From: Siniperca chuatsi
Lineage: Eukaryota; Chordata; Actinopteri; Centrarchiformes; Sinipercidae
DNA length: 64,000 nt
NCBI RefSeq assembly: GCF_020085105.1
Contig: NC_058055.1
Coordinates: 13,345,822 to 13,409,821 of the forward strand
Direction of reading: 5' to 3'
Notes under the pieces: model-generated
Database searches by the model: none
What the model was told of the DNA's origin: nothing
The model's input: the letters and a program-made list of their open reading frames with translations, nothing else
Shown here: positions 1-64,000 of the stretch, piece after piece
How positions within the stretch are numbered: the first letter of the stretch is position 1
How the letters are laid out: each line of letters begins with the position of its first letter
Program-made: the position numbers and the translations under genes

Positions 1-2282
1 AGGGAACAGAAGGGCGACATTGCGAGGAAAAAGGAGAAAGAGGGAGTTATGGGGAGATATAGGAGATGGGCTCAAATTGTGAGGAGAAAAGATGGTGGGA
101 GAAGACGGCGAGCGAAAAAGAGCAGCTGTGACAGTGCGAGGAGTGGAGAACGAGAGAAAGAGAGGGAGAGCATGATTTGAGGCATTTGCCACCTGGCGTC
201 CTGAATCATTATCTGACTCATGCTAATCTCTTATCTTCTCAGCCAAACACATACACACTGCGCTCACACTACTAAGATTTTTTTAAACTAGCACACAAGG
301 AGTCAAAGCAGAATTTCTGAGTGTCAGACCGGGTTAAGAGAAGCGAAGTCACGGGGCACCGGAGAGTAGGGATGAGCAACACTCAAAGGACGGAGAGGAG
401 AGAATCTCTCTCGACTGTCTGACGAAGTCTCCGAAGTGGTTAAAGAGGAAAAAGGGGATGTTTCATTTCCATCTCTCTGAGTGTTTATGATATGAGTAGG
501 AAGGGAGAGCATATTAAATGTATGACTCATAAATGTGTGTGCCTCTGTGCCCCACCAACGCCCTGCAGAGAAGGTTGCATCCACTGCTGCAGGAGGGATC
601 CAATTTTTTTTCGTGCTTTACTTGGTGTGGTTATCCAATTAGTTACACAAAACATGTGGCTAAGCGGATGTCTGCCAATATGCTTCTGTTCCTGATAGAT
701 GTTTTATCCCCAGGAGAGCCTTCACGAATGTGTAGCAAAGCTGTCTGATGAAATATTACATTTTGAGTGCAATAGTTTTTGTATTCGGCATTAGTTGTTT
801 CATTTTGACAGAGGGGATCATGCACTATTATCCTCTGAGCTGACAGTGATAATTCAAGGTATTCTGCTCACAGATGCCGTAAGCTGTGTGTTCATTAACA
901 AAGCCACGCGGCTTGATTGTACAAGGGTTTCCCAAAGTGTGAGTAATATTTATTATCTTGCTCCAACATGTGCGCATTAATCGTGTGTACATCTTAATGT
1001 GATTGAACCCAAAAATTATACGTGTAAATCTTTATTTAGAATAAGCTTTATCTGTAAAAACTAAAAATAATACAACAACCCCACAACAACTGATACAGAA
1101 TAGTGTATAAATGTGCCTCTGGAGCCTTCAAGACAGCAATGCTCTGGTACAAAAGAACATGTGTGCCACCTCTTCACTCATGTCAATTTCGAAGTTTGTG
1201 ATTAACAAGAGGGACACCGGTTGCATACATATGCAGGGAACACACAACACAACTCTCCCTTCAGCACTGATAATTCAAAATCCAAGCACTGCAGTGGGCG
1301 ATTGACTCAACGTTATGGTACTAGATGCTACTCCACTGGAGTACCCCACATTTATTTCAAACATTTGAAATATTTATGGCTTGAATTTGGACTTTGCCTA
1401 AAGCAGACTTTGAAGAATGCAGACTTTTAATAGCCCATGAGAGTTGAGCTCAGAAAAAAGAAATATGCCTAGCAAACACTGTCGGTTGGTGATAATATCT
1501 CTGTGTGTGGGATTTAAATGATTGCCTCTAGCCTACATAGCCTAATTTCTGAATATATCTTTCTGCCTAAGCTTTTCAGAGTGGCTACACAAACAAAGTA
1601 ATATACTTCAAATATGTGTGCGGGAAAAAAAACTATTTATATTTGCAGATATGAAATGTCTCATGAGTAGATTTAAATTCCATAATAAAGATTATCTGAG
1701 AAATTTAGCCTTTTATTCCTTCAGTTAAGGATTCTGTTTGTTCTGAGGCTTTGTTAAGGATCCCTGTGGATGTGAGTCATTTCAACTTTAATCTCTCATT
1801 TTCCTTCTTAGTATAACAGTATGTCTTTATTTAAAATGTGTTCTGTCTCCAACTTTAAATGTTAAGTAAACTGCAGTGAAACTAAACAAAGAACAAATGA
1901 AGTAAACTTAAATACAGTCATACATCATTTTGTTATATGTTATTGGATTACGTGGACACAGTTATTGTCTGATAGTCTGGGGACCTTTGCTGCATCGCGT
2001 TCCCATCCCTCTCCTGATGTTTCCTGTCTGTCTCTAGTGTCTGCTGTCAATAAAATCTAAAATGTCCAATGGCCCAAAGATTAGTATAAAAACATAAAAA
2101 ATCTTGCTGGATACCTGCTCCTATGTTTTATGCGCACATCAGAAAGAAGAAAGTAATAAAACTGCAATTTCACATCCACAATTTTACTAAAATCCCACCT
2201 ATATTTACAATAGGAGATGTGGAAACCAAGAAAATGTACGATTACTGCAGCAGTTTGGTTTCCTCGAGCACCAGGAACAATA
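1..2282. other. Gene-free 5' part of window
   Basis: No exon with convincing splice sites or recognisable protein was seen on either strand. The first 200 bases are purine-rich (GGGAGA/GAGAAA type low complexity). The rest is AT-rich intergenic or intronic DNA. Short open frames here have no family resemblance. Confidence 0.6.
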
Positions 2283-2560
2283 AAATTGGGGCACATAAGG
2301 CCCCTTCTGTCCTCCCACTGCCTCCCAATTCATGCCAGATGTGACAGTGTATTACATGGGCTTGCACCATGCTATTTAGCAGATATCATTGCACTCCACA
2401 TGATGATGGCTACTTATCTACCTGCAGTCAAAATTAAAACCAGTCTTTGTGAATGTTAAATGTTTTTGAAGTAGTCTCCCTGTTGGCGTTAGTGAAGCAA
2501 AATCTCCAAATGCCTTAAAATCCAGGCTTAAAACCTGACCTGTTCACATTCCCGCTGATG
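2283..2560 (+). mobile_element. Decayed LINE 3' end (L2-like reverse transcriptase tail)
   Basis: Translated pieces on the plus strand resemble the very C-terminal end of fish non-LTR reverse transcriptases: a 'CLPIHAR' piece in place of the usual HWLPVxxR, then 'HGLAPCYLADI' (family HGLAPSYLxDL), and near 2535 a 'NPGLKPDLF' piece like the family FKSRLKTHLF. The frame is broken between these blocks, so this is an old, inactive fragment. Family assignment rests on remembered motifs; L2 is the best guess, other LINE clades are possible. Confidence 0.5.
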
Positions 2561-3802
2561 GAAATTTTGCCTGTTTAACCGAGTTTAGGCTACGTGTTCT
2601 TCTCGCTTGAGCATGTTTGCTTGTGCGAGAGTTTGTCTACTGTAATAATATTTCTCCTGCCTCCTTTCATTCCAGATCATGGCTGTAGCTGGGCAGTGAT
2701 CTGCGCCCTTTGTGGTCCTTGACTCTTCCTGCCTCCTCGCACCTGGTGGTAGCTGTTGTTCATGGTGACTGCTGATGTTTCTCCAGGCTTTACAATCCTC
2801 TGTTGACCTTCATGACAACAAACAACAATGTGAAGCACACCATTATTGTTTGCTGGGGCCAGATCCATATGTTAATTGAAACGACCTTCCAATTGTGCAT
2901 ATACTATGTATATTTCTGTACTCTATTTTGCTATCTATATTCATAATTTGTTTGCCAGTCTGAAGCCAGGTTTCCATCCAAATGTAGCACAAATTTAAAG
3001 AAAATCACCAAAAGAAAATGCTACTTAATGCGTGTTTCTATCCACTAGTTACGTGAATATTAAAAGTTGAGCACATTGAGATCAACAGTTGGTGGCGCTA
3101 ATTCTCCAGTCAGGTGCCATTAAACCATTGAAGGAGAAGAGAGCGCAACAAGATGGTGCCAGTCAAACCTCAAACTGTGTAAAATGAGATGGAAATATGG
3201 CATTTATATTTGTTTCATGCAGTAATTTGAGGAACGTTACAGTATCCTCATTGCTCCACACAGATCAGATGTTTCTGTCTATTTTTCGTCTCTTTAGTGG
3301 AGCAGAACTCACGTTTCATGTACGTCATGATTTATTCGTCTGGGTTTTTTTTGCTTTTATCGATTCCACCGATTTTCCACCTCCAAGCCAAGCGCATAAA
3401 CTTTTCTGCGATACTTTCTAGTTTTTTATTTTACTCTGAAGCCTGTTCAAACTGTAACCTGTAAATAAAGGAAATTCAAATAAACTGGATCTGGTGTAGC
3501 CTAAATGGCTAATCTTGCTGCTTGCTGTCCACAGAATCAACAAGAGAAATCAATATCTCTTGTGTGTTATCAATTGTTATCAGTGTATTATCTACAGCTG
3601 TTAAAAAAAAACTACTGAAATTCCAACTAAGACCCAACAGCAGTGCACTCTTTGCAAACCCTGCAGGCAGAGTTGACTGAGACAAAGAATGAACTGTGCA
3701 TAGATTTTTTTTCACTCCTTTTTTAATTGTAAAAACTGAATAAGAGGAAAGTAAGACAATGAACACTACTTCAGATTCAGAAAACGTGCCCAGATCACAG
3801 AT
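2561..3802. other. Intergenic, possible degenerate repeat near 2.96-3.17 kb
   Basis: No gene seen. The stretch starting 'AGGTTTCCATCCAAATGTAGC' in spirit (2969 onward) resembles a dispersed fish element, but I could not find both ends. The remainder is AT-rich with no recognisable content. Confidence 0.4.
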
Positions 3803-4012
3803 GGGCCTTTTCCCACAGAAAATGTTTTTAATATGCCACATTAGGAAAATCACAGGTGTAAATAATAAAATTAATGATGGCTGAATTTCATTTAGCTGCT
3901 TCAGTTTCAGGGTCCTGGTATTGTGCCTGCTGGCTCACTGTCACACTATCATGACTTACTGGGGCACTTGAAAACAACAGAGCCATTGTTAATGTTATTA
4001 GTAACACCTGTG
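3803..4012 (-). mobile_element. Short inverted-repeat element, copy 1
   Basis: The reverse complement of this stretch matches 51684-51890 closely over about 200 bases, including the inner blocks AACAATGGCTCTGTT, GTGACAGTGAGCCAGCA and CCAGGACCCTGAAACTGAAG. A core of about 162 bases is bounded by CACAGGTGT at 3851 and ACACCTGTG ending 4012, which are inverted copies of each other; homology continues outward to about 3803. This looks like a small non-autonomous DNA transposon. The end motif CACAGGTGT resembles a group with ends CAGGTGTACCTAATAA common in fish, which is only a guess. Confidence 0.65.
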
Positions 4013-6867
4013 CTTTTCCTGCTAAGTGAAAATATCTGTGAGAAAGGCCTACATATTTTTTGCCATGTGAAAATCTTTGTAAATCAGGATTGTACTTAAA
4101 CTGCATTCCATGCAACCTGTCATTGTGTAAATAAAAGTCCAAGTTTGCTGAACATCTATTTATTTGCATTAATTTCTGTATCTGCATGTGAGAAGTGTCT
4201 TTGTGAACAACAAATCTGCTAAACCATCTTAATGAAGCTGTATAAATTGCACAGAAGCAGATACCCACCCCCCCGTCTGCATTTCAGATATCATTCACAA
4301 AACAAGAGCAAACAGAAACTTGTGCCATGACTGTAATGTTTTCTGTTTCATCCATATAACAGAAAAATACATCCTTAATTTAAATTAACTTGTGGTAATT
4401 CTGGGTTTGTTTCAGCATGCAACATGTGATTTGAGATAAATTAGATTCATCATCATAGTGTCTTTGAATAGCTAATCTTTGACATGTAAGGCAACGGACA
4501 ATAAAGCTAATAGAGAATTTCAGGCACTTCTGTTTGCTTTAGGAGGAATCATTACAAAGATACCAACTGCACAACTAACACTTATTGCGCTGACTGAAGC
4601 ACTGATTCAATATTTTGGTATTACTGAATTGTCTTAGTGCCTTCCTCCAGCTAGAAAATCCATCTTTTATGACGCTTTGCAAGATTTTTGATCATGCAAT
4701 CTAGCAGGTGCAAATGGATGCGCAAGATAGCATCCACACTTGTACACTTGACAAAATTAAATGTACAGTAAAACATTTGCCACAATTAAAAACGAAACAA
4801 CGTGCCAAAATACCCAACTGCTTTTAATATCCAAAGTCCTTATCCAAAGATCTACATTAATCTTAAAAAGTCTCACCGTCCAAAATATTTTCTTTTGCGA
4901 GGTTGATTATCTACAGCAGTTATTACATCCTTGATCTGTTGTGCTACTAAGCAGCATCTTGTGTTTCAACATATCACCGTTAGCTACACTTTCTCAGAGT
5001 GAAAACAAACTCACTAAAAACTATAAACTCTGCAAATGCTGCAACAAAACTGGGAAACGCGACAAAAACAGGCCAACACCCTGACAGTTAACAAGTAAGC
5101 TAACATAGCTAACGCTATATATATAACTATATATATATATATACACACACACACCCACAGCCCTACTTTTATTGGCCATCTTTTGTATTTAGGTTATATG
5201 CTACTAATGAGTATGAGTTTAGGATTAATGTAGGTTGTAAAATCTCATCTTTCCCTACTTTTTTGCTAAAGGACCATTTTTCAATTTTTAAGCCAGTTTT
5301 TAAGCTGCTTGTCTTAAGCACATTGTTTTAAGGTTACTTAGATTACTAATATTACTATTTCAATTAACAAGTGTACAGCTTCTAATGGTCAGCCATGGTC
5401 AGTCCTATCTGGTAGCACCCTAAAGGATTTAAAAATACCTAATATATAATACCTAATAAAGACAATGAGTAGCCCATTCCTTCTTTGTTTTTCATTTTAA
5501 GCTAAACCCCCACAGTGATCAGCATTTCCGGTAACAACACTGCGCTATACTGAGCGCGGGTACAATAACGCCAATGGTGACTAAGAATGACTAAGTGACT
5601 AACCACATTTATGTAGATAGATAGACAGCAGTGTTAAAGCAGCCAACTCAAAAAGGCAGATAAGTAAATAAAAACATAAATAATAAAAATCTTAACTAGA
5701 AACTGAACTAAAAACTAGGACCACATTCACAGCAGGTCAGCTGAACATACAAAATGTATGAAAAAAAAATTTGTCCAGAGGCAAACATACAATTCAGCAT
5801 ATATGAGGAATAAAGTTTCCAATAATAAATGAATACTTAATTCATATTTACTAGGGATTACATGGAACAGTTCTGTCACGGAAATTCCTCTGGAAATCAG
5901 CACAGTAAGTACCGATACATAGGTACAAAGGAACAAGATGACAAGTTAGGGAATAAGGGGGTGACAATGTGGGAACTTAAAAAGAATTTATACTGTAGGT
6001 ATTTTTAACTACTGGGTACCTATTCAATGTTATTGGGTACAGTATTGCCTACTGAGCAACAATCTGGCATTTGGGAGGAATTTAAAGAGAACTGTAAGTG
6101 TTTTTAACTACTGGGTACCTATTCTAATATAAGCATGACCATCCTTCAGAGCCGCACACAGGTCACAAACGAGTCCAATCAATGTTTGCTGGTGAAGTGA
6201 GTGGCAGCTGAGACTATCTTCCATTGAGCTGTTTTGTATAGAGAAAGATGTTTGCCTGTGGTTTTGGCATTAGGTTTACTAAGTTTTTGATAAAAGTAGA
6301 AAATTGTTTTAAGTTAATTTACCGTTAGAAGAGACGTGCTGAGTTTATGAAATAATCCATCTTTGCATCATATTTTAATTTTGATATTGTACAGTGACTC
6401 TCAATAAAGTTTTTCACTGGCTGTAGTGTTCGTATCCTTTACTGTTCATGACAGTTACGCGACAGGACATAAAATTGATCGTCTACAACTGCCTTGGCCG
6501 TTAGATGGACGCTCCTGGCTTTCACTTCATAAAACTGTACCATCTCAGTCTTCTGAAGTCCCTTGTAAGTACAATGTTGTTCCCCATAAGTAGGCCTACT
6601 TTACAACATACACAGTAACATATAGGCTATGGGCCTGTTCCTGACAATACTCTTTTCCCTGGACCTCTGTACGTTGCAGGTTGTAATCTAAAGAGTTACT
6701 GAAATTTCCTCTAAAATAAAGAGCAACCGCATCAATAGATATGCATGTTCCTGTACCAAAACACAAATGGATATGTATCAAAAACAGCTGGTCTTGCTAA
6801 TTTACGCTGCAGTTTGCACAGCTTATCATGGAACAGACATTCAAGGTCTTGCTGAACTCCCCTGGCT
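4013..6867. other. Intergenic, AT-rich, no gene seen
   Basis: Contains a mixed TA/CA microsatellite at about 5118-5155 and a direct repeat of the 20-mer TTTTTAACTACTGGGTACCT at about 6001 and 6100, about 97 bases apart. Nothing else recognisable. Confidence 0.5.
5118..5155. repeat. (TA)n/(CA)n microsatellite
   Basis: Runs of TA pass directly into CACACACACAC. A simple compound dinucleotide repeat in intergenic DNA. Confidence 0.9.
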
Positions 6868-7005
6868 TTTTCATCAAACACCATCATGAGGTCAAAATTT
6901 TAATTTTTCCAATATTATTGTTCATCTATGTAACTGGTTTCCATTACATTGAACATTACAGCCTCACAGAGCCACCAGTCTGGCTGTAGAATCTTTACAG
7001 TTTAA
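6868..7005 (+). mobile_element. Fragment of the repeat family also seen at 40.16 kb
   Basis: The blocks CATCATGAGGTCAAAATTTT and, from about 6961, CCTCACAGAGCCACCAGTCT then GGCTGTAGAATCTTTACAGT match the remembered consensus of an abundant percomorph dispersed repeat whose larger copy lies at 40160-40615. Only the two conserved patches survive, so the copy is old. Confidence 0.45.
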
Positions 7006-8494
7006 TCATTCAATCTCCCTGTTTAGGTTTTATTAGAATTTTTTCTCAGAAGAAAGAAAAATCTTGACATTTGGAAATGGGAGTGGACAGAATTGCTGAC
7101 TGGAAGCATTGTGCTTCTATGGCAATATAAACGTTGGGTAATCCACAATCCAGCAGTGTTTTTTACTTTAAAAGAGACTCTCCATCAGGGTCAATAAAAA
7201 AATCTAAAGTGTACCAGTCTATCATCAGCAAGACATCTGTCCAGAACAGGACAGGCACAAGATAAAATGTTTCAATTACAACACTATCTGATTCCCTCTC
7301 TGTATGAACAGAACACTAAATACATCACTGAGGTGCTTGAAAGCATTGAGTCTGTGAGCAAGACAGCTGACCAAAGGTACTTTTCACAGCAAGTCCCAAA
7401 GAAATTTACAGTCCGTAACGCTCATCAACCTTTCACACCAAGTCTGGCAATTTTTTTCTTTTAAGAAAAGATATGTAGCAGAAAAAAAGTGAAACTTCTG
7501 AGTGATGATACTGCATCTTCTTTATCATGTAAAATATATCCTGGGCTTTGTGAATGTGGCCAGGAATTTCACACTCGTCATGTATTTCATTTCTTTTTTT
7601 CTTTCCTGCCTGCCAAATTTTAGTATTATGTAACTCTGTTAATTCACAGTCTATTAGAAAATCAGTGGTTGGGAAATGTATGCGTACACAATGGCAACAT
7701 ACAATTTTGGAACAATGGTTTTGTCCCTGATTATAACAATGGCGCCTTCCTATTATGCTAGGCTTAGGCCGGGTCCCTTTTCATAGTAACAAGTGATGAA
7801 GCTCTTTGGTTTATTTATAATTAATGGAGATTCCCAAGTTGAATAACACATTTAGGCTACAATTAAAAGTAAACTTTCAAATGTGAATTGACAGTGTGAG
7901 AAAACACAGCTGGAACCAGCAGCTCTTTCTCATTGTTTTCATCCAACAACAATAAAAATAATATAAATAAAGCCTGGGAATTCTGTCAATGCAGTCTCTT
8001 CTCAAGCACACCAGCAGACACACACAGATGAGCATGCTAATGCCTGGAAATAGAACATATAGAGGGGAGATAGAGAAAAGAGAGGAAACAGAAATTATAA
8101 AGAATGCATGGAGCCATGATTGAGGAGGTGATGAGTTGAAATGACAGAGACAAGAGAAGTGTTTATGACATTCAGTTACATATAGAAAACACAGCTTTGT
8201 TTCAGAGAGATCAATGTCTGGATTAGCACAAGTGACAGATAAAGAAATGGGAAATTTCATTGTAAGCCACCATCTGGAAATTGGATTTTGTGAATACTGA
8301 GCTGGCTGGATATAAAACATTCAGTTTTTTACTGCCTGGATCCTTTTACATTTACAAACTCAGGTTTTACTCGCTGGCTACACTGAGGACTTTTTTCTTT
8401 CTCTGTGTCGCCACAGAAAAAGAATATTACAGGCTGCACAGAGGATGTAGAATAGGACACATCTACAACCTTCATGTGCACCCCTTCACCTCAA
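7006..8494. other. Intergenic, nothing recognised
   Basis: AT-rich sequence. Open frames on the minus strand around 7.9-8.3 kb are long by chance but show no codon bias, no domain and no splice context. Confidence 0.45.
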
Positions 8495-8860
8495 TGGGCC
8501 TCATTCAGGAACATTTTTGTATTCATATCCTAAATCTCTCTTGCTCGTACAAGTGCTCCAAGTTGAATTAACCAAACTCTATTAACTGCACAAACTTGTT
8601 GTACATTCCTCGTTTCAACCTGATGAATGCGTGTTCATGAGATTTCAGGTCGAATTAGTATTTTTTTCCTCTGTGGAGGGAGGCAGACTATCTGCATATC
8701 ACTCGTACGATAGTTCTGGACCACTCGTGAATTTAGTTCGTACCGAGCAGAAAATGGAAAGTGCGAGAAAATTGGTGAATGCCACAAATTTTCTTAAATC
8801 AGTCATCTATGCCACTAAAGAACTAATCTGTTCATACAAGTGCTTCATGCATGCGGCCCA
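8495..8860. mobile_element. Terminal-inverted-repeat element (MITE)
   Basis: The left end TGGGCCTCATTCAGGAACA is matched by the reverse complement of the right end, TGGGCCGCATGCATGAAGCA, over about 20 bases with a few differences. The 366-base interior has no coding capacity. Ends of this type, GGGCCTCATT..., are common on fish non-autonomous DNA transposons. I could not settle the target-site duplication, so the superfamily is open. Confidence 0.55.
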
Positions 8861-9299
8861 TTCCAAGCATATTATATTTAAATTTTATTTTTCCTGATTG
8901 ATTCCGTTGATGGAGGCTGTGCTGTTTAAGGTACCGGTGAGATAATGAAATGCAATCCAGGAAGTCCAGTTTAAGCAACAGATGAATGCATTTAAAGGCT
9001 TATCAGATGTTAAAACACTGGACAAGGGTTTGTAATATTCACAGACAGGATTTTACAACTCTGGAAAGTTACCAGGGCGGCAACTATTTTACTTTTCGTT
9101 GCAATGATTGCGAGGTAAACAGCAGAAACACTCCATTCACGTTACAAAGTAATCCACCAGGAATATGTGCTTGCATGTATTTGATTGACCAACGGATTAC
9201 GTCACGTTGCATTGAGCCATGTTCAACTTTTTTTCCAGACGACCCTGTGTTGTTTTGCTGCTGCGCTGCCGGACTGGCTCCATTCAAATGAATAAGAGG

Positions 9300-9394
9300 G
9301 CTGCGTTTTTTTGTACTGTCGGTCTGAACGCGGCCTAACTCTCAGCAAGTAAGCAAATAAGTGTATTTCCCAATATGTCTTAGCATTCCTTTAA
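9300..9394 (-). mobile_element. Terminal fragment of a dispersed DNA element
   Basis: Read on the minus strand this begins AGGAATGCTAAGACATATTG next to TTAA, followed by GGAAATACACTTATTTGCTT and CTTGCTGAGAGTTAG. This is very close to the end of a common percomorph repeat as I remember it (AAAGGAATAGTTAGACATTTTGGGAAATAC...). The opposite end was not located. Confidence 0.5.
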
Positions 9395-11696
9395 GAACAT
9401 CAAATCACTATGTTTTTCTCTCTGACCACCACTTTTATAGTGTGACATAACAACCACTAAAGATTCTTTGTTTTGTTTCCTTGTGAAGCCTCTAAGACTG
9501 TTACTGTAACTAGGCTGTGCAAATAAATTTAACTTGACAAAAGTAAGAGGCTGAACAAGAGCTTAAACAAGATCACGTTCCTGACATGTTTCCCTATAAA
9601 ACCTCGTCAAATCTTTTGAAGGTGTCCAACTCTGTGGAATTCATTAATTTCACTGCTTAAGTCTGTGATTTAAAAACAAACAAAGGTGTGGGATGTGAGG
9701 ATTAGGCTACATACACACGTCAACGTGATTAACAGTGTCAGGGAAGACATCAAATGAAAAAATATATATATACTTGTACACAAACAATTTACACTCACTA
9801 ATTTGTTGCCTTTTCATGCCAAATTTGGGATTTCATTAGCTTGTTATTATTAGGTCCTATCTGATTTTTTTTTTTTATTATTTGAAACTAACTCCCACAT
9901 ATTCATTAACTGTAAATGTTATCCACATTTTTATAAACCTTGTCAGACGAAGAAGTTTAACAGTTTTGTTTGAAAACTTCGAAACCCTTGAAACACTCCA
10001 GATACTATAATCTAATGCAACCTCGTGTCTCAAGTTGTTGTGAGACTGTGTTTAATTCTATTTTAAAGTGTATCGTGCACCACACAGCTTTTGAAAACAG
10101 CTTGAGCTTCCTTTGAGTCAAGTGAGTGAATGCTCACCACATTTAGAGAAAACTCCTATGTTAAACTCTAATCAGCACACAGGTGATAATGATTATGCTG
10201 ATTACCTAATTGGCAGCTTGTACCTACAGTATGTTGTTGTATCTTCACTTGTGTTGACACTCAAATTTCACATAATTCATTTTCTCTTACACTTTCATGT
10301 CATAGCAGAGACAAAAGTCAAATCCATAGTGCAAGTCTCTGGGCTCCAGAATGGTTCCCAATAAAATGAACAATTATTTCAATTATCAGTATTTCACTGC
10401 TGATTAATTATATCTATTTAGTGACTAATTAGGGTTTAGGAAACCACAACGATATATCAACCTTATTTTTTTCAAAATAAAACATTTGTTTCAATGATAT
10501 ATTCTCAAACTTTTTTTTGTTGGAAATACAGACATGGAAACTCCCATTTTGGTCATATTAAACAATAATAAAATTGAACAGCAATAACATCATTCTTATT
10601 ACTAACTGAAACAAGTCGGTCAGTGAACAGTAGTCATCTTTAAAAAAACTAAACAATGGAAGCTAACCTGTTATATCTGTCTCACAACACCAAACATTTT
10701 CTCAAGCCCTGTTTAAATGAAGTACGTTTAACATTACAGCAAGAATGTTGGTCTGTGATTTCAGGAGACGTTTATTCTTCACCACTGTAATGAATTACTG
10801 AATACATCGTTAGAGTGATGTAGTCAAAAATTTCAGGAATTAGTAGCTTAAGGGATTTCAATTTGAGATTTGAGAGTAATTATATTACATTTAATTCCAG
10901 TAATCCTCTATTACTTTCAACATTTTGTGGGTTATCTTCCATGCAGTCTTACCAGGAGTGGATAGGACGATCGATATTTCGACATTTCGTTCAGTGGAGA
11001 CTGGTGCTTGACATGGTAGCTTGGCATAAGGAATGGAGGCAGCTAGCCTCAACAACAATTGGAGGAACATGCCTTTAAATAACACCAAAGTTTCTTATTT
11101 ACATGTGTCTTCTTAGCTGGCTAGCTAGCCACTGACTCAACCTGCATTTAGGAATCACCTGGTTTTGTTTGGAGGCTGTGTCACTGTGAACCTCGCGGTC
11201 TCACTGAGGCTAAGCTAGCTGTTGATGGTAAGTAGCCTCCAAACTGTAGGCTTTCTAAGTTATTAAACCACAATGTCTCGTTTACTATTTCAACACCTGT
11301 TAAATACAGAAGATGAGAAGTATTTGGAGTTGTTGGAAGACACTTCTGACAGCTGGGCACGGATGGAATAATGTAATGAGCAATCTAACGTATTAATTCT
11401 ACAGATAAATAATTAAGTCATGTAATTACTATTTAAATGAGTATTAGGTAACAAGTAATTGATTACAAGTAAATAGCTCAACTCTGTTAAAAAATCCAAG
11501 TCAAGATGACTCACAAGTCAATTATTGGTCTTTTCCCCCCTCTATACTTTAAAATGTAGTGTTTATAGCCGGGAAGACACTGTTTGAATAAAGCCTGATT
11601 TTAACCCTGAATTGGTCGTTCATAGCTAATTCGGACGAATTTCCGATCTGATTGTTTGTAGTTTGAAGTTCAGTTTGAGGGGGATCAGCAGTCTGG

Positions 11697-11758
11697 AGGA
11701 CCGCTGGAGCAGTTGGAGGACCGGATGGACCGCTGGAGCAGTTGGAGGACCGGATGGA
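11697..11758 (+). repeat. Two-copy tandem repeat, about 30-base unit
   Basis: The block GGACCGCTGGAGCAGTTGGA followed by GGACCGGAT occurs twice in a row with almost no change. It is locally GC-rich in an AT-rich setting. No coding role is supported. Confidence 0.75.
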
Positions 11759-11846
11759 TTTCACATGTCCAAAATTTTGGTCGACTGTCATGCATTTGGA
11801 GCAGTTTCATGGTCCAATTTCCCACATAGCTGCTGTCAAAAGATCT

Positions 11847-11871
11847 ATTATTATTATTATTATTATTATTG
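11847..11871 (+). repeat. (ATT)n microsatellite
   Basis: About eight ATT units in a row. Confidence 0.9.
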
Positions 11872-13479
11872 GACTGGTATTTTACATGTTGTGGCTGCTA
11901 GTCTTGATTGAAACTGTGCTTTAATATGAATAAAACTGAACTTTGCTGCAGAACAGCACATTTGAGGATGTGGTCATCTTGTTTGAATTAATTTTATTGG
12001 AATTGACAATGAACAAAGCCAATCAGGAGCTCAATGTTTGTGGGTTTAGTCTGAGCACCCATGTGCAAATAATGCAATTATTTTGATTATTAATGTGAAA
12101 TTTAGTAGGCTATGAGTTGCTAACTCCAGTTCTTCATAATGCTTACAGCTGATGGATTGTTTTTAAAATGGATCCATGATGGAAAGTATTGTTTAAGGTC
12201 TTTGCCCAACACAATGAAGCTTGGTATCATATATTAAATCTTGAACCAAAATTAATCAGAGAGATAATGATTAACAAGTGAGAGACTGATTACATTCCTG
12301 CCTAGTCATAACCCTGTATTAATCATGATAATTTCCCTCACCCTGTCACCTCAAGTGAGCGTGCCCTATTTTGCTGCGATACCATCAGGTTGTCATCTAA
12401 ATTGTATTAACTGGACCCCGGCTTCCTATCTGATATCAAAATGTAGGCAGTTTGTTTTGTATCTCAGCCTTCTGATGTCCTTTTAAACCCACAGCAAACC
12501 CATTTGTCAATAAATCTGCACAGGACATCTATCAATACATCTATCAATAGAAACATCTATTGACTGGCTGAACAATAAAAGAGGGTGTGTTCCGCTTTAC
12601 AGTTACAGACACTGTCGCTCAGGTGTGTAATCAATGTAAAAAAAAAAAGTTTTTAATTATACTAATTAACGGTTAGTAAATGAAACTAGGAGCAGGGTAT
12701 GAAAAAAATATTGTCTAATTTTCTACAGTGAAGCAGGAAATATTTAAATGCATGATCCTTAATTATATGATTGAAGCTATGTTTCCTCCTATAGCTTTTT
12801 ATCTATTAATGCCAGCTTGTTGGTCTATTACACACACACACACACAGAGTTATGCTACCCTATTCTTCCTTTGGAGGATCAGAGGTTTTGTCGCTGTAGG
12901 TGTCGGCGATGAGTCACACCGGCAAATTACCGCGTTTCAAACGGCTTTCAAATTACTTCCCTTCCAGTCGGGTGGTGCGCTGATAACCGATAACAGTTTC
13001 ATTTCAACAAGGAGTTTTGGAGGACTCATCTTTCCTTCTGTTTGCCTGCCTCAAGGTATGGCCTATGTTCAGCCTGTGCCTGTCTGCATTAGGCCAGTGT
13101 ACAGTAAGTACATGCAGCGAGGAGGCCAGCAACACACACAGACAAGCTTAGAGTTGATCAAAAGATAGGCCAGTCCTTGCTCATGTTTCTGCCGACCTGT
13201 TAGAAATTCATAAACAACAGAACAGTTTTCATTATTTTATAAACTTGTTGACCCTGGGGCTGCCAAAACCAAAGCTATCCATGAACCCTCTACTAAAGAA
13301 GAGTGGGAAAAAATTTTAGGGGAAGCCTATTAAATATTTGTTCATAAAAAGGCTAAGCTGACAAATGAATATTGAAGATATACAGGGCATCCCAAACCCC
13401 AGAAAGGGTTTGCATGCAAATCCTCCAGTTAAGTTTATTACAGTAACATCACAGAAGCCTGGTGCAGTGAGTTATGGTG

Positions 13480-13650
13480 GCAGACAAAACATAAGCAAAT
13501 GAAGAAAACATCCTTACGTCTTTGACAATACATAAGTCCCTTTTATAAAAGGCAGCATAAGTAAAACACAAGCAAATTAAGAAACACATGCACCACTTGC
13601 AAGAAATTTGCTGCATGTAAGAAAACACAAGCACATACAGAAACGCTGCA
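13480..13650. repeat. Irregular repeat of AACACAAGCAAAT-like units
   Basis: Units such as ACATAAGCAAATGAAGAAAA, AACACAAGCAAATTAAGAAA and AACACAAGCACATACAGAAA recur at roughly 50-80 base spacing. Similar units occur in a dispersed fish repeat; no ends were found. Confidence 0.45.
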
Positions 13651-16600
13651 AGTCCTGTTAAGGAAGGACACCCCAAAAACTAATGAATACGTCGACTGCT
13701 TGTCATTGATGTCGAAAACGAGCGGTTTATTTTAATTTTAAAAATCTGGCTGCGTGATTATGATATTATTGAAGATATTGGCTAAGCTGTACTACAAGCA
13801 TTAGCCTTACAAATTACTATTTGCTCAAAGTGTAATGTTTTAATTCACCATAACTGACTGTTATCTTTTTCCTTCATCAACATGAGCGTCACAGGTGGCC
13901 TCCGCCCAGGGACTGCAGATGGAAATGAGCTTTTAGCTATATCTGGTGCAATGAATGTATGTTGCATGGTCCCTGTTAAATAAACAATAAAAAAAAAGTT
14001 TTACTTATTTCCAACACTTTAAAAAAATGTGACGTATGTGTTGCCAAAGATGTTTTCTTAAGTTGCAGTGTGTTGAAGTCTCTCTGCAGTCGTACAACTG
14101 GGATTCAAATCATCATATCCAGGGCTGAATAGCTCAAGGCAACTTTGTGTCACTGACCTCCAGCAGAATAGTAGACAACAATGGTGTCACAAGTTTTTTC
14201 TCATGAACGTAGGCTGCTTTTGTAAGGACACACTTCTACACTTCATCACATACAGTGTTTTCTCTTCCATATTCTTTACATGTATCTTATATTTTCCATA
14301 CATTTGTTAAGGACAGTACATTTTTGAGAAAATAAAGCAAAAATTAAAAAAAATTAAAGAAAATGAAAGAGAACTAAGAAATACTGTCTACCCAGTGATA
14401 AAAGCAAAAACAATAAATAAAAATCTTCATTTATTATGTCTACAGGCGATCTAAATATAAGCATCAACTTTCAAAATGGTGAAGAATCATTTTGCTAGAG
14501 AATTACGTAATGCAATGTAAAGCTTGTAGAATTTACATACACATTAAAACACTTTAACTCACCCACTCTGCACCCTTGAGATAAAAGCTCTGCATAGCTG
14601 CTATACAATCCAAAATAATGCAACAGCATTATGCTAATGAGGTAAGGAACATGGTGCACATCACATAATGCGGAGGGATGCACGAGTTTGGAAATTTGGC
14701 TCGTGTTATAGTGAAGGTCTGCAAAAGCGTGGTTTCCCTGCCATTACATCTTCAGGCTGTGGCTTTGCCATCTGTGTGCTCTGGTGCAGTGATCACAAAT
14801 GATGTGGATGCAAGCTATTATTCTGATCAAGTCTCATGCTAGGTTCTACTTTAGTACATTAGTGGCAGCTGGCTGCAGGCCGAGTGTCTTGTCATGAGGC
14901 CTTGAATGTGCAGCATTCCCCCTGAAACCGTGTGTATGTGTGTGTTTTTGTCAGGGCTGGGTTCAATTCACTTTCAGTGGTGTGTTTGCTGATGCATGTG
15001 CCAGATGTCTACAGGGGAGAGGGGAAGAGATTGATGGTGAGCGCTGATGTCGCACGCTCTGATATGAGTCGCCTCATCAACCTCAAATTCATTGCCTGCT
15101 TCTGGCCTCCAACACCATCCGTCACTGATGCCGCCAGTTTCTCAAAGGTTGCAATGCGTATTTTACAGCTAATATTCAAGGGGGTAAATAATTTCAGAGT
15201 AGCAGACAATGAGAGAGTAGGACAACAATAACCACAATGCGCATACATTACTCACACCGAATCCACTTCCCTAGGTGTCCATCGACTCCCACCACAACTC
15301 TTCTCATAGGCCTAATTTATGCAATAGACGTTTGGCATTCAGCGGCTGTTCAGAGCTTATTCTCTCACATCATTTATATTGGCTTATAGATTCAAATATT
15401 ACCTTAAACACCATATTCATCAAGGTGGAGGTGTTAACCCATAATGGATTACTTGTGAAAGGATGCTGTTCATTCACAGTGCTGTACAATGTGGACAGAA
15501 AGACATTATTCTTTGCAGCGCTGGTAAAGGATATAAGTGAGCTGAGGCAGCACAAAAATTTTGTCTGAATCACTTTTTCTTTTCCTGTAAGCCACAAATG
15601 TCTTTGTATTTTATTGATTTATTTAGTTTTCTGTTCGGTTTTTGTTCTGTTTTTATATCAGTGTAGAGTGTTTATGCAGCTTCCTTAAAAATATACTGCA
15701 TTCTGTTTACATTTGGTCCAGTTTTAACTGTCAACCTGCATGTTTTTTCCAGCATGCATTAGCACACATTAATACTTTACAAGCAGCACTGTACAAAGAG
15801 ACCAAACATGTTGCATATTGCCTGCTGTGTCCTCTTTGGAAAGTAATACTGCATTGTCGAAACATACATAATCGAGACACTGACATATTGTTGGTGTCAA
15901 AGCTCCTTGTAGTTATTACAGTCCCTGTCCACATCACATATTCTGTTTCCCCACTTTAATATTCAGATATGTTTCTAATGCCACCTTGATTAATTACCAT
16001 ATTAAAGACAAGCATTTCAGTATCAATGTTATTAATGGCAAAATACTTTCAAAGATAAATGTTTTGTCATTTTAATATGGTGATATTACATCTTCAGTAT
16101 GTCAGTGAATAGACCAGACATACATGTGATTTAATACTCATTTTCAACGTAAAAAGCCAGCTTAGGTTGCAATATTATCACCCATCAGTGAGAAAGAAAG
16201 CTGTAGGCTTTTGAGTACTACTAATGAGATACTGATTTTTAAAAAATCTTGATGCTGTCACCCTGTTCTACCACATCACTTTCCAGATGTAAACGCAGCT
16301 GCTTAACTATAAAAACCCACAATAACAGTGCAACATAATAGCAGCGAACACGTCTCACCGAGTAGAGCAGATGTTTTCGTGTAACACTGTGTTGCACCTT
16401 CTGACATGAACAAATATTTGACTCACAGAGAGCAACCTGAGAGTGAGAGAGAGTGATTTAGCTCTGGTGTTGAAAATGGCCTTTTCTACAAAACTGGGCC
16501 AAAAACTGACAACTTCTATTTCACGTATCTGTACCTGAATGCTGAGAAATAGGTTTGGTGGATGGATGTAAAAGATAATCCTAATAATCTGTGTAATCAC

Positions 16601-17384
16601 AAACAAATTAATTTAGGCTTTATACCATGAAACTCATTTTCTTGTCTCCTTTGACACAAAGACACGACATGCACATCAGAAATTGTGTAGGTTAGCGTAG
16701 CTTGCAACAAATTATAAGTTTTGAAAAGCATCTATGAAAAAAACAAACAAACCTACATGAAACTGTAGATTATAGTGTGGGTGCCATGGTCCTGCACACA
16801 TCTTCAAGTCCCAGCTATGCATTGTGTTGTAAGAACCTTATGGTGCAATTACTTGTTCTTCCCTCCCCTGACAAAGTGGCGTGGGCGGAAAAGCTTCTGT
16901 TAATCATGAGCTCTATTTTATCACTTCCAGGTAGAGACCCTTTTCTGTGCGAGGGAGCTGCATTAGCACACTTGCCGAAGGATCCCAAGCCTGCATTACC
17001 ATAATTGTGGCCAAAATGTCAGCAAAAAAACAAAACAAAACAGGGAATTCATCATTCCCTATCTCCCCCTTTTTTTAAGCGTGTCAATTTTTAAGCTCCT
17101 CCTGACGACCCTGCAGCCCTCGTCAGTCCAATACCAACAGTGAGAAAGAGAAAGTTAATTCAATGGAACAAAGGGCCATTCACATATAGTCATCGCCTCT
17201 TGTATTAGCCGTTTTTCCAGGGAACCATCAGTGACAGCATGCCCCAACCTCCTCCAAACCTCCTCCATTTGTCTGTAAGGTACATTTAAGTAAGAGAGGG
17301 GAAGTATGTTTGTCTCTGTGCATGTGTGTGTGTAAGAGAGAAAGAGAGATAAAACAGAGGGAGAAATGGAACTATTACTGTGAG

Positions 17385-17409
17385 GTGTGTGTGTGTGTGT
17401 GTGTGTGTA
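17385..17409 (+). repeat. (GT)n microsatellite
   Basis: Uninterrupted GT dinucleotides, about 12 units. Confidence 0.9.
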
Positions 17410-18864
17410 TTCCATTAAATGCAAGCACGGTGTACCAGTGTTAATCTATGTGAGTGGCCAAGCAGGCGGCAGAGTGTGAGTCAGTGCGGGGGTGCGGACA
17501 TGGAGTGAGGGTAAGGGGCCAACTAATGCTGAGTGGCAGTTGATAATGCCAGACTGTTATATCAGCATCTGCCCTCCGGCTCCATGCTTACCTCTCCGAG
17601 CCTGCTGCTGCCATCAAGCATTTCAACAAAGACACACAAACACACACACACGACGACATGACTGCCTTGCAAACACTCCGCATTCTGCAGCAAACAGTCC
17701 CTTGCTCAAAATCTAATCAAACAGAGGTTATGTGGTGCCTCAAGCCATCGTAACAAATTACAACTTCATTTGATGTGTGCATATCTCTGTCTGCTAACAC
17801 AAAACACATATTTACGCACACAGACCAAGTCCAACCCTACCTCACAACAGAAACAAAGCGCCATTTTAGTTTCCAGGCAGAGAGCGAGCATGTTTCTTTG
17901 CTAGAGTCTTCCACTCCTTCACAAACACTGGACTGTATCATTGCTACAGCGTCACTGTATTCTGATCAGATAAGAAGTATCAAAAATCTAACATTAACAT
18001 CAGTAGAGCGTGACATTTTGAATCAGGCCGCACAGTAATCGCTTAATAAAGCTGGCCTCATGTGACTCTGGCGTCTGCAGCTAACATCCAATTAACCTTA
18101 GAACATCACTGATGATATAGAATCCCTGTCTGTGGTTAACTGAACGTACAGTACAAGCATTAACACGTTGCACACACATAGAAAGAAAACACATCCCTAA
18201 AAGTGTGCACACACACACACCTGGAAATAATAGCCTTGATGCAGTGAGAAACTATGAGGACTGACAGCTGAATTTAGTGGCACACAAGGCCGGAGCGGAA
18301 GCTTGGCACTGACAAATGAAGTGCATGGAAATGAGCTTGGCTTTAACATTGTGAATCAACTTGTTCCTACATTATCTAGCACATGAATGACAGTGCAGTG
18401 TCTTCCTTTAACTTCAGCACAACAAGAAAACTGAATATAAGACATACCTGTATATTTATTTGCCCTTGAACCGTAATGTACAAAATGCTCCATTATAGCA
18501 GACCTTAGGAATGACAGAGGAAGTGGAAGTTGTTTATATTTTGATCATAAATAGAGCAGAAAGAAAGGCGAAAAAAGGAACAGAGGTGAATTCACATGAG
18601 TGGGTCATGTCATCAAAGCATCCCTCTGCAACCCAGAGTTGTTTACTTCAGCAGGACTAGTGAGGTTTAAAACCTTGGGCCGACTTATGTCAATTCTGCA
18701 CTGCTGCTTTTCAGCAAAGCCACTGATTTTTTTCTCTTCGCCTTGGTATTGATAATGATCAGAATTAGAGTCAGAAAGCGTTAAACTAATCATTAAGAAA
18801 AGCTTTTTTTGCTATCAGTACAGTATAATATGTAGTATGCGAGTACATGCATTGGTTTGTGGGC

Positions 18865-19680
18865 AACACTTAATGTTAAGGCTCCAAATCACGTGCTTAA
18901 GTAATGCGTAACTAATGCATGAGTCATGATGATTTAATGCATCATGAATTCCTGTCACTTTTAAGAATGATCGAGTCACTATGAGTTTATCTGATTAAAT
19001 AACGCTTAATTTATCATCAATCAATGAATGTTAACTCACTGTTACTTCATACATAAGCCACCAAATTAGCTGGAATCCAGTTACATAGAAAAGGGTATTT
19101 CACTACCAATTCTCATAGAAATATGAAGCCATTTAATCAAACTGGTAAGTAAACTTCTACATGTTGCTGCATGACCCCGGCGGTCAATACCTCTAATAAT
19201 GTTGACAAGTCACAATCAGATTCCTGGCACAACATCAATACCCACTTTGTCTTTCTTACGTCATTACAATGTAAATGTACGTGCCACCCCTTAACAAAGA
19301 CCATTGTATCATGCAGCAACATGTAGATGTTTGCATCTGACCACCATAAAACAGCCTCATAATTTTATGAGAAAAGGCAGTAATCTGTTTTTAGAGAGGC
19401 TGATGGCATGGGCAAATGCATGGGTCTAAAATAGCCTCCTCTATGTACATAAGAGGATTCTAGCTAATTCTGTGGCATATCAATTAATGTATGAAGAAAC
19501 TGAGTTAATATTCATTGATTACTGATCCATTAATCATTAACTAGTCACTTTAGCTCACAGTGACTTGATCATTTCTGAATGGTGAGCAATGGAAATTCAT
19601 GATACATCCTGCATTTATTCATGTGTTAAATCATTGTGCACTACGTAAGCATAGTTTTGCACCCTTATTATAAAGTGTTA
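18865..19680. mobile_element. Fold-back element with long inverted arms
   Basis: The left arm (about 18865-19060) and the reverse complement of the right arm (about 19490-19680) share ordered blocks: AACACTT..., TAAGG, ATCATGAATTnCnnT, AATGATCnAGTCACTnTGAG, ATCAATGAATnTTAACTCA and CTTCATACATAA. The middle of about 430 bases is unrelated and non-coding. This is typical of a non-autonomous DNA transposon with long, diverged inverted repeats. Left and right termini read AACACTTAATG and TATAAAGTGTTA. Confidence 0.65.
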
Positions 19681-20293
19681 CTGATTTGAGAACAAAAGGT
19701 TTTTCACATGTGTCTCTGTGATGTGGAAAAGAATGGTGATGAGAGGCCATCTTAAGAGATCAATTGTGCTGCTGACAGATGGAGAGCAGCAAGAAATTAT
19801 GTGAGACAGCAGGTGAAAAATTGTGCAATCCCTGGAAATTGAGCAGCAAAGCGCGGCTGCTCCTGTGGCCCCAGTGAGCCGTGCAGCCACAGAGGATCAG
19901 GGCCACCTCAGACAAAAGCCTAACAACCAGGCTGCAAGAGTGCATGCCACTTTTCTGTCTGAAGCTGCAAATGCAAGTCATTGATTCTTTGGAGCAAGTC
20001 ACTAAATGACCCTAATTGATAACCTGTGAAGAGGTCACTCTATTTTCTTCCCTCAGCTCCTGAATCTGAAACAAGCCAGAGCAGAGGAAGGAAGGAACAA
20101 GGGAGGAAGAAGCAACACACTAACCTTTAATATGTGAGAAGGAAAATGGCTGCGTACCAGCTCTATCTCTACAATTTTCCCTTTTCATTGAGGAAAAGTA
20201 CTATTTCATTCATGCCATTTCCGTTCATTCATCAGCTGGGGCCAGCCTAGACTCACAGTGCCATCTCCATACCAACATTCTTATCAATGGAAG
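19681..20293. other. 5' flank of vgf, distal part
   Basis: No gene seen. GC content rises towards the promoter at 20.29 kb. Nothing specific recognised before the CRE. Confidence 0.4.
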
Positions 20294-20390
20294 TGACGTC
20301 AGCACTGCCTGCAGCTGGGGGGTGGGGTGGGGGGGGGGTGTCACGTGGTTCAGTGAGGGTATATACAATAAAGGTGCGCTGACCGTGGGG
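20294..20390 (+). promoter_or_regulatory. vgf: vgf core promoter: CRE, G-rich tract, E-box, TATA
   Basis: A perfect palindromic cAMP response element TGACGTCA lies at 20294-20301. It is followed by a run of guanines broken by single T (about 20315-20339), an E-box CACGTG at 20342-20347, and a TATA element TATATACA at 20360-20367. The expected start of transcription is therefore about 20390, putting the CRE roughly 90 bases upstream. Mammalian VGF promoters likewise carry a CRE close to a TATA box, through which neurotrophin and activity signals act; that part is established for mammals, and its use here is inferred. Confidence 0.75.
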
Positions 20391-20624
20391 CTGAAAACAT
20401 TCACTCAATTGTACATTAGCACCAGTGCTGCTGCCATACAAACACACCACGCAACTAAATAAAGAACGGCCAGTTTTTTTTTCTTTCTTGATGTTGGTCA
20501 CCGGCTGAAGAGAGAAGGGGGGAAAAGCAGAAATTCTCTCAGGTGATCCACTATTCATGAAATAATCTTGGCTTTACCCGCGTTGTGAGTTTCACCACTT
20601 CCCCACCCCCCAGTGGGACTCCAG
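20390..20624 (+). other. vgf: vgf non-coding first exon (predicted)
   Basis: Begins about 25 bases after the TATA box and ends at a strong splice donor, CCAG|GTAAGT, at 20624. It carries no open frame that continues into the coding exon. It would splice to the acceptor TTCTTCTTCAG ending at 22707. Mammalian VGF also has its 5' leader on separate exons and its whole reading frame on one exon. The exact start is approximate. Confidence 0.6.
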
Positions 20625-22707
20625 GTAAGTGGAACGAAATCTCATTCCGTATCATTCACAAGCCATACTAATCAGATAGAGAGCTCACGACATTTTCTTA
20701 CTGCTATTTATTAAATTCCGACTTTTATTAGTGAAAGAGAGGAGTGAGGAGTGTGGAAGACTGTCTTTTAAAATCTCAACTTTATCAGAAGAATTAATCT
20801 GTTTGCTGCAACTGGGCAACTGTCTGTCTAATTGTAAAGTAGATGAGCACTGCAACTGTTTCTATATATATGATCTTTTTTCAAATAAAACTGAATACAT
20901 TTTGTAACTTTAGGTAATCGAGCAATATTTTTACAACTATTTTCCATTTTTTTTACTTTAATATATTTTTTTTAATAAATTGAGAAATGAACATATTTAT
21001 GAACAAACCAAGTTTTAAAAAAATGCATTCTTGATATGTATAATAATACTCAATAATTGTAACCGCAAAAAACAATGGAATCTGCTATATGAATCTGTTG
21101 TATATATTTTTGGGGGGTGATTAAAGAATTAAGCCATTACATTGCGTAGACAATTAGGTCTACGAAATATTTCGGTGTGCAGCTGCTGCTCAAGAGCTCC
21201 TGTAAAAATTCGGTTAATATTTTTCAAACGTGAATATAACAAAATTCGTGTCATTTTTTATGATTTAAAAGCCACGGCAAGATCTGAACAATAAAATTAT
21301 TATGACATTTTAATTAAATTAGAGTCTATACCACATCTACTGCAGGCCAGTTATCTTATGAAGTGGATTTGTTTCGTTTTCCACCTTGGTGATCCAGTTT
21401 ATAAAAATGGAAATAGTTAAAATTTGGGCTGCACGCGGTACTGTGATGCCCAAATGTGTGCGTGTCTGCATTCCATCACTGCTGCTGAGGAGAAACATGC
21501 TCACACCACACAAGGACAAAGCCGCGTTTCTAACTGACTGCTCCCCCCGTTCCTCGTGCAAAAAGGCTTTATCCCTTAAAATTTTACATCCAGCTCATTT
21601 ACAATTTGGATGGACCACTCAGGGACCGTAGGGTTAAATAACCCAACCGTAGCCACCAGCTTTACGCATGACTTCCCCGTGCGTGCCGTCTCTTGTCCTG
21701 GTCACATCGCTTTGACGCATGGAATACCAAAATCACAGCTAATACAAATACAGAGCTCGGATCAATTTTTATTCTCTGTATTTTTTTAATTAAAGAAATA
21801 CACGTTTTGCGCTTAAAATGGCAAGTGCGTGCGTTCTGGTTGGGTTGGCTTGGAGGAAGAGGTGAGAGATTTTTTTGAATACTAGAAATTCAGACTGAAA
21901 ATTCAATAAGCTAACGTGGATTTCTTCACTGTTGGAACAGTTCACTCGGGTATATCTCATGAGAAGACAACAAATAATCAGAGCATGCATCGCGCGGTGG
22001 AAAGATGATGGCTGAGTTAACGCACGACTACAGACAAAAATGGTTCGTGTTTAGGTTCGAAGCGCAATTTCTGTATGCAAATTATTACCTTCCCCTTGAA
22101 AGACATGGGCAGTTAAATATCGAATGAATCATGACTGGTTTATACGGTCACATCAGACCTTCATCTCTATGTTTCCAGATACACGGAGGTTACAATGGCA
22201 AAATTTGACCTAATAAGAAACATTATAAACTAGAATTAGATTTTCCATTAAAAACATTCATAATAATAAAAAAGAAAACAGTCCGATATGAGGAAGAGAA
22301 GCCTGCAACTTTCTTTGTTGGATTTGGCATGGCTCATTAGACAGTGTTTGGCTGCATGCTTTGTTCTCAAACGATTGTTCATTTCACTGTTAACTGCTTT
22401 TGTATGGTGGCCTCATGGTGGAAAGATATCTTGTTTGTAAAATACTAATCTAAATAATATTTTACCTTTCTGTGTGCTCTAATCCTAAAGTCAATGAAGT
22501 ATTTCTTATCAGTCATTCACTGTATATTTTAGACTGGCCTTTTCACCAAACAGCTGTATATTATTTAAATGCTCCAGAAGTGCTCATATTGCCATTGAAA
22601 TTCCACATATTCATGATTCTAGACAAAAAACTACAACAAGTGATATGTGAATCATTTCTCATGTGTCTTTTGTCCTTCTCCCTCTGCCTTCTTCCTTTCT
22701 TCTTCAG
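20625..22707 (+). other. vgf: vgf intron 1 (predicted)
   Basis: About 2.1 kb of AT-rich DNA between donor 20625 and acceptor 22707. No repeat element or internal exon was recognised. Confidence 0.55.
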
Positions 22708-22736
22708 GTGCTTAACCTCCCTCCTGCCAGTTCTGC

Positions 22737-24758
22737 ATGGTCATGACCTGTCATCACGCCCCTTCCACAGCCCACCTCATCCTATTGGTCCTGCTCATTG
22801 TCACTCCACAGCTGGCTGGCACCGCCCCTGCGTGGGGTGAGGGAAGGGAGGGAGGGGTGGAGGGGCGCACCCGGACAGACCTGAAAGAGGACAACCTCGC
22901 CCCCTTTCTCTCGCCCCCACCCCAGCGTCTCTCCAGTCCTGACAACGAGTCGCTGGGCCGTGGCCCGGGTCAAGATAACCAATCAGATAAAGTGACCAAC
23001 CCTGCGCAGGTGCTCGCAGTTCTTTTGGAGGCCCTGGACCACCCAGGGGACAGTGAAATCCAGGCGAGTAGAAACAGAGACTGGGAAGAGGATCAGAGTC
23101 AGGAGCTGCCCTCCATTGAAGGCTTGGAGGGTGGTGGGATAAGGAGAACAAGAGAGAGAGAGGGAGAGAGGGGGGTGGAAAAGGAGGGGCGAGGGGCAGA
23201 TAAGGCTATTGAACAGCTAATTGTAGACCATTTGACAGCTGCTCAGGGTGATGACTTAGAGGAAAGGGATGAGGAGGATAAAAGCACAAGGTCAAAGGAG
23301 GATCAAGGTTGGTCCATAGAAGATGTGGGACCTGAAAGTCTAAGTGAGGAGGAAAGGAAAGAAGAAGATGAGGGGCAGGAGAAGGGAAATTACTTAGGAA
23401 GCTTCTTAAACAAGGCCAGACTGAGTTCCACCTCACTGGGAGATGATCCCTCTCTGCAGCGCAAAATAAGAGGCTACTTCCAAAACATTGACTTGGGTCT
23501 CCAAGATAATGAGATCCTGCCTCCTCTGAAGGGCTACAAGGCGTACAACACTCAGCTAGCACGAGCTGGAAAGAAGCTGCACTGGCAGGAGAACCGGTCG
23601 GGCAACCGCCCCATCAAGGGGGGCAACTTCATGGATGACTTTGAGGATGAAGGAGAGGAGCTGGAGGAGGAGGTTGAAGAAGAAGAGGAGAGCCTCTCCC
23701 ACATAGAAGAGGAGGCGAGAGCACGTGCAGAGAAACAGGAGGTGCTCCGGCAGCAGGAGGAGGCGGAGCGAGCGAGAGAGGAGGAGCAGAGGCTGGCAGA
23801 CATTGCCTCTGACATGCTGCTGCAGTACATGGGGAGGAAGCAGCAGTCCTACATGAAGCCCCGGCAGAAAAGCAGCATGGGGGCTGCTGGCAACACCGCT
23901 GAGGACAAGCGCTCAGAAGAGGTTCTCCCCGATGAAGACGACCTGGACCAGCAGATGATTGACAGGCTGATTGAGATCAGCAGCAAGCTGCACCTGCCTG
24001 CTGATGATGTGATTGAGATTATTAGTGACGTGGAGGAGAAAAAGAAGAAAAGGAAAGAGTTGCAACAGAAGCCAACCAACAGCAATCCTGTTGCCCCACG
24101 CTTCAGGCCTCTGGTACCTCCCCCTCTGGCTGCTCCGCCTATCTACCACTACACAGCCTCAAAAAACCCCAAGAAAGCCCCTTATAAGTACAACAAGTCC
24201 AACAAGAAATGGCACAAGGACAAAGTCAAGTCATACAAGCAGGACTATTGGTATAAGCCTCAGAAGCAGCTTGACTACTGGTATAAACCCCAGAAACAGT
24301 TTTTAGCCTTCCCCTCCTATCCATACTACCAGAAGCCATATCGAGCATACTACCCTGTTTATTTCCCATATCCCAAACCACAATATTATGGCAAGCTCTC
24401 CCCCTCCAGAGACCAGCCGTTCGGCCCCCAGGAACTTGACCTTCAGGCCCCAAGGCGCAGGCACAGGGCTGGGGGTAAGAATCGTGGACAGGGCTGGAGG
24501 CAGCAGCCGGCGCCACGCCTGCCTCTCACCCCTTATATCTCTAACTATATCCTTCCTCACCCACGGACCTACCAACCCCTACCTCCGCCCAAACCAATTA
24601 CCACGCCCAGGAGAGGCAGGCGACCCCCATACTACTATCCACAAGTCACACCGGGCGATGACTATGAGGAAGATGGGCTGGTGCCTCAGCTGGACAGTGA
24701 GGAGGAATTGGAAAACTTTATTGAGAGGATCTACACGAAGCGCAGAATGTACTGAGAG
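22737..24758 (+). CDS. vgf: Neurosecretory protein VGF precursor
   Basis: A single coding exon encodes 672 residues; human VGF has 615. VGF is a granin-like precursor sorted to dense-core vesicles and cut by prohormone convertases into neuropeptides that act on energy balance and synaptic activity. A signal peptide covers residues 1 to about 28 (hydrophobic HLILLVLLIVTPQLAG). Recognisable family blocks in order are QVLAVLLEALD (about 91-101; human LAAVLLQALD), LADIASDMLLQYM (about 353-365), the convertase site EDKRSEE (about 389), the helix IDRLIEISSKLHLPADDV (about 408) running into EEKKKKRKE, and the C-terminal EELENFIERIY (about 656-666). The middle is Glu/Arg-rich and of low complexity. 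Residues about 501-555 form a tyrosine-rich segment with two copies of DYWYKPQKQ, which I do not recall from mammals. The start ATG at 22737 lies 29 bases after the splice acceptor. The stop codon TGA begins at 24753 to 24755. Identity is firm. Confidence 0.93.
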
Positions 24759-25113
24759 ACTCTTTGGACATTTGTCAGATCAGAGGGACTGACAGAGGTA
24801 TGATAGATATACAGTAGCTGGAGAAAAGCTAAACGAGAGGTGAAAAAAAAAGACTCAGAGGAGATGTGTGTTTTGAGCCTGATGGAAATTTAAGAGTCAA
24901 GAAGTAAAAAGTTAGATTTATGTTGTTTAAATCACTGTATTTTTGTTAATTTTCTCGGTCAGGGAGAGGATGAAGGGGTCCCAGTTTAAGCTCCCTGTAA
25001 CCATGTTCAGCCTCTTGCTCAGTTTACATTTGAAACAGAACATACCATGGTGTATGTCTGCCTCCATTCAGGTCAATCTCTGATGCTCTTGCATTATTCA
25101 GAGTTTTCTAGAG

Positions 25114-25114
<1 letters not shown>

Positions 25115-25147
<33 letters not shown>
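25115..25147 (+). repeat. (CA)n microsatellite in vgf 3' region
   Basis: About 16 CA units without interruption. Confidence 0.92.
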
Positions 25148-25152
<5 letters not shown>

Positions 25153-26245
25153 GCACGCACGTACATCAACACACCTACATAAAATCACATTTTTGACACA
25201 TTCACAAGCAGATGTGCCCATTGTAAGAGAACCATGTTTACAACATCACTTTGTATCTTTTGTTTTATATTCTGTATGTCATTACAAAACTAAAGTAGTT
25301 CAATAACTTCTTACACAAATATAAAAAACTGAACACTGCTATTGTCAAATGTTGACAGCATATTTTTGTTGTATTTGATGTGTGTAGTTGCCGTTCTTCT
25401 TCTCGATTGGATCAACTTTAAACAGCTGCAATTTGCAAAGGTGCCAAATACACACATTTCAGTTTTTCAAACTCAAGATTCAGATTTTTGCCTTACAAGC
25501 ACCATGGTTCTATAAAGGGAACTATCATATTGCATAATATTATCATCACAACCAGGTCCCAATGTAGAAGCCCTATGGACTCCAAAAGCACAAACTTAAA
25601 CACTAAACACTTCCAACCTGGTGGACGAAGGGTTTTGGGATTGGGATTTTGGGATCCAGAAGTTATTGTGTCAACATATTTATGGCAGATCCACCTTAAT
25701 CACCATCACCGCCACCATACAGTACTCTTGACCTTGTAGGAGTCCTTCATATTTTCTCTCATTGTTCATCTCCAATTCACATCTTCACTCACCTATTTTT
25801 GTGTTTTTTCACACATGCTTTTTTTTCACATCACATCCATTTATTCTACTTTTCCTTTCTTTCCAAAAAATACTTGAAATCACACTATCTGTTCTGCAGC
25901 CTTTTTAAACAGATTGCCACCAAGAGGCTGCAAACATTTTGTTCATTTTCAGAGGAAATTCATTGAAAAGTTTCAGGCCGGGGAGTCAGGGATTGTGCTT
26001 AAACCGTTAAATGCACGTCTTTCTACTTGCATCCTAAAAAATGAAAAAAAAAAGAACAAAAAAAGAGAAAAAATAAAACAGTATGGGGAATTCAAGATGG
26101 TTGTTTTCTCTGAATAAACTGTGAATATAAAAAAAAGAAATCTCAAAGGAAGAGGGCCACTGTGTCCACAGTGAAGCCATCTGTCTTGTAAAAGGAGAGT
26201 GTTGTTGTTGATGTCACCTTTAGCATTGTAAGATGTACAGTGTGA

Positions 26246-26251
26246 AATAAA
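26246..26251 (+). terminator. vgf: Candidate poly(A) signal of vgf
   Basis: AATAAA in the context GTGTGAAATAAATATGCC; alternatives are at 26113 and 26312. Choice between them needs transcript data. Confidence 0.4.
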
Positions 26252-26340
26252 TATGCCCGTGCAATGTGTAAATAACAGCATGATGATTACTAGTTTTGCT
26301 ATATGATAAAAAATAAAAGCAATTATTTTATTAAAGTTCA

Positions 26341-28040
26341 GTTTTTTAATGGCTTTTTGGCGAGTGCTATGTTGTACTTGTATAGCAGCAAATATAGCAA
26401 GAACACTTGATTCTTGAGTAATGAAACAAATCAAAATACACAAAAGAGGAAGACAATCAGTCAAAGCCTAGTGGCGCGACTCATATATGTCACAGTTGCA
26501 TCAACATGGAGACAAATGAATAAAAACCTATAGATGGTGTTTATCATATGCACAGACAATCAAAATGAACATGAGAAAAAGATGGGCAGCAAGAATGGGA
26601 ATGAAAAGGGGAGGAACAACTGGAGAATGGAAAAATTCAGAAGGAGGGAGGGAAATGGTAACTGCAGTGATTGATGAGTCACATGATTGGTGGATGAGTC
26701 ATCCATCTGTACACTTTACTGCGCAGGACCACACACACACACACACACATGCACACACACATTCTCTTTGAGCTGTATAGTAATTTAGCTGCTGGCATTC
26801 AAGATAAAGATTGAGTCATGTTCGCTCCTGCCTTGAGCCAGCCAATCAGCCGGTGGAAAAGGTGTTTGGTAGATAGGTTTTGCCATATCTTGTTTCCACA
26901 CCTCCTCCTCACTCTCACTTCACACGGGCAATATGCCCTTCTGCTATAATTCCTTGAAGTACTTTTGGCTGCTGCTTGTTTGGCATCAAAACAAACCTTA
27001 TGAATGCTGTCAGTGGCACAAACAGTGACAGTGATTAGCAGGCTGTCAATATGGTCTCGCACCCCATGTTATCTTGCCAGCTTGCTCACCAGTTGATTGG
27101 AATGGTACCTTTCATGGCTTTATCTTGGCTTGTTGAGTGATTCTTGGGCACCATGTTATGAATTCATATTTTTAATTACAGCTTGTACATTCTGTCGATG
27201 TCCTAGCTGGATTTCATTATTAAGGCTGTTTGAGCTCTAAAAGCAGCAATACTGGCCACTGGCCACCAGCAAGCTGTGCTACTGGGACAAAGAAGACACA
27301 ACCAGTGTCAACAGACTACGAGAGCCGCTGACTGTAACATTGTAGGTAACATCTGTAACATTTATATACGCCCAGCAATGTAATAATATGACATATGCTA
27401 TGGTTGTACTGTTGGTAGGAAAAGGCAAAGGGTTAGTTTGACATTTGAAATGTAGATTAGAAGACCACTCTCATGTCTGTAGCAAGTGTCAGCAGGCAAT
27501 TATCTTACCATAATAATTAAACAATAAATGATAATTAATTCCTTAACTTCTAGTTTCCAGGTGTTGGGGACCACACCTGCATTTGTGAAAAAAGTTGTAT
27601 AAAGCTTGTGGCTCCAGAGGGAACTGTGCAAAGTCTCATAAATCACCTCAAGTGACATCATGTGAGTCAGCGTCGGTTGGGTCTGAAGACTGCAAGTCAG
27701 AAAATGAAACAAATCTGGGGGTGTGGAGTTAGAGGGAAGTGAGCTTACCAGACCTATGTAGGCTGCTCCTCATCTCTGCCTCCCAACATAAGTCGCTTTT
27801 ATCCACATGCTGAGGTATTGCCTTCAGCTATTATCTTTGAGCTATGATAGCTTTTATCTCTACAGATAAAACAAAATAGTGGAGAGACATCTGCATTTTC
27901 TAACTCTGGAAACAACTCTGCTCTCCTTCAGAGGTGATTGAGCCTTCTAACAACAAGATCCTAAAATTCACAAACCATCCTGGTTAAAAGGTTAAAAGTA
28001 GTAAATTAATGTCATCTTATTTAAATAAAAAATTAATTAA
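26341..28040. other. Intergenic, nothing recognised
   Basis: Contains a CA repeat at 26730-26760. No exon with family resemblance on either strand. Confidence 0.45.
26730..26760 (+). repeat. (CA)n microsatellite
   Basis: CA units broken once by ATG. Confidence 0.9.
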
Positions 28041-28394
28041 AGGAGCAGTGTGTAGGATTTAGTGGCATCTAGCGGTGAAATTGCAGTTTGCAACTACTTG
28101 AATACTGCTCGTCTCTCCCTCCCGTTCCAAGCGGGTAGGAGAAACCGGCCACGAAACTCGCGAAAAACATGAACGGCCCTATCTAGAGCCAGTGATTGGT
28201 TTGTCCTATCTGGGCTACTGTAGAAACATGGCAACCTCCGTGGAAGGGGACCTGCTCCCTATGTAGATAAAAATGGGTTATTCTAAGGTAATGAAAACAA
28301 AATGATTCTTATTTTCAGGTAACACACTTCATACATACAAATATTATATTCCATTTCTACCAATAGATCCTCCTAAATGTTACACACTGGACCT
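28041..28394. mobile_element. TTAA-flanked MITE (piggyBac-like ends)
   Basis: The left end AGGAGCAGTGTGTAGGATTT and the reverse complement of the right end AGGTCCAGTGTGTAACATTT are inverted copies, each bordered by TTAA (28037-28040 and 28395-28398). A TTAA duplication is the hallmark of the piggyBac superfamily. The 354-base interior includes CTAGCGGTGAAATTGCAGTT and has no coding capacity. This family is common in percomorph genomes as I remember it. Confidence 0.7.
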
Positions 28395-28398
28395 TTAA

Positions 28399-31300
28399 AT
28401 ATTTAATATTTATTAATAATATTTGAATAATTTAATTTTTAATTGAATTTGTTTTAAATTTAAATTTGAATGCATTTATAATGCAATGTTGTTTTTAATT
28501 TAAATTTAATTTAATTTCTTTTTTTTAAATTCTAATCTAATTTAATCTAATCCAATCTAGTTCCTTTTTACGCACCTGTATTGATGAAAATCAGCTCTTC
28601 AATATATAACTTCAGTATATAAGTTTATCATATTAAACATTAAACTTTGGTGTAAAATACCACATTGCAAGAATATGAAGAGAGGTTGCTAAGCGGTCTG
28701 TGCTGTAAGGCCAGTCATCAGATATTTCAATAAAATCTAATCTCAAAATTGATGGGTTGATGGTTTATTGATGGTAATGTACTACATGTTGGACTTTTAA
28801 TGACTGGCACACCCCTATACCCCACATAGTGGCTAATACATGATACATAAACCCCTGTGTAAAGTCTGTGCGATACAATAAGTTCAGTTTTTCTCCCTCA
28901 TACATTAGATTCCACAGGTTTGAGACATGAAGATGTGGCTAAGCAGGTCCGCTCTGATAATACATGAGGTCCGCTCAGAGGATGCTCACACACTGTTGCT
29001 CATGAAAAGGAGCCTTTCATAAAGTCCTCTGTCACACCTTGTTGCCAAGCTGTAGACAAAAAGAGCATTGTTGAGATGCTGCTATTTACATTCCCACATT
29101 CACATTTCTGTGACATACTACACAATTGAGATTTAAAATTTTCCAGCACAATGGAATAATTGTGTGTCAGGCATTAGATCACATTACGTCCATATAGTAA
29201 TCATTTATATTTTGCCTGGTGGGTGTGCTATAATTAAAATGCAGTTTGAATTTTTCAAAAGGCTCCAACTCTCACAGGCACAAAATTTGGTTTACATCCA
29301 GCTCCTGGCACAAAAGAGTCTGACAGCACAGAAATGCATCAGTAATGGCCCCAAGGTGCCTGTGTATTTACAGAAGCAGAAACCCTAGGAAAAATGTCAG
29401 CTATTAGTAGTATGAATATTGAATTAATATAGCTATAAGACCTTCAAAATCTGATTAAATAAAAAAATCTACAGTAATGGGACTTTGGCTCAACCTTTAA
29501 CTTTAAATGTCAGCATGATATTAACTAAACAGAATTTACTACGCATATCATTGCATGTAAATAGAATTAGAACTAGTTTACACAGTAGTAATACAGATGT
29601 TTACACTGTGAAAGTGCAAGATGACCAACATTGGCAAAAGTTCTGGTTGTACAAGAATTGGTGCAATGGATGTGTTTACACATGGCCTGAAAAAAATGAA
29701 CAAATAATAATAGAATAACATGAACACCACATGAAATAGGACCAAATCACCATTGCAAACACCGATACAAAAATGTGTCATATTTGGTTGCATGGCAACT
29801 AGCAGCATCTTGTTTATGGTTTTTTTGTTCAGTATGCCCTGATTTGATGGTTATTCCTCTTTCCTTATTCGCATTCTTTCTGTGCGTGTCTGCTCTGTGT
29901 TGGGCTGTGTGACATAATTATGCTGCTATTTTGTCCTGGTCTTTCTCATGAAAACTGTCTACACTGTGTATGCTGTGCACGACCATCATGCCCTTCTTGG
30001 TTAGTTTCAACATCACTGTTCTTTTTTTTTAAATCCATTTCACCTGTGTTTGCCATATGTTGCTGTGATTTTACCTGATTTTGCAGTGTTTTTGATTGAT
30101 GCACCTGTTTGAACACAAGATGATTTGGCCTCTGATAGTTGCCTCATGTTGCTTTGAAAAACTTGCGTCAAAGTGCTGATTTCCAGCCCTCTTTTGTAAC
30201 TGAGAAATGCTGCTGATTGGTATTTAACCTGTAACATAAACCCATATCTCTATGCTGAGCTTTTAATAGCTTGCAACTTGTGATTTCTTATTTTGAAAAT
30301 GTGGTCATCTTTTCAGGACCTGAGGATATAAAAGCAGCTGTGACCTAAAAAAAAAAACATGAGATATGGCAAACACCTGCAATTTGATACCTCTGGGCCA
30401 AAATATAGGGTTAGTGTTAGTATCACAAAATGACTTAAAATGCTATAAAACCTAGATACACCTCAGAGAACATCAACTTGAAGCAGACACAGCAAATTTT
30501 ATGCCTCGCATCCGTATGTGACACTAGATTGTATAGCACGTAAGTTGCTGAAATATAAAAGTGATTATTAGATATGTTCTTCAGATTTCTCTGAAAGATG
30601 CTGAAAGAGTCAAGATGTTTGAACTTTCCTATATGATCCTGACCTCAAACGGCTTTTCAAATTAAATCTGAACCTCGTCATTGGGGCTCTCTCCTCCCCA
30701 TGTTTGTTAATTTTGTCGTCTGTTAAACTACCATTGTTGAACATAATCCCTGCCACATAATATGCCTCATCAACCATGCTTTCACCAGCCATTAGGACAA
30801 CAGAGGCAGAGCTGCGAAGGCCTCTCCCTTGAAACCGCATCCTTTGTTGTATGATCTCTGCAAACCTTGTCTTTTTGCTGTCTCCTTTCATCTCTTCTTC
30901 TCCCTTTCTGTATCCCCCTCATTCTCATCTTCTCCCTTTTTTTTCCTTCAATTATCCATGCCCCCCCCACTCCTCTTTAATGCTCCCTAACACCCAGTCT
31001 TCCTCTCCTTTTTCTTCTTTATCCTCTCTCCATTTCTTGTTTTGTATGCAAGCCCCAAGGGAGAGGAATGGGTGAAAAGCACTCTCTCTGCACCACTGTC
31101 ACAAAAGACTGGTGAGTCATCGCCACTTATGTTCCTGTCTCCCTCCTCCCACAAAAAAACACACATATACACTCAAATTACTCCTTACCTGCCGTGCACT
31201 TACAGGAAGACACATACAGACACACGCATCAGTGAGTGCACTGGCGCACAACACACAAGCACGTATGTACACACACATGCACACACACACACACATTCCA

Positions 31301-31831
31301 CAGCTCTTCAAAACGGCCCTGAAATTAAAAACCCAAGTCACATAATTTAGTTGATAATTGCGTTTGAAAATGGCTTTCAGTGATGTGAGCTGCCTATCAT
31401 ATCTTACAGGATTATGTGGAGTTTGTATGGTGGAAACTCATGTCAGTGAAGAAGTTATCATTATCATCAGAACGCGCAGGAATGGAGAGCTAAATAGAGA
31501 GCTGCTCATACAAGAGATGCTCCTGGACTAGGGGAGACAAAATGAAATAGCTGGTGGATAAAATGGACAAAAGAGAGGGGAAAAGAGAGAAATTCTCTGA
31601 GGTAGTGATGTGGCTTTGGTATTGTTTGCCCATCGACAGTTTATGAGCCACAAAGCAAATGCTCTTCCTCCATCTGCTGGAGGAATGAATCACTTACAAT
31701 GCAGTCATGTTGCTGTTGCATGCACAAGATGGCAATCCTGGATGAATACAATTTACAGAATGACACATACTGAGCTGCAGCTAACAGATACAGTTTGAGA
31801 TATTTTTATTTTGTAGTTGTCCGTTTTTATC
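28399..31831. other. Intergenic, no supported gene
   Basis: 28400-28560 is a TTTAAATT-rich low-complexity patch. A pyrimidine-rich tract covers about 30880-31030 and CA repeats lie at 31268-31294. No zinc-finger coding exon for the downstream XAF1-like gene was found when I looked for paired-Cys motifs on the plus strand. Confidence 0.45.
31268..31294 (+). repeat. (CA)n microsatellite
   Basis: CA units with one TGC break. Confidence 0.85.
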
Positions 31832-32281
31832 TAGCTAAGTAAAAGTACCAATACAACAGTGTAAAAAATACTCTATTACAAGTTAAAGTACACAAGTATT
31901 ATTAGCAAAATGTACTTAAAGTATCAAAAGTACAAGTACACATTAGGCCCCCTTTCAAAATGTTAAGAAGCATTTTAATGTTGTAGCTGGTGAAAGTGGG
32001 GTCATTTGATCTACTTTATACACTGTTTAATCTACAATGAAACATCATATTTTATAAGATGATCATATGTTTTGTGTGTTAAATCTTCAGCAAAGTAACT
32101 AGTAACTATAGCTTGCAAATGAATGCAGTGAAGTAAAAAGTACAATATTTGCCTCTAAAATGTAGCAATTTAGAAGCATAAAGTGGCACAAAATGGAAAT
32201 ACGCTTGTAAAGTACAAGTACCTCAAAACAGTACTTAAGTGCGGTGCTTGGGTAGATGTACTTTGTTGCTTTCCACCGCTG
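31832..32281. mobile_element. Dispersed repeat of the AGTAAAAGTACCAATAC type
   Basis: The stretch starts AAGTAAAAGTACCAATACAA, contains GTACTTAAAGTATCAAAAGT and ends with GTACTTTGTTGCTTTCCACC GCTG. Both ends match a very abundant fish repeat as I remember it, whose intact copies begin CAGTGGTGGAAAGTAAC. The left terminus is missing here, so the copy is truncated. Likely a non-autonomous DNA transposon. Confidence 0.55.
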
Positions 32282-32424
32282 GCTGTCTAGCTATCTATCT
32301 ATCTTTATCTATCTAGCAGGTAGAAGAAACTTCTGTTGCCTCTCACAGAAGACAAAGAAAAGCAGAAAATCCTCAAAGTTCAGAAACTGGAACTGGAGAA
32401 CATTTAGAAATGTTGCTAAAAAAA

Positions 32425-32512
32425 TTACATAAACGATAAATCGATTATCAAAATAGTTGACAATAATTTTCAATCGACTAATCAATGAATCGACTAATCG
32501 TTTCAGCTCTAA
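32425..32512 (-). mobile_element. Fragment of the TAGAGCTGAAACGATTAG repeat
   Basis: Read on the minus strand it begins TAGAGCTGAAACGATTAGTC and carries repeated CGATTAGTCGATT-like units. This is a widespread fish hAT-type non-autonomous element as remembered; a second, poorer copy is in slc25a1 intron 3. Confidence 0.5.
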
Positions 32513-33094
32513 ACCAGTACAACACACATAACATAGAAAACAGAAATTATATGGATAGACAGACCAGATGGCCATTGATTCATTCATCCTGAATTTGAAG
32601 TGACATTTCTGAGTGTCAGAAGAAATATATTTTACTGTAATGTTGTAAATAAGTCTATATGTCAACAACAAATCTTTGTACACTGTATATAGGTGCTGAA
32701 TAAAGTAATTGTGCTTCTAATACATTTTACATGGATGCTGTGGGAACACTGTATGGAGTTGTCAGACACTTTCTAGGTTTTGAATTTGCAGAATTTGTAT
32801 TGAGCGTTGGTCTTAGCAGGCATGGTTGTGTCAAAGCAGACTCCTATTCAAAGAGACATCAGAGCCCTCACCTGATTACTCTTTACAGAAACCTGCTTGT
32901 GAGCTATTCAGACACATAAAATATTGAAAGCCTGGAGTTTCCGTTTCACATACAGAGAGGGAGGGGAGACAACAGAGAGGCAGACAGAAGGGAGGACACA
33001 CAGGGGCAGAGGAAGAGAGGGAAAAGTCAAAGAACGGTGGGATTAAGAGGAAATAACACATCAGGCACCCTGGGAGGGAGACACATGAGCAGGG
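32513..33094 (+). other. 5' flank / leader of the XAF1-like gene
   Basis: The last 170 bases before the predicted start are strongly purine-rich (GGGAGGGAGACA type). No TATA box was recognised. An out-of-frame ATG lies at 33085, ten bases before the chosen start. Confidence 0.35.
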
Positions 33095-35270
33095 ATGGAG
33101 GGAGAGAGGGAGGAACAGGGAGGGAGCACACAGAGGTAAGGCAAGGAGAGTCTGAATCTGAATGTGTAGGCCTAATCAGGTGCTCGTCTTGAGTGTAACA
33201 GTAGAGGCTGTGCCGGTGTAATCAGCTGAAGATTGATTAGCTGATAACCTTCTAGTCAGGCGGTTAGGAGGGCATGTTTTTTAATTCTGCTGCTTCTCTC
33301 TCAAACCTCAGTGGGACGATTTCTACCCAGGTTGACACACCGACCCAGAACTGCGGTGAGAAGAGCGACGAGCCCCAAAACCTCCAGGAACCAGAGGAGG
33401 ATGACCCTGCTGACAGTGGAGCCTGTGATGGAGAGGTGGAGCCCAGTGAGGTCAGATTTGACAGGATAACCTAACACTACACCATCATTCTTAATATGTA
33501 CTGTAACACTACATCCATCAGAGATAATTGAACAGAAAGAAAATAGGAATTTGGGGAAATCAACACAAGTTTTTGCTCAAGATTTTGGTGTGTCCCTTCT
33601 TTGGTGTGATTGATAAAAGGTTGGGGAGGATCTATGTATCAACGACGCAGAGACCTTACCACAGGAGAGGCTGTTAGCCACCATCACACAGGATGATGCT
33701 GACTGCCTTCCATTGTCCCCCCTGCCAACAGAGGAAGAATTGACCCCCCCTTCAGTGTCATCTCATCCCTCCTACACACAGAGTAATTCTCACACTCACA
33801 CACACACACACACTCACACAGATGACTGATACATGGGACCTGTGGGGCCTTGACTTGTGTCTGTAACCAGCACATGCTCATGTGAGGCTATGGAAAACCA
33901 TGTTACTGTAAATGCTGATATAGTACTTGTATATATGTGTTTGTGTCTTCACAGATCGCCCGTCTGAACCCTGCTGGTACTGCCTGATGTCTCTTGACTC
34001 AGAGTATCGTCCTGAAACTCCTAAACAGGTTTCAGCATTTCTAAATAAACACATTATTTCACTGAGGCAGTGCTGATCAGTGACATGAAGTGGAAAAGCT
34101 GTGTGAACTAATTTTCTGTCTAATTTGATGAACATTATTCAGATTTTAGACCTACTATACTGTATTTGGTTGAAATGTATTGTGCACCAGTTCATACATT
34201 TGCACAAATCTTGCAGAGCTGTAAAGGTGCAAAAAAACATTTGAAACAATCGTTTCAATTGTCAAAGCTTTGCCATGGAAGGAATGACTTTATAGAGGAC
34301 CAGAGGAAATTTCTTTATTATAATCTTCTTTTCTTTTGCACCTTCTATCAACGGTGATATTCTCATTGATTGATGTTATTGCTTTTGATGGAAATACTTA
34401 AGTCAAATAATTTGCTTAACCACCCTCTGTTATTCATTAAGCTGTTTAAAAGTCAATAACTACAAAAAGAGAGATCTGACTTTTTAAGCTGGAACACTGA
34501 CTATCAAGACTTGAATTTATGATGATATTGAGTAACACTTTGGTCCACTGAGACTGAATTACAGTAATGAGCCTGTGAGTTCATATAATTGTGCTTGATA
34601 TATTCCATCCAATTTAGTTTTATCTGAATGTAAGGCATGCTGTTATAAGTTCGGTATATACCAGTAAAATCAGCATTGCTCATTCATTCAGTGTCTGTGG
34701 AGTAGCTCCAGGATTTGTTAACTCTACAGTCTGTCTTTTTGCTGTTAAAGACTCAAGTTCACATCTCAAAGTTAAGCTGTAAAATATGCTGTACAATTGT
34801 CTTTCAGGGCAGATCTTGCCTTTATGGTAACACAACTCCCCCCTGTTGCTGTTTTGCAGGAAGACTTGGATCCTTTGTCACCACTTCCCTCTAGTGGCCA
34901 GAAAGTGAGCTACCAGACGGACCCTCGACCTCACTTTGGCGTAGCTTGGTCCTCTCACTCCACATGTCGCCCTCTGTGGGGCAGTGAGGGGCCCTGCTGG
35001 GGCCAAAGAAACCAGGAAGTGCCCGATCAGACGCACACCTGCCCTCACTGCCATCTGGGACTGCCCCCTGACACACTGCGTTGGCATGAGGTTGGCACAG
35101 ACACTTGTAAACACACACAGACATAAATAGAAACACACAAGCTCACAGTGTCCACCAAGCATACCACAGCTTATGCCGCTCTGTTTACTAGAGATTCTCT
35201 AACTGTTTTCTTTCTCTCTGCACAGGCTAAGTGTATACTGTTTGAAGGGCTGAGGAACTCAAAGAAATAA
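33095..35270 (+). CDS. Small C2HC zinc-knuckle protein, XAF1-like (six-exon model)
   Basis: Predicted exons are 33095-33135, 33312-33450, 33620-33782, 33955-34028, 34860-35090 and 35226-35270. All introns are GT-AG, phases fit, and the total is 693 nt or 230 residues. The start ATG at 33095 has G at -3 and +4. The protein opens MEGEREEQGG, is acidic and disordered, has a CWYC pair in exon 4, and ends with CPHCHLGLPPDTLRWHEAKC, a C-x2-C-x11-H-x3-C knuckle split by the last intron. The C-terminal end of human XAF1 carries the same spacing (CSQCGILLPLPILNQHQEKC), and XAF1 sits directly beside FBXO39 in human, as here. XAF1 antagonises XIAP and is interferon-inducible. Against this, the TRAF-type zinc fingers of XAF1 are absent. 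The gene model is fairly sure from exon 2 on, exon 1 is tentative, and the XAF1 identity is an inference. Confidence 0.55.
33796..33813 (+). repeat. (CA)n microsatellite in intron 3
   Basis: Short CA run 14 bases after the exon 3 donor of the XAF1-like gene. Confidence 0.8.
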
Positions 35271-35500
35271 ATGGAGTCATTGTCAGAGAAGATGTTGCTT
35301 GTGCTTTTTTTAAAAAAAATAATGCTGTCTACTCTCCGTATTAATACTCTCAGGAAATACTTTGCACCTAAAAGTTATGTGCAATATCTGTTTCTGCTAG
35401 TAAACAACTTTTTACACCTAAGCTTAGCCATGTTCATTCCTTATTACATTTTGAGTTTATGTTTACTTTCTGTAATATTTTTTAATGCTGTGTTAATACA

Positions 35501-35506
35501 AATAAA
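35501..35506 (+). terminator. Poly(A) signal of the XAF1-like gene
   Basis: AATAAA 231 bases after the stop codon, in the context AATACAAATAAACAGC. It gives a short, plausible 3' leader. Confidence 0.55.
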
Positions 35507-35754
35507 CAGCATGTGTACAAAATCAGTCTCTTTTTAAATATAAAATTAAATACTCTTTCTCTCTATTGAAAGTGAAGGATGTAGGCCTGTCTTTGCAGAA
35601 AGAGTGAAGAGAGGAAAATGTAAACACAATTTTTAGAGAGAGAGGAAACCTGCTTTGAGAATATTGACATTTTATATCTATATTAGTGAACGTATTTTAA
35701 CTTCCACATCCCTTTGTGAAAAGGACAAGATATATATTTTAGATACTGTAGTAG

Positions 35755-37192
35755 GTAGTATTGTCTGATAAGGTACCCTTTACATAGGGCTTATAAGTTG
35801 TAACTAATGTCTTTAATAATAGTTAATAAGTCATTTACAAATGTTTATGCAGTTATAAATGTTGGTAATACAATAATAAATCCATTATGTCTGCAGTTAT
35901 ATGAGTGTTAATAAGCAGCCCTTTATCTCAATAGTGTCTCTCTTCAACTTCATGATGATGATGTATACGTTTGTTTTTATTCTGTTCTACTTCCCTATTT
36001 CTTATTTTATGTATTGATATTGTCCCTCCTCCCCATCCCCATGAGGGTTGCTAGGGAATATTGGCTAATAAGTTTGGACTTGGAGCTGCCCTTTGCTTTG
36101 TATTTTATTTGAAAAATATTGTACAAGTGCTCTCTTTTACTTTATTTTGTACCTACCTGGCAATGCCTGTGCAAAAGTAATACAAAAGTAAGAAAAATAA
36201 ATAAGTAAATAAAAAAGCAAACCTGCATCTCCACCGTAGTAGAAAGAAATCTCAGAAATGGCTGTATTTCTTAAGGAAGCTTAAGAAGCCAAAATTCCTG
36301 TGCCAAGTTCTTATTAACTTTTACGGAGGAGCAATAGAAAGCACCCTGACTGGAAACATCACAAACTGGCATGGGATGTGCACGGCCCAGGACCGGTGGG
36401 GTCTGCAGCCGGTGATTAAAACTGCTCAGAAGATCATTGGTACCCATCATCTACCGAGCATCAGTGATATCGGTGAGGTGAGGTGCCTGCGCAGAGCCTA
36501 AAGGATACTAAAGGACAGTACGCACCCAGCCACAGACTGTTCACCCTGCTGCCGTCTGGAAAGAGATACAGAAGTATCCGCTGCCGTACCACCAGACTAC
36601 AGAGCAGCTTCTTTCTTCAGGCTGTGATACTCCTCAGCTCCACCTCATCCTCCACACTCCACCATAAATAAATAACATGGAACTTTCTGTTATGCTGGTT
36701 TTGCACATTACCATACCACTACCTTTTGCACTACCCTCATTCCCACTGCTAACCAAAGTCTTTCTTTTAGCACATAGTGTACATACTTTCTCTATGTATA
36801 CGTGTATAGGTATATAAGTAACTGTATATATATTTTTATTTTATTTGATGTTATTTTATTCTATTCAAATTTAAATTGTTGTATATATGTTCTGTCTGTG
36901 TATGTGTGTGTGTGTAGCATAAAGGGGTCACAACTTACATTTAATTGTGCAACCCTGTGTTGTAAAATGACAAATAAATGAATATTGAACCTTTTCTAGA
37001 AAGAAGTGATCAAACAATCCAACCAGTCAAAGGTATTTTTCACAACCTGGCAACCCAAAAGATGTTCTTATTAATAATATATAACTAATCTATAAATCAT
37101 TACCATATTACAGTACTTATTAACTATTTATAAAGCCATTAGTTACAACTTATAAACCCTTTATAAAGGGTGCCTTATGAGAAAGTGGTACC
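35755..37192. mobile_element. Inverted-repeat DNA element split by a LINE insertion
   Basis: The left arm (about 35755-35905) reads TAAGGTACCCTTTACATAGG, GCTTATAAGTTGTAACTAATG and GTTAATAAG. The right arm (about 37060-37192) is its reverse complement with modest change: CATTAGTTACAACTTATAAA, CCCTTTATAAAGGGTGCCTTAT and GGTACC. Similar internal TTATAAAT/CATTTACAAATG blocks point to a known style of fish non-autonomous element. The LINE fragment at 36230-36990 lies between the arms, so the arms were probably one element before that insertion. Confidence 0.65.
36230..36990 (+). mobile_element. LINE 3' fragment (L2-like), C-terminal reverse transcriptase plus 3' tail
   Basis: Plus-strand translation gives KKSQKWLYFLRKLKK, then FLCQVLINFYGGAIESTLT, TNWHGMCTAQDR and KTAQKIIGTHHLPSISDI, which match the conserved C-terminal end of fish L2-type LINE reverse transcriptases (…LLVNFYRATIESVLT…W…RIIGT…). 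After a frame change the family motif LLPSGKRYRSIRCRTTRLQS follows at about 36545-36605. The 3' tail ends with AAATAAATGAATATTGAACC near 36990. The copy is 5'-truncated and has at least one stop and one frameshift, so it is inactive. Confidence 0.8.
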
Positions 37193-37283
37193 AACTGTTT
37201 TTATGTTTGCAAACCAGCTTGCCTTAAATATTCAATATATCAATTCAATAATATAAATTAAATTCAAATAAAATATATATTAA

Positions 37284-37384
<101 letters not shown>

Positions 37385-37726
37385 AAATATTTTTAATTGA
37401 ATCGGATTGTCCTTGTGATGTCACAATAGAACCCAATAGAACATTCTGTGATAGGTTCTTCCAGAGTGTCCCATACACTGTTGCACTGCTTGCAGTTTCA
37501 GGTAATCTCTCTCTCTCAGTTCTTACTGAGTAATTGTTTTTGATATTTTTCAGACTTTTTCCTAAATCTAAAGTGGGATTAGCCTCTCACACAACCAACT
37601 GTATTTACTGACAGCCACAGTGATAATACAAGCTGCATCAATCAACGTAAATCTCTCTTGAAATCCAACACTTAACCGTACTTTCTTTAGATAAATTCTG
37701 TGGCACTGGAATAATACGAACAAAAA
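37385..37726 (+). promoter_or_regulatory. fbxo39: Presumed fbxo39 promoter and 5' leader
   Basis: No gene content. Lies between the CTAT array and the start ATG. No TATA box or CpG-rich patch was recognised; the region is AT-rich. Assignment rests only on position. Confidence 0.3.
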
Positions 37727-40700
37727 ATGGATGAGGAGTTTGTCCTATTGCAAAACAGAGATGACAGCACTCTGGGAGTTGGTGGAGAATATGAGGACAG
37801 TGAAGAAGAGATGGAAGAAGACGACTCAGATCTCAGTGATGAAGGTCCTGAATGTAGCTCAGAGAGGGCGAGCGGTTGGGGGTCGCTTCCTGATGTGTGC
37901 TTGAGGCACGTGTTCGGGTTTCTTCCTGACCGTGATCGCAGGGGTGCAGACCTGGTTTGTCATCACTGGCACAAAGTCATGCGCTCTCCCTCTCTCTGGC
38001 GCTCCCGCTTCTTCCACTTCAGTGGTCGGCTGTCTAAATTCAGGCAGTCTGAATATTGCTCTGCTGTGGCCTATGCCCGCTGTCTGGGAGTCTACCTGGA
38101 GAGGTTGGAGGTGTGTGTGTGTCCTCCACGCAGGTCCCTGGTAGCCCAGCGACTGGAGCAAGCCATCAGCGGCCTGTTGTTTGAGCTCACCAGGTAAAGG
38201 AAGGTGTTTCCTGAAGGAAATCTTAGTCCAGCACCCCAATGAATTACCCCTTAGACTGTAACTGACAACTCCCAAAAATGAACATTATCTTGTCTCCACA
38301 GAGTAAAGGCGCCACTACGGTCCCTTTCCCTCGTAAGGCTGGAGTTGGACCGGACCTCCTGGACTTTAAGGCTCAGGAACTCTTTAGTAAACTGCCTGAT
38401 TCGCTTCCTCCACAGAGGATCCTCAAATCTCACCTCTGTTTGTCTGAATGGGATGCGAAACAACATGAATCAAGTGAGTACAACACCAGTTCAAAGATAA
38501 TGTATCAGCAGATATGTCACTGCCATGGGTATTTCGCCACAGTGCCACTGGTAATCAAAAGATAAGTCACATGTAATCAGCTGAAGTTTAAGGGACTAGA
38601 GGTGTTCAGTATGTGAATGAATTAAAAAAAATAAACAAAATATAGTCAGTGACTACATATCTTATAACTGAACTTAACGGAAGGATTTGAATCAGCAAAG
38701 TGATTCGTAATTTCCACCTCTACTGGGTAATACTTTATGCTTGCCTTAATTCCTTTATAATAAATGTCATTCAACTGTGAAAACAGTTTTATAAGTTAAT
38801 GTTGTTTTTGAAGGGCGTCTTTTTAAAATGGAAAGAGAAAGGTAAAACTATTGTGAGAATGTAACGTTCATTGTGAATTTTAAACATCCCCATCCATCCT
38901 GTATTCAAGAACAACTATTTTGATTGCAGTTTTAAAAAAAAAACCTTTGCTCTTTTTCTGATTCCTGATCCTTTAACCTCCAGGGTCTGGAGCTGCTTTC
39001 TGCCCTGTCACATTCTCAGAGGCGCTTCCACCCTCTGTGCTCTATCTCATCTTTGGACTTGAAGGGATTCTTTTCTAGTGATGTGCATGTCCACCTTAAC
39101 TCTGACATGCCCCACATCCTGCGCCACCTGCAAGGCCTCACCGACCTGAGCTTGAGTTACTCCTGTCTGTCAGATGAGCTGCTAAGCGCTCTCCAGCACA
39201 GACAGCGAGGGTCGAGGCGGAACTCCAGTAGAGATGGGAACTCCTTGCAAACATTCTCACTGCACTGCACTTTGAATGAGCCCCATCGACAGGTAAGCAA
39301 GAATCAAATAGATGAGTTGCTGAATTGTGGGATATAGCAGCCATTGGTACAGTGGACTATCCCCAACAAAAACTGCTTAACTGCTTACGTAGATGGCTGA
39401 AGAGTGATGGCACTGAAGGCATTGAAAAATCATAGATGTCAGCTTTGCAGAGCTGAGTGTAAGGACACACACACCTGTCACATAGTCCAGACGGTGTAGT
39501 TATCCTGCCGACTTATCCACTAAGTGAAATGTTCCTCTGGGCAAGATAATAGTGTAGGTGCTGTGAGATTGTTGTAAAAGTCCTGGGTGTGAGCACATGC
39601 TGAAATAGCAAAAAGTGAAGAAAAAATAAAATACCACTGGTGAAAATGAAACCCCCTCAGGTTTCCTTTGTTCATTTCTGTCTCTGCTTCATCGTCTCTG
39701 TCAAGCTGGTGTGTGGTGGCTCATGGACAACTTTGGCATCAAGCTGCCCGGGCCTGAAAGTGAAGTTTACGGTGGACCAAGTCATCAACACTAACTGGCT
39801 TGCAAGGATACTGCTGCCTGAGATTCCCCTGACAGAATACACCATGACAGCTTTCTACTCCCCCGACGAAGACTGGAGCGTCAAGCCTCTCCTCTGTGAC
39901 ATGCTGCCTTGGTACAGACGCAGTCTGCAGGTCAGGGTGCTGAGCGGGCAGCATTACAGAGTGCAAAGTGTGGAGAGATGGTGTTGAACTGAATGTTCAC
40001 CCAAAACCACATTATGTGAAATATATCAACTTGGGCCATTTTGGTTTTGATTTGCTGAGGTTTGGAGATAAAAAAGTTAGTAGTAGTAAAAAAGTAGCCA
40101 TGTCATTACATCTGGCAAGAGATAAGGATCTATGGCAATGCAGGTCGGTTGGGCCAACACTTTGGTCCTGACTGAAATATCTCAACAAGTATTGGATGGA
40201 TTGCTATGGAATTTCGAACATACATTCATGGTCCCCAGAGGATGAATACTACACACATACCACATTTGTGGTTTTGAGTGAAATGTCTCAACAAATATTG
40301 GATGGGTTTCCATTAAATGTGGTACACAAATTCAGGTCCCCCTCAGAATTAACTGTGATAACTTTAGCGACCTTTGACTTTTCATCTAGCGCCATCGTCA
40401 GATCAAAATTTCACTTTGTCCAATACTTTAGCTTATGACCAAATACCTTCAAAACTGACATCCCCATCAGCCTCAGATGTACTTTGTGTTTATTGCTTAT
40501 TAGTAAATGTTAGAATGTCAGCATGTTAGTGTTGTCATTGTGAGCATGTTAGCATGCCGTTAGCATTTAGCTCAAAGCCCCACGGAGCTGCTAGCATGGC
40601 TGTATACTGTAGTTTAAATATAACTGTTTGATTACACCAAACCGAATGCCACTGAACACATTTTTTAGCACAAAATTTAAGTATTGACCTTGGAAACAGT

Positions 40701-41594
40701 AGTTTTTTTCAGAGCTTTCAACCGACATGTTGAGATGTGGTTTAAAGCTCTGAAAAAAAAGGAAAAACAAGAAAGTGGACCTGGAGTTAAGATTTTTTTG
40801 TCAAACATTTTTTGGATTGTCTACTGCCAAATCTCTGGAAAATCTCACATAAACTATCTGGTTTGGACTGATTAAAAAACTAAAAACAAGCTACAATAGC
40901 CACATTTATAGGTCTCTGGAAAGTATGTTTACTGTTGCCTTATTTATGTATTGGATTAATTGGATTCAACACCAGTGTTTTGTCACTATTTGTTATCTGT
41001 GTTGTAAATAGAGGGACGGATGATAAATCAAGGTTGATGTATATTTTGAAAACTGTAAGTCTATACAGTACATTTTAAGGTAGTTATATTGAATTACAAG
41101 TTATTTTTGGAGCAAAAAACATGGCCTGAAATAGTCCTGTTAATTTCAATCCAATTAGTAGGCTACATTAAAACGATGTGAACCTTCATCTTGTCTGTCT
41201 GCAGTATCTGACCCTGGACCTGAGCAACTGCAGTGAATCACTGGATGAGGAGCTGCTGGAGCTGGTTAAGGCGTGTGAGCGTCTGGAGCAGCTGAGAGTC
41301 TGGGCTTTCTTGGAAATCAGGACTGTGGAGAGGCTGCTGCACATCAGACTGACGCAAAGGAGTTTACTTAACAAGATCAGAGTGAGAAAAAAAAACCCCA
41401 ACAGTGTCTGAATCTGCACATGTACTGAGATGTATACCATGATAATGATCGTGTTGATCGTCTTCCAGGTGAGAATCTACTCAGTAAGTGACGACACCAG
41501 AGAGCAGGAAGACCAGCTGGAGGAATTACTGTCTTCCCACCTGCACCTCCCTCCTGAACTGGAGTTTTACGCTATAGTCTACCCCTTTGTATGA
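37727..41594 (+). CDS. fbxo39: F-box only protein 39
   Basis: Six exons: 37727-38193, 38302-38473, 38984-39292, 39706-39930, 41205-41381 and 41469-41594; 1476 nt, 491 residues (human FBXO39 442). F-box proteins recruit substrates to SCF (SKP1-CUL1) ubiquitin ligases; FBXO39 is a poorly studied, testis-associated member with a leucine-rich-repeat-like C-terminal part. The F-box covers about residues 51-93 (WGSLPDVCLRHVFGFLPDRD, DLVCHHWHKVM). Later blocks match human FBXO39 closely: LTDLSLSYSCLSDELL, WLARILLPEIPL, SLDEELLELV, LRVWAFLEIRTVERLL and the C-terminal FYAIVYPFV. Compared with human there is an added acidic stretch of about 30 residues before the F-box (EDSEEEMEEDDSDLSDEG). The acceptor of exon 4 is a weak TCAAG, but the phase and the match to the family support it. 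Identity is firm. Confidence 0.92.
40160..40615 (+). mobile_element. Dispersed percomorph repeat in fbxo39 intron 4
   Basis: The blocks GAAATATCTCAACAAGTATTGGATGG, CATTCATGGTCCCCAGAGGA, GAAATGTCTCAACAAATATT, TCATCTAGCGCCATCGTCAG, ACATCCCCATCAGCCTCAGA and GAGCTGCTAGCATGGCTGTA agree with a very abundant fish repeat as I remember it. The first unit (CTCAACAA-TATTGGATGG) occurs twice within the copy, about 105 bases apart. The element has no coding capacity. Its class is not certain. Confidence 0.6.
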
Positions 41595-41649
41595 TCACTG
41601 AACACATGCAAAGGTGCTTGTAGACAAGTGGACGAGAGCACACCAAAAA

Positions 41650-41655
41650 AATAAA
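41650..41655 (+). terminator. fbxo39: Poly(A) signal of fbxo39
   Basis: AATAAA 56 bases after the stop codon, inside an A-rich run. Confidence 0.5.
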
Positions 41656-42686
41656 ATTAATGAAGCATGAAATTCATCTGTTTTACAAATCAATCAACCA
41701 AATGAACAAAAATTGGTCATTTTAGTTTGTATTTTTGACACTGAATGGTTTTTCTCAGGGAGGGTGGGGGTTGTGGGTGTGTGTGGAAACACTGACCTAC
41801 TTTCATTGTAAAGGGTGATTGGGGGAGGCAGTGTGTGTGTGTGTGTGTGTGTGTCTGTGCTCTGGCATGGTGAGAGCACTATTTAAGGGAACAGGGATTA
41901 AGAGGCAACAGCAATATACTAAACTCTTGATTGTGTGGGTCATGACACTAACAAGGGAGTGAAGTATGCTTTTAATCGTATACATTTGATTTCTTCTAAG
42001 TAGTATTATTATTACAAAAGTCTATGGCTCTGAGAGTATAAGTATTTAAGTATCAGTGCAAATCTCTGTATTATGGTACCTCAATATCCCTCTATTATTA
42101 AATACTTATACACATGATACATACCTCTGCATACCTATTACTATATTTACTATATATATTGCCAGTCTATGGCACTATCCCCTTTACTTGCACTACTAAT
42201 GTACAGTGTATATTAGCATACATTTGGTGTATATGATCCTAGTTTTAGTTCAGTCTCTTAGATTATTTTTTATATTTTTATTATTTTTTTTATATTTGTG
42301 GCTTTTTATTTCTTACCTACATCCTTGAGCATTTATTTTTATTTATGCGTCTTGGCTGTTTATTTGCACTTTATAGGCTGATACTTGGTAGTGCACAGTT
42401 TTTGTCTATCTATCTATCTTAGTTTGTGCAATAATGTTAATTCACCCTATAGACTGATATAAACCTTTGTTAGATAGTGCACATAATAGAAAGACGTATC
42501 TGATGAGAAAAGGTATATTTTTTATATTTTCTTAAAGCAAATGATATAATATTGGTTAATATTGGTGGTAACTGTTGTGGATTATCATAGCAGTTGACAG
42601 TCTTGATTCAGATTCATAGACTGTGTATGAAAAGGCCAGACTACAAATTAGCCTCAGCACAGCAATAAAACAGCACCCTGCACGCT
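41656..42686. other. Intergenic between fbxo39 and slc25a1
   Basis: AT-rich with a (GT)n tract at 41831-41854 and short CTAT units near 42409. No exon seen. Confidence 0.5.
41831..41854 (+). repeat. (GT)n microsatellite
   Basis: Twelve GT units. Confidence 0.9.
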
Positions 42687-42780
42687 ATTGGTCGCCAAAA
42701 GTCATGCATAGTCACATGACGTGAGTAATGGCATTAGGCAGCGTGGTGAGCCAATGGCCTGCCCCATCACCTGACCGCTA
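42687..42780 (+). promoter_or_regulatory. slc25a1: slc25a1 proximal promoter: two CCAAT boxes, CATG E-box, SRE-like site
   Basis: An inverted CCAAT box (ATTGG) is at 42687-42691 and a direct one (CCAAT) at 42751-42755. Between them GTCACATGAC at 42711-42720 fits the bHLH-zip (USF/MITF/TFE type) consensus and is followed by GACGTGAG. ATCACCTGAC at 42766-42775 resembles a sterol response element (consensus ATCACCCCAC). CCAAT boxes next to an SRE-like site fit the known control of mammalian SLC25A1 by SREBP-1; binding here is inferred. Confidence 0.45.
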
Positions 42781-42888
42781 TTTGAATATTGATGCTCCCT
42801 CAGCCGTCTTCCTGTGTTGTTGTTGTGTGACTGTCTGAGTGGGACCGTCATCACAGCGAGAGATTTCTATCACCAGCCCGACGAAAAA

Positions 42889-43840
42889 ATGTCCTCACTG
42901 CTGAAGCCGTTTTCGGTGTGTGAGGGGCCGTGCGAGAGCTGCGGTGTCAGGAGAGGATGCCCGAGCTCGGCTGCCCATCAGCAGCCTCCATCCCGGCGTC
43001 TGGCCGCCGCTGCGGGGCTGGGCTCTCTGCCGGCCCACCAGCGGTCGTACGCGGCGAGGAGAAACCTGGCGGCTGCTGCAGTCGGAGGGAGGAAAATCAC
43101 GCATCCTGGAAAGGCCATCCTTGCAGGTTGATTTTGCAACGCCAATATTCATCCGGCAGATTTTGATCTCATAGTCGCCCATTGCCTTCTGCACAGCACA
43201 GCCTAATCTCTAGTCTGTCGCACATTAAGGCTATCCATGCAGAACTGGGTCAAAACGCACTCAGCTAGCAGTGATGCTACAGCAGTTGCATGTATTTCTG
43301 TCTTTTCTGTATTTATTTATTATTGCGCTCACATTTTATTCATTTGAACTCATCTAAAAGCATATATAAAGATGCTTAAAGGTTCATGCTGCGTATTGAG
43401 TTGAGGCAGGTATACATTCAGCAACCCTCAGCTATTCTTTCCAACAACATACAGACACTGCTGTGTAATCACATCACATACGCCAGGAATGATCTAGCAT
43501 CAGCACCACATTGCAATTAATCCACCTCATCTGTTTAATACTGAAATAGAAATGCTGGAAAGTTCTCTCAGAACATTCAAGAACAGTCCTGCACAGTGAG
43601 TCAACAAATCCCGACAGCAGTGTTTCTCTCTTTCCTCCCTCTCACTCAGGTGGCATTGCAGGAGGAATAGAGATCTGTATCACCTTTCCTACAGAGTATG
43701 TCAAGACCCAGCTGCAGCTGGATGAGAGAGCCAACCCGCCGCGATACAGAGGGATCGGTAGGTCACTGGGACATGTGTGACTGCTGACTGACTGCAGGTT
43801 TGTGTGCCAGTCTTCTGCTGGATTACTCACTCCTGGATGC

Positions 43841-43871
<31 letters not shown>

Positions 43872-45609
43872 GTGACTGTGTGAAGTTGACCGTGCAGGAT
43901 CACGGGCTCAGAGGGTTGTATCGAGGTCTCAGCTCCCTGCTCTATGGATCAATACCCAAATCTGCAGTGAGGTGAAGATGCACACATAATATGCAGTCAC
44001 TTTTACTTGACAGATTTTATGTAAAAGTAAACATTTTAGCCTAAAAAACAGAATGGAGCTGCTATAGAAAAGCACATTTGGTTTATAGCATCGCAGATCG
44101 GCAGGGTTGTAAACTTGAAATTAATTTAGCAGTGACACAGCATTTCTTGGTACTTAAGTAAAAGGCAACCATCAAAAGTTTGCTATAGTTGCTATTTTAT
44201 AACGATTTGACGATGTATCAGTTATCAACACAGTTGCTGATTAATTTTCTGTCAATCAACTAATCATTTAATCAACTATATTACTGCTACTAACAACCAC
44301 TGAGTCAGTTCCCCTATTGTTGTTTATTTTTACCGTTGTTATTCTTGAATGTATCACCTTCCCATCTTTCACAGGTTTGGCACGTTTGAGATGCTCAGCA
44401 ACCCAATGCGAGACGCCACGGGTCGGCTAGACAACACGCGGAGCCTCGTGTGTGGTTTAGGAGCAGGTATAGCAGAGGCCATCGTGGTCGTCTGCCCCAT
44501 GGAGACACTCAAGGTCGGTGGAGCTGGATGCTATTACACGTTTCTTCTATTGTAGGAAGCTCTGTCCACATCTGCTTTTACCAACAATGATCTGAATGAA
44601 CAACAGACTGATGAAATGGTTCTTCCCTCGTCCTCCAGGTGAAGATGATCCATGACCAGTGTTCCCTCAGACCTCGCTACAGAGGCTTCTTTCACGGAGT
44701 CAGCGAGATTATCAGAGAACAGGGTAAGAGAGCAGGATGGATCAACATGGCGGAAACAAGTTGCTCTTATTTCGTTACTCTGCACTTTATTAACACACAA
44801 ACAGTGTAGATACACAGGAGTATTTGAGTCTTGAATCTGTAACTACCAATATGCATATCTGTGGTTTGTGCTCCATAATCTGTTTGACTCATTTAGGTGT
44901 GAGGGGCACGTATCAAGGTCTGACAGCAACTGTGCTGAAACAAGGAAGCAATCAGGCCATCCGATTCTATGTGATGAATTCGCTGCGCAATTGGTACAAA
45001 GGTGAAAAAGCCAACTACCGCAAAACAAAATCCAATGTCCCTGTCCTTGATGACCAGTCTTAGTCCTTTTGATTGATGCATTTTCCTCCTATTTTCTGCC
45101 ATTCTCCATGAATGCAACTTTGGGATTTGGCCTCTAAGGTGACGACCCCAGACGAGAAATGCACCCAATTGTCACAGCGATATTCGGAGCGACAGCGGGA
45201 GCTGCTAGTGTCTTTGGAAATACACCTCTGGATGTGGTGAAAACCAGGATGCAGGTAGGAAAACACACCCTGTGATGATTTTATGACTGTCATCAGGGCT
45301 GCCATTTTTAAGACACTTGTTTTTTTTGTTGTTGTAGGGTTTAGAGGCCCACCGCTACAAAAACACAGTGGACTGTGCCTTCCAGATCTTGAAGCACGAA
45401 GGACCACAGGCGTGAGTAACCCTGATCCAGCTCCTGATGCATGCTGTTAACTTTTCAAACCATCTAACCTCATGTCATCTTGTCCTTCGTGCAGTTTCTA
45501 CAAAGGGACAGTTCCCAGGCTTGGCCGCGTGTGCTTGGACGTGGCCATAGTCTTCGTCATCTATGAGGAGGTGGTCAAACTACTCAACAATGTGTGGAAG
45601 ACCCAGTAG
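42889..45609 (+). CDS. slc25a1: Mitochondrial citrate/malate carrier (tricarboxylate transport protein)
   Basis: Nine exons: 42889-43126, 43650-43757, 43872-43971, 44375-44513, 44639-44723, 44897-45001, 45139-45254, 45338-45411 and 45495-45609; 1080 nt, 359 residues (human 311). The carrier exchanges matrix citrate for cytosolic malate across the inner membrane and so supplies acetyl-CoA for fatty acid and sterol synthesis. Three Solcar repeats carry the PxD/ExxK/R signatures [16 protein letters not shown] and PLDVVKTR. Blocks such as [40 protein letters not shown] and [18 protein letters not shown] are near identical to human. The N-terminus before KITHPGK is about 69 residues, some 48 longer than human; it is Arg/Ala-rich in its second half ([20 protein letters not shown]), which would suit a cleavable presequence. 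The start ATG has AAA before it (A at -3) and no further in-frame ATG lies upstream after the last stop. Identity is firm; the exact start is less so. A slc25a1a/b paralogue choice cannot be made here. Confidence 0.95.
43842..43869 (+). repeat. (GT)n microsatellite abutting slc25a1 exon 3
   Basis: The GT run ends directly at the CAG acceptor of exon 3 and replaces the usual polypyrimidine tract with TGTG alternation. An unusual but probably functional acceptor context. Confidence 0.85.
44195..44285. mobile_element. Degenerate CGATTAATC-type repeat in slc25a1 intron 3
   Basis: The blocks ACGATTTGACGATGTATC, GATTAATTTTCTGTCAATCAAC and TAATCATTTAATCAACTA recall the same family as 32425-32512. 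The copy is short and old. Confidence 0.4.
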
Positions 45610-47600
45610 ACCGACCAGACGGTGACAGAGGTCCACAGGGAAGCACAGACCAGTGCCTCATGCTACGCACAACTGAACACCTCTATTCTACTTCATACTA
45701 GCTCTCTGCGTCGCCCTGATCAGATGGCACTTCATCATGACCAGTTTCTACTCTGTTACATAAAGGAAATGCTTTGCAGGACGTATCCTAAACACGGTGA
45801 TAAAAAAGGGAGGGAAAGTGGATGGTTGCAAAAAATGGCTCAGTTTAGGATTTCTCCTTTGTGGTCAGACTTAGGAATCAAGAGGGATCATTTTATTTTG
45901 AAGAACAGGAAAAGGCAAAGTCAAATTAAGTCAGGAAATTATGTGTTATTCTGTGAGTCTGACCAAACCTATAGACTCTGTTCCTTGAGTCTTATTATCA
46001 GAAACATTAGTGTATTTAGAGAAGGAAAGGTTCAAATTAGAGGAGGGAGGAAAAGAAAAAAAGAACTTGAGTAGGTTAAAAAGGGATATTACGTATGTCT
46101 GATGTTTTAGCTTTCTATGACTGTTGTTGCTGTACATGTTGTAGAGTTAACACTTTGTACTTAAACCATAAATGTGTCTTTTGATTCACTGAGTGCTTAC
46201 TATACTGAGCGAAGAACAGAGATGCTAGTGGACACAAACAAGCTTGCTGCAGTACTTTTAAATATGTCTGTGCAGTGCTTCAACACATCTGGGTGTTGTA
46301 ATTGCGTACTTGACTGCTTGTGGTCTCATCACACTAAAACATTCACAGTATTTCCTCGCTGGTGATGATCCATAGATACTGTTCATTGTGCATTTTATGG
46401 CCGCTGCTGACAACCTGAGTATGGCTGCATGAATCTTGATGTAGCTGATCTGTCCTGTCTGTTAACATGCTGACAGTGGCTCGCAGGCTACACAAACTGG
46501 TCTGGGGTCAGTACCTCTCTTGCAGATTGTTTCAGAGTGTTAACCTGATACGAAGTAGTCATTAAGCACATATTGTAGGAATCTATATGTAGCACAATCT
46601 TCACATGCAGTCTTTAGAGTAGGAGATGAGAGTCGGCTTAATAAAGTTCTCTACAGCTGCATGTGAAGGCTTTATTTGGGAATATGTGACCAGTAATGCT
46701 TCGTTCAGACACTCAGTCAGGCTGCTATTTCCAAGCAGGTGCTGGTGTGCAGCCTGAAATACAAAAGTGAATTCACTTCTACTCAACATGTCCGACTATG
46801 TAAGCCACATGACTTCAATGTGCTTGAGCCTTCAGTGGTTTTCTTGTGCTTAATGATTCACTCATCCAACAAACTGTCCTCTAGTCAGATATTATGTCAC
46901 ATTAATATTTTTTATTTACCTCAAGCTAACCTGCTTCATAAGCTTTTTGTACGCTGACCAATGAAACTGTTTATTAGCCATCTTTAAATGCACTCATTCT
47001 TGTCTAATATAGTGTTTACATATGTTGAACGACACCACAGGGACAGTAGATATGTCAGAGGCTCGATAACATAACAAGTGACTAGTATTTAAGCAAGGCT
47101 TGGTTTTGATCGACCTAGTTGCACCACACAGCCTTGCGCAGAAGCCTTTTACTTCTCTTTGCCAAACTATTTCAGTAGACTCTCTAATGTAAAATCCCTG
47201 ATAGCAGCAAATCCTTATTACATTTTATACCAAGAGCAACAGAATATTGTTTAATCTTTATGTCTGCCATTTTGTTTTCATTCACTAAAGCCCCTTTTTA
47301 CTGTATAGACTCTTTGTGTTTATGCTTTGCTGCTTTTCATAAACAGGCCAACAGCATGTGTGTGTACCTCGTCGAACTGCATATCAGATTTGGTGCCATC
47401 TCTCATATTTCATAAGGTCCTGTTGGGCAGACTAAAAGATTGATTTGTGTTGAGAAACTGAAATATGTTGGTAGGACATCAGAAGAAATATTGTTAAAAG
47501 TATGATTTACATGATCAGACGTGAAAACCCCTGAAGAAGCGTATGTACACATAACATCATGGTGTCACTGGTTTCAATAAACTTGTGATTAATAAACCTG
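45610..47600 (+). other. slc25a1: slc25a1 3' untranslated region (predicted)
   Basis: No coding content. Runs to a pair of AATAAA signals at 47576 and about 47591. An open frame of 150 codons overlapping the stop has no family resemblance and is taken as chance. Confidence 0.5.
47576..47581 (+). terminator. slc25a1: Candidate poly(A) signal of slc25a1
   Basis: AATAAA in TTTCAATAAACTTGTG, with a second AATAAA 15 bases on. This would make a 3' leader near 2 kb. Confidence 0.45.
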
Positions 47601-49344
47601 ATCTGTGTGACTGGAAATGTGTGTTAAGACATCTGATAAATAAAATGATTTACTTTTAATTTAGATGTAAATACTACAGTAGGGCATATGTGTGACTATG
47701 GATACTGGATTACTTTTATTTCTTCCCTTTTTTCTTGTAATCCACAGGAAATTTGATGAAGCAAAAACCCAGTTTATATTCTTATATAAAGCCACGATGG
47801 CTCACTGAAGTGGCACCTTATGTCACCTGTATGGAGGGCAGAAACAGGGAGGCTTTCATCTTGTCCCTCACACTGATTGAAGAGTTACATTTGAGAATAT
47901 TTTAGCTCCAGCAAATGTCAAATAATTTCTTTTAAAATGTCAGTGGACAGTTTACAGTGGCCATAGAAAACTCAAAATCCTGATACCTTTATGTATGTGT
48001 ATGGGAGGCAAATAGAGATAAAACTGTTACTAATGGCAGCATTTAAAATAGAGTATTCAATGATGTATGACAGATTATCTAAAAGCCTCTTTTAAAAACA
48101 TTTTTCTGTAACGCTATAGAGCTCTAAATACTTAAGATAAATAACTTTTTTACTTGTTGGTTTCCTCCACCACTCTCAGACCACCACCTCAATGATTTGA
48201 AACTATCTGCCATTAACATTAATGAGCCATGCTGTCACCTGATCTTCAGCTGGATAAACACTTAATTTAAAGCTGCTTCTTCAGATAGTGGGGAAGTGTG
48301 AAGTGAGATCAGGCGAATAATGTAAAATACTTGGGTCATGGTCATGTAAATACAGTTTCCCTGGTTTTGTTTGACAAAGTTAAAGTTGTGATGCAAATAT
48401 TTATTCATATTAAATATTCATAAAGCCAGTTACACACAGAAAATAAAACAGGTTATTTTAACTGGAATGGTGAACCTGGTTTTTCCTCCGTGGGATGAGC
48501 GCCAGAGAGTTCAGAGCTGGTGACACCTTGCTTCGCAGCAGTGCTGGAAAAATCAGCAGGCTGACGCTTTGCTGATGGCAGGACAGAGGAGATTAAAGGC
48601 TGGAGGAGCAGGGCGAGCGCTGTCGGCATTAACATCACAGAGGAAGGTATTAGCGCTCCCACCTGTTGCCCCGCCAGTCCACCTGTCACCTACAGTACAT
48701 AGTTTGTGTAGTGAGGCTTAAGGTGAAGGAGGCGACACACATGCTGCTGAGAAATACATTAGTTTTCCTTATCTGCTTGTTAAATCCTTTTTTTAATATC
48801 TCAATGTATGCATCTCATTTCATTTCTTTAATATATTCTGTATTCGGAAATTGAAGCATTAGGTTATGTATTCACTTTTAAATACACAACCTTGTTTGTG
48901 GTTTCTGCATATGGGCATAGCACTATAATAAGGATTTAAACTTAGGAGTAAGTTCTTTACATGTAAGGGCCCCTGTACAAAACAACATGTACATTGATGG
49001 CAAATCTTTCGTGTTCAGATTTGAGATGCTGACACTGACACATTTTACAGTGTAGCTTCTACTTGCCATGATCTCAATGGATGGAATTTTTACATTCCCA
49101 CTCAGCTATACACCTTTACAGTATTACATCGTTAATATTCCCACATGGGTTTCAAACCTGGAGAGGGCATTTGCATTATGACTGGACGTAGAGTTCCTTG
49201 AAACAATGCCATTGTTGACAGACAGTATAATAAAGCCAAAGGGGGGATTAGGTAAAGCCTAGCCACCCTTGCTCCAGCTGTCAGGCTTCTTGAAGATGAA
49301 GATGAAATCTTCTGCCAAAGGTAGGAAGGGGAACAGAGGTGTGC
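47601..49344. other. Convergent intergenic region between slc25a1 and nle1
   Basis: The two genes point at each other here. Part must be the nle1 3' leader on the minus strand, but I found no clear poly(A) signal close to its stop. No repeat was recognised. Confidence 0.4.
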
Positions 49345-49835
49345 CTATCTTCTCCATCTGGAAATACAACACAAGGCCAAAGTGTTAGGTGTGAGGAAAC
49401 ACTGGTATTTAGCTTTAACTAACTGACAAAAAGATAAAGATGGCTTCTTGGCATCGCACTCACATTCTGAGACATTTATCTTTCCCGCCGCTGGCCACTC
49501 TTTGTCCGTCAGGACTCCAGTCCACTGCATAAACCTAAACACACAAGAAACAAGGCAATTAAGACAAAAAACCCCCCAAAAAACAATCATTACAAAACTA
49601 TCAGGAAGCAGCGCTTTTCCTTCTTTCCCTCACCTCATCAGCGTGGCCAGGTAGATCCATGTTAAGCTTCCCAGTCTTTATGTCCCAAACTTTAAGCGTG
49701 CTGTCGCTGCTGCCACTGACCAGCAGCCTGCTGTCTGCCGACCACGCCACTTGATACACAGATGCCACATGGCCACGCAGGGACATTAAGTACCTTAGGG
49801 CAAGTGGACAAGCAGGCAGAGACATAATCACAGGT

Positions 49836-49889
<54 letters not shown>

Positions 49890-52800
49890 TCTTAGGCCTA
49901 CAGCACCATCACCTGGACAACAGCAGTATTACACACAGATTCATTTATAATCCACTAGACAAGATGAGCTTTGTTGCTCTTAGTGGTTGAGAGATCTTCT
50001 TACTTTCCAGTGCGTCCATCCCAGATTTTTATGGACTTATCGAATGAGGCGGAGGCGAGAAACCTGGTGTCTGGGGAGAAGAGCACTTCATTGACCAGAG
50101 CGCTGTGGCCGGTCATCCTGGCCAGAGGCTTCTTGTCTTCTGCAGGGTTCCACAGGAACAAGGTGAAATCATCTGAGCCAGACACCAAGCGCTCTGGAGC
50201 TGGACCCTGCACCACGAGAACAGGAGTGAGGGTAGTGATACAAGAGGCATACACACTTGAACACAGACAACAAACAGTACTTACCCTAACTTTATTATAT
50301 CTCTGCAAAGCTTTCTCCTTCAGCTCTTCCACTAGGGGAAACACAATGTTTGTTAAATGCAAACATCTTGCAAACATCTAAGCCAGAAACTAAGCCAGAG
50401 CAGCAAATGTTCCCGCTAGCACGGTATCCCATAAGAAAGTTTCACGATCCTTACATGATCCAGTAAGGTCCTGGGGGTTGACAGTGGCAGTTGCGGGTTC
50501 AAAAGCTCCAGTGCGCAGGACATAGTCTGTGCTGAGAGCCAGGGTGTTCACCCAGTGGGCGTGACCCTGCAGAGTCCTGCACTGGACACCCTATACTCAC
50601 AAATACAAAATACACACACATTAAGTCTTGCTTTGACACACAGATGTCTCCTCCCTTTCATTTAACTCATTCTGTCCATGGCGATCAACAATTGAAAACC
50701 TGTCTCAGCCACACACACACAAGTTTGTTTCACTATCCCCGTGGGGGACAGTCATTGACATAATGCTTTCCCTAGGCCCTTACCCTAACCTTAACCTAAT
50801 TGTAACCTGTACCCTAAAACCAAGTCTTAACCCTCAAAAAGTGGTCTCTACCGATGGGGACCTCAAGTTTTGTCCCCACAGTGACAAGTCCCCCTGGGTC
50901 ATTGTGCATTCAAGTTAAGGTCCCCACCAAGATATAAGAACATGAAACACACACACTTACATCTTTGGCTCTCCAGACTTTGACTGTTCTGTCCTGGGAA
51001 GAAGTGTAGAGAAGTCCATCTCCTCCCCACTTCACACAGGTGACTGACTGAGTGTGACCAGTCAGGATCTTCTCACAGCGTCCCAACACAGTGTCCCAAA
51101 TACGCACTGAACCGTCCTTAGAGGTACTGGCCAAGTACCGACACTCTGGGTTACTGAAAGGGAGAGGGGGAGGGGCGGATCAGAGGAACAGGAAATCAGG
51201 ACAGAATACTCAAAACAATGTTTCCCCAATTCAAAATCAAGTATACTCTAGAGAGAGCCAAAGTCTTGATGTCACTTCCTGGCTAGTCGCTATTCCACCA
51301 GCCTTTGTAACTCATTGCAGTCTCTCAAGTTAAACCAAGATTAAATTGTTAGCATACAAAAAACTAGCCTACAACTCACATGAAGATTTTACCAGTGTGG
51401 CAGCGCAGGTACTTTGGTCGGTGTAACTTACTATCATCCATATCAATAAAAACCACCAGCACTCTCTTCGAAAGTTTTTTTTTTACTGTAGTTGTAATCT
51501 CTGCTATCTATAAACATATACAGTACGCTGTTCACTCCTCTCTGTTCTGCTGTTATTACAGCTATATCTGAACTAACCACGGCCTGTTGACTCACCAATA
51601 GACTCGCCTCAAGTAACTCAATTACAGTACCATTTTGTACTAAACAGGAAATGATGGAACGTCTGCACTGACTTAACTGAGTGCACAGGTGTTGCTAATA
51701 ACATTAACAATGGCTCTGTTCTGTTCCCAGTATGCCAAGCCAGTGTGACAGTGAGCCAGCATGTACAACACCAGGACCCTGAAACTGAAGCAGCTAAATG
51801 GAATTCAGCCATTTCATTATTTACACCTGTGTTTTTCCTAATGTGACACGTCAAAATGTTTTCTGTGAAAAAGGCCAATAGTTGTTGTAATTTTACAGTT
51901 TCAAAAGTAAAATATATCAGTGCAGAAGCTGTATCTGAATGGGAGTTCAGGTCAGCAGCAATTTGCAGAAATGAGAAAGTGATGAATTGAGTCCTCACAG
52001 ATGGAGAGGTTCCCAGCAGAGCCAAGTGATCCACTTGGTGTGTCCTGTCAAAGTCTTCCCCATCTGTGTACCTGTCACTGGATCCCACAGACAGATCTAC
52101 AGAAACAGCACCACATAAAATAAATACATCATATTCATGGGATACATCTTAAAAATACAGATCAGACATCAGTGTGTTGGAAGCTCACCTGACTGTTCTT
52201 GCATCCTGAAGCCAGCTTCTTGCCATCAGGTGACCAGGCGATGCTCAGTACCCAATGTGTGTGTCCTGAAATAAAGCCGAATACAACTCAATGGTGTCTA
52301 AAACCATTAATCACTCATTTGTATCTTGATGTGTAGCAGATCATGCTGCCCTATAGAAGTGGCTTCATACCTCGGGCAGTGTGGTGAGGTGTCTCAGTCG
52401 TCAAGTCCCAAAAACGCACTGTGGTATCACCTGAACCGCTGGCAAGATATCTGAAACAAACAACAACAATTTAATTAACAGGATGTCTAAATCTAACTAC
52501 GGGTGTGTCTTCAGAACATTGTTTATAGTTTTGTCCCCTCTAATTGGTGTTACATCCTAAGGGCAAAAAAGTATGACAGGCAGGGAAAAGTTAATTCTGT
52601 AGAAGAATTACTCACTTGCCGGTGGGGCTGAAAGCAGTTGAGATGACAGCTTCTGTGTGTCCCTGTAGTGTGCTGGTACAGCGGGCGACAGCTCGGACCC
52701 TGAACACAGCCTGAGGCTGGTACACCACTGGCAGAACCTGCTCTGTCTCGACCCCAAGAGCCTTCACACACGACCGCAGACTGGACACCACCTCTGACTC

Positions 52801-53440
52801 TTGCACAAAAAATGCCAGTGGCACTGGCTCCTCCTACAGAGGAGGACAGCTTTCAGCTATACATACCTTTAATTACTGTGTCTGAGAAGGGTTAAAACAG
52901 AAACCAATGTATGGCCTGTGAGGTGTTTGAGAGATGATCTCTTTGTAGGATATTTAAGTGTTAGGGAATACTGAAATCTGCATTTGGTTACTTGAATAAT
53001 GTTACTTAAATTTGGGATTTATCATGTTAAATTTACCATGATAGCAGCGAGAAAGGTGTTCAAGACTACAGCAAGTGATATTGTCATTGTAGCATATATA
53101 CAGTAATACTTCCTTCACTGTTAGAATGCTATCCTTTACACTCTGAAACACTGAGACACACATTTTCATTTAAAATTGAATAATGTATATGTGGACAAAG
53201 CCTGGCTGAACATATAAGACTGAAAAGTCTTCATATGCAGATGTGTACAGCCTAATCACAACTTAAATTCTGTATTTTTGTTATATAATGCCAGCTGGTT
53301 ACCTTCTGTAGCAGTGCATTGCAGACGAGCTGTAGTTTGTCCGGGGTGATGTCCAGAGGCACATCAAAAGGTGAATCCAGAACCTCCCCATTCTCGTCCT
53401 GAAACTGGATCAACAGCCGCTCCAGGTTCTCACTCGTCAT
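49345..53440 (-). CDS. nle1: Notchless homolog 1 (60S ribosome assembly WD40 protein)
   Basis: Twelve coding exons on the minus strand: 53303-53440, 52616-52833, 52371-52450, 52189-52265, 51999-52096, 50961-51153, 50455-50590, 50285-50331, 50004-50206, 49634-49793, 49464-49534 and 49345-49357; 1434 nt, 477 residues (human 485). NLE1 (yeast Rsa4) is a late-nuclear pre-60S factor; its N-terminal ubiquitin-like NLE domain is gripped by the MIDAS domain of midasin/Rea1, whose ATPase strips it off. It was first named for an effect on Notch. The NLE domain spans about residues 1-75 ([20 protein letters not shown]). WD40 repeats follow from about residue 100, with GH...WD cores such as [61 protein letters not shown] and [16 protein letters not shown]. 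The end KDKCLRIWRR is as in human and comes from a last coding exon of only 13 nt. Identity is firm. Confidence 0.95.
49836..49886 (+). repeat. (CA)n microsatellite in nle1 intron
   Basis: About 25 uninterrupted CA units, 43 bases upstream (on the minus strand) of the 49634-49793 exon. Confidence 0.95.
50716..50940 (+). repeat. Dispersed CCCTAACCTTAACC-type repeat in nle1 intron
   Basis: GTTTCACTATCCCCGTGGGG, CAGTCATTGACATAATGC, CCCTAACCTTAACC and ACCAAGTCTTAACCCTC occur in the order of a well-known percomorph dispersed repeat. The telomere-like CCCTAA-type units belong to this repeat and do not mark a telomere. CA tracts flank it on both sides. Confidence 0.55.
51684..51890 (+). mobile_element. 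Short inverted-repeat element, copy 2, in nle1 intron
   Basis: Inverted partner of 3803-4012. Ends of the core are CACAGGTGT at 51684 and ACACCTGTG ending 51831, with shared homology on to about 51890. It lies inside the 845-base intron between the 51999-52096 and 50961-51153 exons of nle1. Confidence 0.65.
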
Positions 53441-54930
53441 CCTGTTTGGTTTAGATCCAAATCTAACAACAATATATTTACATAGATGGAGGTATAGTCA
53501 CATATGATATACTAATTTATGTACATACTGTAATGTCAGAAAAATCATACAGGCAATTGTTAATAATGTTTAGTTTCCCCTTAGTGTTTGGGACATCTCT
53601 GAATGGCAGTTCCCTGTTGTAAAATATTAAACTTATTTCTGCTGAAAGAATACATCCAGTCCCTAATAAGACAATCAAAGTGGAGACTTTTAAATGTTGG
53701 GGCTCGCGTTACTTAAAACCCAAATCACGTTGCGTTTGCATCAAAGTAGATTTTGCTTAATGAATACAGTTCACTACGAGGTGTTATCATTTCTCAAATT
53801 TGTCATGAAGGCAACATTATAACTTAGCTAACGTTGTTATAGCAAAGATTTGGGCCATATCGTAGCACCCGAAATGGACTGCCTAGCGGTTTACTTTTAG
53901 CTAACGTTAGCCTATGTCAACCATAATCTATGCTCTCAACCACTAAAGCTAACTCAGCTAGCCTGCTGTTAGCCAGCATTTCTGACACCTAATTCCTTTT
54001 TAGCAGCGATCGCACAACAGTAAGATAACCGCCACTTGTTTACACAACTGTGTCCATTTTTATATGACATCTGATTGGCACATACATGTGCTAAAGCTTT
54101 ACCTTTAGCGAGGTAGCAATGTGTTAAAACTCCCCACGTGTTTATCACCGAAGAACCTTTCAAGGAAAGATACACCAAGAAACCGGAATTGTCATGTCAG
54201 TGAACAGATTCGCGCAATGAATTATGGGAGAGTAATGTTGTAATTTGTTTCCTTAGTTGGATTGCCGTACTACTTTACTCATCTTCACTTTTATTACATT
54301 TCTGTAACTTCTCTGCTCGATATTTCTAAAACTATGGTTATTGTTAAATTAGATAAATTAGTGTTTAATTATAACACTGAAATAATAATAACAATGATGA
54401 TAATAAAAAATACACACACACACACACCATCATCACCATCAAAGTAGGATCATAAAGTCATACCTGCCTATCACTTCCCATATGAAACTGATCTGGCTCT
54501 TTAATCCAAACCATGGCGTCCTTTTCTGATGACAACGATGATGTATCACTGTCATGGGTAATACGTGTTTCGGCAATAAAACCGAAAAATGAAAAAAAAT
54601 GAAAAACCGATGAAAAACAAGAATGTAGCTAGCCGAGTTTGAAAGAGATACAGGCCACTGCATCTGCCATACCAACACACACATACAGGGCTTCTCATAC
54701 TTTTTTGAGCATTTTTCTTATCTGCTCATTCATACTTTCAAATAGAAACTCCATTCAAACCTTAAAATGTTCCACATCTTTAAATGCAATATGAGGTTTA
54801 TTCAACTTTTAAATCCTATTCATACTAATTAGACCCTTTCCTATGTTTCCAAGTCTTCATAGTCCTTTAGCTACTTTGTCATGCAAACCTAAGACAGCAA
54901 TGCAGTTTAGCTCAAAGCCATCAATATAGC
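53441..54930 (-). other. nle1 5' leader/promoter region and upstream flank
   Basis: No gene seen. The nle1 start codon lies at 53440; the transcription start is unknown. Sequence near 53.8-54.2 kb has a few CG dinucleotides and TAGCTAACGTTAGC-like palindromic words. A short CA tract sits at 54413-54426. Confidence 0.35.
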
Positions 54931-55417
54931 AATGTGATGTGATGTATAGTGTGATGTCATAGTATAGTTTGATATGTCATAGAATAGTTTGATGTATGTG
55001 TCATAGTATAGTGTGATATAGTAGTGTGACATATCATATAATATGATGTCATAGTGTACTATATGTATATCATAGTGAATGGCAGTATAGTGTGATGTGT
55101 CATAGATTAGTGTGATGTCATAGTGTACTATATGTCACAGTATAGTGTGATGTGTCAGAATATTGTGATGTCATAGTGTAGTGTGATGTCATAGTATAGT
55201 GTGGAATGTCATAGAATAGTTTGATGTATCCTATGATGTGTCATAGAATATTGTTACGTAATAGTATAGTGTGATATAGTAGTGATATATCATATAATAT
55301 GTCATAGTATACTATATGTATATCATAGTATCATTAGCAGTATAGTGTGATGTGTCTTAGTTTAGTGTGATGTCATAGTATATTATGATATGTCATAGTG
55401 CGATAGTGTGGTGTTAG
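54931..55417 (+). repeat. Degenerate minisatellite of TATAGTGTGATGTCATAG units
   Basis: For nearly 490 bases the sequence is built from words such as ATAGTGTGATGTGTCATAG, TATAGTTTGATGT and GTCATAGTATAGTGTGATG. Unit length varies from about 14 to 25 bases, and ATATGTATATCATAGT blocks recur about 270 bases apart, which suggests a higher-order duplication. Confidence 0.85.
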
Positions 55418-55734
55418 TACAAAATAAAATGCTGAGTTACAGGTTACAGACCTGAGCTATTGGTCATTTACTTTACGTAGAAATACTTCTTATATGTCAA
55501 TGACCTTTCACAGTCAGCTGCTAATTTTCATTTTGGGGGGTTTAACACATTTTAATCAAGAGAAAAACAGAAGTCCATCTAGGCTCTACTGATTTATATT
55601 GTGAAGAGACAATTTCAATTTCAAAGTGAAAATGCCAACAAAATAATGTTTGGTTTTGCTCTTCCGTCCATACACTTAACTTGGACTTTCCTTGTCAACT
55701 AGCATTAAGATTGGTCAGTCAATTACTCAATTAC

Positions 55735-56023
55735 TAGGGATGCACAATATATATTGTGCCGTTAAATTATCGGTTGATAATTTATTATTTATTATTATGT
55801 ATTATTCCGATAATGAAATTATAGCTGATAAATAGAGCTGATCATACAAAGCCAACATTGCTTTCATTGACCTAACCTGGCAGCAGCTGTTGTCGAGCTC
55901 ATGACATCAAACTGCTGCACCTGGGTAGAACCACGCAGTGTAGACTAGAGAGCCGAACATGTCATCGCTGGTGTGGACGTAACAGCAAAACGTTTGATAG
56001 GGTTAGCATATCGTGCATCCCTA
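55735..56023. mobile_element. TAGGGATGCAC terminal-inverted-repeat MITE
   Basis: The left end TAGGGATGCACAATATA and the reverse complement of the right end TAGGGATGCACGATATG match over 17 bases with two differences. The left inner part carries GGTTGATAATT and CCGATAATGAAAT words. This fits a common fish MITE whose core is rich in ATCGGCCGATA, here decayed. It lies downstream of the 5-phosphatase gene. Confidence 0.7.
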
Positions 56024-56602
56024 TCATTTACCAGAAGCATCTTTCTGCATTGACACTGTACAGATAAAGTAAAACAGCCTGCATCAACATAGAATTTTCT
56101 ATACAATGGTTCTTTATGATTGGCAGATCTTTCTTCCACTTATTGTACAACCATCTGCACTGGCACTTATGTAGACCAAACCAAAACATAAAAATGTATT
56201 TTCAAATACAATTTGACAAAGGACTGTATTGACCGGCAGTGCACGTCCACTATTTTCAAAAACAAAACTTAACTTATTCCTGTATTTTCTGCTTTAACAG
56301 GCAAAACAGGCCTGTGGATAAGCTGAGCGTCTACTCATTACAGTGATAAACCTTTTTTGTAGAGAAACTGTTCCAGCGAGAGTGAAACTGACTTAAGGTG
56401 AACTCCTTAAAGGCAACGTTGTAAACAACAAATTGAAGTTTCCAGTCCATTGATGGCACAGTGTGGTGGCCATTATTTAACAACTGAGTCAGCTTATCCA
56501 GTAGATGATGTAGTTGATCTTGGGGCATTTGAAAGTCTGAATCAATTCTGTGTGAATTTCCAGGGGAGAGGAATAAGATGTGGCACTGCAGTGAATTGGT
56601 TC
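56024..56602 (-). other. 3' leader region of the 5-phosphatase gene
   Basis: No further coding exon. No clear AATAAA on the minus strand was found within 500 bases of the stop, so the transcript end is undefined. Confidence 0.35.
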
Positions 56603-59600
56603 TTATTTGTTGAGCCCATTGATGTTCTCAGGAACAAGGCCTTCCATGATGGCACGCTTTGACTCCAGGATCTGCAAGATCGAAAAGATGTTTAAACTAA
56701 ACAGTCCACTGCAACAGCTCTGCCATAAATTCTACTTTTACAAAGTTTATAATGTTCAGTTTTTGTTATATATGTCAGTTCATTTGCTGTATATGTTTAT
56801 TACTGAGGTCATTGCGGTAGTGTTGTACTGGGCTACATTATATTGAGAGGTGTTTCAAAAATGTTGTCCTCCCCATTTATATACATTATATAACACCTCT
56901 GAATACCTCTGTTGCTGATGACAGTTCAGTATAATGTTTTATTTTTATTTTTTATTTTTTTTAACAATTACTCATAGAAACAGTGTCTTAGGGCATAAAT
57001 GAAAAAATCCTCTTCTAAGTAAACAAAGGATAATAAGGTAATGACATATAATAAAGTATAACTACAGATGTCATAGTGTACACTCACCTGGAAGTTGGCA
57101 CTGAGGCCGATGATGCTTTGCATGTTTGTACTGTAGTAACCCAAAACATACTGTCCACCTAGCAGAGGGATCTCATCCTTATCTACAGATATCTGCAACC
57201 AAAACACACACATACACACATGCATATTAATGAAGCATGCATTCACATATTATTTGTCCAAACATGATACAAATGCCTCACTTGCACTTCACCTGTATGA
57301 CTTCATTTGTCTCTGGCAACTCGTCCTCTCTAACCCAAACAAAGGTTTCATAATCGGATGCACTCTTGAATCCCACCTGCAGGAGAACAACCCTATGAAA
57401 TCTGTCTTGTATTATATTGTTTGTTTGGTCCCCCCCCCCCCTGTCGGTCCCAGTACCTTGTACAGGCCAATCCAGTCCCATGTGGAGGACATGAAGTCCT
57501 CTTGGATGGTGTAGTTCAGAAGTGCATCGTGGTCGGCACTCCATACACCCACAGTAGATATGTGCACCATTGGAGTGTCAAAGCACTTCCTCAACTGTGG
57601 GTAAGACAGGAGAAAAGATGGAAGGAGCTTAATAATGTAGAAAAAAACTCTTCATTTAGTGGTTGTATCAGAAGGAAAAAAAGCAGACTTATATGTAATG
57701 ATTAACAGAATTGAGCAGCACAAAACCGAGTCCTAGCATTCTACAGTGAGTCTGCTCTTACCTCCAGACTGAAGGTTGCAATGACAGGTTTGTGGTCACT
57801 GACTCCGTAGCTCATGTCACTGGTGTATTTGTCCTGAGTGACCAGGAGTGGATACTCATCGAGTCCATCATCAGTAGAAGTCGATGCCTTCTCATCATCA
57901 TCCTCTGATGGCGGGGTTTTGGGTTTGATGCGCCAGAGGATCCGATCCGTCCAGGCCGGTTTCCTCTTCTTGCCACTGAGCAAAGCAAAGGCACGTGTTG
58001 ATACTACAGTTTCCAATCTGAGAATGAGTTGAATTCTCAGTTTCTAATGCTTACCTGATATGTTACATTTCCATTTGTGTCTATCAACCTAACTGACAAT
58101 TCTTATTTTTACACAAAAATATTGGAAAAAGTACTGTTCAAGAACACACACTCACACACACTCACACAGACATACACACACACATGCAGTGCAAAGCTAT
58201 ACCTACAGTGTAGCATGATGTGGAGAGATGATGGATGTCAGGAGTGAACACTATCATTTGACATGGTATTACAGCTTATGTACACATTCAACACATATCA
58301 ACAACACATATATTATGCAAGAACAAACAGTGGGGTGCTGGGTGCAGGAGTTGTCTCAGGTCTAGGTTATTATGTTTACTAAACCCCTTTGTGTCTTGTC
58401 ATTTATATCAGTGTCTCCAGGTATTTTGTGATTGTAGGTCATATGTATATAACCATCATGGTGCCTATTCTATAGTATGGGGCCGTCGCTCATTGCTACA
58501 GGGCATATCTATGGAGACACCCACCTTTGCGGGTCTAGCTCCCTGTACCAGGCCCCCAACCAGACAGAGAGCAGGCCCCATGTGAGGGAGGTGAGGAGGA
58601 AGAAGAGGGTGGTGCTGCTGCGCTGCAGGGGCCTGGGTCTGTACATGGTTAGGGGCAGCGCCACAGTGCTCTTTCTGAGAGAGACACATACATGGTGCTA
58701 GAATGGATATGACTCACAGAAAGAGCTGCTCCCAACTTCATCTATACGTCAGGGTTTACTGCTTCAGCTACTCTGGTTTCCTGTTTTGTGTCTCAGCGGT
58801 TACATGTTTCGTTGAAACGAAACATGTGGTGGCAAAAGGTTCGGGGGAAAGGAACAGATGGTGCGGTGATGAAGAAATAAGGGAATGTGGGGCATGCAAC
58901 ACAAAAAAACGTAGTGTGCCTTACTTAAAACCCAACCATCTCTTCGGAGTGCTGTACAAAATCCAAACGGGAACAAAAGCACAGGTGAAGTTTGAGAAAT
59001 GTGTTGAGTATTTGTGTGTAGTATATTTGTTTGTCACACATGTTACCTGGTATCATAAGTTTCAGAATTACGGTCAAACTTGTAGGTGGGTTTAAAATTT
59101 AATGGCCCTTCCTCAAATTCCTGCAGGAAAGGTTCCTTCTTCTTCATCATGAGGAGCTGCAGGAACATGACATAAATTAGCGAGTGTGCGTTATTGTGTG
59201 CGTGTGTATACGTGTGCTTATTGCAGCACTTCACCTGGTCTTTGTTCCACAGCAAATTAAGGCGTCCGCTGTTGATGGAAGAGCGGAGGAAGTGCAAGCC
59301 GTGGTCTGCGATACGGAAGTTCAAGTCGCCAAACCAGAACACCACCCTATGTGAGAGGGATGGAGCCTCACTTTACCTGCTGTACAACAACCCTCAGTGC
59401 ATATATTTATGTGTGTGTGTGTGTGTGTGTGTGTGTTTGTGAGCGTGTAGTGTTTGTGTGCTTCTATGTAGGTGTACTGACTTGTGGTCCAGGACATGTG
59501 GGGTGTCAGAGATGTCAAAGTCTTGTGCCTCCAGGATGTACTCAAACTCATCAACACGCTGCAGAGCATAGTTCATGTGAGCTGCTAGGTGGCAGTTAAG

Positions 59601-61955
59601 GAAGCACACCATGTGGCCGTAGAAGGAAAAACGCACGGACACTCCTCCTTTATTACCCTGACACAGATAAACAGAGGAAGAATATAGTATGTGAAGTGAA
59701 AGTGGATTTCCAAAGAGTCAAACAATAATTTTAAAGTCATATTTAGTCATCTTTTAGGAATAATGAATGCGGACCAATTATGAGTAAAAATACAGATTCA
59801 TTTTACTGCAGTTTTTACAAGAAAATGAAATATACTGTAGTTTAAACACCTCTTAATCCATATTTTTACCATGAATAAAAAAACAGTTTGGCCGTGATTC
59901 AATCAGATGATGTTTTTCCTGTAACTTGGATTATGGATTAGACCATTTGCCTTGCAAGTGTTTGCCCCAGTGTACCGCACCAGTTTTAGTGTTCTTTGTT
60001 TGTGATTTCATTCTGTCAAAGCTGTTGCACATTCCACTAAACAAACACAATAGGCCTTTCATAATGTGTTTAAACTCTACAGCTTCTGATACCAGTGGGA
60101 TTCCTGATGTGCAGAGTTTAATAGTGTTGTTGTCTACAAGGTTCAGGGCTTATTAGCGCTACCACTGTTATTTCCTACCCAGTAGCCAAAGATGCCAGTA
60201 CGAGTGTAGGTGGTCTGAATGTTTCTGATGTAGGGGAGATGAATTTGTTTGGCAAAAACCAGCAGCAGCAAACCCTGCATCCTCATTGATGTGACCTAGA
60301 CAGAGATGGAGATAAATTTTATTACATTTTTTAAAATTTAATTTGTTCAGTTTTAGAAAAAAAAAACGTTATTCGAAATATTTTCCTTTTATTTCTCCTG
60401 TAAAATATATAAATGACATATATGTAATATTATGGATGGTGATTTTTATTATATGAGAATACGTAAATATACAGCTTAAAGAAAAATGTATTGCATTAAA
60501 GCTCTAATCAAATGAAACAACATACTACCAGTCTCACACTGTAAGTACACAATATCAAAAAGAAAGAGAGTATTTGAGGATTTTTATGCAAAGTAGCCTC
60601 ATGGTTATATAAGTTTTCAGACACACAGTAGCCTTCAAGACGCTATTATTTATATCAGCTGTTTAGGTACACATATCCACATCCACACATAAATACACAG
60701 AACCCAAATGTGTAACTTCTGTTTTCACACAGTACTATTTCTCTCCATCTGTCCTCTCTCACCTTGACGAAGCCTCTGGGTGCCAGTGTGTCCATGAAGA
60801 CATGGCTCCAGGAGTCCTCCACTAACAGGTCAGAGATGAACCTCACAGGGGTGGCATTCACCTCCTGCAGGCTGACACACACCAACACAAACAAATGAAA
60901 AACACAACACACAAAAGAGACAGTTTTAGCCTTCGGTCCAATTCCTGGCAAAGTTTTAAATTCCAGTTTCTATATTGTTATTTCTCACCCAATCACATAG
61001 AGGTCTGTGGGGGGCTGGACCTCTAGTTGCAGCAGAGAGGTGACGTCTTCAGGAGGCTCCGCTGTGGCCACGTTCCAGGTCACCATGTGCAGTCTGTCAG
61101 TGTTAGGTAATGACAAGAATTAACCAAAGTGAAGGAAAAAGATAAGATATTGATAAATGTCAGTTGCATTGCTATATTTTCCTTGTTAATATTGTAAATA
61201 CTCAGAGTTATTGTATTCACTTTTCTATGGAAATGTAAGTGATAATACTGGAAAACAAAAACATTTTAATCCTAGTCAATTTTAAATTTAAGTTAATTTT
61301 AAGTTATTTTTACTTTATTTCTACATGCGCTTTCATTCATTTTAACAAAATATAATACAGCATTCAACAGTTTGTGTCCTTGGACATTAGAAAATATTAT
61401 AAAATAACAAGGAAAAAGTACAGAAGACATTAATAACATATTCACTTTTCAGCCAAATCCACATTAAAAAAAATCTTTTATGGATAATTGGAAACCACTA
61501 TTGATTTGTCAAACTGTAAAGAAACCCAGACATGATCCAGATACATTTCAAGTGAAGTTCCTGTCAGGTTTTTGCACTTTTTGATCTTAGCATCTTAGCT
61601 TCTACAATATGAGTCCTTTTCTCTAAGGTGGTGATGGCAAGAAAGTATAAAATAAGGTCTTGGTTATTTCAGAGAACTCAAACGCTTCCTGTGTGAACTT
61701 GTGTATGTGTGAATAAGCACGTGCACATGTCAACCTGAATGCATCTGTGGGAATGAAGCGCCCACAGAGCTGAAATGCTTCATCCAGCGTGCGGGACACT
61801 TCTTCACTGGCTTCATCGTCAGAGCTCATGTCCTCTATGCAGGTCAGCAGCTGAGACAAACGCTGGCGGAGGAGCATCTTGGACCTCGACCCCTGAGACG
61901 CTGAGCTGCTCATGCTGTCTGAGCGCACGCGTGGACTGTCTGTCAAAAGGTCCAT
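56603..61955 (-). CDS. inpp5k: Inositol polyphosphate 5-phosphatase, INPP5K (SKIP)-like
   Basis: Twelve coding exons on the minus strand: 60989-61093 follows 61735-61955, then 60763-60871, 60179-60295, 59482-59657, 59235-59346, 59047-59156, 57762-57975, 57457-57594, 57293-57376, 57088-57192 and 56603-56671; 1560 nt, 519 residues. The enzyme removes the 5-phosphate from PtdIns(4,5)P2/PtdIns(3,4,5)P3 and damps PI3K/insulin signalling; human INPP5K also acts at the ER. Catalytic motifs are [13 protein letters not shown] (about 77), GLQEVN (about 109), GYWGNKGGVS (about 182), [18 protein letters not shown] (about 245), [13 protein letters not shown] (about 319) and SDHKPV (about 376). A SKICH domain follows ([18 protein letters not shown]) and the protein ends soon after it, as in INPP5K (448 residues) and unlike the longer proline-rich INPP5J. 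The first about 73 residues are a Ser-rich, acidic extension not present in the human INPP5K I recall. The start ATG at 61955 lies 14 bases after a good acceptor, so a non-coding exon lies further upstream. Family is firm; INPP5K over INPP5J is likely. Confidence 0.85.
58143..58186 (+). repeat. (CA)n-rich tract in 5-phosphatase intron
   Basis: CACACA units broken by CTCACA and CATACA. Confidence 0.8.
58525..58674 (-). other. inpp5k: Predicted in-frame cassette exon of the 5-phosphatase gene
   Basis: Inside the 1.07 kb intron between exons 59047-59156 and 57762-57975 lies a 150-nt open block with acceptor TGTCTCTCTCAG and donor CAAAG|GTGGGT. Both neighbours break the reading frame after the second codon base, and 150 is a multiple of three, so inclusion keeps the frame at both junctions. 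The 50 residues begin [16 protein letters not shown], contain the hydrophobic [19 protein letters not shown] and end AWYRELDPQ. The block is GC-richer than the intron around it. It would enter the catalytic domain between YDT and [11 protein letters not shown]. No such insert is known to me in human INPP5K. Use in real transcripts is unproven. Confidence 0.5.
59411..59436 (+). repeat. (GT)n microsatellite in 5-phosphatase intron
   Basis: Thirteen GT units between exons 59482-59657 and 59235-59346. Confidence 0.92.
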
Positions 61956-64000
61956 CTTTGGATCTTAGACTGAAAAAAGGTCTTGCTGGTGTTGTTACTT
62001 GTATGTCCTCAAGATTACTCAAATAAAAAATAAAGATGCAAAAGGGCAAACAAGCAAAATCCAGTGGAAGAGATGCCTTTTGTGTGATTTCTACTCAGAC
62101 TTCTTTGGGTGGTTTGGTTGCAGCCATTTGATGCAAGGCCACTCTGCTCAGCCCACTGGAAGTAACATGAACCGATTCCTGGTTAGTCAAATCTCTCCGC
62201 ATGTGCTTCAGGCAGCTTCTGATTTCAGTCCTCCAAACTGGCCGGGAGAAAAACTCGAAAGCCCAGGGTGAAGTTTAGTGCAGTCCTTTCCGTGGCAGAG
62301 CCCCGTGTGGTCGTGCAGCAATGGAGCAACAACGACTGACAAAGCAGTGGGGTCGACTCAGGAATGTGGGCAAGAATGAGTCCGATTTGGACTATAATCG
62401 CAGGCAGGAGACAGGCATGTGAACATGTGTGTGTTTGTCTGTGTGTGTGTGTTGTTAGGGAGAGTAGAAGAGGAGGACCAGAGGCTGATCCTCCATCATT
62501 GAGTATTGTTTCAACACTTGGGTAACCCTTTAGATCCCTAAGAGGTTTACTACCAGCGCTCTCTCTATCAGCTGAGTGCACTGAACAATGCATGTAACCC
62601 TGCAATTACAGTCATGCATTAGTGAGGGGACGACAGCGCACAATAGCATTAGCTTCTTTTGGCCTCAATCCAGTCTCTTCTCATATAGGTAAAAGGTTAT
62701 CTTTGTAAACCCAGAGAGAAGTGGGGGGTTACATGCAGTTTTGTAAGCTCTGACACAAACGTTTAAGTTTTGTTTTGTTTTGTTTTTTTGTGTTTGTGTT
62801 AAGTGTTACAGCACAGTTAGTAGTGGACAAATTACATAATAGATTTGGAAGCACACAATAGGCCTACATGAAGCAACCAGCAACTCCGACACATTTTGCC
62901 TAACACTTAAATGGCTTAAAGATTTCAAAACTATGAATGCAGTGAGCTAATATTTTCAACTTAGATGAAAAGTTCAGTTACAGAATTAAGTAGCCAATAT
63001 TGTAAAATGTGTCTCTCTGTAAAAAAGAAGAAGAAAAAGACTAGGATTAGAGACAGCAGGATACTGTTTTACTGTTTTACACACTGGCTTCAATAATTTA
63101 GAGATCCTGAACTATACACATCATAGTAAACACACTGTTTGGTATTTTGGAATACAGTTCATCATATATTCTCTTCAGCAAACTTACAAATTTGAGGCTC
63201 AACATTTTTTTTATCCCTTAAACTTATTTACTTGTTGGATCACTGAATCTGAAACTATAGACAGAATCATATATATCTATATATAGATACTGTGTTGATT
63301 GTTGCCATGTGGGGGAAGTATTCCAAAAGCAATGGAAATTAATTATATAGCATTATTTGAGGGATTACATTATTTCATCTAAAACTACTCACTTATGAAA
63401 TAATTTCTGTTTGAGTTACTGGTAGGGTGGGAGAGTTCAAACAATAAATCATGGCATAAAGTCAACAGCATTTTAATTTCTGGAGAGCTGTTGGGGGACA
63501 ATACTGTATAAAGAAAAAGACGGATTCTTGGAGGATAGAAACAACCAGAAGAGATTGCCCCATACAAAATAAAAAATGCTAATCTTGGGTGCCTCAGTTC
63601 TCCCTGCCACTTCATGTAACAGCGTCACATGCAGAGACTTAGGGCACATTCTTTAGCAAGTAGAAGTGTTAAGTGGATAACCGAGGGGGTTCACCGGCCC
63701 ATTGAGAAATGATGAATGGGTGACTATTTAAGTTTTATCACAGAGCCCTGCAAAGCAGCCTCAAAGCTACTTATGAAGGTTAGGCAATTCAGACACTGTA
63801 CAGGAGGGTAATACCTTCTTTTTCTGGACTCTCTCGGTCTCTACATACATACTTTTATGCCTGAAGTCTGTGCTTTCTCTCACAATTGCTTTCATCACCA
63901 TTTTCTCTCTCTTTCCTTCCTACTCTTGCAAGACCATTAGAGGACAACACAGAAGAAGAAGAGGTCTGTATGAGATTCTGATCTTACCTGCACTTGTCTC
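61956..64000. other. 5' flank of the 5-phosphatase gene
   Basis: 61956-61969 is the coding exon's short leader, preceded on the minus strand by a pyrimidine-rich acceptor (CCTTTTTTCAG). The remaining 2 kb are intron or upstream DNA; the non-coding first exon could not be located. No repeat or second gene was recognised. Confidence 0.4.

Follow-up and report, generated by a model that had tools for sequence, protein, structure and literature searches.

Does the intron that interrupts the 5-phosphatase domain of an INPP5K-like gene in Siniperca chuatsi hold an optional exon and, if so, what would its inclusion do to the enzyme? We addressed this in a 64,000-nt stretch of contig 14 (the window), using for comparison the 718.8-Mb assembly of the same genome (65 contigs). 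The answer that we favor is that the intron holds not one optional exon but two.

Host Gene and the Intron in Its Catalytic Domain

The gene occupies the minus strand between 61955 and 57088 or beyond, and its product has a 5-phosphatase domain (Pfam PF22669) as well as a SKICH domain (PF17751). PF22669 matched the ORFs of two exons (E = 7.9e-16 and 3.6e-08), and PF17751 matched an ORF at 57412-57651 (E = 2.4e-10); a second SKICH piece, on the ORF at 56968-57249 (E = 0.00045), scored 21.1 bits, under the 23.4-bit cut-off. Eight modelled exons, running from 61955 to 57762, splice into one open frame, and the GC content at third codon positions (GC3) of the whole modelled CDS is 0.64. The top relative of the 145-residue catalytic core was human INPP5K (PDB 22mj; E = 2.1e-44), the closest among 18 matching PDB sequences with E up to 0.001, and no INPP5J chain was present among those 18. 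By sequence, the host gene looks like a teleost-type INPP5K. Its N-terminal extension and a 27-nt exon are consistent with the zebrafish inpp5k genes, both of which have an alternative exon 1 extending the N terminus (excerpt of PMC10239392), and the extension modelled here may be the counterpart of that exon. The extension (61955-61735, minus strand) also resembles a stretch of a gene copy on contig 7 (L014:561-752, plus strand), with 52% identity over 64 residues, RVRSDS included. The features discussed are as follows, with the evidence for each in parentheses.

61735..61955, minus strand: first coding exon modelled, starting with 14 residues not spelled out here, the N-terminal extension (frame; similar stretch in the contig-7 copy)
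59047..59156, minus strand: constitutive exon preceding the intron, ending in NSETYDT plus AG (splice sites, frame)
57976..59046, minus strand: host intron, 1071 nt, at YDT/S of the 5-phosphatase domain, in the putative P4IM (L4) loop (frame; loop placement from PDB alignments and excerpts of PMC5550278 and PMC7781601)
58925..58951, minus strand: microexon candidate, 27 nt, adding residues in frame (10 protein letters, not shown) (phase; similar stretch in the contig-7 copy; zebrafish 27-bp alternative exon in the excerpt of PMC10239392)
58525..58674, minus strand: 150-nt block, a probable alternative cassette exon that encodes 50 residues, a hydrophobic stretch among them (frame, phase, splice scores and bounded coding signal; paralogs without counterpart)
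57762..57975, minus strand: constitutive exon following the intron, starting with 11 residues not spelled out here (splice sites, frame; Pfam PF22669 on the ORF at 57741-58043)
57088..57594, minus strand: SKICH-coding exon span (Pfam PF17751; exon ends from splice scoring and exon scan)

Where the intron falls in the protein can be judged from the PDB alignments, in which YDT-S-G-K-K-R-K-P of this gene aligned with DT-S-E-K-C-R-A-P of INPP5B. K516 and R518 of INPP5B belong to the P4-interacting motif (P4IM) on loop L4, a loop that in SHIP2 is extended relative to other 5-phosphatases (excerpt of PMC5550278). In SYNJ1 the motif consists of Y784, K798 and R800, and a Y793C mutation in the same loop lowers activity (excerpt of PMC7781601). 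From the alignments and these motif positions, we infer that residues inserted by either candidate exon would enter the P4IM (L4) loop that holds the 4-phosphate of the substrate, two residues ahead of the lysine equivalent to K516 of INPP5B.

The original prediction had assumed that type II 5-phosphatases are uninterrupted in this region. That is true of the chains of human INPP5K (22mj), INPP5B, OCRL and SYNJ1, which share the fold and motifs. In the alignments shown, YDT-S-x-K-x-R-x-P-A-W runs without a gap against the exon-skipped form, and, unlike the exon-included forms, these chains carry no insert at YDT|S. However, the premise is a loose one, because SHIP2 has an extended form of this loop, with residues contacting substrate phosphates, which as far as described in the excerpt of PMC5550278 is constitutively encoded rather than supplied by an optional exon.

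Several other features of the window were recorded. Positions 3801-4013 and 51683-51879 form an inverted dispersed repeat (82% identity over 213 columns), and a local repeat array with overlapping copies 66-85% identical occupies 54933-55414. On the plus strand, 22716-24755 is a 679-residue stop-to-stop frame, charged and rich in proline and tyrosine, which had no Pfam match at E 0.01 and looks by eye like a secretory precursor. The top exon-like score of the window fell at 42899-43188 (minus strand), a GC-rich patch that is probably a false positive and lies upstream of plus-strand exons resembling those of a mitochondrial carrier (Pfam Mito_carr on 44794-45060).

Coding Signal and Relatives of the 150-nt Block

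The block (58674-58525, minus strand) lies between an acceptor, tctctctcag|A, and a donor, AAAG|gtgggt. As had been claimed, it is 150 nt long, symmetric in phase (two borders each after codon base 2), open (zero in-frame stops) and GC-rich (0.63, vs 0.41 in the remainder of the 1071-nt intron). It joins in frame between YDT and the next 12 residues of the INPP5K-like gene, which gives a block-included reading of 67 residues, and its peptide contains the 19-residue hydrophobic stretch first described, with a Kyte-Doolittle mean of 1.72.

The splice sites scored 3.2 (acceptor) and 6.0 (donor), inside the range of the gene's constitutive exons, although these scores, like those of the exon scans, depend on matrices of vertebrate splice-site frequencies. 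To that extent the sites are good, but they are not unique, because a splice-like pair on the plus strand at 58502-58590, over part of the block, scored higher (4.3 and 7.0). The plus-strand frame that shares third positions with the block is open across 58453-58701.

Is the coding character of the block unlikely by chance, as the original prediction held? An open frame by itself is common and thus weak evidence: 29% of 5000 shuffles of the block were open in the same frame, and 232 of the 2554 150-mers of the window were open in one given frame. The claim held, however, for codon composition. The GC content is 0.51, 0.53 and 0.86 at the first, second and third codon positions, respectively, and a GC3 of at least 0.857 was reached by none of 5000 dinucleotide shuffles. 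Similarly, the codon score of 0.84 bits/codon was reached by none of 3000 shuffles, whose mean of 0.42 indicates that composition explains about half of the block's score. With a codon model for which the gene's own eight exons were the only training set, the block also scored above all 368 intronic 147-mers of the same gene (maximum 0.14), which overlap one another, and above the eight modelled exons themselves, scored by leaving one out (0.13 to 0.63).

Moreover, this signal is limited by the splice sites. In 36-nt steps along the minus-strand frame, GC3 was 0.42 until the acceptor, then 0.75, 1.0, 0.83 and 0.92, falling to 0.42 at the donor, with 0.67 one step later. When the whole window was crudely scanned for exons on both strands, the block ranked sixth among the 45 non-overlapping exon-like candidates listed, after exon 8 of the gene, an exon of a WD40 gene, two stretches of the 679-residue ORF and the probable false positive. 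Splice sites, symmetric phase, open frame and coding signature were therefore all found in the block. We read it as a cassette exon because it keeps the frame, has splice sites and shows a coding signal that does not extend past them. A cassette exon within the catalytic domain, the core of the original prediction, is well backed by the sequence, and the exon is probably genuine.

The picture was different when relatives were sought. A search of the own genome with the spliced protein (32 matches, E up to 0.001) revealed a second INPP5K copy, matched on contig 7 as eight pieces with 50-71% identity. Conservation of the block was looked for in a set of three paralogs, i.e., this copy and genes on contigs 18 and 5 (L014, L015 and L016), the latter two genes being probably INPP5J. 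No counterpart was found in any of the three by tblastn (chance matches only, best E 0.71) or by blastn (best E 0.40), and a blind exon scan of the contig-7 INPP5K intron returned nothing matching the block. The intron at this site is only 109 nt long in the contig-18 paralog and 202 nt in the contig-5 paralog, and L017, a gene on contig 14 that resembles synaptojanin, has no intron there. Either this copy acquired the block, therefore, or the other genes once had it and lost it, or their versions are too diverged to be recognized. The idea of a conserved signalling switch finds no support here, no counterpart of the block having been found in the second INPP5K copy and two further paralogs. 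A young exon need not be shared by paralogs, and the 150-nt exon is probably restricted to a lineage.

That no counterpart was found in three paralogs would also be expected of an unused or decaying pseudo-exon, i.e., a GC-rich, pyrimidine-rich patch that is open by chance between splice-like sites. The even higher-scoring splice-like pair on the opposite strand of the same patch points the same way, as does the probable falsity of the top-ranked candidate in the same window scan. We nevertheless consider a pseudo-exon unlikely, although it deserves to be taken seriously, because neither the GC3 nor the codon score was matched by any shuffle and because the signal ends at both splice sites.

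It is rather improbable that the block is coding but is something other than a cassette exon of INPP5K. One form of this explanation is an alternative first exon: an internal ATG starts MYRPRPLQR ahead of the hydrophobic stretch, an arrangement like a type II signal anchor, and the product would carry a signal anchor ahead of the PAWTDR part and SKICH. However, the coding signal is already present upstream of this ATG, from the acceptor onward, with a GC3 of 0.75 in the first 12 codons. The other form is a nested gene, on one strand or the other, to which the block would belong; the open antisense frame with the same third positions would suit this, but its codon score is lower than that of the block (0.57 vs 0.84). 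Finally, exon shuffling or exonisation, with another gene or a mobile element of this genome as the donor of the block, would suit its presence in one paralog only but is highly improbable, because an own-genome DNA search with 201 bases, in which very common words were skipped, gave a single match, the block itself, and the viral and prokaryote collections gave none; a diverged donor could have escaped such a DNA search.

Other assignments were tried and rejected. For a transposon-derived exon, the own-genome DNA search yielded no related copies. No Pfam or NCBIfam family, including those of membrane proteins, matched the block peptide (best, LrgB at E 0.16), and a PDB search with the peptide gave no relative above chance (best chain, E 1.9). 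Two pattern searches for a viral or prokaryotic source produced 55 and 575 stretches, none of them confirmed by tblastn. Rfam had no match at gathering scores across 50000-64000. Besides its own position, the intron had just two matches in the window: a CA-type tract of 41 bases, and an inverted self-match of 26 bases that lies outside the block. None of the direct repeats listed for 57000-60000 reaches into the block.

A 27-nt Microexon Candidate in the Same Intron

The block had been described as standing alone in its 1.07-kb intron. This was refuted by a symmetric, phase-matched 27-nt stretch at 58951-58925 (minus strand), upstream of the block and lying in frame between splice sites, with ttttgtacag before it and gtaagg after it. 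The splice scores of this stretch are modest (1.4 and 2.2) and its codon score is neutral (-0.03 bits/codon). The reading frame of the gene is kept with the microexon or the block, singly or both together.

In the contig-7 copy, a 2445-nt intron at the same codon contains a 27-nt stretch in the same phase, encoding RLYRTWFGFN, and in both copies the stretch is near the 5' end of the intron (base 153 on contig 7, base 96 in the window). When both introns were scanned blindly for symmetric phase-2 exons, the window intron gave two independent candidates, the 27-mer and the block, the latter accompanied by three shortened forms, while the contig-7 intron gave its 27-mer, as the top candidate, and one shortened form. 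The conservation is modest, with 16 of 27 bases identical, and 17 of 2000 simulated intron pairs were as good. With six donor bases added, 21 of 33 were identical, and 2 of 3000 simulated pairs with an open frame were as good, a figure that is flattering because the donor bases and the open frame were demanded after the match had been seen. The sole other equally good pair between the two INPP5K copies was a constitutive exon. The contig-18 and contig-5 introns contain two and three symmetric open AG..GT stretches, respectively, and none of these, including one of 27 nt on contig 5 (SNTYTLLSES), has a WxGF-like pattern.

Vertebrate microexons are 3-27 nt long and often neural. The candidate resembles this class in its length and in its in-frame addition of residues to the surface of a domain. 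Judged from the two introns, the optional exon common to both INPP5K copies is this putative 27-nt microexon, which the original prediction missed.

In zebrafish, both inpp5ka and inpp5kb have, in predicted transcripts, a 27-bp alternative exon 9 not found in humans (excerpt of PMC10239392). The two systems are alike in gene family, in the length of 27 and in the presence of the exon in both duplicates. In that excerpt the 27-bp exon is given without its sequence or intron, so we infer from length, presence in both copies and approximate exon count that it is the microexon seen here. Being common to both copies, and probably to zebrafish too, the 27-nt microexon is probably older than the 150-nt exon. 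By contrast with the window gene, the zebrafish account, as excerpted, names no 150-nt exon, and the titles and abstract openings of the INPP5K literature found do not mention one. No literature pairing "microexon" with INPP5K was found.

Two Candidate Exons and Their Predicted Place in the Substrate-Gripping Loop

We place at about 0.5 the probability of the joint reading, in which the P4IM loop of INPP5K receives two optional exons, an older microexon that retunes the enzyme and a 150-nt exon that inactivates it. The reading starts from anatomy, frame, coding signal and paralog sharing, all taken from the DNA; splicing in vivo, placement in the loop, and the effects on activity and membrane association are predicted from these. 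The YDT|S intron would thus hold two phase-matched exons, each inserted in the same L4 loop.

Inclusion of the 27-nt microexon would add nine residues to the loop, some of them aromatic and some basic. Since the length of this loop already differs within the family, a modest expectation is that the enzyme stays active but shifts in its preference or in its contact with the membrane; the microexon would retune membrane contact or substrate choice and leave the fold intact.

The 150-nt exon, seen only in this copy, would instead lengthen the loop by 50 residues, a hydrophobic stretch among them, although the chain has to come back to where the loop began; the long L4 loop of SHIP2 is not known to be hydrophobic. 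Inclusion would strike the loop that grips the 4-phosphate, which makes altered or lost activity plausible, and because a single membrane crossing would split the catalytic domain across two sides of the membrane, loss of activity would be the likeliest effect. The predicted isoform would have little or no 5-phosphatase activity, would keep SKICH in frame and would perhaps be seated in a membrane. For the membrane tethering first proposed, hydrophobicity is the sole support; a re-entrant or surface-lying hairpin is conceivable for the 50-residue insert. A bolder version, which we regard as speculative and rather a long shot, is that splicing at this one intron sets both the length and the nature of the P4IM loop. 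With no insert the output would be active enzyme, with the nine-residue aromatic and basic microexon a retuned enzyme, and with the 50-residue hydrophobic cassette, driven into the bilayer by the membrane-facing loop as a re-entrant hairpin, a membrane-seated, catalytically silent carrier of SKICH.

Mutations in INPP5K cause muscular dystrophy (excerpt of PMC7773396). Zebrafish Inpp5kb is nearly inactive, and the excerpt of PMC10239392 leaves open the reason for this and the role of the extra isoforms. If the exons described here are used, the loop with which INPP5K grips its substrate would be under the control of splicing. Such a loop would be a concrete lead on isoform function, and constructs or antibodies representing a single isoform may miss the others.
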